Positions 1 to 64,000 of a DNA stretch of 64,000 nt are shown in pieces. Both the position numbers and the translations under genes were made by a program. Below the pieces are notes generated by a model that was not told the origin of the DNA, ran no database searches, and saw only the letters and a list, made by a program, of their open reading frames with translations. This DNA comes from Anabaena sp. PCC 7108 (GTDB lineage: Bacteria; Cyanobacteriota; Cyanobacteriia; Cyanobacteriales; Nostocaceae): assembly GCF_000332135.1 (NCBI RefSeq), contig NZ_KB235896.1, positions 2,305,403-2,369,402 of the forward strand. Direction: 5' to 3'. Position 1 is the stretch's first letter. The number at the start of each line of letters is the position of its first letter.

Positions 1-211
1 GTTCATTGCCTAGAACTTGACGCGCGGCACCGTTACGACTGAACAGTACCCACTCTTCCACTCCTGCTCCCACACTATCGGCTGCTACCTCGTATTCTGG
101 CAGGAAGTTTCCGTCTTCATCTACTAACTGCAACAACAGTAGTTTCACACCTCGAAGACTGGGATCTTTTTGCGTGCTGACTACTGTGCCACGAACTTTG
201 GCAATTTGCAT
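1..211 (-). CDS. ccmL: Carboxysome pentameric vertex protein CcmL (3' end cut by window edge)
   Basis: CcmL forms the pentamers that cap the vertices of the beta-carboxysome shell. The visible 70 codons begin MQIAKVRGTVVSTQKDPSLR and continue with LLLLQLVDEDG and ADSVGAGVEEWVLFSRN, typical of the CcmL/EutN fold; the family is about 100 residues long, so roughly the last 30 lie outside the window. The ATG is at 211-209, six bases after the stop of the upstream ccmK, which indicates cotranscription. Family identity is clear from sequence and from the ccmK-ccmK-ccmL order. Confidence 0.93.
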   Translation of the reverse strand, partial: MQIAKVRGTVVSTQKDPSLRGVKLLLLQLVDEDGNFLPEYEVAADSVGAGVEEWVLFSRNGAARQVLGNE

Positions 212-217
212 TATAAA

Positions 218-562
218 TTACGGTCTTCTACCAAAAGGACGAATTGCGTTTACACCTTCCCGGAATTGTTCTACATCTTCGGTATAACGAATTGGCAGGA
301 CGTATTCCAAGTTTTCGTGAGGACGAGCAATGATATGAGTGGATAGCACTTGTCCACCATTAACTCGCTTGACATTTTCAATCCCTGCTGCTACTGAAGC
401 TTGTACTTCAGAAACGTCGCCCCTAACGATAACTGTCACCCGACCGCTACCGATTTTTTCGTATCCTACTAGGGTAACGCGAGCGGCTTTCACCATCGCA
501 TCAGCAGCTTCTACTACTGCTGGAAAGCCCAGCGTTTCAACCATTCCCACTGCAATTGACAT
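218..562 (-). CDS. ccmK: Carboxysome hexameric shell protein CcmK (BMC domain), distal copy
   Basis: A 114-residue BMC-domain protein that forms the hexameric facets of the carboxysome. It begins [20 protein letters not shown] and carries the conserved [15 protein letters not shown] strand with the pore-lining loop. Compared with the upstream copy it has an extra C-terminal tail ending in RPFGRRP, so it resembles CcmK1-type proteins. An AAGGA ribosome-binding site lies about 10 bases before the ATG at 562. It lies between the second ccmK and ccmL in one operon. The two CcmK proteins are nearly identical over about 95 residues, so they arose by duplication; I cannot assign the CcmK1/CcmK2 numbers with certainty. 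Confidence 0.95.
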
Positions 563-677
563 TAGTTTTAATCCTTAAATCAAGTTTATGGCTTGTGCCA
601 CTCTGTTCGCCTTCAAGCCTGAAAAATATTTTCCCTCAAGCAAGCAACCCCGTTAATCACTTTGTTTAAACAGTCTG

Positions 678-986
678 TTAAGTACGGAACTGTTCTACAG
701 CTTCTGTATACCGAATTGGTAAAACGTATTCTAGGTTTTCGTGGGGACGAGCGATGATGTGAGTGGATAACACTTCACCACCGTTGACTCTTCTGGCTGC
801 TTCAACTCCAGCGGCAACTGAAGCTTGTACCTCAGAAACGTCGCCCCGCACAATCACGGTAACACGAGCGCTACCGATTTTTTCATATCCTACCAAGGTG
901 ACACGGGCTGCTTTCACCATTGCATCAGCAGCTTCTACTACTGCCGGAAAGCCTTTCGTTTCAATCATTCCAACTGCAATTGGCAT
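678..986 (-). CDS. ccmK: Carboxysome hexameric shell protein CcmK (BMC domain), proximal copy
   Basis: A 102-residue BMC-domain shell protein, the first gene of the visible ccm operon. It starts [20 protein letters not shown] and has [15 protein letters not shown], the normal length and motifs of CcmK2-type facet proteins. An AGGAG ribosome-binding site sits seven bases before the ATG at 986. The intergenic gap to the next ccmK is 115 bases. The two copies probably form the facets together, possibly as mixed hexamers (known for the family, not visible here). Confidence 0.95.
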
Positions 987-1645
987 CGCAGAACTCCTAA
1001 AAAATTAATTCAATCTGTACTATGGTTTGAAATTTTTGACGGGGATGCTGATCTTGAGCGAAGAAAACACTTCTAAAATTAAGCATAGGAAACCTTGGCA
1101 TCCCTGGCAACACAAATTACTATAATAGTTTGTAATAAAAAAGTTTTAGAAAACTTAACAAAAATTAATATTTTCCTTTAATAAGATCAAAATTCACGTA
1201 TTCCTAGAGGGGACGCTTATGCTTTATAATTTCTTTATTACATTTAGAAAATAACATTCATAACCAAGGTTAATCCTATTGTTTCAGGGCATTCAGATTC
1301 TGTACATTATACTGTCTCGGTTTTTTTTCATGTTTTGTTATCTGTACATAGATTAATTAAAAAGATATATAAATTTTTTAAATATATCCTATAAAATTAT
1401 TTGTTCAGAGTAGCAATAGAAATTTACAGCCAGAATATTTATGAATACATATAAGTGCATCTAAATAGGTAAAGTTATATTTAACTGCCATTTAATAACG
1501 GAGGCTAAAGCAAAAATGCTGATTTAAGTTTATTAGCAAAATAGTTAAGAAAAACTTGATTTTACCAAAATTAATTTTTTTTAAGCAAATGATGGTTATA
1601 AGGCTGTTTAAGAAACTAAAGGTTGAGTGGTCAAGGAAAATTTAA
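987..1645. promoter_or_regulatory. Divergent ccm / ndhF4 promoter region
   Basis: This AT-rich stretch of about 660 bases separates the carboxysome operon (minus) from the CO2-uptake operon (plus), so it must hold both promoters. I see no convincing ORF, RNA gene or named operator in it. A small inverted motif or a LysR-type (CmpR/CcmR) site would be plausible biologically but I could not point to one. Confidence 0.5.
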
Positions 1646-3502
1646 ATGAATGAGTTTCTCTATTTTACAAGTTGGTTTGTGCCTTTTTATAGCTTACTAG
1701 GCGCAATTTTAACTCTACCGTGGGGAATGGGAATAATTCAACGTACAGGGCCAAGACCTGCGGCTTACTTCAACTTGTTGACGACGATTTTGGCTTTTTT
1801 CCATAGCTTATTTGTATTTAACGATATATGGGAGAGAGATCCAGTAATCTTGGTAGTTAATTGGTTTCAAGCTGCGGATTTCAATTTATCATTTGCCTTG
1901 GAACTCTCCCCAGTCAGTATAGGGGCAATAGTTTTAATTACAGGATTAAGTCTATTAGCCCAAATTTATGCCCTGGGTTACATGGAAAAAGACTGGTCTT
2001 TAGCACGCTTTTTTGGTCTGCTAGGATTTTTTGAAGCCGCACTAAGTGGTTTAGCGATTAGCGATTCTTTGTTCCTGAGTTATGCCCTACTAGAAGTCCT
2101 CACCCTTTCCACTTACTTACTGGTGGGATTTTGGTATGCTCAACCATTGGTAGTCACAGCAGCGCGAGATGCTTTTTTAACAAAGCGGGTGGGAGATTTG
2201 TTACTGCTAATGGCTGTAGTCACACTTTCCACCTTAGCAGGTAGTTTAAACTTTTCCGATTTGTATGAGTGGGCGCAAACTGCTGAGTTAAATCCATTAA
2301 CATCAACTTTGTTAGGTTTGGCTTTGATAGCAGGTCCTGCGGGTAAATGCGCTCAATTTCCTCTACACCTGTGGTTAGATGAGGCCATGGAAGGACCTAA
2401 CCCAGCGTCGGTAATGCGTAACTCGTTAGTGGTTGGTGGTGGGGCTTATATGTTATACAAGATTCAACCATTGTTAGCACTATCGCCAGTAGCACTGAAT
2501 GCCTTGGTAGTTATGGGTACGGTGACAGCGCTGGGTGCAACATTGGTATCGATTGCCCAAATTGATATTAAACGGGCTTTATCTCACTCAACCAGTGCCT
2601 ATATGGGATTGGTGTTTTTAGCGGTGGGCTTAGAACAAGGGGGTGTGGCTCTCATGTTATTGTTAACCCATGCGATCGCTAAAGCATTATTATTTATGAG
2701 TTCTGGTTCAATTATATATACCACCCAAAGTCAAGACTTGACAGAAATGGGGGGTCTGTGGTCACGAATGCCAGCTACTACCACTGCCTTTGTTGTCGGT
2801 TCAGCAGGAATGGTGACACTGCTACCACTGGGAAGCTTTTGGGCAATGTTAGGATGGGCTGATGGCTTAGTCAAAGTTAGCCCTTGGGTAATTGTGGTTT
2901 TAGTGTTAGTCAATGGCTTGACAGCATTGAATTTAACCAGAATCTTCCGCTTAGTATTTTGGGGAACACCACAACCGAAAACTCGCCGCGCCCCAGAAGT
3001 TGGTTGGCAAATGGCCTTCCCCATGGTGACATTGACTATATTGACACTACTATTACCCCTGATGCTACAGCAATGGTATTTACTACCTAGCTGGGAAAGT
3101 ATTGATTGGTATATATTATTGTCTTTACTCGCTTCTACCTTCTTGGGTGTGGGTATTGGTTCGACAATTTATCTGCACAAAGCTTGGTCAAGATCAAGAA
3201 TTCTGGCTTGGAGATTTATCCAAGATTTGTTAGGTTATGACTTTTACATTGACCGAGTTTATCGCCTCACCATTGTCGGTGCAGTAGCTTTATTATCCAG
3301 GATTTCTGCGTGGAGCGATCGCTATTTAGTAGATGGTCTGGTAAACTTAGTCGGCTTTGCCGCAATTTTTAGCGGACAAAGTTTAAAATACAGCATTTCG
3401 GGTCAATCCCAAGGCTATATGTTAACTATCTTGGTAGTAATTAGCGTCCTGGGTTTTGTCATCAGTTTTTCACTAGGTTTATTCGATAAATTACCTTTTT
3501 AG
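1646..3502 (+). CDS. ndhF4: NAD(P)H dehydrogenase-type subunit NdhF4 (CO2 uptake, NDH-1MS')
   Basis: A 618-residue polytopic membrane protein of the complex I NdhF/NuoL family. It has the antiporter-like core, with a conserved glutamate in SYALLEVLTLSTYLLVGFW, lysine-containing helices (SIAQIDIKRALSHSTSAYMG) and LPLHLWLDEAMEGPNPASV. The gene is followed by ndhD4 and cupB, the arrangement of the constitutive low-affinity CO2-uptake complex NDH-1MS' on thylakoid membranes, in which cyclic electron flow drives conversion of CO2 to bicarbonate. Its position divergent from ccmK-ccmL matches this role. The start at 1646 is the first in-frame ATG. The assignment to NdhF4 rather than NdhF3 rests on the CupB-type partner. 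Confidence 0.9.
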   Translation: MNEFLYFTSWFVPFYSLLGAILTLPWGMGIIQRTGPRPAAYFNLLTTILAFFHSLFVFNDIWERDPVILVVNWFQAADFNLSFALELSPVSIGAIVLITGLSLLAQIYALGYMEKDWSLARFFGLLGFFEAALSGLAISDSLFLSYALLEVLTLSTYLLVGFWYAQPLVVTAARDAFLTKRVGDLLLLMAVVTLSTLAGSLNFSDLYEWAQTAELNPLTSTLLGLALIAGPAGKCAQFPLHLWLDEAMEGPNPASVMRNSLVVGGGAYMLYKIQPLLALSPVALNALVVMGTVTALGATLVSIAQIDIKRALSHSTSAYMGLVFLAVGLEQGGVALMLLLTHAIAKALLFMSSGSIIYTTQSQDLTEMGGLWSRMPATTTAFVVGSAGMVTLLPLGSFWAMLGWADGLVKVSPWVIVVLVLVNGLTALNLTRIFRLVFWGTPQPKTRRAPEVGWQMAFPMVTLTILTLLLPLMLQQWYLLPSWESIDWYILLSLLASTFLGVGIGSTIYLHKAWSRSRILAWRFIQDLLGYDFYIDRVYRLTIVGAVALLSRISAWSDRYLVDGLVNLVGFAAIFSGQSLKYSISGQSQGYMLTILVVISVLGFVISFSLGLFDKLPF

Positions 3503-3582
3503 GAGGGTGGAGGCAGTCTTGCTGGAGGTAATTATAATTTTCCTCCTCTCTCCATCTTCCCACCTCCCTCACTTCCCACCTC

Positions 3583-3801
3583 CTCACAAGGGTAGGTATT
3601 TTACATCGTCGTGAGGGCAAGACTTGGTGGACAAGGTGGACAAGGTGACAAGGGAGGAAAACTGTACAAAGGATGTACGATTGGTAACAAGAACTGACGC
3701 TCACCGGACTATTTTATGGATAAAATCTTCCTTGTCTACTTTCCCTCCTTGTCTTCCTGGTCTTGCCTTCACAGATAATATTAAAAACATACCCTTGTGA
3801 G
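3583..3801. mobile_element. MITE-like foldback element between ndhF4 and ndhD4
   Basis: A 219-base non-coding block begins with CTCACAAGGGTA (3583-3594) and ends with its exact reverse complement (3790-3801). A second, subterminal inverted pair lies inside (3611-3623 against 3760-3772, one mismatch). The block is abutted on both sides by the 11-base direct repeat CTTCCCACCTC (3572-3582 and 3802-3812), as expected for a target-site duplication. There is no transposase. The flanks are pyrimidine-rich, so part of the direct repeat could be chance. If transcribed, the RNA would fold into a long hairpin between two subunit genes. Confidence 0.65.
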
Positions 3802-3834
3802 CTTCCCACCTCCTCATCTTCCTAACACTTGCTT

Positions 3835-5334
3835 ATGCTGAGTACGTTGATTTTGCTGCCGTTGCTGGGTGCAACATTAATAGCTTTCTATCCTGCTACT
3901 ATGAGTGGGAAACTTTCCCGCAGCTTGGCTTTAGGCTGTGCCGTGATTACTTTCTTATGGACAATTTTTCTAGCCATTAAGTTTAATCCTGGGGAAGTTG
4001 GACAACAGTTTGCCGAGTCACTGCCTTGGGTAGATGCTTTAGGCTTAAACTATAATTTAGGAATAGATGGTTTATCATTGCCATTGCTATTGTTAAATGG
4101 ACTTTTAACCTGCATTGCCATCTATAGCAGCGATGAATCTCTTCAACGTCCCAGATTTTATTATTCCTTAGTCCTACTATTAAGTGTTGGCGTAATTGGA
4201 GCCTTTTTAGCACAGGATTTATTGTTATTTTTCATATTTTACGAATTGGAACTGATTCCCCTCTATCTGCTAATTGCAATTTGGGGTGGTGAAAGACGTG
4301 GTTATGCAGCAACTAAATTTCTAATTTATACTGCTGTTTCCGCCATCTTGATTTTAGCCAGTTTCTTGGGAATGGTTTGGCTGAGTGGTTCTCCGAGTTT
4401 TGGACTAGCAACTTTGAACACCCAAAACTTATCTTTAGCCACACAACTGTTGCTACTAGTGGGAATTTTGGTGGGTTTTGGCATTAAAATTCCCCTCGTT
4501 CCCTTTCATACTTGGTTACCAGATGCCCACGTCGAAGCTTCCACACCAATTTCTGTATTGTTAGCTGGTGTATTGTTGAAATTAGGAACTTACGGTTTAT
4601 TGCGGTTTGGGATGAACTTGTTGCCTGAAGCTTGGGCATATGTAGCCCCTTGGTTGGCAACATGGGCAGTCATTAGTGTGCTGTTTGGTGCATCTTGTGC
4701 GATCGCGCAAACAGATATGAAAAAAATGGTAGCCTATAGTTCTATCGGACATATGGGCTACGTTTTGTTAGCCGCCGCCGCCGCAACACCTGTAAGTGTA
4801 TTAGGTGCTGTCATGCAAATGGTTAGTCACGGCTTAATTTCCGCCCTGATGTTTCTGCTGGTGGGAGTTGTATATAAAAAAGCAGGTAGCCGTGATTTAG
4901 ATGTGCTTCGCGGGCTGCTAAACCCAGAACGGGGAATGCCTGTGATTGGTACTTTGATGGTTTTAGGAGTTATGGCCAGCGCTGGTATACCAGGAATGGT
5001 GGGTTTTATTTCCGAATTCATCATTTTTCGGGGTAGTTTAGCAGTTTTCCCGATGCAAACATTGATATCAATGCTGGGTACAGGTTTAACTGCCGTTTAC
5101 TTCTTAATTCTGCTCAATCGTGCCTTTTTTGGGCGGTTATCTGCACAGGTGAGCAATTTACCCAGAGTATATTGGAGCGATCGCATTCCTGCGCTAATTT
5201 TAGCAGTATTAATCGTGATTTTTGGTATCCAACCTTCCTGGTTAGTGTATTTAACTGAACCTAGCATCACAGCAATGGTAAATACACCAAGTTTAGTTGC
5301 AAATGTGTCAGTAGATAAACCAGGTAAAACCTAA
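3835..5334 (+). CDS. ndhD4: NAD(P)H dehydrogenase-type subunit NdhD4 (CO2 uptake, NDH-1MS')
   Basis: A proton-translocating antiporter-like subunit of 499 residues from the ATG at 3835; an in-frame TTG two codons upstream (3829) would add only Met-Leu and is less likely. Diagnostic segments are FYELELIPLYLLIAIWGG, with its key glutamate, IKIPLVPFHTWLPDAHVEAS and SIGHMGYVLLAAAAATP, all typical of the NdhD/NuoM family. It is the second gene of the ndhF4-ndhD4-cupB set, separated from ndhF4 by about 330 bases that contain a foldback element; most organisms have a short gap here. It acts in the thylakoid membrane with CupB in CO2 hydration. Confidence 0.9.
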   Translation: MLSTLILLPLLGATLIAFYPATMSGKLSRSLALGCAVITFLWTIFLAIKFNPGEVGQQFAESLPWVDALGLNYNLGIDGLSLPLLLLNGLLTCIAIYSSDESLQRPRFYYSLVLLLSVGVIGAFLAQDLLLFFIFYELELIPLYLLIAIWGGERRGYAATKFLIYTAVSAILILASFLGMVWLSGSPSFGLATLNTQNLSLATQLLLLVGILVGFGIKIPLVPFHTWLPDAHVEASTPISVLLAGVLLKLGTYGLLRFGMNLLPEAWAYVAPWLATWAVISVLFGASCAIAQTDMKKMVAYSSIGHMGYVLLAAAAATPVSVLGAVMQMVSHGLISALMFLLVGVVYKKAGSRDLDVLRGLLNPERGMPVIGTLMVLGVMASAGIPGMVGFISEFIIFRGSLAVFPMQTLISMLGTGLTAVYFLILLNRAFFGRLSAQVSNLPRVYWSDRIPALILAVLIVIFGIQPSWLVYLTEPSITAMVNTPSLVANVSVDKPGKT

Positions 5335-5435
5335 AAAATGCTGGGTTTGTAGTAGAGATTAACAACTACTACAACCTGATCTGTAATTCCTTATCTTTCA
5401 ACCTTCTTTATTTTTAATTTTCTGGAGAAATACTA

Positions 5436-6566
5436 ATGCTTAATCTTAAAAATAAACCAGTTAATCACCCTTTATCTGAATATCTTCAACGCTTACAAAC
5501 TGGGGAAGCATTACTTAAAGATACCCCAGAAAATGTTTTGGAAGTAGTTGGTATTCTCAAAAGTTATGGTGTAGTTTTAGATGCTTATTCCCAAAACCTC
5601 ATTTACATAGCCGAACATCAGTTTTTAGTAATTTTTCCCTTTTTTAAATACTTTAATGGTGAGGTTTCTTTCTCAAAACTACTTCATCACTGGTGGCATG
5701 ACAGAATTAACTTTGAATATGCTGAATATTGCATGAAAACCATGATGTGGCATGGTGGCGGTGGACTAGATGCCTATTTAGATACAAAAGAATTTCAAGA
5801 ATTAGCTGAAGCTGTGATTACTGCTAAATTAAAAAATGATCCCTTAATGCAGGGACTTAATCAACTGTTTCCAGACTTTTTAATAGAACAGTTGCGCGTC
5901 TCTGCTTATTACACTGGTTTGGGTCAATTTTGGCGGGTGATGGCAGATATGTTCCTTAGCCTATCAGATCGTTATGATCAAGGGGAAATTACATCAATTC
6001 CCCAAGTTGTAGATCACATTAAAACAGCTTTGGTAAAAGATGCACTTAAGCCAATTACTTATTCAGTCAAAATTAGGGATAAAGTTTATGACATTATTCC
6101 TAAATCAGCCGGTTTAACTTTTCTTTCCGATACAGCAATACCTTATGTTGAAGCTATCTTCTTCCGAGGAACTCCTTTCATGGGCGTAGTGTCCTACAAT
6201 GCTCAAGCATATCAAATTCCACCAGATCAATCTCGATTTGAGTATGGTGCATTATACGCAGATCCTTTGCCTATTGGTGGTGCTGGTATTCCTCCCACCT
6301 TGTTAATGCAGGATATGCGCCATTATTTGCCAGAATATTTACATAATATTTATCGTCGCAGTCGTCGGGGTGAAGATGATTTGCGAGTACAAATTTGTAT
6401 GAGTTTTCAAAAGTCGATGTTTTGTGTAACGACAGCAGCGATTTTAGGATTGTTACCTTATCCGCTAGATACTCAAGATTTAGATGAAGAAAAAGCAAAC
6501 AGAGTTTATTTAGAAAAGTGGTTAGATAGATTAAAAAATTCGCAGCTATTGGTAGTGAATAAATAA
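5436..6566 (+). CDS. cupB: CO2 hydration protein CupB/ChpX
   Basis: A 376-residue soluble protein of the Cup/Chp (CO2 hydration) family, known only with NdhF3/D3 or NdhF4/D4. It couples the NDH-1MS' membrane arm to vectorial CO2-to-bicarbonate conversion. Recognisable stretches include HHWWHDRINFEYAEYC, RGTPFMGVVSYNAQAY and LPEYLHNIYRRSRRGEDDL, rich in His, Cys and Asp that could bind zinc. An AGAAA/GGAGAAA ribosome-binding site (CTGGAGAAATACT) precedes the ATG at 5436. The lone ndhF4-ndhD4-cup order favours CupB over CupA, which is normally in an inducible ndhF3-ndhD3-cupA operon. Confidence 0.85.
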   Translation: MLNLKNKPVNHPLSEYLQRLQTGEALLKDTPENVLEVVGILKSYGVVLDAYSQNLIYIAEHQFLVIFPFFKYFNGEVSFSKLLHHWWHDRINFEYAEYCMKTMMWHGGGGLDAYLDTKEFQELAEAVITAKLKNDPLMQGLNQLFPDFLIEQLRVSAYYTGLGQFWRVMADMFLSLSDRYDQGEITSIPQVVDHIKTALVKDALKPITYSVKIRDKVYDIIPKSAGLTFLSDTAIPYVEAIFFRGTPFMGVVSYNAQAYQIPPDQSRFEYGALYADPLPIGGAGIPPTLLMQDMRHYLPEYLHNIYRRSRRGEDDLRVQICMSFQKSMFCVTTAAILGLLPYPLDTQDLDEEKANRVYLEKWLDRLKNSQLLVVNK

Positions 6567-6630
6567 AGTATAGCTGTAGCCAGGATAATTAGGACATTAT
6601 TAATCCTTGAAACTTAGATATAATAAGGCT

Positions 6631-6670
6631 TTCCCTCCTGCCTCCTGCCCTCTGCCTCCTGCCTCCTGCT
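6631..6670. repeat. CT-rich short tandem repeat
   Basis: Imperfect iterations of CTGCCTCCTGC in the gap between the convergent cupB and desB genes. This is a low-complexity filler repeat common between genes of filamentous cyanobacteria. No coding potential is seen. Confidence 0.6.
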
Positions 6671-6711
6671 ATAATTCCTAGATTTCAACACCTAAAGTAG
6701 ACGATTTGCCA

Positions 6712-6736
6712 CAAAAAAAGTCCGCCTGCGCGGACT
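6712..6736 (-). terminator. Rho-independent terminator of desB
   Basis: On the minus strand AGTCCGC and GCGGACT form a perfect 7-base-pair stem (6736-6730 with 6725-6719) around a four-base loop, followed by seven T residues. It lies about 50 bases after the stop of desB and points leftwards. A nearly identical hairpin, differing only in the loop, occurs at 43424-43441. Confidence 0.85.
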
Positions 6737-6786
6737 CTGTCCATATAGCCCCACAATTTTAGTTTGCGGAGCAATTGCAGGACAAT

Positions 6787-7854
6787 TTACTTATTATGTG
6801 AAGTGTAATAAACCTTGTTGCCCGTATCTGGAACAAAATGACAGCTGATAGCTGAACGCCATAAAGACTTCCAAACAGGTTCTTTAGATTCGTGGAAATA
6901 GTCACCCATAATAGGTTTAATCGCCGCAGTTGCCTTCAGCAAATTGTAGTGAGGCATATTCAGGAAGATATGGTGAGCAACATGAGTACCGATATCGTGA
7001 TGGATATGATTGATAAAACCATAATCTCTATCAACACTAGAAATAGCACCTTTTAGAAAAGTCCATTCTTCCCCACGATACCAGGGAATTCCCGGCTCAG
7101 TGTGGTGTAAAAATGTTACCAAATCCAGCCAAATGATAAACCCAATGTATGGACCTGCATAGTATTTTAACAACCACATCCAACCCCATTGATAGGTGAG
7201 GAAACCTAACAAACCTACAAAGCCAATCCAGAGTGTAGTGCTAGTAATAATATCCCATTTTTCCGAAGGCTTGAAAAGCGGGCTGCTGGGTGAAAAGTGA
7301 GAGCCTTCTTTACCAGGAGAACGCTTAAACAAATACACTGGATAAGCCAACAAGAATACATAAAAACGCCCAATTTTTTGTAATAAAGGCATCTCATTGT
7401 ATTCTGATTCAGATATAGGATACCAGCTTTCATCATTCTCCAAACTACCAGTATTTTTGTGGTGAGTTCTGTGGCTAATTCGCCAACCATGATAAGGAAC
7501 TAAAATGGGAGTATGGGAAAGATGACCAACTAAATCATTCAACCATTTATGCTTAGAAAAAGATTGGTGTCCGCAGTCATGACCAACTACAAACAAAGCC
7601 CAAAACATGGTTCCTTGCATAACCCAGAAAATTGGCCAAAAATACCAAGAATCCAGATAATTAGCAACCGCATAAAGCAGACCAATAATCAAGATGTCAC
7701 GAAAAAAATAATAGAGTGATTTGATCACACTAGGCTGAAAACACTCAGCAGGAATTGCAGCTTTTAAATCCTGAAGAGTAAAGGGTAACTTAGTTGTTTC
7801 CTGAGAAGATTCAGAACTATCTAATTGGTTGAAATTGATTGTATCTAGTTGCAC
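6787..7854 (-). CDS. desB: Acyl-lipid omega-3 (delta-15) desaturase DesB
   Basis: A membrane di-iron fatty-acid desaturase of 355 residues that inserts the omega-3 double bond in membrane lipids. All three histidine clusters are present: GHDCGHQSF, HRTHHKNTG and HVAHHIF. The sequence also has the omega-3-type region LPFTLQDLKAAIPAECFQPS at the N-terminus. It is the last of three minus-strand desaturase genes (desC, desA, desB), each with its own intergenic region of 200 to 300 bases, so they may be independently expressed. desB is cold-induced in other cyanobacteria, though no specific regulatory site is visible here. It is followed by a clear terminator. Confidence 0.92.
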   Translation of the reverse strand: MQLDTINFNQLDSSESSQETTKLPFTLQDLKAAIPAECFQPSVIKSLYYFFRDILIIGLLYAVANYLDSWYFWPIFWVMQGTMFWALFVVGHDCGHQSFSKHKWLNDLVGHLSHTPILVPYHGWRISHRTHHKNTGSLENDESWYPISESEYNEMPLLQKIGRFYVFLLAYPVYLFKRSPGKEGSHFSPSSPLFKPSEKWDIITSTTLWIGFVGLLGFLTYQWGWMWLLKYYAGPYIGFIIWLDLVTFLHHTEPGIPWYRGEEWTFLKGAISSVDRDYGFINHIHHDIGTHVAHHIFLNMPHYNLLKATAAIKPIMGDYFHESKEPVWKSLWRSAISCHFVPDTGNKVYYTSHNK

Positions 7855-8092
7855 TGGATTTGATTATCGGTTGTAAATTAGAAGTTATTTTAGAGGCAAG
7901 TAATCTCACCTCTGCAATGTACAGTGTGGGAAATCTGTGACAAATCACAAAGCTCAATCAAGGAAGAAATTAGTAAATATCCTAGCAATATTTTGGTATA
8001 GAGAATTGCCAGTACTAATTAAACAAGGATAAAAGTCAAGGTGCTAAAAATTTCAGCAGACATTCATACCTTTATCCTGCATCCTGAATTTA

Positions 8093-9145
8093 CTACTCTG
8101 CGTAATGTTCAGTGAAAGTCTTGTAACCAACATCAGTTGTGTAGAGTTGACATTCGTCGGTAATTTTCTTCATTAAAGACCAAGAAAACTCACACTCATC
8201 GTGTAGATAGCTACTCCAATTTTCCTTAATGCTGCTGTAAGCCAAACGCAAATTATAAGAAGGAATAGCAGTAGAAATATGATGGGGAACGTGAACATTG
8301 ATGTCGTGGCAAAGAATTTCTACCCAGCGAGGATAATCGCAGTGAATTGTTCCAGATAGTTGCGCTAAAGCTTCATTCCACTTATCAGCTGTTGTAAAGG
8401 GAACATCTGCGGTTGTATGGTGAACAATTGTGAATGTACTCATCCAGAAATGGTAAACTATCCAGGGTATAAACCAGAATTTTATAAATCCCCAAATACC
8501 CGTTGTGAGAATGAGTGTGGGGAAAACAATTGCAGCAAAAACAGCCACTACTGCCACAGAAAGCTTAACACTGGCTTGGTCTTTTGGTTGGAATTTGCGG
8601 GCATCAAAATGCACAACAGCCCAATGTCCAATAGAACCTACCCACCAGAGGCGTTTCTCCATAAATAATACAAACGCAGACTGTCTGGTTTTATCCCAAG
8701 TTTCAAAAACTTCAGGTCTGATAGGATGCCAAGCATTATCTTCATCCAGCTTGTTTGTATGTTTATGGTGATAATTATGTTTAATCCGCCAACTATGGAA
8801 TGGATAAATTAAAGGCATCATGAAGAAATGCCCAACTAAGTCATTTACCCAACGACGTTTAGCAAATGAACGATGACCACAGTCATGTCCAATCACAAAA
8901 AAACCTGTTAAAGCAGTTCCTGTAAAAATCCAGGCTAGAGGTAATAGAAACCAAGGAGAAATTGCTAAGAAGAAGTATCCTAATCCAGCCATAAAGAGGC
9001 TGAGTATGGCTTGTGTCCAAGCTTTGCGACTATTTTTCTGAAAACATTCTTTTGGCAGACTTTTGATAATATCTTTGAGTTTCAGTTGGGTATTACCAAA
9101 GTCTGTAGAGACGTTATTTACCTGGCTGTTAATTGTTGTAGTCAT
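8093..9145 (-). CDS. desA: Acyl-lipid delta-12 desaturase DesA
   Basis: A 350-residue delta-12 desaturase that converts oleoyl to linoleoyl chains on membrane lipids. The three histidine boxes are GHDCGHRSF, HNYHHKHTN and HVPHHIST. I chose the ATG at 9145 (MTTTINSQVNN), which gives the normal family length; an upstream in-frame ATG at 9193 would add 16 hydrophobic residues not typical of DesA. It lies between desC and desB on the same strand, the arrangement known from Anabaena/Nostoc. Confidence 0.92.
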   Translation of the reverse strand: MTTTINSQVNNVSTDFGNTQLKLKDIIKSLPKECFQKNSRKAWTQAILSLFMAGLGYFFLAISPWFLLPLAWIFTGTALTGFFVIGHDCGHRSFAKRRWVNDLVGHFFMMPLIYPFHSWRIKHNYHHKHTNKLDEDNAWHPIRPEVFETWDKTRQSAFVLFMEKRLWWVGSIGHWAVVHFDARKFQPKDQASVKLSVAVVAVFAAIVFPTLILTTGIWGFIKFWFIPWIVYHFWMSTFTIVHHTTADVPFTTADKWNEALAQLSGTIHCDYPRWVEILCHDINVHVPHHISTAIPSYNLRLAYSSIKENWSSYLHDECEFSWSLMKKITDECQLYTTDVGYKTFTEHYAE

Positions 9146-9415
9146 GAATACCTGAAAAAGAACAAAATCCCCTACAAAGTCACTAAAAAGCAACTAGTCG
9201 CAAAGTTTTGTAACATTAATTCTTCGGATTATAGCAAGCTAAGTTACCGTAACGCACGGACAAAAAAAATTTGCTAAAAATTTCCGAAATGAGCAAAAAT
9301 TTTGTAGTGAATGGAGAAAATGAATTAATCTACACAAGCCAAAAGTCAATAATCGAAAGTCAATCAGTAATTGACCGTTTGACTATTGACTATGTGACTA
9401 TTTAATAGTATGGGA

Positions 9416-10231
9416 TTACTGCTTTCTATCTGCCAGCTTTATATTTGTAGCTAGACCAAGTAATTGCAGTAATTGAATTGTCATCCAAGTCATATCAATT
9501 TCCCACCATTCCAAGCCATGACGGGCTGAGTATTGAAAGGCGTGGTGGTTATTGTGCCAACCTTCACCGAATACTAGTAGAGCTACCCACCAACAATTAG
9601 TGGATTTATCACCAGATTCATGACTACGATAGCCAAATTTATGAGTAGCACTGTTAACCAACCAGGTACAATGGTAAACCCAGACAATACGAAAGAAAAT
9701 TCCCCAAACCACGAAAGACCAGCCACCTAAGAAAAATAGTGCTAAACCCAAGGCAATTTGTAAGAAAATGAAATTTTTCTGTAAAAACTGATAGACTGGG
9801 TCATCAATAATGTCTTTGGTAAAACGAGGAACTTCATCGTGAGCCGGAGCAAAATGAATCATCCAGTCCATATGGCTCCACCAGAAACCTTTATTGGAAT
9901 CATGGGGATCTTTTTCTGTATCCGAGTGCAAGTGATGGATACGGTGTGTACCTACCCACTCAATCGGTCCACCCTCACAGGAAAATGTCCCAAAAATAAC
10001 TAGGACATATTCTAACCACTTAGGTGTTTGAAAACTACGGTGGGTAACAAGACGATGATATCCAAGGGTAATGCCTAAACCACCAGTCACCCAGTAGAGA
10101 AATAATGCAATACCAACGGCGTTCCAGCTAAAGTTACTAGGAACCAAAACGAACAGAGCGCCGACGTGTAGTCCAACGAAAAATAGGGTGTTAACCCAGT
10201 TAACTTGAGGTTTAGAAGTAGCAATTGTCAT
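9416..10231 (-). CDS. desC: Delta-9 acyl-lipid desaturase DesC
   Basis: A 271-residue delta-9 desaturase that introduces the first double bond into stearoyl chains. The histidine motifs are GYHRLVTHRSF, GTHRIHHLHSD and WHNNHHAF. The ATG at 10231 (MTIATSKPQVNW) gives the normal DesC length; a start at 10321 would overlap the divergent gene and add 30 residues unlike the family. The 88 bases between this start and the plus-strand gene at 10320 must contain both promoters. Confidence 0.92.
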   Translation of the reverse strand: MTIATSKPQVNWVNTLFFVGLHVGALFVLVPSNFSWNAVGIALFLYWVTGGLGITLGYHRLVTHRSFQTPKWLEYVLVIFGTFSCEGGPIEWVGTHRIHHLHSDTEKDPHDSNKGFWWSHMDWMIHFAPAHDEVPRFTKDIIDDPVYQFLQKNFIFLQIALGLALFFLGGWSFVVWGIFFRIVWVYHCTWLVNSATHKFGYRSHESGDKSTNCWWVALLVFGEGWHNNHHAFQYSARHGLEWWEIDMTWMTIQLLQLLGLATNIKLADRKQ

Positions 10232-10319
10232 GCAGTATCCTGAATAGAAATTGTTCAGCCTAATCTGCGCGATCCTAAAATCCGCATATTTATATTTTAT
10301 TTTTTTGGATGAAGAAACC

Positions 10320-11549
10320 ATGAACAGCTCACAACAGCTGCGGCAAGCAGAACAGGCACTATTAGAGATTTTTTCTGGTATTGACGCTCAGGTCAAGCAT
10401 AATCTTAAACGAGTATTAGATGCCTTTCGTCATCACCGAGTAGGCGCACACCATTTTGCAGGCGTAAGTGGCTATGGACACGATGATTTAGGAAGAGAAA
10501 CCTTAGATAAAGTATTTGCCGAAGTGATGGCTGCCGAGGCTGCGGTGGTGCGAGTGCAGTTTGTTTCGGGAACTCATGCGATCGCCTGTGCGCTGTATGG
10601 TGTACTCCGTCCTGGGGATGAAATGTTAGCAGTAGTTGGTTCTCCCTACGATACGCTCGAAGAAGTAATTGGCTTGAGAGGACAAGGCCAAGGTTCTCTA
10701 ATTGATTTTGGCATAAATTATCGACAATTGGAGTTAAGTTCTCAAGGAACAGTAGACTGGCAAGCATTAAATACTAGCATTACTGATAATACCAAGTTAG
10801 TTTTAATCCAGCGTTCCTGCGGCTATTCTTGGCGGCCTAGTTTGTCAATTAGCGACATTGAGAAAATAGTCCACTTAGTCAAACAGCAAAATCCCCACAC
10901 CATTTGCTTTGTAGACAACTGCTACGGCGAATTTATAGAAACCCAAGAACCCACAGCCGTAGGTGCTGATTTAATGGCAGGATCATTGATTAAAAATCCT
11001 GGAGGTACAGTGGTGAGTGCCGGTGGTTATATCGCCGGACGGGCTGATCTAGTAGAAGCCTCCGCTTGTAGGCTTACAGCCCCTGGTATTGGTAGTGCTG
11101 GGGGTGCTACCTTTGACCAAAATCGCCTCTTATTTCAAGGGTTATTTTTAGCACCGCAGATGGTAGGTGAAGCCATAAAAGGAACTTACCTCACAGGTTA
11201 TGTATTTGACAAACTCGGATATCCGGTTAACCCTCCACCCTTAGCACCGAGGGGCGATGTTATCCAAGCGATTAAACTTGGTTCAGCTAAAAAACTGATT
11301 GCCTTTTGTAAAGCTATTCAACAAAATTCGCCTATAGGTTCTTATTTAGACCCCGTACCTGATGATATGCCGGGATATGAAAGCCAAGTAGTCATGGCTG
11401 GGGGTACGTTTATTGAAGGTAGTACCTTGGAATTATCAGCCGATGGACCTTTAAGAGAGCCTTATATTGTTTATTGTCAAGGTGGTACTCATTGGACTCA
11501 TGTATCTTTGGCGTTACAGGCGGCTATTGAGGCGGTGGGAGAGGCATAA
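10320..11549 (+). CDS. Methionine gamma-lyase-like PLP enzyme ('aluminium resistance protein' family)
   Basis: A 409-residue fold-type I PLP-dependent protein of the Met_gamma_lyase family (Pfam PF06838), widely annotated as aluminium resistance protein; its true substrate is not established. Landmarks are RVQFVSGTHAIACALYGVL, TICFVDNCYGEFIE with the cofactor aspartate, and AGSLIKNPGGTVVSAGGYI with the Schiff-base lysine. The ATG at 10320 is preceded by GGATGAAG. An upstream ATG at 10251 would extend into the desC promoter and is unlikely. It is divergent from desC, with no operon partner downstream. Confidence 0.85.
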   Translation: MNSSQQLRQAEQALLEIFSGIDAQVKHNLKRVLDAFRHHRVGAHHFAGVSGYGHDDLGRETLDKVFAEVMAAEAAVVRVQFVSGTHAIACALYGVLRPGDEMLAVVGSPYDTLEEVIGLRGQGQGSLIDFGINYRQLELSSQGTVDWQALNTSITDNTKLVLIQRSCGYSWRPSLSISDIEKIVHLVKQQNPHTICFVDNCYGEFIETQEPTAVGADLMAGSLIKNPGGTVVSAGGYIAGRADLVEASACRLTAPGIGSAGGATFDQNRLLFQGLFLAPQMVGEAIKGTYLTGYVFDKLGYPVNPPPLAPRGDVIQAIKLGSAKKLIAFCKAIQQNSPIGSYLDPVPDDMPGYESQVVMAGGTFIEGSTLELSADGPLREPYIVYCQGGTHWTHVSLALQAAIEAVGEA

Positions 11550-11692
11550 AACTCATATAGGGATTTTTTGGGGAATATTGTAACGTCGTTGTCATTGCTA
11601 AAATAACTTCATCAGCAGTGACACCCCAAAAAATAAACCATGACCAATTGTCTCCAGTTGAACCAATGACATTGATGATTAGTCTCAATGAT

Positions 11693-13075
11693 TTACGTGA
11701 TTCTATTACTTAGGAAATAACGCGGTTTACTAGTGACATATTCCATCATGTCGTTCTGCACTGTGAATCCGTTAGAGTTGTATTCAATTAGCGATCGCCA
11801 TTTTAGTTTATATATGCTTCCAAACAGCTGCTGAGAAGTAACAGGAGGCATGATGGCGTTAAGTAATTCTGGCATTAATATGGGTTTGCGGTGAATCGCT
11901 AAGGAATAGATCACGGTTTTCTCTAAATCTGATAAGCGTTGAAATTGTTGATCTAACAAATCGTAAATGTTGCTAAATACGGTTACACCTTGGTCTAAAA
12001 AAAGATCAATCTTACCAGAAAATAGAAAATCAATCTTGGTGGCAGCAATTTTGAGTATCAGCGGATTTCCGGCATAGTGATTATGTAAGGTTTGCCATTT
12101 TGCTTCAGTTTCGTTAATTCCTTCTGACTGTAAAATCTTGAGTCCGTCTTCAGGAAGCAGCCCCTTCAGAATCAGCGATTTTATCGAATTGGCTTTTTTC
12201 TCTAGTAAAATAAATGCGATTGGTGGTTCTCGACTGGTGATAATTAAACAACTTTTGTGGGTAGACTCCCCAATTCTGCGAATCAGTTGTCCATAGCCTT
12301 CAAACCCTTCCCGATATGATCCCCCTCGTTCTCCCCATTGCAAAATAGATTCTAGATTATCCAGAACCAGCAAACAACGAGTTTGATGGAGATAGTGCAT
12401 TAACTTTGATATTAATTGATCTGGAGGTTTTGGTAAATCAACGGCTTTCTGGTCAGAGAGGATGTGAATTAGCTCAGTTAAGGTTTCTTCTACAGTTGGA
12501 GCATGACGAAGCGAGCGCCAAATGACATACTTAAATTCTGATGATGACGAGTCTTTGCTGTTGGTAAAGCCTTGCATTAACTTGGCTATGAGACTAGTTT
12601 TACCCATACCACCCATACCTAAGACCATGATTAATTGACAGCGATTAACCTGAATCCACTGGTTCAATGTTGCCAGTTCTGCGGTGCGTCCATAGAAAAC
12701 GGAGACATTGGGGGCTAAACTATAATCCCCATAGGGCTGAATTTGAGGCTGTAGAGGTTGGATAGGGAATTGTGTTGAGTGTGTTTCTGGTTTGACTAAT
12801 GGGACGGAAGGAGGTGATTGATAATCATCAGCCTCTAGCACTAGATTAAATGCTTTGAAGCATTGAACTAGAGACTTTTTATCAACTCTGACGTTGCATT
12901 GAAAAATTTTGCATAGGGTATGAGAGTCTAATTCAGTCTGAATACTGAGATTATCAAGGGTAAATCGCTTGCCGTTATTTTCAGCATATTCCTTTGTTTT
13001 TATGGCGTTTTTAAGTTTATCTAAACCTTGATGCGTGAGGATTGACCCACGTTTACGTTTTCTTAGTAAGTCCAT
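11693..13075 (-). CDS. HTH-NB-ARC STAND NTPase, apparently lacking its C-terminal sensor repeats
   Basis: A 460-residue signal-transduction ATPase. Residues 1-90 form a small helical domain (LRKRKRGSILTHQGLDKLKN, then DKKSLVQCFKAFNLVLEADD) that fronts many cyanobacterial NB-ARC/WD40 proteins and resembles a DNA-binding HTH. The P-loop GMGGMGKTSL is near residue 155, a Walker B-like LLVLDNLESIL near 235, and ITSREPP follows. It stops shortly after MMEYVT, where relatives continue into a long linker and WD40 or TPR repeats; the last dozen residues look unrelated. It is therefore either a natural short form or a truncated gene. It lies opposite the patatin cassette, 418 bases away. No function beyond the STAND class is assigned. 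Confidence 0.75.
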   Translation of the reverse strand: MDLLRKRKRGSILTHQGLDKLKNAIKTKEYAENNGKRFTLDNLSIQTELDSHTLCKIFQCNVRVDKKSLVQCFKAFNLVLEADDYQSPPSVPLVKPETHSTQFPIQPLQPQIQPYGDYSLAPNVSVFYGRTAELATLNQWIQVNRCQLIMVLGMGGMGKTSLIAKLMQGFTNSKDSSSSEFKYVIWRSLRHAPTVEETLTELIHILSDQKAVDLPKPPDQLISKLMHYLHQTRCLLVLDNLESILQWGERGGSYREGFEGYGQLIRRIGESTHKSCLIITSREPPIAFILLEKKANSIKSLILKGLLPEDGLKILQSEGINETEAKWQTLHNHYAGNPLILKIAATKIDFLFSGKIDLFLDQGVTVFSNIYDLLDQQFQRLSDLEKTVIYSLAIHRKPILMPELLNAIMPPVTSQQLFGSIYKLKWRSLIEYNSNGFTVQNDMMEYVTSKPRYFLSNRIT

Positions 13076-13079
13076 AAGT

Positions 13080-13105
13080 ATAAAATATAAAATATAAAAT
13101 ATAAA
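13080..13105. repeat. Short tandem heptamer repeat (ATAAAAT)
   Basis: Three to four copies of the heptamer TAAAATA directly upstream of the STAND NTPase start. Slippage in this tract could alter promoter or leader spacing of that gene. The rest of 13106-13492 contains a HIP1-type site and no ORF; it must hold the promoter of the patatin gene. Confidence 0.6.
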
Positions 13106-13492
13106 TTTTTTTAAGCAAGGCCAAATAGGGCAAGAGGATTAGCTCTAACCGCTGGAAAAATGACCGAATTTTAGGAAAACCGGGATTAATCTGACAAGAG
13201 TATAAAGATACAGCTAAGAGATTGAACAGAGTATAACGCTTGCTTGATGTGTTTATTAATACAGCATTTTACAAAAAAGGGAAGTTTTAACAATTTGAAA
13301 TAATTCTGCGGTCTAATTTGCTTACAGTCTCAACGCTTGAAAGGGTTGTGGTAGAGAAGTGAGAGCGATCGTTTGTCGGGATTCTTAAGTTCCGTTGCTT
13401 AAGTTGGCAAACTTCCATTGCTGTATATACGTCGAGAGGTATAGAATCAGCCGATTAAACTTAATTTTAATGCTATTTAGTAGGCAACTTTT

Positions 13493-15070
13493 ATGTCACA
13501 AAAACTAGCGATCGCAATCAGTGGTGCTGTTTCTTTAGGTAGCTATGAAGCAGGTGTAATGTATGAAGTATTAGAGGCGATCGCTCAATATAATGAAAAA
13601 CGGGAAAAAGACGACCCAAATCGAATTGAAATTGATGTGATTACGGGTGCGTCAGCAGGTGGAATGACAGCAGGTATTCTTGCTCAAAAGCTACTCTGTG
13701 ATGGAGATAGTCTGCGTAAACCTTATGAGAACCCCTTGTATAAAGCGTGGATTGAAGATGTTGACATTGAGGAACTTCTTGAAGTCCCCAAAGAAATTGA
13801 GGAACTTCTTGAAGTCCCCAAAGAAAATTATAAAAATTCCCTACTGTCATCAAAGGTAGTAGCAGACATTGGAAAAAAATATTTATTAGATAATCCACCA
13901 AGCCCAAACAAGCTTCATCCTTCTACTGCTCAAGAAATTTTTGTGGGAATTGCAATGTCTAACCTAAATGGTTGGGATTACACCGTCAACCCACGTAATC
14001 AAGAAGGTGATGGTAAGTTTATATACACACGCTATAAAGATGGCTTTGTTTGCCGATTACAACATAATTCAGATGATTCTATCACCTTGGCTGAAATGTC
14101 TCTTGAACATACAAAAAATGACGCTGAATGGACGGATATAGATAAGACTAATTGGGAAATGTTACGCGAATGTAGTTTATCGTCTGGAGTATTTCCCCTT
14201 GCATTTGAAGTCAAGGAAATTAGAAGGGTTCCAGGCAAAGGTGAATTTGAAAACCGGGAAAATAAAGATTATTATTATACAGATGGAGGTGTTTTTGAGA
14301 ATGAACCATTAGGAATAGCTAAAAAGCTGGCAGAATGGGTTGACAATAAAGCCATCAAAGAGAACCCTCAAAACGAACCAAATAAACGCTTTTATTTATA
14401 TGTTGCACCAGGGAATAAAACCTCTACTGCAAATGTTGATTTTGGAAAAAATGGGATTGATCTTTGGACAACTCTAAATGCTTTGCTTGCGGCTGTCTTT
14501 AATCAAGCCCGCTTTCAAGATTGGATTATCAAAGATTTGGATGATACGAGTCCTATTTTCCAGATTACGACGAAAGATGAAAATTTAATTGGAGAGCTAT
14601 TTTCTGCTTTTGCTGGTTTCTTAGATATCCGTTTCCGTTTCTATGATTACAATATTGGTAGAGAATCAGCAAGAAAAGGGCTAGAGAAATTTTCAGAGAA
14701 AACTTCTAATCCCAATTTAGCTTACTGGACAGAGGCTAATGTAGAAGATAAAGATCAAAAACTTTTGTGGGAGTTTATTGATACAGAAGGTATAAAGCAG
14801 TCAATTGATCAGCATGACTACAGAGAATATGCTAAGAAGAATTCTATAGATCAACTTTTAGATATAGTTGATATAAAGAAACGAAATAAAATACTAGAGG
14901 CACTTCTAGCAAGATTCAGACAATTAATTAAGTTTGTTAGTGAAAAAATAGATGGAGAAGAAGAAAAAAAGAGGCCTTTTTTGGGTCTAGATCCAAGAGA
15001 TATCTTCGTAAAGATTGCAGTTGATCTAATAGTAAAACCCGTGCTTCAACGCAAGCTTTTTCCAAAATAA
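13493..15070 (+). CDS. Patatin-like phospholipase
   Basis: A 525-residue protein with a patatin domain: the glycine-rich oxyanion segment SGAVSLGSYEAG (residues 10-21), nucleophile motif GASAGG (Ser54) and catalytic Asp264 in TDGGVFENEP. The Ser-Asp dyad is intact, so it should be a lipid acyl hydrolase. No signal peptide or membrane helix is visible, suggesting a cytoplasmic enzyme that acts on membranes when activated. The C-terminal about 200 residues (FLDIRFRFYDYNIGRESARKG onwards) form an additional helical region seen in long bacterial patatins. It heads a run of four plus-strand genes (gap 177 bases). An in-frame 30-base tandem duplication lies at 13766-13825. Patatins serve as effectors in CBASS and other antiphage systems; that role here is inference. 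Confidence 0.85.
   Translation: MSQKLAIAISGAVSLGSYEAGVMYEVLEAIAQYNEKREKDDPNRIEIDVITGASAGGMTAGILAQKLLCDGDSLRKPYENPLYKAWIEDVDIEELLEVPKEIEELLEVPKENYKNSLLSSKVVADIGKKYLLDNPPSPNKLHPSTAQEIFVGIAMSNLNGWDYTVNPRNQEGDGKFIYTRYKDGFVCRLQHNSDDSITLAEMSLEHTKNDAEWTDIDKTNWEMLRECSLSSGVFPLAFEVKEIRRVPGKGEFENRENKDYYYTDGGVFENEPLGIAKKLAEWVDNKAIKENPQNEPNKRFYLYVAPGNKTSTANVDFGKNGIDLWTTLNALLAAVFNQARFQDWIIKDLDDTSPIFQITTKDENLIGELFSAFAGFLDIRFRFYDYNIGRESARKGLEKFSEKTSNPNLAYWTEANVEDKDQKLLWEFIDTEGIKQSIDQHDYREYAKKNSIDQLLDIVDIKKRNKILEALLARFRQLIKFVSEKIDGEEEKKRPFLGLDPRDIFVKIAVDLIVKPVLQRKLFPK
13766..13825 (+). repeat. Perfect 30-base in-frame tandem duplication
   Basis: Two identical head-to-tail 30-base copies (13766-13795 and 13796-13825), each encoding IEELLEVPKE within the patatin gene. 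Sequence identity at every third position shows the duplication is recent. The insertion lies after the nucleophile elbow in a surface-type acidic helix. Confidence 0.95.
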
Positions 15071-15246
15071 TAAAAGCCCTTGATACTAATGAGTTCGCGG
15101 TTCTTATATGCTACACCAATGGTAAGGATTCAGGTCTAAATTTGAGGGATTAAATTTGGGGTCTGCATATTAGGATTAACCATAGATTGAATAGCTTTGT
15201 CAAAAAAGTCAATCACAGAAATAGAAAATTAAGGCGGTTGCAATAA

Positions 15247-17169
15247 ATGACTGACGATATTATTGAGAAATCCGACGAGCCAAAAAATCCACCTAACCTT
15301 AGTATCTTGATTTCTTGTTATAAAAGCGCTTTGGATAAACTTGTAGAAAATAAGCATACTGATTGTAGAAATAAGGTTTTAGCTGTTCTTGTCGCTCGTG
15401 ATGCAATTCATGTAGCCTTGAATGGCGAATCTCCTATTTATCCTGAATCAGAACATATTAATAACCTAATTGACTTAGATAAGGAATTAAAAGAACACGC
15501 TTGTACCAAGTACATTGGTAGCGAGTTACCAGAATGGAGAAAGAGTGTGAATCCACAGTCAGAGCGATGGTGGTGGTATCTTAAATACCCCTCACCAAAG
15601 CGGCTTGACGAAGCGGTGAAATTATATTCTGACTCGCTGAGGGAATATGAAAAAGAAAATGACCCCTGGCATAAGGACTTGTGGGACTGGTTAACAATGG
15701 GAAACCTTAATCATGAAACGGAGGCAGAACGAGCGATAAATGTACTTCTAGCCCGTGAAGCAGTTGAGGAAGCGTTAAAGAATGAATCACCTTCTGATGA
15801 TCTGATAAGAACTATTATCGAGTTAGATATTATCCTGAAAAAGCACGGTAAAGAGATTGCCCGACGTAATCAATTGGCTAGATGGAAAAATAGCTTTAAA
15901 CACTTTTCAGATCAATGGTGGTGGAATCTCAAACCGACTGCTATTGGCTCACCAGATGAACCACAGTCTGGATTAGACGTACTTTTAAATGCCCTCGCCA
16001 TAGCGTTCTTGGTAGCTGCCACTAGCTTTACCATTAGTTCTGCCAAGGCTTTCAAAGACAGTAAAGATTTTGGTGTGGACGGTTTGATTATTACTGGACT
16101 ACAGGCTGCACTCTTGGGTGTGGCTGCTAAAGGCACTTTGACCACAGAGGGACGAAAAACTATTGAAAAATTCCTCATTACTATTGATGCGCCTCCGAAA
16201 CAGCAAGCATTAATAGTTTGTTCTTGTTCTGGTTTATTGCTGTTGATAACTGCGGGTATCAAAGTCTCTTTTTTACCTTGGTCTGCCCATAGTTTGTACA
16301 AAACAAATTTAGATAATGAACAGAGTAGAAAAATAGAAAATGTGGAAAATAATTACCAAAAAGCTATAAATTTAAATGACAATCCTAAATTTCGCTCAGT
16401 AGTCTATATAAAGTTAGGAGAACTTAACGAAAATCAATTTAATCTCAACAAAGCCCTAAAGAATTACCAAAATGTTTTAGAGATTAATCGCCGTAATCCG
16501 GCTGCCTATAACGGTATTGCAAGGGTCATCCTTTTACAGGAATTGGAAAAACAAAACTGGCAGATTAAAAAAGTTGAAAAAAAGGTACTTATTAAAGTTG
16601 AACAAAACTTGCAATATGCCCTTCAAAATCTAAATAATAATGGTGAAAAAGAGAATAATAATACGGATGAATATAAAAAAATAACGGATGAAGATGAAAA
16701 AATATACGAAAAATCTTTGACTTTTGTTCAATCTAAAATTCTTATTAATCAGGGTATTCTATTTTTAGTAAAAGGAAATAATAAAAAAGCAGGAAAAAAT
16801 TTCGATAGCGCAAAACAAAAAGCAGAACAAGAAATAAAAAATAAAAAGAAAAAGCTAGAATCAAAGATAATAAAGCTAGGATCAAAGATAACCGATAACG
16901 AATGTGAAGGACAATCAATATCAAATAATCAAACTTTCATTATCAAATGGTTGAGCCAATTTAACCGAGAAAAAAAATTATGCAAGCAATGGAAAGAAGA
17001 AATTAAAAAAATAGAAGATGATAATAAACCTCTAAAGACAAACATTGATAACATGGCTAAGTATTATGAAGCTATTATTAAAAGACAACTAAAAGATATC
17101 AATGACAATGATGGATTAACAGTTTATGATGAAATTATTGGAAAAAATTTAACTAGCACTGAAGAATAG
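15247..17169 (+). CDS. Membrane protein with duplicated Trp-triplet domain and TPR region
   Basis: A 640-residue protein I cannot name. Residues 15-120 and 155-230 are two copies of one helical module: V-L-L/V-A-R-E/D-A-(V/I) followed by a stretch ending in (E/D)QWWWNLK, with Trp triplets at 108-110 and 224-226. Similar modules front several cyanobacterial signalling or TPR proteins. Three hydrophobic segments follow (about 243-265, 278-297, 320-340). A TPR-like region comes next (YIKLGELNENQFNLNKALKN, about residues 380-430), and then a very Lys/Glu/Asn-rich coiled-coil tail. The Lys-rich tail makes the DNA markedly AT-rich. It lies between the patatin gene and the FHA-RDD gene, 101 bases upstream of the latter, and probably belongs to one operon as its membrane scaffold (inference). 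Confidence 0.7.
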   Translation: MTDDIIEKSDEPKNPPNLSILISCYKSALDKLVENKHTDCRNKVLAVLVARDAIHVALNGESPIYPESEHINNLIDLDKELKEHACTKYIGSELPEWRKSVNPQSERWWWYLKYPSPKRLDEAVKLYSDSLREYEKENDPWHKDLWDWLTMGNLNHETEAERAINVLLAREAVEEALKNESPSDDLIRTIIELDIILKKHGKEIARRNQLARWKNSFKHFSDQWWWNLKPTAIGSPDEPQSGLDVLLNALAIAFLVAATSFTISSAKAFKDSKDFGVDGLIITGLQAALLGVAAKGTLTTEGRKTIEKFLITIDAPPKQQALIVCSCSGLLLLITAGIKVSFLPWSAHSLYKTNLDNEQSRKIENVENNYQKAINLNDNPKFRSVVYIKLGELNENQFNLNKALKNYQNVLEINRRNPAAYNGIARVILLQELEKQNWQIKKVEKKVLIKVEQNLQYALQNLNNNGEKENNNTDEYKKITDEDEKIYEKSLTFVQSKILINQGILFLVKGNNKKAGKNFDSAKQKAEQEIKNKKKKLESKIIKLGSKITDNECEGQSISNNQTFIIKWLSQFNREKKLCKQWKEEIKKIEDDNKPLKTNIDNMAKYYEAIIKRQLKDINDNDGLTVYDEIIGKNLTSTEE

Positions 17170-17269
17170 GTTAAATTAATTGCTATTGGAAGTCTAGTCT
17201 TGAGTCTTTTTCTTTACCAGCATATTAAGGCAAGATAATACTAAATTTAAACTGTAAATATCTAAAATT

Positions 17270-19183
17270 ATGTCAGACAAACAAGAAATAGAAATAACAT
17301 TCCGGTGGACTGAAGAACGACAAAAACTACGTAAAACTTTTCAATTTAAGCCAAACAAAGACAAAAATAATTCCTTCAAAATTGGACGTAAGCCTAATTA
17401 TGAGTGTGATTTGTGTCTTGAAGATCCCTCTTTAGAATGGGTTCATGCAGAAATTTTCTGGAAGGATAAAAATGAAAATCAGGAACAGGGTTTTTATCTA
17501 AAATCTAATATTTCTGGTGATAATTGTCTTAAGGTTGATAATTATATTGAGGTTATTGGTCAGATTGTACAAAATGATGAAAAGCCAGAAGATAAAGAAG
17601 TAAAACGAAGTCCATTAATTTTTCTGAAAACACTAGCATTGAAGATTGAAAACCTTTTGTCTCAGTTAGATAAATTATTGAAATATAAGTATAAAACATA
17701 CCCATTCGCAGAAACACTAGCATTGAAGATTAAAGACCTTTTTTCTCAGTTGTTATATAAATTATTGGAATATTATAAAACATACTCAGAAAAGAGTAAA
17801 AAAGAAAAACTTGAAGAAGTAAAACTTGAAGTAGATAATCGCATAAGAATAGGAAAGACATTGTTGAAAGTAGTTTCAATCTCTTTATGCGAAGAAACTA
17901 ACCCTAATTCTCCTAAAGAGAATTTATGGAAGTATTTGAATTTTGGCGTTGCTGATTTCGAGTATGATTTATATTTGTTGGCGATCACTAAACTATTACA
18001 TGACCAATACTTCAGATTATTAGATTTTTATTTTCATACCTTGATTCAGCAACGCCTGAATTTTATTAAAAGTAAGCATTTATGGAAGCATTTATGGAAT
18101 TTTATTAAAAGTAAACTTTTATGGAAGCGTTTTTTGGCATCATGTATTGATTTTGTTGTCTTGATTATGTTTCCTGTTATACAATTAAAAGTTGTTATTT
18201 CCATTAATTGGCTAAATAATTTTGCTAGTCAATTATTTTCCGACAACGAAGTTATTTTGATGTTGCTATTTTTGTGGCCGTTAATTGTATATCCTACTTT
18301 CTTTGAGTTTAAATTTCATAACACAGCAAAAGAAGAAAATTACAAAGATAAATCTATAAAATTGACAATACGTCCTTTTTCTCGTCGGGCAAGTTTTGGC
18401 AAACGTCTCTTGGGAATTTATGTAACTGACTTAAACAATGAGTCCATCTCCATTTTTAGTTCAATTGCGAGATGTTTTTTCCAACCTTTATTTATTTTTG
18501 GATACCTTTTTCTAATTGATACTATTCAGAATTTTTTGTTACCTAGACTTGGATTTATGCCCATTTCTATTAATGGATTATTGATATTTTGTTTGAGTAT
18601 CATCCTAATTATTATTAATTTTATTATGCTTGTTTTGACAAAAAATGATCAATCTTTGCGCGACTGGATAACTAAGACAAAAATTGTAGAAAGAAAAGAA
18701 GTTCCATTATGGAATATAGTTGTTAAAATTAAAGGTTTTTTGTTTAAGAGATGGCTTCCTATATTTCTATTTTCAATAGTTCTATTTCTAATAGTTGTCT
18801 CTCCTTCAAAATTTTCAGATTACTATCATCACAAAGGAAATGAACACTTATCTCAAGCAAAAAATTACTACAAAGAGAAAAAATATAGCAATGCCAAAAA
18901 AGAATATGATAAAGTTATAACCTACTATAAAATAGCAGAAAACCTCGATAATAAGAGAAATTATACTGCCTATGCTCAATACGAGAAGGGATTAGTTAAT
19001 TCTAAATTAGGTAATTCTAAATTAGGAAATAATCAAAAGGCGATCGAAGATTTTAAAGAGGCGATCAAAGATTTTGAGGAAGCCAAAATAATTTTTGAAA
19101 ACAATAAAGATAAATCTAGCGCAGAAAACGCACGTAAACAAATCAATCAGCTTCAGTCCAAAGTTAAGGAAAATACCAAATGA
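17270..19183 (+). CDS. FHA-RDD-TPR membrane protein
   Basis: A 637-residue protein. Residues about 5-100 look like an FHA domain (FKIGRKPNYECDLCLEDPS, then VHAEIFWKD), but where FHA domains have Ser-Arg-x-His this one has Glu-Trp-Val-His, so phosphothreonine binding is doubtful. Residues about 285-490 contain an RDD-family membrane domain (RFLASCIDFVVLIMF; ASFGKRLLGIYVTDLNNES; NDQSLRDWITKTKIVE). A further membrane helix at about 500-518 precedes a TPR-like C-terminus with YYKEKKYSNAKKEYDK and AIEDFKEAIKDFEEAK. Several short internal duplications occur (ALKI-LLSQL segments at about 123-170; FIKSK-LWK at about 260-285; NSKLG twice near 580). The 3' end overlaps the next gene by four bases, so the two are translationally coupled. 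Confidence 0.7.
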   Translation: MSDKQEIEITFRWTEERQKLRKTFQFKPNKDKNNSFKIGRKPNYECDLCLEDPSLEWVHAEIFWKDKNENQEQGFYLKSNISGDNCLKVDNYIEVIGQIVQNDEKPEDKEVKRSPLIFLKTLALKIENLLSQLDKLLKYKYKTYPFAETLALKIKDLFSQLLYKLLEYYKTYSEKSKKEKLEEVKLEVDNRIRIGKTLLKVVSISLCEETNPNSPKENLWKYLNFGVADFEYDLYLLAITKLLHDQYFRLLDFYFHTLIQQRLNFIKSKHLWKHLWNFIKSKLLWKRFLASCIDFVVLIMFPVIQLKVVISINWLNNFASQLFSDNEVILMLLFLWPLIVYPTFFEFKFHNTAKEENYKDKSIKLTIRPFSRRASFGKRLLGIYVTDLNNESISIFSSIARCFFQPLFIFGYLFLIDTIQNFLLPRLGFMPISINGLLIFCLSIILIIINFIMLVLTKNDQSLRDWITKTKIVERKEVPLWNIVVKIKGFLFKRWLPIFLFSIVLFLIVVSPSKFSDYYHHKGNEHLSQAKNYYKEKKYSNAKKEYDKVITYYKIAENLDNKRNYTAYAQYEKGLVNSKLGNSKLGNNQKAIEDFKEAIKDFEEAKIIFENNKDKSSAENARKQINQLQSKVKENTK

Positions 19184-20184
19184 GCAACATAGCAAAAACT
19201 GAACCAAATAACCGCCCCAACCTCCAAAAAGGAGACAAAACAGAGTGGGTTGTCTTTCTCCAAGACATATTAAATGGATGCAAATGCAACCCATTAAACC
19301 TTGATGGAGACTTTGGTAATAACACAGAGAATGAAGTCAAACGATTCCAGCAAAAAGTTGGTTTAACAGCAGATGGTAAAGTTGGTGTAAATACATGGAC
19401 AGCCCTTGATAAATATGAAAAATTATTTGGCTGGCAATGTGAGTGGCCTAGTGCATTGAGTTTAACCGGCATCGGTGGAGTTGACACCTTAGAAAATGTC
19501 ACAGCTAACATGATTCCCAAAGCAACCACCTTTATGGGAACTCCTCCACGTTTTTGGGGACGATATTTCCAAGGCAACAGCAACGATGGTGAGTACCTTC
19601 GCGCAAAAGAAAATAAGCCCTTGCATGATGCCAAAATTAGACTTTTACCAATTTCCAGACAGACTAATAAAGTTGATGGTACACAACAAAAAGGAAAAGA
19701 AATCGGTAGTAGTCACGCACAAGATTTGATATCAACCTTTGGAGAAGATTATCTAGCTGCACAGGGAGATAGCTTCTATTTCTTCCTTGATGTTGAAGGA
19801 ATTGAGGGACAACCATCATTATCCAAAGAGTTTTATTTAGGATGGTCAGAAGCCGTTTTAAATGCCAGTAGTAAAGTGAAATTGCTTCCTTGCGTTTACC
19901 TGAGTGCCAAGCAAGATCCAACTTCAAAACTAAATCTCAGTGCTGCTATGAAAGCCGGCGCACAATGTCATGGTTTATGGGTTGCCAATTACGGTAATCA
20001 ACAACCAAATCTGCGCCCTTGGGATCGAGATCAAATAGCACCTGCAAATCCAGTTCCTTGTAAGGTTTTAATTCATCAATATGCAGGAGATATTGCCAAT
20101 GGACTATTTGATTTTAACCAAATTAATCCATTCTTAGACAATCCAGAATTAGTTATCCAGCGACTCATTTTACCACCAGCATAA
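19180..20184 (+). CDS. Peptidoglycan-binding protein with DUF1906 glycoside hydrolase-like domain
   Basis: A 334-residue protein. Residues 12-75 form a PG_binding_1 domain (KGDKTEWVVFLQDILNG; LDGDFGNNTENEVKRFQQK; ADGKVGVNTWTAL). Residues about 100-330 resemble the DUF1906 (Rv2525c-like) TIM-barrel, related to lysozyme-like hydrolases, with acidic residues in YFFLDVEGIEG that sit where catalytic Asp/Glu would be. The start ATGA overlaps the previous stop, showing coupling to the FHA-RDD gene. No signal peptide is visible, which is odd for a wall-binding enzyme; it may need a non-Sec route or act after lysis. Gene order suggests it is the last member of the patatin cassette. Confidence 0.75.
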   Translation: MSNIAKTEPNNRPNLQKGDKTEWVVFLQDILNGCKCNPLNLDGDFGNNTENEVKRFQQKVGLTADGKVGVNTWTALDKYEKLFGWQCEWPSALSLTGIGGVDTLENVTANMIPKATTFMGTPPRFWGRYFQGNSNDGEYLRAKENKPLHDAKIRLLPISRQTNKVDGTQQKGKEIGSSHAQDLISTFGEDYLAAQGDSFYFFLDVEGIEGQPSLSKEFYLGWSEAVLNASSKVKLLPCVYLSAKQDPTSKLNLSAAMKAGAQCHGLWVANYGNQQPNLRPWDRDQIAPANPVPCKVLIHQYAGDIANGLFDFNQINPFLDNPELVIQRLILPPA

Positions 20185-20218
20185 TTATCGCAATTTTAAT
20201 AATCTGGAAGACGTTGCA

Positions 20219-20662
20219 TTAATCCTTCATTCTTCTCATTGCTGAAAGAGAAGGATATTTTTTATTGTCAATAAGTAACTGACTTTCTAATAAACGAGAT
20301 TGATCATTAAATCCTAAAATTCTAGCCGTCACTTGTCCTATATTTGTGAGAGATTCAATAGTAGAATTATTCAGTTTAAAATGTTCTCCCCAATTATCCC
20401 AACGAGGATGATAAAACCGCACAAATTCTTTTTTATCTAAAATAATTGAACCGATATCACTGCCTTTAAAACGATTACAATAAACACAACAATAGGCTAG
20501 ATTATCTATATTTGATGAGCCACCATGTTTGATACTAATAATATGATCAATGGCACACCCTAAAATGGTATCATGTTCAGCAATCAGGCAATATTCACAT
20601 AAATTATCTGCTCTTTCTGCCACTAAACGGCGAAGTTCTAGATTTAAATAAGGACGCTCCAT
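20219..20662 (-). CDS. HNH endonuclease
   Basis: A 147-residue HNH nuclease. The motif is complete: CEYCLIAEHDTILGCAIDHI (zinc Cys pair then Asp-His), ISIKHGGSSNIDNLAYCC, and CNRFKGSDI. The C-terminal part (RFYHPRWDNWGEHF) is shared with many small cyanobacterial HNH proteins. It lies nine bases after the 85-residue gene upstream on the same strand, and the two recur as a pair in cyanobacteria as far as I recall. Possible roles include a toxin, a homing-type nuclease or DNA restriction. It converges with the DUF1906 gene at a 34-base gap. Confidence 0.8.
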   Translation of the reverse strand: MERPYLNLELRRLVAERADNLCEYCLIAEHDTILGCAIDHIISIKHGGSSNIDNLAYCCVYCNRFKGSDIGSIILDKKEFVRFYHPRWDNWGEHFKLNNSTIESLTNIGQVTARILGFNDQSRLLESQLLIDNKKYPSLSAMRRMKD

Positions 20663-20671
20663 AATGGAATT

Positions 20672-20929
20672 TTAAGCCTTTTCGTTAATAAAATCATAAG
20701 CCCTAGCTTTTGCTAATCTTAATAAATGTTCTAGAATAAAATAATGATCTAATTCTGATTTTTCCTCTGAAGAAATACCATCAGTTTTTTCTCGAAAAAT
20801 CAAATCAGATACTCTTTCTTTTACTGTTTCTGATACTTGAAATTCAACTAAACTTTGAGATGTTATGCCAGCAGCGAGAAAGTTGATTATCTCTTCATAA
20901 GCTGGATTAATACTGATTGATGTTTTCAT
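20672..20929 (-). CDS. Small hypothetical protein paired with the HNH nuclease
   Basis: An 85-residue, mostly helical acidic protein (MKTSISINPAYEEIINFLAA; VKERVSDLIFREK; ELDHYFILEHLLRLAKARAY). I do not recognise a named domain. It is the first gene of a two-gene unit, with nine bases to the HNH gene, a layout like that of an antitoxin or specificity partner, but no DNA-binding motif is evident. It ends AYDFINEKA. Confidence 0.65.
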   Translation of the reverse strand: MKTSISINPAYEEIINFLAAGITSQSLVEFQVSETVKERVSDLIFREKTDGISSEEKSELDHYFILEHLLRLAKARAYDFINEKA

Positions 20930-21243
20930 GATAATTAATTATCTCCTTAAGGATAGGAGCGAAGGACACGTTCGCGTAGCGTGCCATAGGCATAGGGAAG
21001 AGGGAAGAAGAGAGTTTTTGGTGTTGCTAAGGTTATTTTTTCAAAATTGGGATGCTCCCAGGAAAGAAGGCTGTCAGTATGTATTGAGTTCTGTATGGCT
21101 ACGCCACGCAAGCTATCAAAAATCAAATAGGAGTCCTATATTAAGGATATAGCATTTCCAGTTTTTTGCATTATTACACTTATAGCGATCGCTCTCCCCA
21201 ATAAGATAAACTGCAATAAAAGAGCGATCGCATAACATACTTT
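20930..21243. other. Intergenic region with REP-like text and a HIP1-containing inverted repeat
   Basis: About 310 bases between divergently arranged promoters and the bciB 3' end. The part 20965-20999 (GTTCGCGTAGCGTGCC and neighbours) is a common cyanobacterial interspersed repeat. At 21185-21195 and 21221-21231, GCGATCGCTCT and AGAGCGATCGC form a perfect 11-base-pair inverted repeat around a 25-base loop, just after the bciB stop, so it may act as a processing or termination hairpin. An apparent plus-strand ORF of 74 codons through it is not credible. Confidence 0.5.
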
Positions 21244-22437
21244 TTATTCCGGTAACTTATACTGCGCTACTATCCGCTTCGCAAACTCCGGTACATGAGC
21301 TTCTAATTTCTCTGGATGATTCCGCTTCACATATAAGTAGTTTCTTGTAAAGTGAGAATCCATCGAAAATCTTCCATATTCCAATCCTTGGGGTCCGATT
21401 TTATCTATTACTACTCCCATTAATTTCGCTACCCACATCGGTAAGGTAACAGCTTTATCATAAGCTTCTATTCCTTGTTGTACGGCGGCTTTTCTGTCTC
21501 CTTTGGATGTAACTGGTTGGGTGTCTAGTTGGTCTTTAACCAGTTCTAACATTTCTTTCCCGGTATCATTTCTCACTACTATCCATTGCCATTTAAAGGG
21601 TGCGCCCATGTAACCAACAACTATGTCTGCTAGGGAGTTGACGTAATCAAAGCAACTCATACAAGATGGCGCAAAGATATCTTTTAAAACGTTGGTTTTT
21701 AAGCCAAAGAAGGGTACTGTTTCTTCTGAACCGTCTTCGTGTTTAAAATGTACCCTGAAGTCTTGCATAAATTCGTAACTAACCACTGTTTCCGGGGAAC
21801 GGCTGGTGGTTTCTAAGAATTTTTGCAGTCCGGCGCGGGTAACGTTATCTACGCATGGTGTACCGAGTACGTAGAGTTTTTCTAGTCCGAGTTTTTTCTC
21901 AACGGCGCGTAATGCTTGGATTTGACAACCTACTCCGATGACTAATAACCGCTTCATTCCTGATTTTTCAATTTCTTCTAATACGGAGAGGTTGGGGGAT
22001 AGGGTAGGTTTATTTACTTTGGCTGCTAGTATTTCTTCGGGAGTTCGCGCTATAATGGGCATGGGTTGAAAGCGGTCTTCTTTGGTGTTTTGTACACAGA
22101 CTACGCCTTCAACTAAGCCGCGATTGAGCATTTCTATGGCTATGCTGCTAACTATTCCTGTCCATTGTGCGCCTTCTATGGGTTGTTGTTTGCGGGCGGC
22201 TATCATTTCTTGATGAACTCCAAAGTAGAGTTCGTTTTCGTCTTCTAGGTTGCGGGGGCGGTTATGGGTGGTGGTTTCTAGTTCGTCTATTCTTTGGGTG
22301 ATGAAGGCGCACGCTTCTTTGACGTAGTGGATGTAGTAGGTGTCGCATAGTCCGCATTCGCTACAAAGTTCTTTGGCGGGGCGCACGCTTCCGGGTTTGA
22401 GGGCTTTGGCTTTTTTGTGGGATTCTATGGATGTCAT
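21244..22437 (-). CDS. bciB: Divinyl (proto)chlorophyllide 8-vinyl reductase BciB
   Basis: A 397-residue Fe-S flavoprotein of the F420-hydrogenase beta-subunit family, the ferredoxin-dependent 8-vinyl reductase used by most cyanobacteria in chlorophyll a synthesis (Slr1923 type). Cysteine motifs for [4Fe-4S] clusters are visible at the N-terminus (CSECGLCDTYY) and middle (PSCMSCFDYVN), with flavin-fold segments VIGVGCQIQALRAVEKKLG and YVLGTPCVDNVTRAGL. Length and N-terminus match the family. The related 7-hydroxymethyl chlorophyll reductase of plants is a less likely alternative. It stands alone on its strand. Confidence 0.85.
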   Translation of the reverse strand: MTSIESHKKAKALKPGSVRPAKELCSECGLCDTYYIHYVKEACAFITQRIDELETTTHNRPRNLEDENELYFGVHQEMIAARKQQPIEGAQWTGIVSSIAIEMLNRGLVEGVVCVQNTKEDRFQPMPIIARTPEEILAAKVNKPTLSPNLSVLEEIEKSGMKRLLVIGVGCQIQALRAVEKKLGLEKLYVLGTPCVDNVTRAGLQKFLETTSRSPETVVSYEFMQDFRVHFKHEDGSEETVPFFGLKTNVLKDIFAPSCMSCFDYVNSLADIVVGYMGAPFKWQWIVVRNDTGKEMLELVKDQLDTQPVTSKGDRKAAVQQGIEAYDKAVTLPMWVAKLMGVVIDKIGPQGLEYGRFSMDSHFTRNYLYVKRNHPEKLEAHVPEFAKRIVAQYKLPE

Positions 22438-22629
22438 CTATTTTGTTTATTTTTACTAAATATGGCTTTTATTACCTTACCGTTAGGGGTTGTGATGTGG
22501 GTGGTTTGATTTGGGTAAGAGTTTTGTTTCACGCAGAGACGCAGAGAAGAGTACAGATGGAGTTTTGATGGGTAGGTAAAGGGTATTATTATTAGTGAAG
22601 CATTTTCTATCTATAAAAAATGATGAATT

Positions 22630-23436
22630 ATGGACAATTACGACCACAATCAACAAGCAAAAGAAGCTTTAGGAAAGTTACGTGAAGGAGCAGCTAGAGC
22701 CAGTGTAGCTCAAACAATTGCTCAACGAGATTATGCAAAAGCTCAAGCAGAAGCTGATAAATGGGAAAATGAATATCAACTTGCTTTGAAAGCAGATGAT
22801 AAGGATTTAATTAGTAGAGCAAAATTTCAAAAAGAACGGTATCAAGCTATATCTAGTCGGCTAAGAAATCTTGTAGAGGAGCAAACACCAAAAGTAGAAG
22901 AAATTAAAAGCAGCTTTAACTCTTGGGAGAAAAAAGTTTCGGAAGCACATAATGAAGTATTATGCAACAAGCCTAACCCCAGAGAGGTTTCATCGACTTT
23001 CATCAACTTTGAATATGAAGATATTGATGTATGGGCTGATGATGTATTACAGCCAACTAAAGAAACATTATTGCTACCACCTAAACCTCAAGAGCAAACT
23101 CAAATTCAAAAAGAAGCTAAAAACTTTTTGTTAGAGGCTATTCATGAAACAGAAGAAGCTATAACAAATGCTGTTGCTAATCAAGAAGGTATTCAGAAGG
23201 ATTTTGAAAAAGTGCAAAAAGAAGCTAAATACTGGAACGAAAAAGCTCAAATAGCTTTAAAAAACAATGATGATGATTTAGCTCTTCAAGCTGTAGTAAA
23301 TAAAAAAGTTAAAAATAAAATTGCACTTACTATTAAAAATCAGTTTCAGCAACAGGAAATAACAATTAATATACTTGTACAAAATCTGATGATTTTAGAA
23401 AAGCTCAAAGAAAAATTGGATATATTACAAAATTAG
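22630..23436 (+). CDS. Coiled-coil protein with two PspA/Vipp1-like helical hairpins
   Basis: A 268-residue, entirely helical, charged protein without signal peptide. Residues 25-110 and 170-265 are diverged repeats of one module: A-x-A-x-x-x-A-x-K-W-E-N-E-Y-Q-x-A-L-K-x-D-D-K-D-L-I-x-x-A in the first, and EAKYWNEKAQIALKNNDDDL in the second. This pattern (Trp, Ala-Leu-Lys, Asp-Asp-Leu-Ala) is that of the long hairpin of PspA/Vipp1 (IM30), ESCRT-III relatives that remodel membranes. Full PspA proteins have one such hairpin followed by more helices, so this tandem form is unusual. The gap between copies is Pro- and acid-rich. The promoter is probably in the 190-base gap to bciB. Confidence 0.6.
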   Translation: MDNYDHNQQAKEALGKLREGAARASVAQTIAQRDYAKAQAEADKWENEYQLALKADDKDLISRAKFQKERYQAISSRLRNLVEEQTPKVEEIKSSFNSWEKKVSEAHNEVLCNKPNPREVSSTFINFEYEDIDVWADDVLQPTKETLLLPPKPQEQTQIQKEAKNFLLEAIHETEEAITNAVANQEGIQKDFEKVQKEAKYWNEKAQIALKNNDDDLALQAVVNKKVKNKIALTIKNQFQQQEITINILVQNLMILEKLKEKLDILQN

Positions 23437-23440
23437 ACAC

Positions 23441-23527
23441 AGTGATGGAAGAAGAAGCGTTCTTTTAGTTAATTCTGCTGAAACAATTAGCACTGGATTA
23501 ATGACACAAATACTCCGTGATTTTTAA
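23441..23527 (+). pseudogene. Possible 3' remnant of a gene (29 codons)
   Basis: A frame without start, shifted relative to the PspA-like gene, reads SDGRRSVLLVNSAETISTGL and ends LRDF before TAA. It looks like the C-terminal end of a folded protein and not like random translation, but I cannot name the parent. The rest of 23528-23768 is AT-rich and holds nothing else I can support. Confidence 0.25.
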
Positions 23528-23768
23528 TTAGATAAAGAAGAATTTAGGAATTTAATTTAATGTATTTTTATGATTAAAATATATCTTTCGTGATCCCACA
23601 AAACCGCCTGAGAATTAATTTTCAGTCTCATAGCAAAAGTCTGTTAAAACAGACTGAATAAATATCAATCCTCATTCAGCTTTAGCTGAATTTTGCTATT
23701 AGCCAAGAAATGAATTTCTTAGCGGTAGTGATATCATTTAAAAAATGTATTAAAATAACAGAAACAAC

Positions 23769-24170
23769 ATGGAATGGCCGAAGCATTTTCCTGAAAATTG
23801 TCCACCTGAAGCTGCTCAACCAATTTCAGGAACTATTTACCGTCTAGTAGATAACAACCCTCCTACATCTGATGATTTTAGATCATGGCGTGAACAAAAT
23901 ATAGATCAACCTTGTCCTAAAAACATCACAGAATGTCAAACTTGTGGACTCTCTGTTTTTACCTCAGCAGCAGGAGTTTGTAATGCTCGTAATAAAATTC
24001 CTGCACTTCGCAAAAAACAAGTAGCATTAGGATATGGAAATTCTGATTTAGGAGTAATGTTAAACACACCTTCCAGAAAAACAGGTAATGATCATCATAC
24101 TTGGTGGTTTCCAGCTAATCAAGAACCTTGGAAAAATTTTGAACTTGTTAATATTACTTCTCCTGACTAA
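23769..24170 (+). CDS. Conserved hypothetical protein (133 aa)
   Basis: A soluble 133-residue protein (MEWPKHFPENCPPEAAQPIS; GTIYRLVDNNPPTSDDFRSW; CQTCGLSVF; NDHHTWWFPANQEPW). I recognise it as the type of small protein that recurs directly upstream of a partner like the following gene, but know no function. The two Cys (CQTC) could bind metal. Only 15 bases separate its stop from the next ATG, so they are an operon. Confidence 0.65.
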   Translation: MEWPKHFPENCPPEAAQPISGTIYRLVDNNPPTSDDFRSWREQNIDQPCPKNITECQTCGLSVFTSAAGVCNARNKIPALRKKQVALGYGNSDLGVMLNTPSRKTGNDHHTWWFPANQEPWKNFELVNITSPD

Positions 24171-24185
24171 AAATGAGGTTTATCT

Positions 24186-24593
24186 ATGAAATTACTACCA
24201 CAATATCCACCTCTAGTAAACCTAGAAATTATTGAAATCTATGAATATTATGATTTCCCTTGTTTATTTAGCTGTCAAAATGCTTCAGGACAGATTTTTT
24301 TAGCTGTTTGGATAGATGAAACACCAGATTATAAAACTTGGCTTTATTCTCCCATGTCAAAAAGCAGATTAAAAAATATTCGTTCTGGTAATATTGATTT
24401 ATATGATGCTTTTAAAAAGTCAGAAGATGGTTTTATTTATCAAACTATAATTCCTGAAAATGATAATTGTGATGTTGTAGAAATTATATTTTGTGAAAAT
24501 CTCAATGATGAATGTTTACCCATTTCAGGAGAAATGATTGATTTTAATGATCAACCTTTTCCGCTAGAAAATAAGGAGAAAATCAAGATATAA
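24186..24593 (+). CDS. Conserved hypothetical protein (DUF6575-like, 135 aa)
   Basis: An acidic 135-residue protein with Y-D-F-P-C-L-F-S, LAVWIDETPDYKTWLYSPMS and LKNIRSGNIDLYDAFK. The pattern of a beta-rich N-terminus followed by a short Asp-Leu-Tyr helix fits a widespread domain of unknown function that I believe is DUF6575. An AATGAGG ribosome-binding site precedes the ATG. With the upstream gene it forms a two-gene module whose partner relationship (for example toxin/immunity) is speculative. Confidence 0.6.
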   Translation: MKLLPQYPPLVNLEIIEIYEYYDFPCLFSCQNASGQIFLAVWIDETPDYKTWLYSPMSKSRLKNIRSGNIDLYDAFKKSEDGFIYQTIIPENDNCDVVEIIFCENLNDECLPISGEMIDFNDQPFPLENKEKIKI

Positions 24594-24605
24594 AATATTC
24601 ATTTT

Positions 24606-24671
24606 ATGTTACATAAAGCCCAAGCCGCAGTTTTACTTCGTTGGCGCGGATATAGTTTACCAAATCTTTAA
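24606..24671 (+). pseudogene. Short coding remnant (21 codons)
   Basis: ATG to TAA encodes MLHKAQAAVLLRWRGYSLPN and one more residue. The Arg-Trp-Arg-Gly-Tyr-Ser stretch looks like part of a larger protein, perhaps a piece of the HNH gene region that follows. Too short to assign. Confidence 0.2.
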
Positions 24672-24694
24672 ATTATATTATTGTGTCTACTTAT

Positions 24695-24859
24695 ATGTCT
24701 GAGAATTTAAGAAAACAAATCATTGATCATGATAAATCACGTTGTTGTTATTGCTTAACATCCGAAGCAAATATGCGTCTTTGCTCCTTTGTATCTTTGG
24801 ACGAAACAAAATCAATATTTGGTTCATTAACCGAAAAATCCCATGAAACCAACTTCTAA
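24695..24859 (+). pseudogene. 5' fragment of an HNH endonuclease gene
   Basis: A 54-codon frame starts MSENLRKQIIDHDKSRCCYC and continues LTSEANMRL, the N-terminus of a common cyanobacterial HNH protein with its first zinc Cys pair. The expected Asp-His-Ile and C-terminal Cys motifs are absent; the frame continues with unrelated sequence and stops at 24859. It overlaps the start of the WD40/J-domain gene (24843) by 17 bases, so a rearrangement fused a truncated HNH 5' end to the next gene's leader. Confidence 0.55.
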
Positions 24860-26558
24860 AACTGGTGCAGCATTTATCACCACCGGCACTTTAACAGGTG
24901 CGGGTATTTCCTCCACCGTAGGAGGTATCGGAATAGCTGGAAGCTTTGGCGGTGTGGGAATAGGTGCTGCTTCTGTAACGGCTGCGGGTGCGGTTGTTGG
25001 TGCTGCTGCTTATGGCGCTTTCAAAGGAATTACAGAAGGGGATACAGCAGCTTTTGGGGCAATGGGAATAGGTGCTTTTGGTGGTGTTGGACTTTATAAT
25101 GTTGTTGGTGGAATAGGATTTGTTGCGCCTAAAATTGGTTTAGCTTTTGGTATTGGTACAGTACCAATGGCGGGAATTGGTGCAGTTTTAGGACTTGCTG
25201 CTTTTGGTGTGGCTAAATTATTAGATGATTCTGAATTTAAAGAAACTCCCATGCAGCTTTTTGAACGCATGGAGGAAAAAGTTTTACAAAATGATTATTA
25301 TTTAGAAGCATTACTAGAGTTATCTGGTGATGATCTTAATGCCAAATTCACAGCTTTAGAAGTTGAGGAGGAGTTAAAACAATTAAAAACCAAAATAAAT
25401 GTTGAACTTCCACAAAGCAAACCAAAAATATTATCGATAACTCCTCAAGTCACGGGAATTTGGCAATGTGTAAAAACTCTAAGGGGGCATACCGCCACAG
25501 TTAATGCTGTAGCTATTCATCCTGATAGTAAAACGTTAGTTAGTGGTAGCAATGACAGACAAGTTAATTTATGGAATTTGCAAACCGGAAAATGGATTTA
25601 TACTTTTTCTGGACAAGCTGAAGCTGTGTTATCTGTCGCTATTAGTCCCGACGGCAAACAGGTAATTAGTGGTAGTGTAGATCGTAAAATCAGCAGTTGG
25701 CAATTAGAAACAAAAAAATATAACCGCACATTTTCTTATTTAAATTCTCCCTATAGTCATAATGGGTTTGTTAATGTACTGGCTTGTAGTCATAACGGTA
25801 ATATTATTGTTAGCGGTAGTACGGATAAAACTATTAGAATTTGGGGAAGCTACACGGGAACAGTTAAACGCACTTTAAATGGACATACGGATGCAGTTTT
25901 ATCTGTTGCTATTAGTCCTGATTGTACAACCCTTGTTAGTGGGAGTGCTGATAAAAGTATCAGAATTTGGGATATACAAACTGGTGCAACCCATTATTTT
26001 ATTAATCAGCATTTAGCGGCAGTAAATACATTAGCAATTACTCCCGATAATCAAACTCTAATTAGTGGCAGTGCAGATAGTACAATTAAATTGTGGAATC
26101 TTCAAACTGGGGAATTACGCTGCACTCTTCATCATCACTCAACGGCTATTTCTGCTATTGCTATACACCCAGAAGGTAAAATTATTGCTAGTAATAGTCA
26201 AGATGGAATTATCAAAATTTGGAATCTCCAAACTGGGAAATTGCTAGAAACTATTTCTGGATTTAGTCCTCTAGCTTTTAGTCCAGATGGTAAAATATTT
26301 ATTAGTGGCGGAAAAAGTGGAAATATCAAGATTTGGCGACAAGTTCAAAGCGGTGATGATTTACCCTTAACTGGGGAATGGTGGGAAATTTTAGGGGTAG
26401 AACCCAAAACTCATCCCAAAGACGTAAAACTTGCCTACTTGAGATTAGCCAAATTATATCACCCCGATATTAACAGTTCCGTCAAAGCTAAAACTGCCAT
26501 GCAAGTAGTTAATCAAGCCTATCAAAAGTTCCAGCAGCAACTAAACACACACAATTAA
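24843..26558 (+). CDS. Glycine-rich hydrophobic domain - WD40 propeller - J-domain fusion protein
   Basis: A 571-residue multidomain protein. Residues 1-125 are Gly/Ala/Val-rich and hydrophobic (GTLTGAGISSTVGGIGIAGS; AAYGAFKGITEG; FGVAKLLDD), likely several short membrane-spanning or pore-like hairpins. Residues about 205-505 hold seven WD40 repeats, each ending like VSGSADKSIRIWDIQTG, enough for one propeller. Residues 510-571 are a DnaJ domain (WWEILGVEPKTHPKDVKLAY; YHPDIN with the invariant His-Pro-Asp) that should stimulate an Hsp70. The combination suggests a membrane-tethered scaffold that recruits DnaK to clients held by the propeller (inference). The start overlaps an HNH remnant. WD40 repeats diverge from one another, so they are old duplications. 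Confidence 0.75.
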   Translation: MKPTSKTGAAFITTGTLTGAGISSTVGGIGIAGSFGGVGIGAASVTAAGAVVGAAAYGAFKGITEGDTAAFGAMGIGAFGGVGLYNVVGGIGFVAPKIGLAFGIGTVPMAGIGAVLGLAAFGVAKLLDDSEFKETPMQLFERMEEKVLQNDYYLEALLELSGDDLNAKFTALEVEEELKQLKTKINVELPQSKPKILSITPQVTGIWQCVKTLRGHTATVNAVAIHPDSKTLVSGSNDRQVNLWNLQTGKWIYTFSGQAEAVLSVAISPDGKQVISGSVDRKISSWQLETKKYNRTFSYLNSPYSHNGFVNVLACSHNGNIIVSGSTDKTIRIWGSYTGTVKRTLNGHTDAVLSVAISPDCTTLVSGSADKSIRIWDIQTGATHYFINQHLAAVNTLAITPDNQTLISGSADSTIKLWNLQTGELRCTLHHHSTAISAIAIHPEGKIIASNSQDGIIKIWNLQTGKLLETISGFSPLAFSPDGKIFISGGKSGNIKIWRQVQSGDDLPLTGEWWEILGVEPKTHPKDVKLAYLRLAKLYHPDINSSVKAKTAMQVVNQAYQKFQQQLNTHN

Positions 26559-26985
26559 TTAACTCATGAAAATTTGGGGATTTTGCTACTATAGGCTCTA
26601 TTTCTGAACGCCTAGTAGTGTACAATATATATCCCTTCATCAGTATTAATCCCCCAAGTTTTCTAACTGTTTATATTGCATATTCGTAAAAAACGTTATA
26701 AATTGTTAGTTTGTAGGGGAATAATATATTTTTTCATCTCCATAGCCAATTCCTGATTAAGCATATATACTATACCTAGGATATTATACACACAAGGTTG
26801 TGTATTTTTAGTAATTGAAAAAGCTGCTGAATATTACGCAATCATGCCTTTATATTGCCTAAGTTTTAGTATTTTGACTGCATTGATATTTGCTATTTCA
26901 AAGTTATGATGAAAATGGCATAAAGAATATTTAAAGGTGTATCTACTGCCAACAAATCTACTATCTAAATGGAGTTAGTCTGGTA
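26559..26985. promoter_or_regulatory. Leader region of the invertase gene
   Basis: A 427-base AT-rich stretch between the WD40/J gene and the first invertase. No ORF, hairpin terminator or recognisable operator stands out. It probably holds the invertase promoter. The ribosome-binding region just before the ATG is TGGAGTTAGTCTGGTA. Confidence 0.4.
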
Positions 26986-28434
26986 ATGCAACTAAACGAA
27001 TTAGAGACAATTAACAATATAGAAAATGAAGCATGGCAAGTATTAGAGAATTCAATTCTCTACTATAAAGGTCGCCCTATTGGCACTTTAGCCGCATATG
27101 ATCCATCGGTAGAAGCATTGAATTATGACCAATGTTTTGTGAGAGATTTTGTATCTTCTGCACTAATTTTTCTCATTAAAGGGAGAACAGAAATTGTTAA
27201 AAATTTTCTAGAAGAAACATTAAAGTTACAGCCAAAAGAAAGAGCTTTAGATGCCTATAAACCTGGTAGAGGTTTAATCCCAGCCAGCTTTAAAGTTGTA
27301 TCTATCAATGGAGAAGAACATTTAGAAGCTGATTTTGGTGAACACGCAATCGCTAGAGTCACACCAGTAGATTCTTGTTTGTGGTGGCTGATTTTATTAC
27401 GTGCTTATGTCATTGCTACTAATGATTATTCTCTAGCTTATCAACCTGAATTCCAAACAGGTATCAGATTAATTATGGAAATCTGTTTGGCTAATCGCTT
27501 TGATATGTATCCAACGCTATTAGTTCCTGATGGAGCTTGTATGATTGATAGACGGATGGGTATATATGGCCATCCTCTAGAAATTCAAGTTCTGTTTTTT
27601 GCTGCCTTGCGTGTAGCGCGGGAACTACTAATTTGTCAAGGTAATCAAGATATTGTGGAAGCAATTAATAATCGCTTGCCTTTGCTATGTGGTCATATCC
27701 GTAAACATTATTGGATAGATATTTCTCGATTGAATGCCATATATCGTTTCAAGAGTGAAGAATATGGTAAAGCGGCCGTGAATCTATTTAACATTTATGT
27801 AGATTCTTTGCCTTATTATGAATTAGATAAATGGCTACCTAAAAAAGGTGGTTATTTAGCAGGTAATGTTGGTCCATCCCAGTTAGATACACGCTTCTTT
27901 TCTCTGGGAAATTTAATGGCTATTATTTCCGATCTTTCTACAGAATCACAATCCGAAGCGATTATGAATTTGATTGAAGAACGGTGGGAAGATTTGGTGG
28001 GAGATATGCCCATGAAAATCTGTTTTCCGGCATTAGAAAATGAAGAGTATAGAGTTGTCACAGGATGTGATCCTAAAAATATACCTTGGTCATATCATAA
28101 TGCGGGAAGCTGGCCTGTTTTAATGTGGATGTTAGCCGCAGCAGCAGTGAAAACGAAAAAACCCCAGTTAGCAGAAAAAGCTTTTGAAATTGCCAAAGCA
28201 CGTATATATGAAGATGAATGGCCAGAATATTATGATGGTAAAAAAGGGAGACTAATTGGTAAACAAGCTAGAAAATATCAAACCTGGACAATTGCTGGAT
28301 ATTTATTAGCAAAAGAACTTATGGATCATCCTGAATTCTTACCATTAGTTAGTTTTGATAAATTACCCCCAGAAACAATTTCTAGAGCTTGTGAGTTTGA
28401 AGTTGGCAGTTTAGATCCTTATATGTCTCTATAA
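26986..28434 (+). CDS. Alkaline/neutral invertase (GH100)
   Basis: A 482-residue cytoplasmic beta-fructofuranosidase family protein that hydrolyses sucrose to glucose and fructose at neutral to alkaline pH. Hallmarks are [21 protein letters not shown]-like [17 protein letters not shown], and [19 protein letters not shown]. Asp188 and Glu414, which I recall as the catalytic pair of Anabaena InvA, are both present at exactly those positions (Asp in MIDRRMG, Glu in EWPEYYD). In heterocystous species invertases process sucrose imported into heterocysts. I cannot tell whether this is the invA or invB orthologue. It is followed by a terminator and a paralogue. Confidence 0.9.
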
Positions 28435-28506
28435 TAGATGCAGCAATCTTGAATAGTTGTACTTCTAGTAATCTGAAAAACTGTTCAACTAAGACAACAT
28501 TGGTTT

Positions 28507-28537
28507 AGCCCCTATGAGAAAATACGGGGCTTTTTTT
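28507..28537 (+). terminator. Rho-independent terminator after the first invertase
   Basis: AGCCCC (28507-28512) pairs with GGGGCT (28526-28531) around a 13-base loop, followed directly by a run of seven T. It separates the two invertase genes transcriptionally. Confidence 0.9.
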
Positions 28538-28684
28538 ATTTTGTGGATAAATAGCTTTCAGTAACCAGTCAAACAAGATATCATAATAAGAGAATAGTAA
28601 AAAGCAACAAATCGAAAAGTTTTGTTATTCACAAGACAAACTGTCACTTCCTAAACAATCTCATAAAAATGGAGTAATTACCCT

Positions 28685-30100
28685 ATGACAAGAGAAGAAA
28701 TATCAATAGTAAATACTCTAGAAAACCAGGCTTGGGAATTGCTAGAAAGGTCAATTGTTTATTATAAAGGTCATCCTGTAGGAACTATAGCTGTTTGTGA
28801 TAAAACTCAATCTATTTTAAATTCTGATCATTGCTTTATTCGAGATTTTATGCCATCAGCTTTACTTTTTCTAATCAAAGGTAGATATGATATTGTGCAT
28901 AACTTTCTAGAAGAAACTTTAAAATTACAACCGAAAAAAAATCAATTTGATGCTTATACACCTCGTAAAGGGTTAATACCAGCCAGTTTTAAAGTAGTAT
29001 CAATAGATGGAGAAGAGTCTTTAGAAGCAGACTTTGGTGAAAAAGCTATAGCTAGAGTGACACCTGTTGATTCTTGTTTATGGTGGATTATTCTTTTACA
29101 CGCTTATGTTAAAGCTACAAAAGATGTGAAGTTTGCCATGCAGCCTCAATTTCAGCAAGGCATTATGTTAATCATGGAGATTTGTTTAGCGACGCGGTTT
29201 GATATGAACCCAATGCTATTAGTTCCTGATGGTGCTTGTATGATTTACCGTCGTATGGGTATTTATGGTTATCCTTTAGAAATTCAATCTTTATTTTATG
29301 CTGCTTTACGGGCAGCACGTAAATTGTTAATTTGTGCAGGTAACGAAGAGATTGTTACAGCTATTGATAATCGCTTACCTTTATTAAGAGATCATATCCG
29401 TCATCATTATTGGATAGATATGAAACACCTGAATATTATCTATCGTTTTAAAAGTGAAGAATATGGACAAACAGCAGTAAATCCATTTAACATCTATCCA
29501 GATTCCATTCCCTACGCCGATTTATCCGTTTGGTTGCCAAAACATGGTGGTTATCTAGCTGGAAATGTCGGACCATCTCAGTTAGATGTTCGTTTCTTCT
29601 CTTTAGGAAATTTAATGGCTATTATTTGTTCTCTTACTAATGAACGTCAATCCCAAGCCATTATGAATTTGATTGAAGAACAATGGGATGATTTGGTGGG
29701 AGAAATGCCCATGAAAATTTGTTTTCCGGCTTTAGAAAATGAAGAATATAAAATTTTTACTGGTTGTGACCCCAAAAATGTCCCCTGGTCATATCATAAT
29801 GGTGGTAGCTGGCCAGTTTTGTTATGGTTTTTAGCTGCTGCTGCTCAAAAAACAGGTAGAACCAATATTAGTGAACGTGCTATTGAAATTGCTCAAGCAA
29901 GACTTAGTCAAGACGAATGGCCAGAATATTACGATAGTACGAGTGGCTCATTAATTGGTAAAGAAGCAAGGAGATATCAAACTTGGACTGTGACAGGTTT
30001 TTTATTAGCAAAAGAATTAATGCGAAATCCTGAATATTTGGATTTGATTAGTTTTGGAGAATTTGATATTGAAAAGAATGACCGATTTTGTGATTTATAA
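28685..30100 (+). CDS. GH100 invertase paralogue with Tyr at catalytic Asp188
   Basis: A 471-residue GH100 protein collinear with its upstream neighbour throughout and clearly its tandem duplicate (for example [29 protein letters not shown] shared). At residue 188 the otherwise invariant MIDRRMG reads MIYRRMG: the codon is TAC in place of GAT/GAC. The partner Glu414 (EWPEYYD) and all other core motifs are kept, and the frame is open, so the gene is under constraint but should have lost the general acid. It may be a regulatory or sucrose-binding pseudoenzyme, or act by another route. GGAGTAATTACCCT provides a ribosome-binding site. It has its own intergenic promoter region after the terminator at 28507. 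Confidence 0.88.
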   Translation: MTREEISIVNTLENQAWELLERSIVYYKGHPVGTIAVCDKTQSILNSDHCFIRDFMPSALLFLIKGRYDIVHNFLEETLKLQPKKNQFDAYTPRKGLIPASFKVVSIDGEESLEADFGEKAIARVTPVDSCLWWIILLHAYVKATKDVKFAMQPQFQQGIMLIMEICLATRFDMNPMLLVPDGACMIYRRMGIYGYPLEIQSLFYAALRAARKLLICAGNEEIVTAIDNRLPLLRDHIRHHYWIDMKHLNIIYRFKSEEYGQTAVNPFNIYPDSIPYADLSVWLPKHGGYLAGNVGPSQLDVRFFSLGNLMAIICSLTNERQSQAIMNLIEEQWDDLVGEMPMKICFPALENEEYKIFTGCDPKNVPWSYHNGGSWPVLLWFLAAAAQKTGRTNISERAIEIAQARLSQDEWPEYYDSTSGSLIGKEARRYQTWTVTGFLLAKELMRNPEYLDLISFGEFDIEKNDRFCDL

Positions 30101-30758
30101 CTGCTAATCTCTGCTAACTTAAGCAGTTAAAAATTAAGCTGAATCTTCGTAGGTATAGCGCCCAACAGCACTAAATGTGCATTTTCGCAGTCGCCCTACA
30201 TTTGAAGATTCGGGTAAATAGCACAGTGTTGGTTCTATTTATGCTGCTCTTATTTAAGAATTTAGTACGACAAGAAGCTGAATATTTTTTGTGTGGTTCT
30301 CCATCTTTTATGGAGTCCATAATTTTTACCTTCGCTAATACTCCATTTTTCAAACTTTTAATCCTATCTTCCGCACCCTCAACTGTCACAATCGGTTTTT
30401 ACTCTTTTTTGTGATGATATGAGGATGTATTGTATACCACATCTCAATGAATTAACGGATACATGATGTCGATAAGGCATAATTTATATCCAAAAATCAA
30501 GAGAGAATTAAGTGATAATACTATGTGACACCCCAGGGTGCGGAATGTGGGTTTAATATACTTTAAATTGTTTTTGAAAGTTATACTCTACAGGATATCT
30601 AGGATAAAATACGGCTGTTAAAACAGATTTAAACCATGTAACTGCCTTCTTTGAGTCGATGACGTGTATTTAGGCGTATCGACTCAAGTTGTTGACAAAT
30701 CATCTCATACTCAGCATCCTAGGCTTTGTCAATTAGCAACTTTCCCAGCAGATTCCGA
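30101..30758. other. Non-coding intergenic region (658 bases)
   Basis: Between the second invertase and the Nudix gene. Overlapping frames of 70 to 80 codons run on both strands (about 30171-30414), but neither has a ribosome-binding site or recognisable domain. The minus-strand frame (VEGAEDRIKSLKNGVLAKVK) has a protein-like composition and might be a gene fragment. No hairpin terminator or RNA gene is evident. Confidence 0.35.
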
Positions 30759-31307
30759 TCAAATTAAAAACGAACGAGCTAGGAAAAAACTAGCAATAGA
30801 TTTAGCATCTACAGGTTCACCTTCACGAATAGCTTGGTCTAGTTCTTCGGGAGTCAACAACACTGTTTCTATATCTTCGTCTTCGTCTTGTTTTGGAGGT
30901 ATTTCCAGCTTTTGCAAATCTCGTGCCAAAAAAGCATAGATAATCTCATCGGAATAACCAGGAGCCAGAAAAAACTCTCCCAACTTATCCCATTTATCAG
31001 CGTGGTAGCCAGTTTCTTCCTCAATTTCCCTTTGTATAGTTTGTAAAGGATCTTCATTGAGTTCTAGAGTGCCTGCGGGGAATTCTAACAATCTCCCTTG
31101 TACGGCAAAACGATACTGACGTATAAGCACCAGTTTACCCTCCGAGGTGACAGGAACAGCAAGAGCGCCACCGGGATGACGAATACACTCCCACTCTCCC
31201 TCAGTTTTATTGGGTAAACGTAAGCGATTGACTTCAAAATTAAACTTGCGTCCTTTGTGGAACAAGCGTTGCTTCAGCAGCTGTGGTAATTCTCTACCTA
31301 GTGGCAT
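30759..31307 (-). CDS. Nudix hydrolase, ADP-ribose pyrophosphatase type
   Basis: A 182-residue Nudix enzyme. The Nudix box is complete (GTLELNEDPLQTIQREIEEE followed by TGY) and is preceded by VLIRQYRFAVQGRLLEFPAG, the pattern of ADP-ribose pyrophosphatases, which hydrolyse ADP-ribose to AMP and ribose-5-phosphate. It follows folK on the same strand at a 90-base gap. Exact substrate is inferred from the box context only. Confidence 0.85.
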   Translation of the reverse strand: MPLGRELPQLLKQRLFHKGRKFNFEVNRLRLPNKTEGEWECIRHPGGALAVPVTSEGKLVLIRQYRFAVQGRLLEFPAGTLELNEDPLQTIQREIEEETGYHADKWDKLGEFFLAPGYSDEIIYAFLARDLQKLEIPPKQDEDEDIETVLLTPEELDQAIREGEPVDAKSIASFFLARSFLI

Positions 31308-31397
31308 AGTTAAGATTTTATGGTCTGCAAATACACAGAATATATACTGTAGCTTTTTTGTGTAATCAGTATTTTTCTGCTTTTAACGATGGTAACT

Positions 31398-31997
31398 TTA
31401 ATTGCTCTTAACTAAATGTACATCAGAAGTGTCTACTTCTTGGAGGAGATCATGAATTATCCTTTGAGAAAATGGTTCTATCCAATCCGGGGCAATTTCT
31501 GCCAATGGGACTAATACAAAAGCTCGTTCGTGCATTCGGGGATGAGGAATCTGGAGATTTGGCTGATCTACAATTAAGTCATCGTATAACAATAAATCTA
31601 AATCTAAAGTACGCGCTCCCCAACGTTCTTGACGGACACGTCCGAACTTTTGTTCAATTGCTAACAAAGTCTCTAACAACGCCTGGGGTGATAATTTTAC
31701 TTTGAATTTGGCACAGCCATTCAAGTAATCTGGCTGGGGTGGACCGACCGCTTTAGTTTTGTACCAACTAGATTTGGCTTCGAGGATAATACCTGGGGTT
31801 GCGGCTAAAGTCTCTAGAGATGCTTGGAAAATTTCGTGGGTATCACCCATATTACCCCCAAAAGATATGGCTACCCTCGCCCCTCTCATCTTACCTCTGT
31901 TGGGGAAGCTAGATGCTTGCGCCGATTTTTTAGACACAGTTGCGCTATCTGAGTCTTCAGGGATCAAAGTTTGTGGATAAGTTGCAGGTGTTTCCAA
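31398..31997 (-). CDS. folK: 2-amino-4-hydroxy-6-hydroxymethyldihydropteridine pyrophosphokinase FolK
   Basis: Transfers pyrophosphate from ATP to 6-hydroxymethyl-dihydropterin in folate synthesis. Motifs: VAISFGGNMGDTHEIFQ at the start of the domain, YLNGCAKFKVKLSP, FGRVRQERWGARTLDLDLLL and IPHPRMHERAFVLVPLAEIA. The predicted protein has 199 residues with about 37 extra, low-complexity N-terminal residues; an internal ATG (MRGARVAISFGG) at about residue 38 would give the usual 160-residue form and may be the true start. Confidence 0.9.
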   Translation of the reverse strand: METPATYPQTLIPEDSDSATVSKKSAQASSFPNRGKMRGARVAISFGGNMGDTHEIFQASLETLAATPGIILEAKSSWYKTKAVGPPQPDYLNGCAKFKVKLSPQALLETLLAIEQKFGRVRQERWGARTLDLDLLLYDDLIVDQPNLQIPHPRMHERAFVLVPLAEIAPDWIEPFSQRIIHDLLQEVDTSDVHLVKSN

Positions 31998-32284
31998 TGG
32001 TCTTTATGTTCCGCAAAATTATTTAATAATTGGAAGAAACCACTATCACTAAACAGGTTGTGAAAAAAGCAGAAGTCAGTACTGAATTAAGTTGATTATT
32101 TATGGGATATTATACTAGCACTAAGGTCTTGCTCTAACACCAAATCTAGTCATGATAGTTCTGTGGCCAAGACTTGGAGTAAAAGTCAACAAATACAAGT
32201 AACTGTGACGAGGAGAAACTGCTATTGCCACTTGGGAATCATCACAAAAAAGAGGAGTCCAGACATGACAACTTACCACAAACC

Positions 32285-34567
32285 ATGTTGGTGAAAGCAA
32301 AGCAGTTACTGAACCAGATGACGAACATATCATCTGGGATGGTTGCCAGGATTGGTAGGAGCGATAAACCTTTTTATCGTCGGATTTGGTTTTGGACAGG
32401 CTTGGGTTTAGGTGGCGGAATTATTGCTTTTAGTTACGGTATAGGTTCTATAGATCGCTCTTTACCAGATAAAGCTGAACTAAACGCAGTAGTGCGAGAG
32501 CAAACGCTGACTATTAAAGCTGGGGATGGTACTGTTCTTCAACAGCAAGGAGAAGCGACAAGGGAACAGCTAAAGCTAGAGCAAATACCAGATAACTTAA
32601 AGAAAGCTTTTATCGCTTCAGAAGACCGAAGATTTGCACAACACAATGGGGTCGATACTCAAGGTATCATCAGAGCAGTTGTAAATAATTTGCGATCGCA
32701 AAATGTGGTAGAAGGTGGTAGTACCATTACCCAGCAAGTGGCACGAATTCTCTTCCTCACCCAAGAACGGACTCTCTGGCGCAAACTCAAGGAAGTCCGT
32801 TTGGCTCAAAAAATGGAGCAAGAATTGACCAAAGACCAGATTTTAGAACGTTACCTGAATCTGGTTTATTTGGGTTCTGGAGCCTACGGTGTCGGAGATG
32901 CCGCCTGGGTATATTTTAGTAAAACAGTAGATCAACTCACGTTGTCAGAAATGGCAACCATTGCCGGACTAGCCCCCGCTCCCAACATCTACGCCCCAGA
33001 TAAGAATCCCAAAGCGGCAATAGAGCGCCGAAATTTGGTCTTGCAACGGATGCAGGAAGATGGAGTAATTACACCAGAGCAAAGACAAGCTGCGATTCAA
33101 GAAAAACTGACTGTTAACAGTAGTTTACCCAAACGGTTGCAAGTCGAGTTTCCTTACTTTACTACCTACGTTCAGCAGGAATTGCCCAAATATATTTCTG
33201 CTGATGTATTGGCAGGAGGCGGTTTATTAGTAGAAACAACTTTAAATCCCAATTGGCAAAAATCAGCCGAAGAGGCAGTTGCTAAAACTTTAAAAAATCA
33301 AGGTAGATGGGAGAATTTTAAAGAAGCAGCTTTAGTAGCTATCGATCCCCGTAATGGAGAAATCCAAGCAATGGTGGGGGGTAAAGACTTTAATAAAAAC
33401 CAGTTTAATCGAGTTACTCAAGCCCAACGGCAACCAGGCTCGACATTTAAGGGTTTTGTCTATGCTACTGCGATCGCTACAGGTAAGAGTCCCTATGACG
33501 GTTATGTAGATCAACCTTTGGTAGTAGATGGTTATGAACCAAAAAATTACAGCGAAAAATTCTATGGTTGGATGAACCTCAGAGATGCCCTGACTCGCTC
33601 CATCAACACAATTGCAGTCAGGTTGTTAATCGATGTGGGATTTGAGCCAACAATTAAACTTGCCCATGATATGGGAATTAAATCAGAACTGAAACCGACT
33701 TATTCTTTGGCTCTCGGTTCTAATGAAGTCAATCTCCTGGAATTAACCAGTGCGTATGGTTCTTTTGCCAACCAAGGATCACATACAGAAGTTCATGGTA
33801 TTCGTCGCATACTTAACCGTCAAGGTCAGGTAATTTGGTCTGCTGATTTCCCATCTAAACAGGTTTTGGATGCTGATAGTAGCGCCATTATGACCTGGAT
33901 GTTACGCAACGTTGTCAACAACGGAACTGGTGGTGCTGCCCAATTAGATGATAGACCCGTGGCTGGCAAAACTGGTACTTCTGATGAAGCCCGTGATTTA
34001 TGGTTTATTGGTTATATTCCCCAAGTCGTAGCAGGAGTTTGGCTAGGTAACGATAATAACCGCCCTACTTATGGGAGTAGTAGCAGCGCCGCTTATACCT
34101 GGCATGAATTTATGGCAAAAGCGGTGGTGGGTATGTCTGTAGAGAAGTTTCCTGCACGTCCTAAGTTGGAAAATCGCAAAGGGACAATTACAGCCCAGCC
34201 CATCAAACCGAAAAAAATTGTCAATGTCTCTTTTTCTAATAATGATGAAAAATCGGATGAGGATAATACCGACAATTCTAATTCATCAAGCAGACGCAGA
34301 CGCAGAAGACGAGATACTCAAGTAGAAGAACAGTCATCGAACTATACCCCAAGACGGAGAAGACGTTACCAACAACAAGAAGATACCACTCCTAGAAGAA
34401 GACGACGACGCGATCGCTCTGAAGAATCTAGCAATAATTCTTCTTCGGAATCATCTTCTAGTTCTCGTCGGCGCAGCAGAAGTAGAAATAACGGTGCTGC
34501 TAACTCTTCACCTGCTGTTCAGCCCTCTTGGCGGGAAAGACTTAAACCAGGCGCTTCTTCTGAATAA
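32285..34567 (+). CDS. Class A penicillin-binding protein (glycosyltransferase/transpeptidase)
   Basis: A bifunctional peptidoglycan synthase of about 760 residues from the ATG at 32285; an upstream in-frame TTG at 32225 is less likely. A membrane anchor (IWFWTGLGLGGGIIAFSYGI) is followed by the GT51 domain (EDRRFAQHNGVD; EGGSTITQQVARIL; RYLNLVYLGSGAYG) and the transpeptidase domain with SxxK (PGSTFKGF), SxN (SINTIAV) and KTG (VAGKTGTSDEARDLW). The last 100 residues are a low-complexity Arg/Ser tail (runs such as RRRRRR, SSESSSSSRR). It is monocistronic. Which of the Anabaena class A PBPs it matches cannot be decided by eye. Confidence 0.92.
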   Translation: MLVKAKQLLNQMTNISSGMVARIGRSDKPFYRRIWFWTGLGLGGGIIAFSYGIGSIDRSLPDKAELNAVVREQTLTIKAGDGTVLQQQGEATREQLKLEQIPDNLKKAFIASEDRRFAQHNGVDTQGIIRAVVNNLRSQNVVEGGSTITQQVARILFLTQERTLWRKLKEVRLAQKMEQELTKDQILERYLNLVYLGSGAYGVGDAAWVYFSKTVDQLTLSEMATIAGLAPAPNIYAPDKNPKAAIERRNLVLQRMQEDGVITPEQRQAAIQEKLTVNSSLPKRLQVEFPYFTTYVQQELPKYISADVLAGGGLLVETTLNPNWQKSAEEAVAKTLKNQGRWENFKEAALVAIDPRNGEIQAMVGGKDFNKNQFNRVTQAQRQPGSTFKGFVYATAIATGKSPYDGYVDQPLVVDGYEPKNYSEKFYGWMNLRDALTRSINTIAVRLLIDVGFEPTIKLAHDMGIKSELKPTYSLALGSNEVNLLELTSAYGSFANQGSHTEVHGIRRILNRQGQVIWSADFPSKQVLDADSSAIMTWMLRNVVNNGTGGAAQLDDRPVAGKTGTSDEARDLWFIGYIPQVVAGVWLGNDNNRPTYGSSSSAAYTWHEFMAKAVVGMSVEKFPARPKLENRKGTITAQPIKPKKIVNVSFSNNDEKSDEDNTDNSNSSSRRRRRRRDTQVEEQSSNYTPRRRRRYQQQEDTTPRRRRRRDRSEESSNNSSSESSSSSRRRSRSRNNGAANSSPAVQPSWRERLKPGASSE

Positions 34568-34741
34568 TTAGGACTTGCTGAGAAAGTCTTTAAACCTGTG
34601 GTTTTTCATAAGTGCTATGGGCGGATCATCAAAAGTAAATACCATTAGATGTCAAGTATTTCAAACTAGAGGGGGATGTAAGTGATAAGCTCGTTTTATA
34701 CTTTGTTAAGAAGTGTTACCTCAAAGTAGGAGAATATACTC

Positions 34742-34936
34742 ATGCATTTATTACTTCAATCAGCAGCACCAGCCGCAGCCGGACCACATTTCCCCTTAGC
34801 TTTTACTTTGGTGTATGTAGTAGGTTTTATTGCTGCTGTCACCATTGGCTCAATTGCTTGGTACAACTCAAAACGTCCCGCAGGTTGGGAAAGCAAAGAT
34901 CGTCCTGACTTTGTACCTAAGGTTGATAAAGATTAA
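34742..34936 (+). CDS. psb35: Probable photosystem II assembly protein Psb35 (single-TM, 64 aa)
   Basis: A 64-residue protein with one membrane helix (FPLAFTLVYVVGFIAAVTIG) followed by SIAWYNSKRPAGWESKDRPD and an acidic/Lys C-terminus. This strongly conserved tail matches my memory of the cyanobacterial Ssl2148/Psb35 family, which associates with the CP47 assembly module of photosystem II. A GTAGGAGAATATACTC ribosome-binding site precedes the ATG. The function is by recollection; the existence of a real conserved small membrane gene is well supported. Confidence 0.6.
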   Translation: MHLLLQSAAPAAAGPHFPLAFTLVYVVGFIAAVTIGSIAWYNSKRPAGWESKDRPDFVPKVDKD

Positions 34937-34946
34937 ATTTGGTGAT

Positions 34947-34994
34947 TGGTAATTGGTAAGTGGGAAAAATTTATTACCCATTACCAATTACCCA
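34947..34994. terminator. Hairpin of interspersed 'GGTAATTGG' repeat
   Basis: TGGTAATTGGTAA (34947-34959) pairs with TTACCAATTACCCA (34981-34994) with about one mismatch, in the convergent gap between psb35 and the TerB-like gene. It is part of a text (TTACCAATTACCCATT) that recurs between cyanobacterial genes; it could terminate transcription on either strand but lacks a long T-run. Confidence 0.45.
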
Positions 34995-35006
34995 TTCTCC
35001 ATTACC

Positions 35007-35429
35007 TTAATTTTGAACCTCAACCCAACGACGGTAAAGCTTTTTAATTTGTTTAAGCAAAGTAGTATGAGCCGATTGGTTTGACTCGTTAGACTTGCTT
35101 AACTCCTCCAACGTTGTTAGCAATCTGGCTTCTTCGATTCCTACCTCACCGTCACTGTAAATTAAGCCGCTGATGGCTTCAATTAAATTTTCGCAATCTT
35201 CCAAACTAGGGCGATCGCCTAGATACTCTCTGACCCATTTATAACAATCTTTTGGCTGTACGGGAACTAATTCATACAGCCAAGGTTTAATTTCAGGATC
35301 ATTAGCCAAGCCTTTAGCCTGAGCGATTTCCCGTAAATATTGCCTTTCTTCCGGCTGGATTCTGCCATCAATCCAAGCGGCTCCAATCAAAATTTTAACT
35401 AATTTTTTTACATGAGAATGAGTAACCAT
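35007..35429 (-). CDS. TerB-family protein
   Basis: A 140-residue helical protein of the TerB/tellurite-resistance-like fold: KILIGAAWIDGRIQPEERQY and later AISGLIYSDGEVGIEEARLL, the two Asp-containing halves of a TerB metal-binding bundle. The role in cyanobacteria is unknown. It stands 57 bases after rsmB on the same strand and may be cotranscribed. Confidence 0.75.
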   Translation of the reverse strand: MVTHSHVKKLVKILIGAAWIDGRIQPEERQYLREIAQAKGLANDPEIKPWLYELVPVQPKDCYKWVREYLGDRPSLEDCENLIEAISGLIYSDGEVGIEEARLLTTLEELSKSNESNQSAHTTLLKQIKKLYRRWVEVQN

Positions 35430-35486
35430 TGCTGCCTCCTCTGGTAGATTGCGGCTTCAATCAAATGGTACAATCGTTAGCAATAT

Positions 35487-36827
35487 TCACTCGTAATTAT
35501 TGGTTTTTCTTAAGCGCACCATAAAAAACCCATCCATATCCTGTTGATGAGGCCAAACTTTTAACCAACCAGGAGCAGCACTATTAAGTAAATCAAAAGA
35601 GTGAGACTCTATTTGCCAATGGGGATTTGCTGCTAAAAACTCAGAAATTACTTCTTCATTCTCTGTCGGATGCAGTGTACAAGTTGCATAAACTAAAACC
35701 CCACCAGTCTTGACAAAATTTGCATTATGTGATAATAATTCTTTTTGTAGTTGGGAAAGTTCCTTTACAGATGTTGGTGTTTGTCGCCAACGGGCATCAG
35801 CGTGACGGTGCATGGTTCCCAAACCGGAACAAGGAGCATCAAGTAATACACAGTCAGCGGTTTGGTAGAATTGTGGTAAGTTGCGGCTATCTCCTGTACA
35901 AATCTCGATAGATTGTAAATGCAGACGTTGGGCATTTTCTTTTAATTTGCGTAACCGGGAAGCAGTTTGATCACAAGCCCAAATTTTGCCCTTATCTCCC
36001 ATTAACTCAGCAATATGTGTTGTTTTCCCCCCTGGTGCAGCACAAACATCAATCACCACATCATCGGGTTGAGGGTCAAGTAAATAACCAACTAATTGGG
36101 CGCTACTATCTTGAACAGTCCACCAACCTTCATGGAAACCAGGTAAATTTTGAATTGCACCAGTATTCCCAATGAATCGTAAAGCTTGGGGTAAATGGGG
36201 AATACGTTTAACTAAAACCCCCGCAGACTCAAAAGCCGATTCTACCTCTTCTAAAGAACTACGAAGAATATTTACCCGTAAATCAATTGTCGGGGTTTGA
36301 TTCATCCAGATACAAAGTTTTTCGGTTTCCTCAAAACCCAATTGTGATAACCACACTTCAATTATCCAATTAGGGAAACTGTGTAAAATTCCCAACCTTT
36401 CTACCGGATTTTCTGGTAAATTAAGTGGTTCTGAGGATTTTTCTGCCACCCGGAGATATTGACGTAATAAACCATTGACAAAGCCAGTTAAACCAGGAAA
36501 ACCATTTTCCTTTGCTAATTCGACGGTGGTATTTACAGCCGCAGAAACGGGTATTCTTTCTTGATAACGCAGTTGGTAAAAACCGAGATGTAAAATAGTG
36601 CGGAGGTCTTTTGGTTGTTGCTGGGTTTTCTTAGTAGCAAGTTGGTCAATTATAGTATCTAGGGTACGTTGTCTTCTCACGCTACCATAGACTAATTCTG
36701 TCATTAAACGACGGTCATTATCGAGCAACTTAAACTTTTGTAGCACTCGGTCTAAAGCAACATCAGCATAAGCTCCTTTGTGAACTTCTTTAAGAGCAAT
36801 AAAGGCTAATTGACGGGGATTTGTCAT
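35487..36827 (-). CDS. rsmB: 16S rRNA (cytosine-967-C5) methyltransferase RsmB
   Basis: A 446-residue protein with an N-terminal NusB-like RNA-binding domain (ALDRVLQKFKLLDNDRRLMT; LVYGSVRRQRTLD) and a C-terminal SAM methyltransferase domain: SAM-binding DVCAAPGGKTTHIAELM, motif IV LLDAPCSGLGTMHRH and motif VI YATCTLHPTENEEV, the latter two carrying the two catalytic Cys. It modifies C967 in 16S rRNA. Full length, with no anomaly. Confidence 0.93.
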   Translation of the reverse strand: MTNPRQLAFIALKEVHKGAYADVALDRVLQKFKLLDNDRRLMTELVYGSVRRQRTLDTIIDQLATKKTQQQPKDLRTILHLGFYQLRYQERIPVSAAVNTTVELAKENGFPGLTGFVNGLLRQYLRVAEKSSEPLNLPENPVERLGILHSFPNWIIEVWLSQLGFEETEKLCIWMNQTPTIDLRVNILRSSLEEVESAFESAGVLVKRIPHLPQALRFIGNTGAIQNLPGFHEGWWTVQDSSAQLVGYLLDPQPDDVVIDVCAAPGGKTTHIAELMGDKGKIWACDQTASRLRKLKENAQRLHLQSIEICTGDSRNLPQFYQTADCVLLDAPCSGLGTMHRHADARWRQTPTSVKELSQLQKELLSHNANFVKTGGVLVYATCTLHPTENEEVISEFLAANPHWQIESHSFDLLNSAAPGWLKVWPHQQDMDGFFMVRLRKTNNYE

Positions 36828-36917
36828 GAAATTCAGGAAAATAAGTAGGTTGGCGTGAAAAATTGTCGTAATGATCAGGGAACAGAGAACAGGGTGGAAA
36901 CTCTTTTTTTAGATGGC

Positions 36918-37018
36918 GGCGTTGCATAATTGCGGGATGATTTGAGAATCTGCATCAATATATAATCACCGCGTCTCCTTCCGCGTTAGCCTCAATCATT
37001 CTCTTATTCAGCAACGCC
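36918..37018. mobile_element. Short MITE-like element with GGCGTTGC ends
   Basis: About 101 bases bounded by GGCGTTGC (36918-36925) and GCAACGCC (37011-37018). Inside, the arms continue imperfectly (TAATTGCGGGATGATTTGAG against CTCAATCATTCTCTTATTCA). Ends of this kind (GGCGTTGCTGAAT) are common at IS and MITE termini in cyanobacteria. No target duplication was identified with confidence. Confidence 0.45.
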
Positions 37019-37092
37019 CTTTTTTATATGGCTTTGTTCTTAAATTTTGTACTTCATAGGACTAAAGCTGCGTGTCACACCAAAAATCTATT

Positions 37093-37157
37093 GTAGGGTG
37101 CGTCAGATATCAAAAATCTGTTTATTTACTAGATTTATGCAGTCTGACGCACCCTAC
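37093..37157. repeat. Dispersed palindromic repeat (TAGGGTGCGTCAGA)
   Basis: GTAGGGTGCGTCAGA at 37093-37107 and its perfect reverse complement at 37143-37157 form a 15-base-pair stem with a 35-base loop. It is a dispersed intergenic palindrome. The adjacent text GCGTAAGTCCT (near 37171) recurs near 43757. Nothing else is seen between 37158 and 37394. Confidence 0.8.
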
Positions 37158-37394
37158 CAATGTGCCAGTTGCGTAAGTCCTGCTTCATTTACCGACAATC
37201 TGCTGTATTTAAGATTTGAGTTTCTAACTTATTTTGCTCAACCATGCAACAAGCCTCCATGACAGGTATTAAAGTGAGTGTGCAATTACCTTTAATAAAT
37301 TCGTGAGTGCTTGTCTAGTTTTCTGGATGTTCATAAGTACGGTATGCAGGATTTATGGCAAAATTAGCCTATTCAATAAATCACTAATCAGCTT

Positions 37395-38120
37395 ATGAAT
37401 CGTTCAGCACCCTATCAACCCTTGTTATTGCGAATCCTGCATGGTGTCAGTGGGATTTTAGTAATTGGCACAATTATTAGCGGGTTCTTAATTTACAATA
37501 CTTTTGACAAAAGATTTGGTCAAATCCCACTTCCTAAAATTAATCCAATACAAGATATTCACGGGACATTTGGGCTATTTTTCTTAATTTTTCTGCCGTT
37601 TTTCGCTCTTTATAGCTTTCATGCTGGAAAAAGACGCTTACTACAATCAGACTCTATCCAAAAACTAACTCAATTTGGTAAACCGATTTGGTGGGTAAGC
37701 CTACAACGTTTAGTAAATACTAAAATGTTACTTGCTGCGGTTTTAGCGGTGATATCTGGCAGGATGATGAAGGAAGAATGGCTACCTACGGGAGAACTTG
37801 ATCATATTTGGTATTACCTTCACTCGATAGCTTGGGTGATAATGATTTTTGGTTTAGCAATTCATATTTTGATGTCAGCTAAAGTTGGTGGTGTGCCATT
37901 ATTACTATCAATATTCTCATGGAAATTCCGCCCAGAAGATAGTCCTGCTAACTGGTATGGTCGTTTGCGTGGTTGGTTGGATAATTTTACCAATAACTTT
38001 CAGAGAGAAGTTGATCAGTTTATAACGAGTAGTTTATTATTGAAGATGATGGAAGTGATTGTATTGGGGGGAATTATGGCAGCATTTGTTTTACCGTTAT
38101 TTTTCTCCGGTGGTGAATAA
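37395..38120 (+). CDS. Cytochrome b561-like membrane protein
   Basis: A 241-residue protein with four to five hydrophobic helices (LLLRILHGVSGILVIGTIIS; HGTFGLFFLIFLPFFALYSF; NTKMLLAAVLAVISGRMM; YYLHSIAWVIMIFGLAIHIL) and paired His residues placed to ligate two b-type haems. This is the cytochrome b/b6 or b561 di-haem four-helix fold. The electron donor and acceptor are unknown. A C-terminal helix (VIVLGGIMAAFVLPLFF) closes the protein. It is convergent with the PstB-like gene at a gap of 29 bases. Confidence 0.75.
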   Translation: MNRSAPYQPLLLRILHGVSGILVIGTIISGFLIYNTFDKRFGQIPLPKINPIQDIHGTFGLFFLIFLPFFALYSFHAGKRRLLQSDSIQKLTQFGKPIWWVSLQRLVNTKMLLAAVLAVISGRMMKEEWLPTGELDHIWYYLHSIAWVIMIFGLAIHILMSAKVGGVPLLLSIFSWKFRPEDSPANWYGRLRGWLDNFTNNFQREVDQFITSSLLLKMMEVIVLGGIMAAFVLPLFFSGGE

Positions 38121-38149
38121 AGCCAAGACTTAATGTGGTTAGCGATCGC

Positions 38150-38929
38150 TTAACGTATCCTTCCTGATGCATAATCACGAATGCGGTAATCAATAGTGTG
38201 GGGCAGAAGTTTCTTTGTAGGGGCGCATTCTAGCAGTTGTCCAAGGCCATTTTCGTTGTAGTGAAATAAAGCTGTAAAATCTGATAAGCGAGACACTTGC
38301 TGAATATTGTGAGAAATAAAAACAATTGTCAATTCAGAACGCAAACACTCGATTAATTCTTCAATTTGCATCGTAGAAACAGGATCAAGTCCAGCACCAA
38401 GTTCATCAATAAGCAAAACTTGGGGTTTGACTGCTAAAGCGCGAGCAATACACAATCTCTGTTGTTGTCCATAGGATATTTCTAAAGCAGATTTATACAG
38501 TTTATTTTTGACTTCTTCCCAGAGATTAGCAGATTTTAGTGCTAATTCAACTATCTCATCTAGTTCTGATTTTGGGTGCCATCCTACTAATTTTATCCCA
38601 TAAGCAACATTATCGTAAATGCTCATAGGAAAGAGATTTGGTTTGGCATAAATTGTACTAATTTGACGACGTAGCCTAGTTAAGTTGACACGACGACCAT
38701 AAACATTTTGACCAAAAAATTCTACTTTTCCTTCAATACACACTTCTCCTTCTAACTCACTCATGCGATTTAGAGATTTTAAAAAAGTAGACTTGCCACA
38801 ACCGCTCGGACCCATAATAGCGGTAATTTTATTTTGAGGAATATCCATCGACACACTTTCAATGATTTTTTTGGTGTCGTAATAGAAACTGAAATTTTTA
38901 ACTCTGATGGCAGGAATTATTTTACTCAT
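38150..38929 (-). CDS. Divergent PstB-like ABC ATPase without permease partners
   Basis: A 259-residue ABC ATPase most similar in layout to phosphate transporter PstB: Walker A GPSGCGKST, FPMSIYDNVAYGIKL, and an H-loop SHN. Several motifs depart from PstB: the Q-loop reads YAKPN where PstB has FQKPN, the signature is ISYGQQQRL in place of LSGGQQQRL, and Walker B ends LLIDELGAGLDP where PstB has MDEPCSALDP. The glutamate after Walker B is kept. No pstS, pstC or pstA is nearby. It may pair with a Pst complex encoded elsewhere, or be a regulatory paralogue with altered ATPase. Confidence 0.75.
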   Translation of the reverse strand: MSKIIPAIRVKNFSFYYDTKKIIESVSMDIPQNKITAIMGPSGCGKSTFLKSLNRMSELEGEVCIEGKVEFFGQNVYGRRVNLTRLRRQISTIYAKPNLFPMSIYDNVAYGIKLVGWHPKSELDEIVELALKSANLWEEVKNKLYKSALEISYGQQQRLCIARALAVKPQVLLIDELGAGLDPVSTMQIEELIECLRSELTIVFISHNIQQVSRLSDFTALFHYNENGLGQLLECAPTKKLLPHTIDYRIRDYASGRIR

Positions 38930-39317
38930 GCTGACAAACCCTATGAAACCAATATTAATTGAGCTATGTAGTGAAAATCAGTTTTGCTGTTTCACTATCT
39001 TGTTTGGTAGAGAGAGCAATGAATAAATTAAATTGATAAACAGCAAGTACCTAGTCACTGGATATTTACGGAAGTAAATTACTGTAATTTTAACTTTGAC
39101 GAAATTGTAATTACTAATTGTTACTATAGTACTTTTTCTGCAATCATGAAAAATTAGAGATTAAAAAATTGCTAAAATAAAGAGTTTCTAAAGAAAAGTC
39201 GAAATGACATAAAAAAGTGTAATGGGTAATGGGGATAATTATCAATCAGTTATGGGTCAAACAAATTGGTAATGCTCCATTCTCTGGATAATTTTCAGAA
39301 ATATAGGTAAATTGGTT
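38930..39317. other. Intergenic region, nothing specific seen
   Basis: About 390 AT-rich bases between the divergent PstB-like and TPR genes. It contains interspersed GGGTAATGG text near 39220. No PHO box, hairpin or ORF could be supported. Confidence 0.4.
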
Positions 39318-40541
39318 ATGCTACAGCGTTTAAATTTGATAGTTACGACTGTGATGTTTTTGCATTTGTGTATTCCTTTGGCAATGGCAGAAAATAAAAA
39401 GCCAGAACAACTGGATAAATTTCCTCCTAGTCCATTAGAGATTACCACACCCGATCCTTTAATCCGAGGTGGCCTAGATAAACAACCCTTAACACGGGAA
39501 GAAATGCAAAAGTTGGAGATTTCTCTAGATGAGTTAAATCAACAAGCTGTGGTGACGTTACAAGGTGGGGACAAGGAAAAGGCATTTGAGATTTGGAATC
39601 GGGAACTACGTTTGCGGCGTTTTTTAGGTTTATTGGCTGAGGTAGAAGCATTATCACGAATTGGGGCGATCGCTTGGAATGAAAATCAGCGACAGGAAGT
39701 AAAATATATTACTCAGCGCTTACAAGTAATTGAAAAGCAAATCTTGACTCAGAAAAGCACTGATTTAGAATTATGGCGATCGCTAGGTGATGGATATCAA
39801 AAAATGCGTGTTCCCAAGTTAGCTGTGGGAGTCTACCAACAAATTTTAACATTAGTGCGCCAGCAAAATGATACAAATGCCGAACTGGAAACCTTAAAAA
39901 CAATTGGGGAAATTCATCTGAGTTGGTTTGATTATTCCCCAGCCGCAAGCACATATCAAGAACTGTTAAATCTAGCTCAAATAAAAAATGACAAGTTGGA
40001 TGAAGTAGCGTATTTGCAACAGCTAGTTTACATTTATGAAAAAGCAAAACAGCATCAACAGGGGATAAATGTTCTCAATAATTTAGTATCTCTTTATACA
40101 GATGAGAATAATCTTACCCAAGTTCCGAGTTTAAAGATAGCGATCGCTTCCAACTATCAATCTCTCTCTCAGGAAAATCCTAATTTGCTACAAGCAGCTT
40201 TTAATAACTATCAAGAAGCTTATACAATTGCTTGGCAATTACAGCAATATGTTACTGCTAGTGAAGCTTTACAAAAGCTAATCACGCTTTACCGCTCACA
40301 AAACCAAATCGATGAAGCTTTACAAACCAGCCAGATTCTTTTGGAGACAGAAAAACTAGCAACTAACGTTTATGGATTGATGCAAGCTTATGACCAAATT
40401 GGAGAATTGTATTTAGAACGCCAAGACAATTCCAAAGCACTAACAGCTTTTCAAAAGGGACTAGAATTAGCACAACAACTTAAACATGAAGAAATATACT
40501 TTACTCAGAAAATTGATACCTTATCAAAAGCCAAATTTTAA
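39318..40541 (+). CDS. Exported TPR protein
   Basis: A 407-residue protein with an N-terminal signal peptide (LNLIVTTVMFLHLCIPLAMA, cleavage about residue 24) and at least six helical TPR-type repeats (for example LAVGVYQQILTLVRQQNDTN; EALQTSQILLETEKLATNVY; SKALTAFQKGLELAQQLKHE). The ATG at 39318 is chosen over an in-frame TTG two codons before it. It probably works as a periplasmic or thylakoid-lumen scaffold. A terminator follows directly. Confidence 0.75.
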   Translation: MLQRLNLIVTTVMFLHLCIPLAMAENKKPEQLDKFPPSPLEITTPDPLIRGGLDKQPLTREEMQKLEISLDELNQQAVVTLQGGDKEKAFEIWNRELRLRRFLGLLAEVEALSRIGAIAWNENQRQEVKYITQRLQVIEKQILTQKSTDLELWRSLGDGYQKMRVPKLAVGVYQQILTLVRQQNDTNAELETLKTIGEIHLSWFDYSPAASTYQELLNLAQIKNDKLDEVAYLQQLVYIYEKAKQHQQGINVLNNLVSLYTDENNLTQVPSLKIAIASNYQSLSQENPNLLQAAFNNYQEAYTIAWQLQQYVTASEALQKLITLYRSQNQIDEALQTSQILLETEKLATNVYGLMQAYDQIGELYLERQDNSKALTAFQKGLELAQQLKHEEIYFTQKIDTLSKAKF

Positions 40542-40565
40542 TTGATAACAACTCAAAAGTATCAG

Positions 40566-40612
40566 ATACTCAACTTTCTAGATAAGTTTTAGATAAGTTG
40601 GGTATTTTTTTA
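40566..40612 (+). terminator. Rho-independent terminator after the TPR gene
   Basis: ATACTCAACTT (40566-40576) pairs with AAGTTGGGTAT (40595-40605), with one G-T wobble, followed by a run of T to 40611. It lies 25 bases after the stop. The remaining 40613-41000 is AT-rich with no ORF; it must hold the promoter of the SDR gene. Confidence 0.85.
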
Positions 40613-41000
40613 TATGCAAATAATTTACCTTAGTTAAAAATAAAAGTAGCTTGGGTTATACTTTCTCTTTACTATACTTTCTTAAGGAATAGATTTCTCA
40701 ACGCAACATAAATTAGTTTTAGTTTTGTTTCGGATTGGATATTTTTCCAAAAAGTATCAAATTTACTAAAATCATATTCACCAATAAGCTAAATTGAAAC
40801 CAAAGCTATTAAATGCATCAACCACAACATTAATAACCTAAGTATTGCTGCAATTCTATATAAGCAAAATGGCGTAAATCAACCAACTTATATATTTACT
40901 TAAACCCCCAACTCAAAACCCTTTCCCTAATCATCTCCGCAGCGGCGAGGAAAAAGAGTCAAATTTCACATAAAACCACACCTATTAATCACATTAAATC

Positions 41001-41828
41001 ATGAAATCAATTGCAGATAAAACAGTCCTTTTAACTGGAGCGACCGGAGGAATTGGAGTATATATTGCTCATACTTTAGCCAAAGAAAAAGCCACTATAT
41101 TAGCAGTATCCAGATCACCAGAAAAGCTCAAAAAAATATCTGATGAAGTAGATGAATTAGGCGGTAAATGTATTAGCTTTTGTTTTGATATTAGCAGAAT
41201 TACAGACCTATCTATTTTGTTAAATCAAATTTATGAAGTTACAGGAACAATTGATATTCTAATTAATAATGCTGCCATAGAAAAATATCGACCTTTTCAG
41301 CATTATACCTTAGAAGATATTCAGTCTATATTAACTACAAATCTGATCACAGGTATGGAATTAACCAGGTTAATATTGCCGAAAATGATCGCTCAAAATA
41401 GTGGTCATATTGTAAATATTGCCTCTGGTTCTGGTAAAAAAGGAGCGCCTTATAACAGTATTTATTCAGCTAGTAAAGCTGGTTTAATTATGTGGACTGA
41501 TGCAATCAGACAAGAATTAGCTGATAGTTCTATAGGGGTATCAGTTATTTGTCCAGGATATACCAATGCAGGAATGTTTCATGCTTTTGGACTGTCTGCA
41601 CCTTCTTTAGCACGTGTTTCTGAACCTACAGAAGTAGCAATTGCTGTCATAAAAGCCATTCAGCACAATCAACCAGAAGTCATGCTAGATGGAATTTTAA
41701 CAAAACTTTTATTTTCTAACATCCAGCTTTTTCCTAAATTTGGTGATTTAATTTTTCGGTGGATTGGTGTAAATAAACTCAACCAAACCTGTGCAGAAAA
41801 TCAAATGCGTGATCTTGAAAAACTTTAA
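41001..41828 (+). CDS. Short-chain dehydrogenase/reductase
   Basis: A 275-residue classical SDR: cofactor motif LLTGATGGIGVYIA, NNAAIEKY, and catalytic Ser and Tyr-x-x-x-Lys in GSGKKGAPYNSIYSASKAG. The N-terminal pattern with SRSPEKL (basic residue after beta-2) suggests NADPH. It lies 18 bases upstream of a GMC oxidoreductase and at the edge of the heterocyst-glycolipid island. HetN and HglB-type SDR/ketoreductases are known partners in this pathway, so a role in reducing or oxidising the glycolipid chain is likely but inferred. Confidence 0.8.
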   Translation: MKSIADKTVLLTGATGGIGVYIAHTLAKEKATILAVSRSPEKLKKISDEVDELGGKCISFCFDISRITDLSILLNQIYEVTGTIDILINNAAIEKYRPFQHYTLEDIQSILTTNLITGMELTRLILPKMIAQNSGHIVNIASGSGKKGAPYNSIYSASKAGLIMWTDAIRQELADSSIGVSVICPGYTNAGMFHAFGLSAPSLARVSEPTEVAIAVIKAIQHNQPEVMLDGILTKLLFSNIQLFPKFGDLIFRWIGVNKLNQTCAENQMRDLEKL

Positions 41829-41846
41829 TTAAAACGGAGAAATAAA

Positions 41847-43388
41847 ATGACTGATTGTCATTATGACTTCATCATCATTGGTACAGGTGCAGGTGGTGCT
41901 ACTTTAGCATATCGACTAGCAAGCAGTGGCAAGAAAATTTTAGTTTTAGAACGGGGTGACTTTGTCCCCAAAGAAAAAGCTAATTGGGATACTCATGAAG
42001 TATCACAAAAAGAACGTTATCGGACTTCAGAAGTGTGGTATGAAAAAGATGGTAAAGTCATTAACCCATTGACTCATTATTATGTAGGTGGCAATACTAA
42101 ATTTTATGGTGGTGCTTTATTTAGATTTCGTGATCGTGATTTTGAAACGGTCATTCATCAAGACGGTATTTCTCCTGAATGGCCATTAAAATATCAAGAT
42201 TTCTCACCCTACTATGACCAAGCAGAAAAACTTTATGAAGTACATGGACAAAGAGGTCTTGATCCTACAGAACCACATACTACTTCAGAATATCCTTTTC
42301 CTCCAGTCAGTCATGAACCTTATATTCAGGAAATTAATTATTCTTTAAAAGATAAAGGTTTACATCCATTTTATCTACCACTTGCTATTAAGCTAAATCA
42401 AGTAAATCGGCATTTAAATAAATGTATTCGTTGTGATACTTGTGATGGTTTTCCATGTTTAATTAATGCTAAGAGTGATGCCGATATTAACTGTATAAAT
42501 CCAGCAATAGCATATAAAAATCTGACATTAATAACTCAAGCAAAAGTAGTCCGTTTACATACTAATGAATCTGGTCGAGAAGTTACTGGTGTAGAAGCAG
42601 AAATAGCAGGACAGCTGGAGATGTTTTCTGGAGATATTGTAATTGTTGCTTGTGGTGCAATTAATTCCGCAGTATTATTACTAAAATCTGCTAATGACCA
42701 ACACCCCAACGGATTAGCTAATAGTTCTAATTTAGTGGGTCGAAATTACATGACACATAACTTTGGGGTACTCATGACTTTGAGTACTAAGTCAAATCCG
42801 ACAATTTTCCCCAAAACTTTAGCAGTAAATGATTTTTATTGGGGAGAAAAAGATTTTGCTTACCCAATGGGTAGTATCCAATTACTTGGTAATGTCAATA
42901 AAGATAAAATAACTGCCTATGGACCGCCTTTAATGCCTCAGGTTATTGCTGAATCAGTAGCGAATCATTCTATTTCTTGGTTGATGATAACAGAAGATTT
43001 ACCAGATTACAATAACAAAATCAGTATTAACAATAATAAAATTTATATTGAATACACTAAAAATAACAAGATAGCATTTAATCGTTTACTCAACCGCTGG
43101 ACTGAAGTATTAAAATCAATTAGCCAATATCAAACCACAAAACAATTAGCTTTGCATCTTCCCCAGAACATGGGTATGAGAGAAGTTGCCCATCAATGTG
43201 GGACTTGTCGTTTTGGAGAAGATCCAAAAACTTCGGTATTAGATATCAATTGTCGGACTCATGATATTGATAACCTTTATATCGTTGATGGCAGCTTTTT
43301 TCCTTCGAGTAATGCTTTGAATCCATCACTCACTATTATGGCAAATGCTCTGCGAGTAGGAGATCATTTATTAGCTAGAATCAAGTGA
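41847..43388 (+). CDS. GMC-family FAD oxidoreductase
   Basis: A 513-residue glucose-methanol-choline-type oxidoreductase. The FAD-binding motif is DFIIIGTGAGGATLAYRLA, the second signature region is THYYVGGNTKFYGGALFRFR, and the C-terminus has GTCRFGEDPKTSVLD and VDGSFFPSSNALNPSLTIMA. A cysteine-rich stretch (KCIRCDTCDGFPC) in the middle is typical of this cyanobacterial subgroup. The ATG is preceded by CGGAGAAATAAA, coupling it to the SDR. It would oxidise an alcohol to ketone or aldehyde; the adjacent hgl genes suggest a lipid polyol as substrate (inference). Confidence 0.85.
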   Translation: MTDCHYDFIIIGTGAGGATLAYRLASSGKKILVLERGDFVPKEKANWDTHEVSQKERYRTSEVWYEKDGKVINPLTHYYVGGNTKFYGGALFRFRDRDFETVIHQDGISPEWPLKYQDFSPYYDQAEKLYEVHGQRGLDPTEPHTTSEYPFPPVSHEPYIQEINYSLKDKGLHPFYLPLAIKLNQVNRHLNKCIRCDTCDGFPCLINAKSDADINCINPAIAYKNLTLITQAKVVRLHTNESGREVTGVEAEIAGQLEMFSGDIVIVACGAINSAVLLLKSANDQHPNGLANSSNLVGRNYMTHNFGVLMTLSTKSNPTIFPKTLAVNDFYWGEKDFAYPMGSIQLLGNVNKDKITAYGPPLMPQVIAESVANHSISWLMITEDLPDYNNKISINNNKIYIEYTKNNKIAFNRLLNRWTEVLKSISQYQTTKQLALHLPQNMGMREVAHQCGTCRFGEDPKTSVLDINCRTHDIDNLYIVDGSFFPSSNALNPSLTIMANALRVGDHLLARIK

Positions 43389-43423
43389 AAATCTCCTACA
43401 CAATTTTGAGTACAAATAAATAA

Positions 43424-43441
43424 AGTCCGCTAGTGCGGACT
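43424..43441 (+). terminator. Hairpin after the GMC gene
   Basis: AGTCCGC-TAGT-GCGGACT, a perfect seven-base-pair stem 35 bases after the GMC stop. The stem is identical to the desB terminator at 6719-6736 with a different loop, indicating a recurring element. Here no T-run follows on the plus strand; on the minus strand the AAATAAA gives a weak T-rich tail. Confidence 0.55.
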
Positions 43442-44257
43442 ATGGAAATTGGATAAGGTTAAGTTGTCACCAAGAGAGCCTACAGGATGTTAGACTTATT
43501 TGTATTTTCACTAACAAAATATAAAAGATCAAGTCTATAGATAGAAAGACTAAGACATAATTTCAGGAGTTATGTCTAGTAATATGAATTATATTTCTTG
43601 TAGGGTGTGGTTCGGCAAGCTCACCAACCACGTCAGACACGATATTTTCACAAAAAACAGATTCTCTCTATCTAACGCACCTTACTCAATAAGTTATTCC
43701 CAAAGGCGAAAACGACGCAATTTCGTTCATTCACATCATGGCAGATTCGTACAGTGCGTAAGTCCTATAAAGTTAAGAATGTTTTATTCTCTCTTCTCAG
43801 TGTTCTCTGCGCCTCTGTGGTTCGTTTTTAAAAAAATTTTTAGGCTTAACTGAACCATATTGAGACATAATTACAGTAATTTTGTCGAGTATTTCCTCAA
43901 GCTCCATATTTGGAGATGAGAAAAGACCCCATAAGAAATTACTTATGAGGTCTACAGATTTTTAGGCACAGTTGAGGACAATACCAATAGCATAATCAGT
44001 TGAAGTAGGTCATTTTCCTACTGAGAACACTATGGCAAAGTTTACAAATATCTCGAACTTAGATCCTAAAAGTCCACAGGTCAATTACTGCAATACTTTA
44101 CCAGAGCTAACCAAGAATATGTAGCCAGATTGGCTATTTTTTCTAAATTCATTAGTAATTACTAGGATTTAGACATCAATTAATAACTTTAAGGGCAATT
44201 GAAAAACTGCCCATCAGGTAAATCAAAACTTTGACATTATCTGTACAAAAGCTATAA
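43442..44257. other. Repeat-bearing intergenic region between convergent genes
   Basis: About 815 bases without a credible gene. It contains GTAGGGTGTGGTTCGGCAAG (near 43604), a GCGTAAGTCCT motif shared with 37171, a TCTCTGCGCCTCTGTGGTTC interspersed repeat near 43803 also found around 22530, 58525 and 60405, and a hairpin GACCCCATAAG / CTTATGAGGTC at 43925-43952 followed by T-rich sequence that may be a terminator. A 93-codon frame at 43572 is not credible. Confidence 0.5.
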
Positions 44258-45526
44258 TTACGAATTATTAGAAAATTCCAATTTTTCCGGTATTTCCACT
44301 AACTCATAGAGCCTATTTTCAAACTTTTGGGTACATACCGACCAATCAAATTCTAATATAGAAGGTCTAGCTTGCTGAGATAATTGTGCTTTGAGTTCAG
44401 GATTTTCTAGAATCGTAATTATCTTTTGGGCAAAATCTTTGGGATTGTTAGGTTGAGCCAGAAAACCGTTATAACCGGGTATGACTTGTTCAGCCGTTGA
44501 GGGAGCAACAGCAGCAACTACAGGAGTTCCAGAAGCTAAAGCTTCGTTATTTGTAGTGCAGAAGTTTTCAGTAACTGAAGGGTTAATAAAAACATCTGCT
44601 CTAGCGAACCATCCTAACAGTTGTGTGCCGTGAGATTCACCCCAAATAGTAACACCAGATTGGTAATTTTGAGCGCGACGGCGAATTTCTGCATCTAAAG
44701 GACCACTACCAACAATAACTAAATGAACATCAGGAATTTTAGCAGCAATTAACGGATAGATATCTAAAAGTTGAGTAACATTTTTTTCTGCGGTAATGCG
44801 TCCCACAAAAAGGATTGTCGGTCGCTGATCTTTGGGAATTGGATCATAACAGATGTTGCGGGGGTGAAACTTTTCGCAATTAATTCCTTGATAGGGAAGG
44901 TATTCACCTGTTTGGCATTTTAACTTTTGATATTTAGCAAGTTGTTCCCTCGAAGAAAATAAATTGAGATTATAAGACTCACTAAACTGTTTAACTAAAA
45001 AGGGAATAATTGGACTAACTAAGTTAAAGAATATATCGCCTAAGTAATATCTAATATAGGCAACAATATCTGTATGAAAGATTGAAATAATCGGAGTTTT
45101 AGTTTTTTTTGCGTATTTCACTCCCACAGGACGACCATAACCTTGTAAGAAGAATGAGTACAAACCTCTCATCTGTGCAGCTTCTTCAACTACGATAATA
45201 TCGGGTTGAAATTTTTCTAGCAGTTTAGTATCATTCCAATGGCGATAGTGCAGTGGTTGGGGTAGAGATTTGTATAAAATAAGTGGCTTAGTAGGGAAAG
45301 CAAATGATGAGAAATTAGGAAAAGATTGTAATTCATCTAATCCCGGCATGGGACGATTACCAACTGCTTTAGGATATAGATTATTGATTTCTGGATGAAT
45401 GAGAAAAACTTCATGTCCTTGCTCAAGTAACCAACGTACTCGCTGATGTACTGCAACTGAAACTCCTGTTAAAAATGGAGCAAATAATCCTGTAAATAAT
45501 GCTATACGAAGAGGTTTTTTGTTCAT
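44258..45526 (-). CDS. hglT: GT4 glycosyltransferase, probable heterocyst glycolipid glucosyltransferase HglT
   Basis: A 422-residue GT4 (GT-B fold) enzyme: N-terminal acceptor domain starting KPLRIALFTGLFAPFLTGVS, donor-binding domain with ILFVGRITAEKNV and the E-x7-E region TENFCTTNNEALASGTPVVA. In Anabaena PCC 7120 the GT4 enzyme HglT (all5341) glucosylates the very-long-chain alcohol and is encoded at the end of the same minus-strand set as hgdB and hgdC; this gene has the equivalent position. Name given by context plus family, without alignment. It is the last gene of the minus-strand unit. Confidence 0.7.
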   Translation of the reverse strand: MNKKPLRIALFTGLFAPFLTGVSVAVHQRVRWLLEQGHEVFLIHPEINNLYPKAVGNRPMPGLDELQSFPNFSSFAFPTKPLILYKSLPQPLHYRHWNDTKLLEKFQPDIIVVEEAAQMRGLYSFFLQGYGRPVGVKYAKKTKTPIISIFHTDIVAYIRYYLGDIFFNLVSPIIPFLVKQFSESYNLNLFSSREQLAKYQKLKCQTGEYLPYQGINCEKFHPRNICYDPIPKDQRPTILFVGRITAEKNVTQLLDIYPLIAAKIPDVHLVIVGSGPLDAEIRRRAQNYQSGVTIWGESHGTQLLGWFARADVFINPSVTENFCTTNNEALASGTPVVAAVAPSTAEQVIPGYNGFLAQPNNPKDFAQKIITILENPELKAQLSQQARPSILEFDWSVCTQKFENRLYELVEIPEKLEFSNNS

Positions 45527-45595
45527 GGCTAAAAGAAATATTTCATAAGAATGCCAGTTTTTGTATGTTCTGATCCAACAAATACAAGCATAAGA

Positions 45596-46855
45596 TTACA
45601 AAGAATGTTTGCCATCAATTGGTTGATCTAACCATTGATAAGGATGATATTCAACTAAGCGAATATTCCACGGACCTTGAATTTTGTAAGTAAGTCCACG
45701 CCATGTAACTGTTGACATCCACAGAGAAGATAGCATTGCTAATCCATAAATCCACTGTGTTAAAGGAATAGCAATTAGCATTTTTATGATTGTAGTTAGC
45801 GAAATCTTAGCAATTATTTGACCTTGAGAGCGAACTACTTCTTGTACTCCTAATTCCATCACTAGCATTAACAAGAGTAAGCCGATTGTGTAAATACTAT
45901 AGGACTTCAATAAGAAAGCTGCACCTTCCCATTCTGTTGCTAACAACAATCCTAGAGCTAAGATGATGACTAAAGTGGGGAAGAGGATACTTGAAATAGC
46001 ATCACTTACTAAAGCCAACCAATTTGGGTGATAAAGTCGAGAGCAAAGTATTAAGCGTTTGAGAGATGCAAATACAGTTATTAACTCGCATTCTTCTCGA
46101 TTAACCATTAACAAAGAAGGGACGAATTTTATTTTTAATCCGTGTTTTTTAATGACTTTATGCAGCAGCATATCATCACCAAAAGCCTCTCCCCACTTCT
46201 CAAGTAATTCCGTTTGGTGTAGCACTTCTGTTTTAATTGCTAAACTTCCACCCCAAGGAACTTGAAAAAGAAACATTTGGACGACAGTCGAAACATTGCC
46301 GGCATAGCGTACCAAAGACCCCCAATACTTACCTGTGGGTACATACCAACGGTTTCCTGTTGTTAATCCCACTTTGTCGTTAGTGAGAGGACTAACTAAT
46401 TCTCGTAACCAATTAGAATGAACAATTGTATCTGCATCTACTAGAGCAACTACTTTGTAAGAATCATCTAAATCTGAAACAGCTTGCACTAAAGAACTGC
46501 ATTTGAGACTACAATTATGGCGAACTGTGATTAACGTACTAATTTGGAAATTCGTTGCACCAATTTCAGTAATTGCTTCTTTAGCAATTTTAAAAGCTGG
46601 GTCTTCTGGACTATCAATAATCAGCTTTAAGTCGTATTGTGGGTAATTTTGTTGTAAGAGCGATCGCACACAATTAGGTAAAAATGGATCAGCACCTCGT
46701 AAACAAAGAATTACTGCGGTTTTTGGTAATTGCTCATCTGATATTAAGGGTTGTTTGTATGAGCGTAAATACCATAAAAATACTACCGTTAAACATACCT
46801 GAATAACCAGCCAACCTATTAAAGACTTAGACAGAAATGTCATTAAATCTTGCAT
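45596..46855 (-). CDS. GT2 membrane glycosyltransferase
   Basis: A family 2 glycosyltransferase of about 419 residues from the ATG at 46855 (MQDLMTFLSKS, with GGAG 12 bases upstream); in-frame ATG at 46897 and TTG at 46951 are alternatives. An N-terminal membrane helix is followed by the GT2 domain (AVILCLRGADPFLPNCVRSL; VVALVDADTIVHSNWLREL with the DxD-like Asp-Ala-Asp; GEAFGDDMLLHKVI) and three to four C-terminal helices. It resembles ceramide glucosyltransferase-type enzymes, which glucosylate lipids. It could modify the heterocyst glycolipid or another envelope lipid. The upstream DUF2141 gene ends about 100 bases before. Confidence 0.75.
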   Translation of the reverse strand: MQDLMTFLSKSLIGWLVIQVCLTVVFLWYLRSYKQPLISDEQLPKTAVILCLRGADPFLPNCVRSLLQQNYPQYDLKLIIDSPEDPAFKIAKEAITEIGATNFQISTLITVRHNCSLKCSSLVQAVSDLDDSYKVVALVDADTIVHSNWLRELVSPLTNDKVGLTTGNRWYVPTGKYWGSLVRYAGNVSTVVQMFLFQVPWGGSLAIKTEVLHQTELLEKWGEAFGDDMLLHKVIKKHGLKIKFVPSLLMVNREECELITVFASLKRLILCSRLYHPNWLALVSDAISSILFPTLVIILALGLLLATEWEGAAFLLKSYSIYTIGLLLLMLVMELGVQEVVRSQGQIIAKISLTTIIKMLIAIPLTQWIYGLAMLSSLWMSTVTWRGLTYKIQGPWNIRLVEYHPYQWLDQPIDGKHSL

Positions 46856-46954
46856 AAAATCTATAGTCTCCGGCAGAATTATGGCAGATGAGAACATGGA
46901 AAAATTGGAAATGGAGAAAATAACCTGTTCCCCATTCCTTTTTGTGATCAATGA

Positions 46955-47422
46955 TTAGGGGTCAAGAGAATATTTAATGGATATATTGATAGTGGTATTC
47001 TTAGTCATTTTAAAACTAGAATTACGAAATTTCGGTGTGCCAGTTTGAACTGAAACAGTTGGGTTTTTAGAAATCCCAAAACCTTCTTTAGGAATCCCAA
47101 AAAAATCTTTATTTAGTTTGCGATCACCATTTTGATCATCAACCACTGCAACAGCATAAGTACCAGGTTTTAAACCAGAAAATACTTTTTTGACAGAGTT
47201 ACCAGTAATTTTTGTGCAGCCATTTTGAACTTCACTAGAATTACTCATGGGAAATCCTTTTTCAGAATCATAAACTCTGAAGCAAATCTCACCTGTTTTA
47301 TGACGTATACCATTGACCATTACAGTCAGTGTTGTCGTGGGTTCTGCATGAACTGTTTTAGAGCAACTTAGGCTTAATAAAGTTGCCAGTAACAGATAAT
47401 AAAACCGAGAGATTTTCAACAT
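46955..47422 (-). CDS. Exported DUF2141 protein
   Basis: A 155-residue protein with a signal peptide (ISRFYYLLLATLLSLSCSKT, possibly lipoprotein-like because of the Cys) and a DUF2141 beta-sandwich (ICFRVYDSEKGFPM; GLKPGTYAVAVVDDQNGDRK; DFFGIPKEGFGISKN). The family is periplasmic with no known function. It lies in the minus-strand glycolipid set between the epimerase and GT2 genes, so it may act on the envelope. Confidence 0.8.
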   Translation of the reverse strand: MLKISRFYYLLLATLLSLSCSKTVHAEPTTTLTVMVNGIRHKTGEICFRVYDSEKGFPMSNSSEVQNGCTKITGNSVKKVFSGLKPGTYAVAVVDDQNGDRKLNKDFFGIPKEGFGISKNPTVSVQTGTPKFRNSSFKMTKNTTINISIKYSLDP

Positions 47423-47668
47423 ATTAATTGATGCCAGAATAATGGGTTCAGAGCGTAGCTGTACTCGTTCCTAAATTAGGTAAACATAGCGGTTTTGCAG
47501 CTATCAAAAAACCTTAAAACATAAGTATTCAGGGGTTAAATTAAACTACCTGACTATACTCAGCCTTAATAATAAAATCCCATCTATATTATCGTTACCA
47601 CCCATAGGAGAGATTTTTAAAGCTGGATAATTGATAGCTGCAAATATGTAATTACCCAATAAATTAGG

Positions 47669-48679
47669 CTATTTCATCAGTTTTTGGATATCAGTTTTTT
47701 GTAACCATTGATGAGTGCGTTTCATTCCTTCTTCAAGATCAACCTTGGGCTGATAATTTAATATGTTTGTCGCTTTAGCAATAGAATAAGCATAAGGACG
47801 ACTCATAAAATCGACAGACTCAGGAAGAATATCGGCTTTTTTACGAAATAGTTTTTGTCCCTGATGACGCACACGGAGAAATAACTTCATTTCTTCCTTA
47901 GGAAGAGACATAGGTGCGGGTAAACCTTCCATTGCAGCTAAGTGAATAAAATATTCTTTCCAGGAAGTTTCTTCACCATCTGTGATGTTAAAAATTTCGC
48001 CGTAGGTTTCTTTTTCTATAGCTAAAAAGATGGCATCAATTAAGTTATCAACATATAAATGATTCATCACACCCTGACCATCATTTGCATAGGCAAATAA
48101 TTTTTGTCGCATCATCATTACTGGACGCACTATCCAAGGCATACTGCCTGGACCATAAATATCTCCAGCACGGATAATAATCACACCAAAATCTGATGGA
48201 GAATTGAGTTGTAAAAGTTCTGCTTCTGCTTCAATTTTTGTTTGACAGTAAGGGTTATTTTCACTAGAGAGTGTCCCTATTTCTGTGACATTATTCGCAT
48301 AATTAAAGCCATAAACTAGCACAGTAGAAAGATGTACGAAGGTTTTGACACCAGCTTGTTTTGCAGCTTTAGCTATATTCAGAGTACCACTAACATTTAT
48401 TTCCCGAAAATGTTTGAGTTCTCCGGCTTCTTCAGCAAGTTGATTTGTGTGTAAAACAATGTCCACTCCTTGGCAAGCTTTTTGAGCTATTTTTGCATCA
48501 GTGATGCTACCAACAATAATTTCAACTCCCAAATTTTGGATGTTTTTATCCTGTACAGAAGAACTTTGTAATCCTCTAACTTTCATACCTTGAGCTACAG
48601 CTAACTCGGCTGCACGCAAACCGATAAATTCGTCGATTCCGGTGATGAGAATGGTTTTATTGTTGAGGTTCATAGTCAA
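47669..48679 (-). CDS. NAD-dependent epimerase/dehydratase-family protein
   Basis: A 336-residue extended SDR. The cofactor motif is diverged (ILITGIDEFIGLRAAELA), with STVLVYG and YCQTKIEAEAEL providing the catalytic Ser and Tyr-x-x-x-Lys, plus IRAGDIYGPGSMPWIVRPVM. The family includes 3-beta-HSD-like and sugar-nucleotide epimerases; the C-terminal region (YAYSIAKATNILNYQPKVDL) is like that of 3-beta-HSD/dihydroflavonol-reductase types. It lies 63 bases after hgdC in the same unit, suggesting oxidation or reduction of the glycolipid or sugar donor. Confidence 0.8.
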   Translation of the reverse strand: MTMNLNNKTILITGIDEFIGLRAAELAVAQGMKVRGLQSSSVQDKNIQNLGVEIIVGSITDAKIAQKACQGVDIVLHTNQLAEEAGELKHFREINVSGTLNIAKAAKQAGVKTFVHLSTVLVYGFNYANNVTEIGTLSSENNPYCQTKIEAEAELLQLNSPSDFGVIIIRAGDIYGPGSMPWIVRPVMMMRQKLFAYANDGQGVMNHLYVDNLIDAIFLAIEKETYGEIFNITDGEETSWKEYFIHLAAMEGLPAPMSLPKEEMKLFLRVRHQGQKLFRKKADILPESVDFMSRPYAYSIAKATNILNYQPKVDLEEGMKRTHQWLQKTDIQKLMK

Positions 48680-48742
48680 GTATTGAGAAGTAAATATGTG
48701 AACTGAATGTGAACTGAAATTGCTGAATTTAATCTAGATTTA

Positions 48743-49921
48743 CTAGAAAATATCAGCAGGATCTGCGGAGCGAAGTTTATTAATAGCTAAAGCTCCAGAA
48801 GTTGTGCAAATCAAAACTATAGATGTTAAGACAATTAAGGCATTGTTCAGAGTCATGACAATGGGTAAATTAGTGGATTTCATAGCAAAATCGTATAAAC
48901 CTAAGGAAACAATAAACCCTGGTATATAAGCTAAAATAGCCAAGATTAATGCTTGTTGAAAAACCACATTTAATAAATAAGTATTTGCATAACCAATAGC
49001 TTTTAAAGTTGCGTAAGCAATAAATTGAGTGGCAATATTGCTGTAAAGAATTTGATAAACAATGACTACACCAACAACGGAAGCCATTGTTAGCATTAGG
49101 TTAAGTATGAACCCAATAGGAGTTCTTACAGCCCAATATTTTTTTTCAAAGTCAATAAAGCCTTGACGAGTAAAAATCTGGACATCATTAGGTAAACTGG
49201 CTTTTAAATTTTTCAGAACCTGATTTATTTCAGCACCAGGTTTGAGTTTGATAATGCCGACATCTATCTTTTCTACAGGACGGGAATTAGGATTTATTCT
49301 GAGGAAAGTTGAGTCACTAACAATTAAATTTCCATCTACACCAAAAGAAGGACCTAAGCTAAATAAACCTCCCACTCTGACCCGATAACCTTTAATTGCA
49401 TCAAAAGGAAATATTTCAATTGTTTGCTCAGTTTCTCCCCGATCAAATTTTTCGGCTATTGGACCGAATTCTGGTCGGGAATCTCTGTCAAAAAACATGA
49501 TGTCAGGAATTTTAAGTTTATCTAAATTATGCTCTAGTTCGGGAATATTCAAAACTGGATTTCCAGGATCAAAACCAATTACATATATTGAATATTTTTC
49601 ACCATTAGCAGGATTTTTTAATTTAGCAAATTGCAAATACATGGAACTAACTGACTCAACACCATCAAAACCTAATGTTTGATATAAGCGAGTTCGGGAA
49701 AAGCTTTGATTGGAAGTCAAAGATTTATATTGGGAACTGACTAAAAATAAATCCCCCTTGAGATTTTGATGAACTGCCGTAGCACTAGAATAGAGTGCAT
49801 CTTGGAAACCAAGTTGAATAAACATCAGCAGCACTATAAATGCAATCCCAGCTACAGCTATGACAAAACGCACTCTTTGCTGGGCAAGCTGTAGCCATGC
49901 CAAAGGAATTTTGATATTCAT
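48743..49921 (-). CDS. hgdC: DevC/HgdC-type ABC exporter permease
   Basis: A 392-residue FtsX/MacB-type permease with four helices: one near the N-terminus (FVIAVAGIAFIVLLMFIQLG), then a large periplasmic domain, and three near the C-terminus. It begins MNIKIPLAWLQLAQQRVRF like DevC. With HgdB and a TolC-like outer-membrane protein it would export heterocyst glycolipids. The 7120 homologues hgdB (all5347) and hgdC (all5346) lie in the same place next to hglE and also lack a neighbouring ATPase gene. No devA-like gene is found here, so the ATPase is encoded elsewhere. Ends IF just after SADPADIF. Confidence 0.85.
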   Translation of the reverse strand: MNIKIPLAWLQLAQQRVRFVIAVAGIAFIVLLMFIQLGFQDALYSSATAVHQNLKGDLFLVSSQYKSLTSNQSFSRTRLYQTLGFDGVESVSSMYLQFAKLKNPANGEKYSIYVIGFDPGNPVLNIPELEHNLDKLKIPDIMFFDRDSRPEFGPIAEKFDRGETEQTIEIFPFDAIKGYRVRVGGLFSLGPSFGVDGNLIVSDSTFLRINPNSRPVEKIDVGIIKLKPGAEINQVLKNLKASLPNDVQIFTRQGFIDFEKKYWAVRTPIGFILNLMLTMASVVGVVIVYQILYSNIATQFIAYATLKAIGYANTYLLNVVFQQALILAILAYIPGFIVSLGLYDFAMKSTNLPIVMTLNNALIVLTSIVLICTTSGALAINKLRSADPADIF

Positions 49922-49972
49922 ATATTTTGCTATTTGTTATTTGTCAGTTGATGGATCATCAATGACTAATGA

Positions 49973-51181
49973 TTAAATTTGAATAGAAACGTCCACCTGC
50001 AAGTTAGTTAATCGAGCTACCTTTGTATTATCAGCAGGGTTATCAATTCCTATTTTTACCTCAATTATGCGTCTGTCAGTATCAGAATTGGGGTTAATAC
50101 TAAAAATACTTTGTTTCTCAACTTGCCAACCAATTTCTTGGACAGTTCCTTGCAATTTGTCAGGAAAAGTAGCACTGGTGATAGTAACTTTTTGACCAAC
50201 ACGTACTTTTTGAATATCGGTTTGATAAACTTCAGCAACCACATTCATATCTGATGTTTTACCGAGTTCAGCAAAGCCAGAACTAGCAATTAATTCGCCA
50301 TTTTTAGCATGAATTTTCAAAATTCGGGCATCTATAGGCGATTTGATGTAAGTTAAATCGTGGTCGGCTTTGGCTTGTTGAATAGCAGTCTCAGCACTTT
50401 TGACTTCACTTTCTGCTAACTGAACATCTACATTGCGTACTTCGCTAATGCTGTTGAGTTTAGCTTTTGCTTCTTTTATTTGATCTTCTAAGGTATTTTG
50501 AGTACGTACTAAAGATGCTTTAGCTTCTATTAACTGTTGTTGAGTAGTTTTTAGTTGCAAAGCTTTAGTATCAGTTATGGAAGCAGAAATTGCCCCATCT
50601 TTATATAATTGCTGATAGCGATTACTCTCTTTTTGAGCATTATCTACTTCAGCTTGAATGCGGTTAATGGTCGCTACTTGAGATGCAATATCACCTTTTA
50701 ATTGTGAATTCAAACGAGTAATTGTTGCTTTTTGAGCATTAACATCTCCAGATTTAGCTCCAGCTTTTACCTGTGCTAGTTTAGATTTAGCAACTAGTAA
50801 TTTATCAAAGGCTTGCTTAATAGCTGCTTTAGAACGAGCATAATCTTCTAAATAGGCCAATACTTGCCCTGCTTTTACCTCATCTCCTTCAGTTATCAAC
50901 ACTTTTTCTACACGCACACCATTGATAGAATTAGGAGCAGATAAATAAGTAATTTTCCCTTGTGGTTGCAAGCGTCCTAAAGCAGTTACAGCAACTTTTA
51001 TAGGAGTTGCATTGATGGAATTTACTGGAGAAGATTTAATTTGAGAAGTAGGTTGTAGCTTTAATTGAGAAAAACTGTAGAAAGATACTAAGCCAGTTGC
51101 TAAAGTAAGAGAAGCTGCCAAAATTATTTTCCACTTCTTAGCGGTTTTTTTCAATAACTGGCTTTCTTTGTTTAGTGCCAT
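49973..51181 (-). CDS. hgdB: DevB/HgdB-type membrane fusion protein
   Basis: A 402-residue periplasmic adaptor: N-terminal membrane anchor (KIILAASLTLATGLVSFYSF), lipoyl/biotin-like half-motifs (VEKVLITEGDEVKAGQVLAY; LTYIKSPIDARILKIHAKNG), a long coiled coil (residues about 105-265, with repeated A-K-L heptads) and a beta-barrel domain with VGQKVTITSATFPDKL. It bridges HgdC to the outer-membrane channel. It is the first gene of the minus-strand set. A perfect GTA-N8-TAC motif lies 117 bases upstream of its start. Confidence 0.85.
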   Translation of the reverse strand: MALNKESQLLKKTAKKWKIILAASLTLATGLVSFYSFSQLKLQPTSQIKSSPVNSINATPIKVAVTALGRLQPQGKITYLSAPNSINGVRVEKVLITEGDEVKAGQVLAYLEDYARSKAAIKQAFDKLLVAKSKLAQVKAGAKSGDVNAQKATITRLNSQLKGDIASQVATINRIQAEVDNAQKESNRYQQLYKDGAISASITDTKALQLKTTQQQLIEAKASLVRTQNTLEDQIKEAKAKLNSISEVRNVDVQLAESEVKSAETAIQQAKADHDLTYIKSPIDARILKIHAKNGELIASSGFAELGKTSDMNVVAEVYQTDIQKVRVGQKVTITSATFPDKLQGTVQEIGWQVEKQSIFSINPNSDTDRRIIEVKIGIDNPADNTKVARLTNLQVDVSIQI

Positions 51182-51297
51182 ATTGTTATTCCAATTATTT
51201 TCTACTCAGGTATATTCGTAATAGTTATATTCGCAGATTACTTAAAAGAAATTATTCTATTTAGGAATCTACTTTGATTTCTGATAGCTTGCGTGAT

Positions 51298-51311
51298 GTA
51301 GCTATAGTTAC
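51298..51311. promoter_or_regulatory. Candidate NtcA-binding site (GTA-N8-TAC)
   Basis: The sequence GTAGCTATAGTTAC matches the NtcA consensus GTA-N8-TAC exactly. It is 117 bases upstream of hgdB on the divergent side and about 1.2 kb from the plus-strand genes. NtcA is the global nitrogen regulator that activates heterocyst genes, including devBCA. A -10 box (TAGATT) lies about 26 bases from the site on the minus strand, slightly further than the usual 22, so promoter class is uncertain. Confidence 0.5.
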
Positions 51312-52493
51312 TCATGGAGGCAAAAACTCTTAATAGGGAAAGGAAAAGAAGCCTACTAAGTTTTGTAAGTGCAGAGTATAGGATACGCTTACAAAAATTA
51401 GATGGTAATTCTATATCTGTACTTTTATTCAGTGGTTAAGGCTAATTGATTTGGGCTTATTTTTTGTGAAGCTTTTTAGCCACTAGAGGTAACAATATTA
51501 ACGACGAAATCAACAGTAATATGACTTTCAATTATCCTCAGTTTTATCCCTAATAGGCTTTTGGTAAAGTAGCGTCAAATACCATAATGCCAAATAAACT
51601 TTTCATCTCAAGATGCAACGAAGCGGTGATTATACTTAACTGGAAAAACTGGATTAACTTATATTTTATTCTGCCAAAATAATTCCTATTTGTCAACAAA
51701 GTAAATCAGGTAGTTTTCTCTGGTAATAACGATAATAGTTGGACTTATCAACATAGATGAAACCAGCTATTTTCTACTCACTATTCTTTTATAAACTCAT
51801 AAACTAGTTATTAAATCTGTATTTTCCTTATCAAATAGTCTTGATGGAATTGTAAATATGCAGATTTCATCACAAGTTATGCTGATAGTGTTTAACCAAA
51901 AACATCTTGTCAATTAATATTTGCTTTATAAATAACTATTTTTTTTAATAAGCCAAGTTATCTTATAAATTCATCAAAAAAGGAGACTGAATTATGATGC
52001 TTTTCTGAGAAAAGAACATTTATGTTCAAAGAAAATGTATGTATATTCATGGATTTGTTACTTAGTAGACAACAGAGGTTTAAAGCTTGATTTATAAAGA
52101 CAAAATGACCATTTAAACCCTAATTACTGAAATCAGTAGCCAGTCAATTTTAGCTAAAGATTATACGTTCCTATTCATTTAAGCTAGAAAAGTAACATGA
52201 GTGATAAAATATTTTTTTCTAAACTTACTTTAAATGAACTATTCAATTTCTCTAAGCCGTGCTATTCTTTTTATTAATTCAAGGCTAAAAAGCCACTAAA
52301 TAGTCAGGTAATTAATTGAGAAAAAGCAAAAAATACCATAACCTAACTAGGCGCTAATCAGATGTAATAAGTTTAAGCATTTTTTCAAGTTCCATGAATT
52401 TAGATTAAAGGTGTTGCTCTTTTTGTAACAATTTTAGCAACTTTTATTGGTCGAATAGCATAAAATATATTATCCTACACAGTGAAACTAGCT
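51312..52493. promoter_or_regulatory. Long untranslated region between hgdB and the hglE side
   Basis: About 1.2 kb with no convincing gene, AT-rich and with stop codons in all frames. Adding both sides, the hgdB-hglE gap is 1.9 kb, much longer than other gaps here. It should contain the divergent heterocyst-specific promoters and perhaps a long 5' leader or small RNA, which I could not identify. Confidence 0.45.
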
Positions 52494-52703
52494 ATGGTAT
52501 TGATCAAAATACAGAATGTTAGGATTAACACTAATAGCATTGCTGTAGTCAAGCTAGATTATCTAAATGGTGCGAGAGAAAAACACATTTCTATTTTCAT
52601 CACTACTCCTCAGTTTTTCTGGTTCCAGTGGGATAAAATCGCCGAAATCTTCACTATTAATCTGGGATGCAATTCACCAATTTATTACCTAAAGTACACC
52701 TAG
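52494..52703 (+). CDS. Small conserved cyanobacterial hypothetical protein (69 aa)
   Basis: A 69-residue protein from the ATG at 52494 (MVLIKIQNVRINTNSIAVVK; a GTG four codons upstream is possible). The pattern IKIxNVxINTxxIAxVxLD followed by ISIFITTPQFF matches a family of about 70 residues that I recognise from several filamentous cyanobacterial genomes. Function is unknown. It sits upstream of hglE, where small ORFs are also annotated in Anabaena. I consider it probably real. Confidence 0.45.
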   Translation: MVLIKIQNVRINTNSIAVVKLDYLNGAREKHISIFITTPQFFWFQWDKIAEIFTINLGCNSPIYYLKYT

Positions 52704-53074
52704 AATATTTTACCATTTGCTACAATATCAAGACTTGTTTGTGTATTTTTTAGTAAATTTTACGGACTATCTGTGCATTGCAATTATGCTGTAAATTTTA
52801 CCCATAATGTTGCTAAAAAAAGGCACAAAAGGGAAGACGGCATAGTATTTTTTCGGGATTATAGTGTTCATAAATTGCCTGAAAACACCAAAAATGCCAA
52901 TTATCTGGATAGGAAATCAAGACGGTATTCACTGTATGGTGTTGATAGAAAAACCCTTATTCCTTACGCAGATAGGATAGCTAACTGCTGGTAAGAAGAG
53001 ATAGCTTCATTATTTGTAAGCAACAGAAATTACTGTAGCTCAACAATCCACAGTACTCAAGATTAGTCTATGCC
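52704..53074. promoter_or_regulatory. Leader region of hglE
   Basis: About 370 bases. A 73-codon frame (52773-52994) has no recognisable domain and no ribosome-binding site. I see nothing else; the hglE promoter or 5' untranslated leader should be here. Confidence 0.4.
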
Positions 53075-56000
53075 ATGAGATCTGTTTCTTCAATTAATAA
53101 TGCCTTGTCGGAGTTAGAGAGCCTGATTAACAGTTGTGAAAAGGATTTGATTAGGTTTATAGAGGAAAAACAAATGAAATCAGAAACATTAGTATCGACC
53201 AACAAAATTAATAGACAACTGCAACAAAATCCCATAGCAATTGTTGGGATGGCATCTTTATTACCAAATGCTAGAAACCTGCGAGAATACTGGCATAATA
53301 TTGTTAATAAAACCGACTGTATTACCGATGTTCCTGATACACATTGGAGCGTCAAAGATTACTACGACCCTAACCCCAGAACTCCAGAGGATAAAACCTA
53401 TTGTAAGCGCGGTGGATTTATCCCCGAAGTTGATTTTAATCCGATGGAATTTGGTATCCCTCCTAGCATTTTAGAAGTTACTGATGTATCGCAACTATTA
53501 AGTTTAGTTGTTGCTAAAGAAGCAATGGAAGATGCTGGTTATAGTGAATCTCGTGAATTTAACCGCGAGAATGTGGGAGTAATATTAGGTGTAGCGCAAG
53601 CGAAGCAATTAGGAATACCATTATCTGCAAGGTTAGAATATCCGATTTGGGAAAAAGTTCTCAAAAGCAGTGGTTTATCTGACGAAGACACTAAAGTAAT
53701 TGTCGATAAAATCAAAACTGCTTATATTAAATGGGATGAAAATGCTTTCCCTGGAATGTTAGCAAATGTGGTAGCGGGAAGAATTGCTAATCGTCTTAAC
53801 TTTGGTGGTACAAATTGCGTAGTTGATGCGGCTTGTGCGAGTTCCTTCGGGGCTTTGAAAATGGCAATTAGCGAGCTAATTGAATATCGTAGCGATATGA
53901 TGCTGACTGGTGGTGTAGATACCGACAACAGCATCATGGCTTACATTTCTTTTAGCAAAACTCCTGCTGTTACTCCTAGCGAAAACGTCAAACCTTTCGA
54001 TGCTAAATCTGATGGGATGATGTTAGGTGAAGGTATCGGCATGATTGTGTTAAAACGTCTTGAAGATGCCGAAAAAGATGGTGATAAAATCTATGCCGTT
54101 ATCAAAGGTATTGGTACTTCTAGTGATGGACGTTATAAAAGTATTTATGCTCCTCGAAAAGAAGGACAAGTGAAAGCCTTAGAACGTGCTTACAATGATG
54201 CTGGTTTTTCTCCTGCGACTGTGGGTTTAATGGAAGCACATGGTACAGGGACAATGGCTGGAGATCCTACAGAGTTTGGATCTTTGCGAGATTACTTTAC
54301 TCAGCATGACAACAAGAAACAGCATATTGCATTGGGTAGTGTAAAATCACAAATTGGACATACAAAAGCCGCAGCAGGGGCAGCAAGTTTAATTAAAACT
54401 GCTTTGGCTTTACATCACAAGATTTTACCACCAACTATCAATATTACTGAACCAAATCCGAAGCTAGATATTGAAAATTCGTCCTTTTATTTAAACACTG
54501 AAACTAGACCTTGGATTCGGGCTGAGTGCGAAGCGCCAAGACGTGCTGGTGTGAGTTCCTTTGGTTTTGGTGGGACTAATTATCACGTAGTTTTGGAAGA
54601 ATACGAAGCGGAACAACAACAGGCTTATCGTTTACATAATGCCGCGAGTGAAATGTTATTATTTGCTGCCAATTCCAGTGAATTAATTAATAAGTTAGAA
54701 GCAACATTTAATGATTTGCAATCTAACGAGGGCGAGAGACATTACTCTCAATTAATCCAAACATCACAAGCTGTAACTATTCCCCAAAACACAGCGAGAA
54801 TTGGCTTCATCGCTGAGAATTTGCAAGAAGCTTGTAAGTTGCTGAAAGTTAGTATTGATTTACTCAAAAATAAGCCGTCAGCAACTTCTTGGGAACATCC
54901 TCAAGGTATTTATTACCGTGCTTCTGGGATGGAATTGGGCGGAAAAGTTGTGGCTTTATTCTCTGGACAAGGTTCTCAATACCTAGAAATGGGTAGAGAA
55001 GCGGTGATGAATTTCCCAGCTTTGCGTCGTCTGTATGGACAAATGGATGGTCTGTTAATTAAGGATAATTTGCAGCCAATTTCGGAAATTGTTTTCCCCC
55101 ATCCAACTTTTGCAGAAGAGGAAAAAACTGCTCAAATTGCAGCTTTGCAAAGAACTGAATATGCTCAACCTGCGATTGGGGTTTTTAGTGCAGGTTTGTA
55201 TTCTATCTTCCAACAAGCTGGGTTTAAATCCGATTTTACCGCCGGACATAGTTTTGGTGAATTAACGGCTTTGTGGGCGGCTGGAGTATTAACTGAGGAG
55301 GATTATTTGTTCTTGGTTAAGTCTAGAGGTCAAGCGATGGCTGCACCAAAAGACCCAGATCATGATGCGGGTAGTATGTTAGCGGTGAAAGAAGATATCA
55401 CGAAAGTGGAAGCGGTGCTGAGGCATTTTCCACAGGTGGCGATCGCTAATTTCAATTCTCCCACTCAAGTTGTCCTGGCCGGACCAACGGCGGAAATTAA
55501 GACAATACAGCAAAAGTTTGAAGAATTGGGTTATGGGGCGGTGTTGTTACCAGTTTCCGCTGCATTCCACACACCTTTGATTGCATTTGCTCAAAAATCA
55601 TTTGCGATCGCTACTAAGTCAGTCGATTTCCAAAATCCCAAAGTTCCCGTTTTCAGCAACGTCACTGGAAAACAATATCCTCAAGAACCATCAGGAATTC
55701 AAAGAGTTTTGGAAGGACATCTTTCCAGTTCAGTGATGTTTAAGCAAGAGATTGAAAACATCTACGCTGCTGGTGGTTATTGCTTCGTAGAATTTGGACC
55801 AAAACGGATTCTCACCAACTTAGTCAAAGATATCTTAGGCGATCGCCCCCATCTTACCGTCTCCCTCAATCCCAGCGCCAAGAAAAATAGCGATCGCTCC
55901 CTCAGAGAAGCCGCAATCCAACTGCGCGTCATTGGTATGGCTTTGGGTAATCTCGACCCCTATCAACTACTTCCAGTTATCCCCCCAACTTCCACCAAAA

Positions 56001-58477
56001 AGACCTTAAGCGTCAAATTAAACGGTGTTAACTACGTTTCCGAAAAAACCAAAAACGCCTTCACCGAAGCCTTAGAAGATGGTTTCACCGTAGGGGCGGG
56101 GTCTCCCCGCCCTCTTACTCACCTCTCAGAGTCTCCTCGTCCTGAAACTCCCATAGAAAATTCAGCCAAACCAAACAACGGTCACAACGGTAACGGACAC
56201 AAAAAAACGCCTGTAATTAGCACCCCACAACAGCCTCAGATGACTCCTGCACTTCGTTCAAATCAAGCAATCCCAGAACTATTACCCATAGCACGCCAAG
56301 CAGTTGCAGAGCGTCCAGGAGGGAAAATGGAAACACCAAATCAACAAATCAACTTCCAAAAGGTTTTAGAAAGTCTAGAAAACCTCCTCAACCAATTTCA
56401 ACACAACCAAAGTGATAACTTACAAATTCACGGGACTTACCTGAATCATCAAATGGAATACGCCAAAACGTTCTTCCAATTGATGCAACAACAAAACGCC
56501 CTATTTATTAATAGTCAATCTTCAGAAACCGCCCAACTCAAGCAAGTTGTCATAGAAAGCTTTGAGCGTAGCATGATGCAGTTTCACAATCAACAAAGTG
56601 AAACCCTCCGCATTCATGAACAATATCTACAAGAACAAGTAGAATACACCAAAAACTTTTTCCAACTCATTCAACAAGAATATTCTCAACTAATTGCTGG
56701 GACAGACACAACTCAAACCGTCATTCCACCCCAACTTACAGAAACACACACCAACAGTCTACGGGAGTTAATGCCCCCCAGCCCAGAACCAACTATTGCG
56801 GAACCAGTTGTTTCTCCTGCCGTCAAAATTGTAGAAAATCAGCCAGTAATAGAACCAGAAATCAGCAAATTTGTACCCGTAATTACCAAAGTTGAACCTG
56901 CAATAGAAGCAATTCCCCTTCCTGAAATTGCCGAACCTATCCCAGTTATTGAAACTCAACCTCAACCAGTAGCACCTGTAGCTTTAATTCCCGAAACAGC
57001 AACCACCGACATTAATATTGATGACATAGGTCAAAACCTCCTAGCTATCACCAGCGAGAAAACAGGCTATCCCATCGAAATGTTAGAACTCGACATGGAC
57101 ATGGAAGCCGACCTAGGAATTGATTCCATCAAACGGGTAGAAATTCTGGGAGGATTGCAAGAACTATACCCCAACTTACCCAAACCAAACTTAGAAGAAC
57201 TAGCAGAAAAACGCACCATTGGTCAAGTTGTCGAGTATCTGCAAAAACAGGTGACAGGTGACAGGTTACAGGTGACAGAAGAAAAACAGGTTACAGGTGA
57301 CAGGTTACAGGTGACAGAGAAGAAAGTAGAGGAAGCAGGAGAAGAATTACCTCTTCCCAGTCCCCAACTCCCAGAAGAAAGCAACGAATACGCAGACTTA
57401 GGACAAACCCTGTTAAACATCACCAGTGAAAAAACAGGCTACCCAGTCGAGATGCTAGAACTAGAAATGGACATGGAAGCCGACTTAGGGATTGACTCCA
57501 TCAAACGGGTAGAAATACTGGGTGCAATGCAAGAAACATACCCAGACCTACCCAAACCTAACTTAGAAGAATTAGGCGACCTGCGAACAATTGGGCAAAT
57601 AGTAGACTACCTCCAAAAGCTGGCGGGAGGTGAAAAAAAAAAGCCTGATTCTCACCCGGTAGGGGCGGGGTCTTCCCGCCCTCTGGGGTCTCCCTGTCCT
57701 CTTAGCCTCCCACAGACAGTAGATTTAACACCACCACCAACAGTAGACCCAAATCTTCCCCGTCGTCCTGTAAAACTAAAAAGCCTACCACGACCTGATT
57801 TTTGGGAATGCAAATTACCAGAGGGACACATTAGTTTAATCACTGATGATGGTTCCCTCACCACCACCAAACTAGCTCACGCACTAGTTGAACAAGGTTG
57901 GAAAGTAGTAGTTTTGAGTTTCCCCCAAACATTAGTTCCTCAACAATTGCCATTACCCCTAGGTGTTAGCCGCGTCACCATGGCCAATATGAGTGAACAA
58001 CATCTGCAACTACTATTACAAAGCATAACTACTCAACACGGAAAAATTGGGGCATTCATTCATCTTCATCCTCAATTCAACACAGAAAACACAGGTAAAA
58101 TTTCCTATCTAGAAACAGAAAAAGCCATAGTCAAACAAGTGTTCTTGATGGCCAAACATCTCAAACCAACATTGAACACAGCCGCTGATTTAGAAGGAAG
58201 AGTAAGCTTCTGTACAGTAGCCCATCTTGACGGAGCATTTGGGTTAGAACACAAAGAAAACTTTGGAGTTATCGGTGCAGGATTATTTGGATTAACCAAA
58301 AGCTTGAGATGGGAATGGCCAAAAGTATTCTTAAGAGCAATTGACTTAAAACCTTCCTTAGATCCTCACCAATCAGCAGAATATATAGTTGCCGAATTGC
58401 ATGATTCCAACAGATATATAGGTGAAGTTGGCTATAGTTCTCAAGGAAGAGTCACCCTCATAGCTAAACCCGAATAA
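53075..58477 (+). CDS. hglE: Heterocyst glycolipid polyketide synthase HglE (KS-AT-ACP-ACP-KR structural half)
   Basis: An 1800-residue PfaA-type iterative synthase that builds the very-long-chain aglycone of heterocyst glycolipids. Order: KS (about 50-510; Cys254 in DAACASSFGALK, EAHGTGTMAGDPTE, GHTKAAAG), AT (about 630-930; FSGQGSQYLEMG and Ser726 in GHSFGELTA), a Gln-rich coiled coil with two similar 60-residue units (QSDNLQIHGTYL; QSETLRIHEQYL), tandem ACPs with phosphopantetheine Ser1351 and Ser1475 (ADLGIDSIKRVEILG), and a C-terminal KR-like structural half (about 1590-1800) without catalytic residues. Linkers at about 1006, 1392-1415 and 1528 encode genomic repeats. ATG at 53174, with AGAGG eight bases before it, is a better-supported alternative start that would drop 33 residues. 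Confidence 0.85.
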   Translation: MRSVSSINNALSELESLINSCEKDLIRFIEEKQMKSETLVSTNKINRQLQQNPIAIVGMASLLPNARNLREYWHNIVNKTDCITDVPDTHWSVKDYYDPNPRTPEDKTYCKRGGFIPEVDFNPMEFGIPPSILEVTDVSQLLSLVVAKEAMEDAGYSESREFNRENVGVILGVAQAKQLGIPLSARLEYPIWEKVLKSSGLSDEDTKVIVDKIKTAYIKWDENAFPGMLANVVAGRIANRLNFGGTNCVVDAACASSFGALKMAISELIEYRSDMMLTGGVDTDNSIMAYISFSKTPAVTPSENVKPFDAKSDGMMLGEGIGMIVLKRLEDAEKDGDKIYAVIKGIGTSSDGRYKSIYAPRKEGQVKALERAYNDAGFSPATVGLMEAHGTGTMAGDPTEFGSLRDYFTQHDNKKQHIALGSVKSQIGHTKAAAGAASLIKTALALHHKILPPTINITEPNPKLDIENSSFYLNTETRPWIRAECEAPRRAGVSSFGFGGTNYHVVLEEYEAEQQQAYRLHNAASEMLLFAANSSELINKLEATFNDLQSNEGERHYSQLIQTSQAVTIPQNTARIGFIAENLQEACKLLKVSIDLLKNKPSATSWEHPQGIYYRASGMELGGKVVALFSGQGSQYLEMGREAVMNFPALRRLYGQMDGLLIKDNLQPISEIVFPHPTFAEEEKTAQIAALQRTEYAQPAIGVFSAGLYSIFQQAGFKSDFTAGHSFGELTALWAAGVLTEEDYLFLVKSRGQAMAAPKDPDHDAGSMLAVKEDITKVEAVLRHFPQVAIANFNSPTQVVLAGPTAEIKTIQQKFEELGYGAVLLPVSAAFHTPLIAFAQKSFAIATKSVDFQNPKVPVFSNVTGKQYPQEPSGIQRVLEGHLSSSVMFKQEIENIYAAGGYCFVEFGPKRILTNLVKDILGDRPHLTVSLNPSAKKNSDRSLREAAIQLRVIGMALGNLDPYQLLPVIPPTSTKKTLSVKLNGVNYVSEKTKNAFTEALEDGFTVGAGSPRPLTHLSESPRPETPIENSAKPNNGHNGNGHKKTPVISTPQQPQMTPALRSNQAIPELLPIARQAVAERPGGKMETPNQQINFQKVLESLENLLNQFQHNQSDNLQIHGTYLNHQMEYAKTFFQLMQQQNALFINSQSSETAQLKQVVIESFERSMMQFHNQQSETLRIHEQYLQEQVEYTKNFFQLIQQEYSQLIAGTDTTQTVIPPQLTETHTNSLRELMPPSPEPTIAEPVVSPAVKIVENQPVIEPEISKFVPVITKVEPAIEAIPLPEIAEPIPVIETQPQPVAPVALIPETATTDINIDDIGQNLLAITSEKTGYPIEMLELDMDMEADLGIDSIKRVEILGGLQELYPNLPKPNLEELAEKRTIGQVVEYLQKQVTGDRLQVTEEKQVTGDRLQVTEKKVEEAGEELPLPSPQLPEESNEYADLGQTLLNITSEKTGYPVEMLELEMDMEADLGIDSIKRVEILGAMQETYPDLPKPNLEELGDLRTIGQIVDYLQKLAGGEKKKPDSHPVGAGSSRPLGSPCPLSLPQTVDLTPPPTVDPNLPRRPVKLKSLPRPDFWECKLPEGHISLITDDGSLTTTKLAHALVEQGWKVVVLSFPQTLVPQQLPLPLGVSRVTMANMSEQHLQLLLQSITTQHGKIGAFIHLHPQFNTENTGKISYLETEKAIVKQVFLMAKHLKPTLNTAADLEGRVSFCTVAHLDGAFGLEHKENFGVIGAGLFGLTKSLRWEWPKVFLRAIDLKPSLDPHQSAEYIVAELHDSNRYIGEVGYSSQGRVTLIAKPE
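56090..56112. repeat. Palindromic GTAGGGGCGGGG repeat inside hglE
   Basis: GGGCGGGG (56094-56101) and CCCCGCCC (56105-56112) form a perfect eight-base-pair stem with a three-base loop. It is translated in frame as part of VGAGSPRPL. The same palindrome occurs again in hglE at 57661-57681. Confidence 0.85.
57249..57317. repeat. Tandem CAGGTGACAGGT-type repeat inside hglE
   Basis: Iterated units of CAGGTGACAG / AGGTTACAG, two main copies of about 33 bases, encoding QVTGDRLQVTEEK and QVTGDRLQVTEKK between the two ACP domains. The unit resembles a dispersed short repeat of cyanobacterial intergenic regions. Confidence 0.85.
57657..57681. repeat. Second copy of the GTAGGGGCGGGG palindrome inside hglE
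   Basis: GGGCGGG (57663-57669) pairs with CCCGCCC (57675-57681), loop GTCTT. Translated in frame as VGAGSSRPL between ACP2 and the KR-like domain. It shares the flanking pattern (CCCTCT then GTCTCC) with the copy at 56090. Confidence 0.85.
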
Positions 58478-58480
58478 CCA

Positions 58481-58507
58481 GTAGGGGCAATTCATAAATT
58501 GCCCTAC
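58481..58507. repeat. Intergenic palindromic repeat (GTAGGGGCAATT)
   Basis: GTAGGGGCAATT, a CATA loop and AATTGCCCTAC form a 12-base-pair hairpin with one bulged G, immediately after the hglE stop. It belongs to the same broad class of TAGGGGC palindromes and is followed by CTCTTTGCGCCTCTGCG repeat text. It could attenuate transcription between hglE and the KR-DH gene. Confidence 0.75.
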
Positions 58508-58594
58508 TCAAAAACTCCTCTCTTCCTCTTTGCGCCTCTGCGTGAGACATTCATAAACTTATTCATCAACACAAATCAATTATAAAGTTGAAAT

Positions 58595-60325
58595 ATGACA
58601 ACAACACTGCAAATTAATCCATCATCTGTCTTCATCGTCAGTGGTGGAGCCAAGGGAATCACTGCTGAATGCACCATTAAATTAGCACAAAACCAACCTT
58701 GTAAATTTATTCTGCTTGGTCGTTCTGAAATCACCACAGAACCAGAATATACTCGTGATTGTTTAGAAGATTCAGCTTTGAAAAAACGCATCATGGAAAA
58801 TCTGATTTCTCAAGGTGAGAAACCAACACCCATGATGGTACAAAAAATATTTAATGATATTAATTCTAGCCGAGAAATTAATAAAACCTTGGCAGCTATT
58901 GAAGCAGCAGGTGCAAAGGCAGAATATATAAGTGTTGATGTTACAGATACCGTAAATTTGAAAGCCAAACTCGGCGCTGTCGCTCAAAAATTTGGTCAAA
59001 TCACAGGCATTATTCACGGTGCTGGTAATTTAGCTGATAAGTTAATTGAAAAGAAAACATCAGAAGATTTTGAAAAAGTTTACACCGCAAAAGTTCAGGG
59101 TTTAGAAAATCTACTCGCTTGCGTTAATATCCAGCAATTACAGCATTTAGTTTTGTTTTCTTCTGTCACAGGTTTTTATGGGAATATTGGTCAAAGTGAT
59201 TATGCTATCGCTAACGAAATTCTCAACAAATCAGCCCACCTCATCAAACAATCTCATCCTCAATGTCATGTAGTGGCAATTAATTGGGGTGGTTGGGATA
59301 GTGGTATGGTGACACCACAACTGAAAAAGGCATTTGCGGAAAGAGGAATTAGTATTATTCCCCTAGAAGTGGGTACACAAATGTTAGTTAATGAACTGCA
59401 CCCCGCTTATCAAGATAATACACAAATTGTCATTGGTAGCACGATGATTCCACCCGCCATGCCTTTAGATTCACAATTGCGAAGCTATCGCATTCGGCGA
59501 CGGATGACATTAGCAGAAAATCCATTTTTGTATGATCATACAATTGCCGGCTCTCCAGTATTACCAGCAACCTGTGCTAAATCTTGGATGGTTAATGGTT
59601 GTGAAGAAATTTATCCAGGTTATAGATATTTCAGTTGTCAAGAATTCCGAGTTTTGAAAGGAATTACTTTTAACTCAACCTTAGCTCATGAACATTTTCT
59701 AGAAATAGAAGAAGTCTCTAAAAGTGATGGTAAGTTTGTTGAATTTAAAACCAAGATATTGAGTAAAACTCCAGAAGGAAAAACTCATTATCATTTTAGC
59801 GCTCTCATTAAAATAGTGCGAGAACTTCCAGATGCTCCTATTTATGAATCAGTGGATCTCCGCGAAGATAACATTGTCACCACCACAGGTAAAGGTTTTT
59901 ATCAAAATGGAGATTTATCCTTATTTCATGGCCCAGCATTCCAGGAAATTACTAAAGTCTTAAATATTAGTCCAGAAAAACTGACAGCCGAATGTTGTTG
60001 GCAAGAAATTACAGCCAAACAACAAGGACAATTCCCCGTTAAATGGCACAATCCCTACATAATTGATTTGAGTACTCAAACTCTATGGCTATGGTTAAAT
60101 CATTTTCATCAAGAAGTTTGTTTACCAGGACAATTAACATACTGTGAACAATTTGTAGATGTTCCATTCAATGTACCTTTTTATGTGTCTTGCGAAATTA
60201 TTAGCAAAACCGATACTGGCATAAATGCTAATTTCTTAATCCATAATCGTGAAGGACAAATATATTCACGTATTCTCGGAGCAAAAGCAGTTATTTGGCC
60301 TATGAAAATGCTTAATCGTAAGTAA
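58595..60325 (+). CDS. Ketoreductase-dehydratase (KR-DH) component of the heterocyst glycolipid synthase
   Basis: A 576-residue protein that supplies reducing and dehydrating activities to HglE products. Residues 1-270 are an active KR: NADPH motif VFIVSGGAKGITAE, HGAGNLADKLIEKK, and catalytic Ser and Tyr in FSSVTGFYGNIGQSDYAIAN. Residues about 305-560 resemble a hot-dog DH of the PKS type (PFLYDHTIAGSPVLPATCAK, with the catalytic His). The KR lacks its own structural half, which appears to sit at the C-terminus of HglE, so the KR is split over two genes. By position it corresponds to hglF or hglG of Anabaena; I leave the letter open. The DH start comes after GSTMIPPAMP. Confidence 0.75.
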   Translation: MTTTLQINPSSVFIVSGGAKGITAECTIKLAQNQPCKFILLGRSEITTEPEYTRDCLEDSALKKRIMENLISQGEKPTPMMVQKIFNDINSSREINKTLAAIEAAGAKAEYISVDVTDTVNLKAKLGAVAQKFGQITGIIHGAGNLADKLIEKKTSEDFEKVYTAKVQGLENLLACVNIQQLQHLVLFSSVTGFYGNIGQSDYAIANEILNKSAHLIKQSHPQCHVVAINWGGWDSGMVTPQLKKAFAERGISIIPLEVGTQMLVNELHPAYQDNTQIVIGSTMIPPAMPLDSQLRSYRIRRRMTLAENPFLYDHTIAGSPVLPATCAKSWMVNGCEEIYPGYRYFSCQEFRVLKGITFNSTLAHEHFLEIEEVSKSDGKFVEFKTKILSKTPEGKTHYHFSALIKIVRELPDAPIYESVDLREDNIVTTTGKGFYQNGDLSLFHGPAFQEITKVLNISPEKLTAECCWQEITAKQQGQFPVKWHNPYIIDLSTQTLWLWLNHFHQEVCLPGQLTYCEQFVDVPFNVPFYVSCEIISKTDTGINANFLIHNREGQIYSRILGAKAVIWPMKMLNRK

Positions 60326-60327
60326 TA

Positions 60328-60635
60328 GTAGGTTGGGTTAAGCGACAGCGCAACCCAACAAAAGTCCGTAAATGTTGGGTTTCCTAACGTCAACCCAACC
60401 TACTAAAAAACGAACCGCGAAGACGCAAAGGACGCGAAGAGAAGAAATGAAAGATTAAGTAAGAGTGTTTAGTGTAGTTTTTGTAGGTTGGGTTAAGCGA
60501 CAGTGCAACCCAACAAAAGTCCGTAAATGTTGGGTTTCCTAACGTCAACCCAACCTACTAAAAAACGAACCGCGAAGACGCAAAGGACGCGAAGAGAAGA
60601 AATGAAAGATTAAGTAAGAGTGTTTAGTGTAGTTT
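60328..60635. repeat. Near-perfect 153-base tandem duplication with nested palindromes
   Basis: Copies at 60328-60480 and 60483-60635 differ by one base by my reading (GCGACAGCGC versus GCGACAGTGC) and are separated by TT. Each contains the palindrome GTAGGTTGGGTT ... AACCCAACCTAC and the interspersed repeat ACCGCGAAGACGCAAAGGAC. The rest, to 60768, is leader of the hglD-like gene with no other feature seen. Confidence 0.95.
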
Positions 60636-60768
60636 CACAAAGAAACGGTATTACATAATAACAGCGAAAGTTGTTAATCCTTGCCGATTGGGGGAATAGC
60701 GTAAATCCTGAAAAACTTAGGAAATAAAAATTTCCTTAACGTCTTATGCCCCAACGAGGATTTCAACA

Positions 60769-62127
60769 GTGGAGAAAATAGCGATTATCGGGTTATCTTG
60801 CCTGTTTCCAGATGCTAATAATCCTGACGAGTTTTGGCAGAATCTCAGCGCAGAAAAAGACTCAACTTCATCTGTAAGTGTTGCCGAATTGGGAGTAGAC
60901 CCCGCTATATTTTACGATGCTAATAAGGGGAAAACGGAAAAAATTTACTTTCAAAAAGGTGGATTTATCCGCAATTTCAACTTTGACGCTAGTGAGTATA
61001 ATTTACCTGCAACATTTGTTCAAAGTCTGGATAATAGTTTTAAATGGTCACTGTATGCCGCTAAACAGGCAATTATCCACAGTGGTTATTGGGGAAATCA
61101 ATCTGCTCTTTCAAAATGTGGCGTAATTTTAGGAACTCTCGCTTTCCCAACCAAAGCATCTAATCAATTATTTGCTCCTATTTATCAGCAAACTATTGAA
61201 CCTGCAATTGGTGAACTTTTACAGGAAAAAGACTTCCGTTTAGGTGGGTCATTCACTGCCGCAAAAGCATCTCCATATAATGCGATGGTCAGCGGCTTAC
61301 CTGCTGCTATAATTTCCCGTGCATTTTCTCTTTCTGGAACTCATTGCTGTATAGATGCTGCCTGTTCATCATCATTTTATGCCATTAAATTAGCATCTTA
61401 TTATCTGCAATCTGGCAAAGCTGATTTGATGTTAGCTGGTGCTATTAGTTGCTCAGATCCATTGTTTGTGAGAATGTTATTTTCTGGTATTCAAGGATAT
61501 CCAGAAAACGGTATTAGTCGTCCTTTAGATCAAGCATCACGCGGGTTAATTACCTCCGAAGGTATCGGAATGGTAATGCTCAAACGCTACAGTGATGCTG
61601 TTAGAGATGGAGACAAAATTCTCGCCACAATCTGCGGTAATGGTCTATCTAATGATGGTAAAGGTAAGCATCTCCTCAGTCCTAATGCTCAAGGACAAAC
61701 TACGGCTTATCAAAGAGCTTATGCTGAGGCTAAACTTAACCCCCAAGCAATTGATTTTTTAGAGTGTCACGCTACCGGCACTCTGTTGGGAGATACCACC
61801 GAATGCAACTCAGTTGAAGGTTTTTTTGGTCAACACCAAGCAAAACCTTTAGTGGGTTCAACTAAAAATAACGTCGGTCATTTACTCGTTGCTGCTGGCA
61901 TGGTGGGGATAACAAAGACGATTTTAAGTATGTCTCATGGTGTTATTCCTGCAACTATAAATGTCACTGAACCAGTGGGTTCTGAAAATAATGTGATTTC
62001 GCCTCAAAACATTGTCAGAACTGCCACACCTTGGCCGAGTAAAGGAAATAAGTACGTAGCTTTAAGTGCATTTGGTTTTGGTGGAAATAACTCTCATTTA
62101 ATTCTTGAACAGGGGGAAGTCAGCTAA
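60769..62127 (+). CDS. hglD: Beta-ketoacyl synthase, HglD-like
   Basis: A 452-residue stand-alone KS with an intact Cys-His-His triad: Cys199 in DAACSSSFYAIKLA, His in ECHATGTLLGDTTE, His in KNNVGHLLVAAG. Start is GTG at 60769 (MEKIAIIGLSCLFPDANNPD), with GAGGA ten bases before it. It overlaps the next gene's ATG by one base (TAATG), so they are coupled. In Anabaena hglD lies directly upstream of hglC in the same order. It would condense or prime the growing chain together with the null-KS partner. It is preceded by the tandem duplication, which may isolate it from the KR-DH gene. Confidence 0.7.
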   Translation: MEKIAIIGLSCLFPDANNPDEFWQNLSAEKDSTSSVSVAELGVDPAIFYDANKGKTEKIYFQKGGFIRNFNFDASEYNLPATFVQSLDNSFKWSLYAAKQAIIHSGYWGNQSALSKCGVILGTLAFPTKASNQLFAPIYQQTIEPAIGELLQEKDFRLGGSFTAAKASPYNAMVSGLPAAIISRAFSLSGTHCCIDAACSSSFYAIKLASYYLQSGKADLMLAGAISCSDPLFVRMLFSGIQGYPENGISRPLDQASRGLITSEGIGMVMLKRYSDAVRDGDKILATICGNGLSNDGKGKHLLSPNAQGQTTAYQRAYAEAKLNPQAIDFLECHATGTLLGDTTECNSVEGFFGQHQAKPLVGSTKNNVGHLLVAAGMVGITKTILSMSHGVIPATINVTEPVGSENNVISPQNIVRTATPWPSKGNKYVALSAFGFGGNNSHLILEQGEVS

Positions 62128-64000
62128 TGAGTATTCAAGAAAATATGACTGCAAAAATGGCAATTGTCGGCATGGATGCCTTTTTCGGTGAATGTCAAGA
62201 ATTAGATGCTTTTGAGAGCAGTATTTACGACGGAAAGCAGCATTTTATTCCCCTGCCAGAAAAAAGATGGCATGGTATTAATGAGCAAGAAACATTACTG
62301 CAAGAGTACGGTTTAGCAGCCGGAAAAGCTCCCCAAGGTGCATATATTAGAGACTTTGAAGTTGATACTTTAGCTTACAAAATTCCCCCTAACGAAGTTG
62401 AAAAACTCAACTCGCAACAACTTTTATTATTGAAAGTGTGCGATCGCGCTCTCCAAGATGCAAAAATACCCCAAGGTGGTAATGTAGCGGTAATTATCGC
62501 TGCGGACACAGAATTATCTGTACACCAACTACAACAACGTTGGAATTCAGCTTGGCAAGTTAAAGACGGTTTAAATGCTGCGGAAATTGCCTTACCTCCT
62601 GAAAAAATTGCCCAACTAGAAACCATAGTTAAAGATAGTATTCACCACCAAGTTGATTTGGGTGAATATCTTAGCTATGTCGGCAATATTATGGCCAGTC
62701 GCATTTCTTCATTGTGGAATTTCTCTGGTCCATCATTCACTGTTAGCTCTGTAGAAACTGCGGCTTTTAAAGCTTTAGAAATCGCACAAATGCTATTAGC
62801 TACAAATGAAGTAGACGCAGTTGTTGTTGGTGCTGTTGACTTAGCCGGTGGTGTGGAAAATGTCTTACTCCGCAGTCAATTCGGAAAAGTAAATACAGGT
62901 ATCAATACCTTAAGTTTTGATCAAAACGCCGACGGTTGGACTGTGGGAGAAGGTGCAGGTGCAGTTATCCTCAAACGTCATGATACAGCTTTGGAAAATA
63001 GCGATCGCATCTATGCAGTCATTGACGGTATCAGCATCGGACAATCTGCCTCAATGGCTGTAGATGAAGCAACCATCAGCCAAGTCTGCAAACAAGCTTT
63101 TCAACAAGCAGGAATCCAACCGATAGAGGTAAATTACCTGGAAGTCTGCGGTACTGGAATTCCCGCAGAAGACGAAGCCGAAATTAACGGCATCCTCCAA
63201 GCTTATCCCCCCGTCGGTAACGGTTTACACTGCGCCATTGGTAGCGTCAAAGCCAATATTGGTAACACCTTTGTCGCTTCGGGAATAGCCAGCTTAATTA
63301 AAACTGCCCTCAGTCTCTACCATAGATATATTCCCGGAACCCCCAATTGGTCTGGTGTAAAAACACCGCAAGTATGGGAAGGTAGTCCCTTTTATGTTGC
63401 TACCGAATCAAGACCTTGGTTTTCACCAAAAGAAGGTAGATGTAGAATTTCCGCTATTAATAGTATTGGCTGTGATGGCTCTTTTGCTCATGTAATTTTA
63501 TCAGAAGATACCCATCAAGAAGAACGAGTTAGCCGCTATTTAGAATCACGACCTTTTTATCTTTTCCCTATCGCTGCTGATGATTATGCCACTTTGTTTG
63601 CAGGTTTAGATAATTTGCAACAAAACATTGAAAATGCTGATCATCTTCAAGCTACTGCAAGTCAGACTTTTGTGGAATTTCAGCAGCATAAAAATGCTAA
63701 ATATGCCTTATCTATTACCGGACGCAACCACAAAGAATTACTCAAAGAAATTAACTCGGCGCGTAAAGGTGTAAATCTTGCCTTTGAAAAAGGTACAGAT
63801 TGGCAAACTCCTCTTGGTAGTTATTTTACACCAAAACCACTTGGTAAAAATGGAGAAATTGCCTATATTTATCCTGCCGCAGTTAATTCCTATGTGGGCA
63901 TGGGGCGGACTTTATTCCGTCTTTTCCCCAAATCCTTCGATGACTTAATCATCAAAAGTCTTTACAAACGTGCTGCTGATGTGGAACTACTTGTTTTTCC
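62127..64000 (+). CDS. hglC: HglC-like KS-AT protein with inactive KS (3' end cut by window edge)
   Basis: A PfaB-like protein, at least 624 residues visible. Residues about 10-470 have a KS fold (KMAIVGMDAFFGECQEL; NADGWTVGEGAGAVILK), but the three catalytic positions are changed: Ala or Phe where Cys belongs (VETAAFKALE, about 213), Cys341 in EVCGTGIPAED where His is usual, and Asn380 in ANIGNTFVASG where His is usual. After about residue 565 an AT-like domain begins (AYIYPAAVNSYVGMGRTL) and runs past 64000. A catalytically null KS acting as a chain-length factor for the HglD KS is the simplest reading. The ATG overlaps the previous stop by one base. Confidence 0.75.
   Translation, partial: MSIQENMTAKMAIVGMDAFFGECQELDAFESSIYDGKQHFIPLPEKRWHGINEQETLLQEYGLAAGKAPQGAYIRDFEVDTLAYKIPPNEVEKLNSQQLLLLKVCDRALQDAKIPQGGNVAVIIAADTELSVHQLQQRWNSAWQVKDGLNAAEIALPPEKIAQLETIVKDSIHHQVDLGEYLSYVGNIMASRISSLWNFSGPSFTVSSVETAAFKALEIAQMLLATNEVDAVVVGAVDLAGGVENVLLRSQFGKVNTGINTLSFDQNADGWTVGEGAGAVILKRHDTALENSDRIYAVIDGISIGQSASMAVDEATISQVCKQAFQQAGIQPIEVNYLEVCGTGIPAEDEAEINGILQAYPPVGNGLHCAIGSVKANIGNTFVASGIASLIKTALSLYHRYIPGTPNWSGVKTPQVWEGSPFYVATESRPWFSPKEGRCRISAINSIGCDGSFAHVILSEDTHQEERVSRYLESRPFYLFPIAADDYATLFAGLDNLQQNIENADHLQATASQTFVEFQQHKNAKYALSITGRNHKELLKEINSARKGVNLAFEKGTDWQTPLGSYFTPKPLGKNGEIAYIYPAAVNSYVGMGRTLFRLFPKSFDDLIIKSLYKRAADVELLVF

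Follow-up and report, generated by a model that had tools for sequence, protein, structure and literature searches.

A slot with exchangeable cargo between a STAND NTPase gene and an endolysin-like gene in Anabaena sp. PCC 7108

Four co-oriented genes lie at 13493–20184 of the window, that is, the whole 64,000-nucleotide stretch of Anabaena sp. PCC 7108 DNA that was analysed and to which all positions refer. They are not a conserved system. Genes 1 to 3 are the present load of a slot that holds a different load in each relative compared. Our preferred reading, to which we give a probability of roughly 0.45, is a mobile, cargo-swapping conflict locus that would attack the envelope of its own cell under the control of an NTPase. 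No description of such a locus was found in the open-access literature. The features are as follows.

11550–21243: stretch absent from the same place in four genomes of the same genus, which have about 455–485 bp there instead
11693–13075, minus strand: NB-ARC STAND NTPase of 460 aa lacking C-terminal repeats, oriented away from the cargo
13368–13422, plus strand: leader of 55 bp containing the direct repeats AAGTTCCGTTGC (13387) and AACTTCCATTGC (13410), at the slot's left edge
13493–15070, plus strand: cargo gene 1, predicted patatin-like phospholipase, 525 aa
15247–17169, plus strand: cargo gene 2, W-triplet helical repeats, TM segments and TPR, 640 aa
17270–19183, plus strand: cargo gene 3, FHA, RDD and TPR membrane protein, 637 aa
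17944–18056, plus strand: interspersed element with inverted-repeat ends, in frame inside gene 3
19180–20184, plus strand: gene 4, at the slot's right edge, endolysin-like protein of 334 aa with a wall-binding domain and an Rv2525c/GH25-type barrel
20219–20662, minus strand: HNH protein, 147 aa, retained beside gene 4, whole or as a remnant, in G257, G260, G261 and G266
20672–20929, minus strand: 85-aa protein without a Pfam match, forming a pair with the HNH gene

All four open reading frames described in an earlier note on this DNA are present on the plus strand; 176 nt separate the first from the second and 100 nt the second from the third, and the last two overlap by 4 nt. A search of the cassette's coding strand revealed no terminator-like site, and promoter-like sites in the region are about as many as chance would give (26 against 28.7 expected). 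The note had proposed that the four genes form one system. This is rejected: in a neighbourhood comparison of 49 stretches (tblastn) the families occur apart, genes 1, 2 and 4 being found without one another, and 214 genomes yielded no full-length relative of gene 3. Relatives of genes 2 and 3 are missing from the eleven stretches that have a patatin relative, as are relatives of genes 1 and 3 from the five that have a gene-2 relative; the gene-4 stretches lack genes 1 to 3 throughout. Only the wall-binding domain of gene 4 (residues 15–79) is matched in one patatin stretch, a Calothrix plasmid, and in two gene-2 stretches. The patatin neighbourhoods cover 7 of the 17 other matching genomes (four by ORF, three by tblastn only) and four plasmids; those of gene 2 cover five genomes, weaker matches being left out.

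The constant frame comprises the divergent NB-ARC NTPase gene, the intergenic region and the leader, ending at 13422. DNA matching the STAND gene and leader is found in 19 of 217 genomes of the family, and the end of the leader is reached in eight. Four of the 11 that stop short of it (G261, G128, G258 and G309) were examined, and seven with matches of 65–70% were left out. Behind the leader, the eight genomes have eight different contents: patatin, TPR and FHA/RDD genes in the window; an NTPase/TPR gene and class-3 lipase, then VanY; an amidase; a lipoxygenase with a hydrolase-like protein; a membrane–patatin fusion; two loads without such an enzyme; and no load at all. The left edge lies at 13422 in comparison with G154, G257, G266, G400 and G307, while G265 and G255 have 30 nt more in common with the window. 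Beyond the edge, G154 (at its second leader), G257, G266 and G400 have a mutual identity of about 15–24 nt. On the right, DNA shared with other genomes resumes at 19155–19170, at gene 4. DNA common to other genera has its left end at 11697–11733 and its right end at 20948, and parts of the frame are found at three chromosomal places.

Besides gene 4, a lipid- or peptidoglycan-acting enzyme scores over its Pfam cut-off in five of the eight genomes: a patatin, Lipase_3 with VanY, Amidase_3, Lipoxygenase, and the membrane–patatin (28.9 against 27.7). The cargos of G400 and G255 contain no lipid or wall enzyme over the cut-off. This theme was noticed after the fact and is a putative one. Among the alternative cargo proteins, one has a 41-bit match to the PADLOC family PDC-M14B. 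The membrane and wall attack suggested in the earlier note is thus retained as a theme of the slot cargos and lost as a property of a four-gene unit. The STAND gene, there noted as flanking the cassette, is here regarded as a partner that forms with gene 4 the frame of the slot.

The STAND protein matches NB-ARC with 41.6 bits (Pfam cut-off 23.5), and its N-terminus, read by eye, is presumably HTH-like. No repeat family of the superstructure-forming kind was found at the C-terminus of the 460-residue protein, nor in the versions from G154 and L118. The frame is under purifying selection. The STAND reading frame is 446–460 residues long in five genomes, with dN/dS of 0.19–0.41 among four; it is truncated or fused in G266, G128, G255, G307 and G309. 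The leader has two copies in G154 and has lost its first repeat in G266 and G400; a search of nine genomes for leader copies found them in two, the window genome and G154. The HNH gene has dN/dS of 0.09–0.12 against the window, and its protein gives a weak PtuB-like match (28 bits, PADLOC). Pfam confirms that both the flanking NTPase and the flanking HNH gene are real. We take a sequence in L118 to be a pentapeptide remnant, and the gene names megL, frhB, yihY and purB are likewise tentative.

These observations bear on the most serious alternative, which we consider unlikely: a neutral insertion hotspot, where permissive intergenic places take up passing genes, the cargo genes do not work together and the STAND gene is a truncated remnant. 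Decay is common, as the cut STAND genes, gene-4 remnants and empty state show, the cargo is heterogeneous, with two loads (G400 and G255) without an enzyme of the theme, and small genes at the flanks look, by eye, like toxin–antitoxin genes. Such a hotspot does not readily account for a left edge identical across five genomes, for selection on the frame, for lipid or wall enzymes in five of the eight genomes, or for the presence of an NTPase gene beside gene 4 in further lineages. The window-type STAND gene is absent from seven cyanobacterial gene-4 stretches. In Nostoc linckia and Calothrix brevissima an HTH/AAA_35 NTPase without repeats is divergent from gene 4, and in an Oscillatoriales MAG the divergent gene encodes a different NB-ARC protein of 441 aa, followed by a C39-like peptidase.

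Gene 4 matches PG_binding_1 at 52 bits and has no predicted TM segment. Pfam gives wall-binding domain families only and no DUF1906 match. Nevertheless, the earlier DUF1906-type label is right in substance, because a profile search matches PDB 1sfs (7.5e-10) and the structural model matches both 1sfs and Rv2525c. The model of the barrel (pLDDT 88) has as its best fold matches 1sfs (E 4.5e-12, target TM 0.81), Rv2525c (6e-8, 0.56) and GH25 lysozymes (0.5–0.6). D204 and E206, which form a D-x-E pair, are invariant in 17 sequences; in a set of 21, D204 is invariant and E206 nearly so. We take them to be the catalytic pair. A relative (49%) occurs in viral contig L136, together with a portal gene (294 bits) and tail matches, and the barrel has no match in 50,697 annotated phage records. 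Matches to gene 4 occur in 22 plasmid records, each over less than 80% of the protein, and the 20 matches listed all fall within residues 4–109. Values of dN/dS are 0.17–0.33, with one pair at 0.49. The gene is lost or broken in G257, G400, G265, G255 and G307, and is therefore not essential.

The cargo proteins of the window have been further analysed. The patatin domain of gene 1 is clear (41.8 bits, Pfam cut-off 27.7), and the Ser-Asp dyad reported earlier is intact, with S54 in GASAG and D264 in DGG. The protein is thus a predicted patatin-like phospholipase and would hydrolyse lipids. Patatin matches are present in 189 of the 217 family genomes; close relatives of gene 1 found elsewhere appear metabolic. 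The patatin fold is shared with the CBASS effector CapV, but gene 1 scores only 14.5 bits on the CBASS lipase model, against a cut-off of 200, and no nucleotide cyclase family was found near it among ten window proteins scanned; CBASS is therefore rejected. The product of gene 2 has two W-triplets and, by hydropathy, three TM segments between 245 and 340, and that of gene 3 has FHA (23.4 bits, cut-off 20.7), RDD (40.6 bits) and five predicted TM segments. Both had been described as TPR membrane proteins as well; the other features stand, and the TPR matches of both are below the Pfam cut-off, those of gene 2 being weak. A model of gene 2 from its single sequence was unusable (pLDDT 38). It is worth adding that residues 224–262, approximately, of gene 3 are encoded by the interspersed element, which the earlier note had missed. 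No relatives of genes 1 and 2 were found in viral contigs. PADLOC 2.0.0 gives nothing convincing for the four cassette proteins (the patatin scores highest, with 15 bits, and genes 2 to 4 have no match), and a known PADLOC system is rejected. An antiphage function for the cassette is something we infer from sequence.

The cargo between the leader edge and the edge formed by gene 4, the HNH gene and the 85-aa gene is replaced as a whole. On the basis of these observations, we hypothesise that the STAND protein, which has no C-terminal sensor repeats, acts as a switch whose target is either the leader or the cargo proteins. On firing, the cargo would attack the membrane of its own cell, here by means of the patatin and in other genomes through a lipase, a lipoxygenase or membrane proteins. 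The enzyme may be placed or gated by the TPR and FHA/RDD membrane proteins, and the wall would be attacked by gene 4 or by alternative cargo such as VanY or the amidase. The likely gain would be that an infected or damaged cell is stopped before its neighbours suffer.

In a rather improbable variant, the locus would be a two-step lysis switch. The HTH/STAND NTPase would control the slot at the fixed leader, and the swapped-in membrane-lipid enzymes or multi-TM proteins would play the part of a holin, admitting gene 4, as a domesticated, signal-less endolysin of phage type, to the wall. Gene 4 does resemble phage endolysins (phiKZ gp144 and GH25 types) in its wall-binding domain (3bkh), its GH25-like barrel and its PHROGs endolysin matches. 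It differs in being chromosomal and beside an NTPase gene, with no holin recognised, and its catalysis is putative.

We give similarly little credence to a locus for lipid remodelling or oxylipins, in which fatty acids released by a lipase are converted by partner oxidases into signalling compounds or chemical weapons, without self-lysis. It would fit G265, where the lipoxygenase is accompanied by a 546-aa protein that we take to be hydrolase-like and that shares 38% identity with the gene immediately upstream of the G174 patatin relative. It would also fit the Calothrix plasmid, where an annotated peroxidase and GMC oxidoreductase lie beside the patatin; a gene in G045 and G174 is presumably a GMC oxidoreductase too. 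However, it leaves VanY, the amidase, gene 4 and the STAND gene unexplained, and the window cargo has no oxidase by Pfam.

Export of the proteins as effectors against other cells or hosts, by contractile injection or similar, is less probable again. Lipases and wall enzymes without a signal are usual among injected effectors. However, the multi-TM cargo is a bad fit, and a phage-type contractile sheath is rejected for the host, as Phage_sheath_1 (PF04984) is unmatched in its genome in a search that matched the control in 3 of 14 genomes and had T6SS sheath families outside its range. The conserved four-gene operon, which co-orientation, short gaps and the 4-nt overlap would favour, is highly improbable in view of the separate occurrence of its families and the lack of full-length gene-3 relatives.

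Returning to the conflict locus, its closest parallels lie in other systems. In the portions of PMC4986451 that treat them, fungal NLR proteins pair NB-ARC with patatin effector domains, and a control of cell death is inferred. The likeness lies in the linkage of an NB-ARC STAND NTPase to a patatin or other lipase; in the fungal case as presented there this is one protein with C-terminal repeats, whereas here there are separate genes, no repeats and exchangeable cargo. The STAND/MoxR-vWA conflict systems of multicellular bacteria, as outlined in parts of PMC7159879 and PMC8195603, likewise combine an NTPase with varied effectors, repeats and membrane components; they occur in multicellular cyanobacteria, and their effectors include wall enzymes. 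They differ in that the scan of the window proteins gave no MoxR or vWA gene. A possible link to these systems comes from Rhizonema (L127), in which an AAA ATPase gene is followed directly by a 941-aa ORF with the gene-4 barrel at its end. Gene 4 has the same pairing of a wall-binding domain with an Rv2525c-like barrel as in PMC12419801; in the combinations covered by the relevant part of that source it is further fused to TelC and found in other phyla, whereas here gene 4 stands alone at the edge of the slot.

If the preferred reading is true, cyanobacteria possess a small mobile locus in which the switch is constant and the cargo for attacking the envelope is exchangeable. One leader sequence would then offer, across many genomes, a direct route to new lytic and antiviral effectors. 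The pairing of NB-ARC and lipase in fungal immune receptors would also be tied to a bacterial form in which the NTPase and the lipase are encoded by separate genes.

The locus has a constant frame, made up of a STAND NTPase gene and a leader, with an endolysin-like gene as the right edge where this has been kept. The genes in between are exchangeable. In the coordinates of the window, the parts are:

11693..13075, minus strand: STAND gene, NB-ARC NTPase of 460 aa
13368..13422, plus strand: leader, 55 bp
13493..15070, plus strand: gene 1, patatin
15247..17169, plus strand: gene 2, W-triplet/TPR protein
17270..19183, plus strand: gene 3, FHA/RDD/TPR protein
19180..20184, plus strand: gene 4, endolysin-like protein

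The DNA between leader and gene 4 is here called the slot, and the genes inside it the cargo; G numbers denote compared genomes and L numbers fetched stretches.

Between G154 and the window, the STAND gene and intergenic region are 89% identical in nucleotide sequence, and the alignment ends at 13422. Past this point G154 has other genes, and the likeness to the window returns just 5' of the start of gene 4. A DNA search with the STAND-leader region matched 19 of the 217 genomes of the family, and in eight of these (own genome counted) the match extends to the leader end or to no more than 2 nt from it. With the window as reference, comparison with G154, G257, G266, G400 and G307 puts the left edge at 13422; G265 and G255 have a further 30 nt in common with the window. 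Past the edge, G257, G266, G400 and the second leader of G154 have approximately 15-24 nt in common among themselves. Two direct repeats, AASTTCCRTTGC, sit just inside the left edge, the first being absent from G266 and G400. G154 carries a second leader and another copy of gene 4 that has an internal deletion, making a tandem of two units; such a tandem, we infer, would supply homologous stretches through which recombination could bring about loss or exchange.

The cargo is different in each of the eight genomes.

Cargo in the eight genomes matched up to the leader end
Window: patatin, W-triplet/TPR protein, FHA/RDD protein
G154, first unit: 223-aa membrane protein (SLATT_5 at 15 bits, under the cut-off), NTPase and TPR pieces, 170-aa protein, Lipase_3
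G154, second unit: VanY and wall-binding domain
G400: 223-aa protein, pentapeptide-TM protein, PDC-M14B-like protein, dioxygenase
G257: membrane protein and Amidase_3
G265: lipoxygenase and 546-aa hydrolase-like protein without Pfam match
G255: 168-aa protein; two membrane proteins, of which one has hydrolase matches under the cut-off
G307: membrane-patatin fusion
G266: none

In the last of these, whose contig stretch is that of the Anabaena sp. 54 MAG (L118), the STAND gene is followed by the leader and gene 4 without cargo, except for a pentapeptide-repeat tail read by eye. Five of the eight cargos include a lipid- or peptidoglycan-acting enzyme over the Pfam cut-off. This enzyme theme was noticed post hoc, and the slot being a neutral hotspot is therefore kept as a rival explanation, though a rather unlikely one. 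A role in lipid remodelling, which the lipoxygenase cargo would fit, is less likely still. It is worth adding that relatives of two slot cargos adjoin elsewhere: in G174 (L106, 4799-8881), a 712-aa protein, 38% identical to the 546-aa cargo protein of G265, lies directly 5' of a patatin relative.

The four ORF positions and domain assignments of the earlier note are confirmed by ORF calling and domain scan, and gene 1 has the patatin Ser-Asp dyad. TM segments are predicted for genes 2 and 3, and none for genes 1 and 4. The coding strand of the cassette showed no terminator-like site. The further proposal of a conserved four-gene system did not survive the suggested neighbourhood check, in which the gene families were found apart. 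By tblastn over 49 fetched stretches, no second stretch has two of the four genes, except for wall-binding-domain matches (gene 4 residues 15-79, in one patatin and two gene-2 stretches).

Gene 1 is the sole patatin match of its 5.9 Mb cyanobacterial genome; at least one patatin match occurs in 189 of the 217 family genomes, and relatives of gene 1 in 18 of 214 genomes of the order (own genome counted). Genes 2-4 are absent from the surroundings of its four closest relatives. A GMC oxidoreductase, read by eye, is adjacent to or near the patatin relative in G045 and G174. On a Calothrix plasmid, the relative adjoins an annotated GMC oxidoreductase, and some 2 kb downstream lies a protein annotated as peptidoglycan-binding, which resembles gene 4 in the wall-binding domain only. 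On Acaryochloris plasmids pMB05 and pMB04 (L002, L003), the annotation splits the patatin relatives into two or three pieces, which looks like decay. The window patatin gene itself contains a 30-bp tandem duplication (13763-13822, copies 97% identical), encoding EELLEVPKE twice.

Gene 2 belongs to a family found widely across the order. Its members have tandem helical units with WWW at the end, followed by TM segments and TPR, and in Pfam they match TPR only (L107-L111); G188 has three tandem copies. Gene 3 has no full-length relative among the 214 genomes of the order. At 17944-18056 (residues ~224-262) it contains, in frame, an interspersed element of ~113 bp whose ends are the inverted repeats GGCGTTGCTGA/TCAGCAACGCC. 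The same reading frame is open right through its relatives in L082, L089, L090 and L085; in the first three it extends far to either side, and in L085 there are 21 aa ahead of the element. The relatives in L081 and L083 are in short frames, and that in L086 has stops. The element resembles the in-frame palindromic elements of Rickettsia.

The frame occurs at several chromosomal places. Window 11550-21243 is absent from four genomes of the same genus, replaced by ~455-485 bp, and from three further family genomes at that place (replacement up to 556 bp); in the eighth genome compared, G154, the left side alone matched. G400 carries the frame at the same place as the window. In G154, G255, G257, G265 and G266, all of genome group g5, it lies by another gene set, marked by a glycosyltransferase-like gene (389-400 aa, read by eye), where G128, G258, G260 and G261 have remnants. 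G257 additionally shows the empty state where the window has its block. A third place holds STAND fragments in G307 and G309. The DNA that the window has in common with g5 genomes ends on the right at 20948 in six of them. No transposase or integrase was seen by eye among the ORFs of the block.

The STAND ORF is open (446-460 aa) in five genomes, with dN/dS of 0.19-0.41 among four; in G266, G128, G255, G307 and G309 the gene is truncated or fused. The domain scan found no C-terminal repeats. Gene 4 has dN/dS of 0.17-0.33, except for one close pair (0.49). Its confident model (pLDDT 88) has a barrel with fold likeness to 1sfs, Rv2525c and GH25 lysozymes, and its N-terminus resembles the wall-binding domain of phiKZ gp144. 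A relative (49%) is found on a viral contig that also carries genes for portal and tail. Counting remnants, the barrel is matched in 14 of the 217 family genomes; 18 named contigs match it as well.

Outside this group, other NTPases occur beside gene 4 relatives. In Nostoc linckia and Calothrix brevissima, HTH-like plus AAA_35 NTPases (458-466 aa) are divergent from wall-binding genes and gene 4, and in an Oscillatoriales MAG (L128) a 441-aa NB-ARC protein is divergent from the barrel, with a C39-like peptidase next. In Rhizonema (L127, 1383-4208) the barrel, without wall-binding domain, ends a 941-aa ORF directly 3' of an AAA ATPase gene (412-1413), with a 1488-aa NB-ARC/WD40 protein alongside; the ATPase and barrel may belong to a conflict system of the MoxR type. 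In G384:C763, an open frame of 952 aa has a similar match. By tblastn, no window-type STAND gene was found in seven cyanobacterial gene-4 stretches (L100, L101, L121-L125).

The individual components are of known kinds (patatin, STAND, Rv2525c-like and TPR proteins, exchange hotspots), and an open-access literature search found no account of such a locus. The STAND-switched envelope attack that we favour, with a probability of a little under one half, has observations against it: PADLOC gave no convincing match to any of the four proteins, and five of the eight genomes (G257, G400, G265, G255 and G307) have lost gene 4 or carry a broken copy. Support comes from pairings described elsewhere. 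Passages on fungal NLRs state that patatin nearly always occurs together with NB-ARC and that a role in cell death is presumed for lipase-type effectors (PMC4986451), and passages on multicellular bacteria describe conflict systems that join STAND NTPases to varied effectors, including wall enzymes (PMC7159879). The STAND protein would switch the cargo, which would damage the membrane or wall of the cell itself, and the purpose may be conflict with a phage or other invader.
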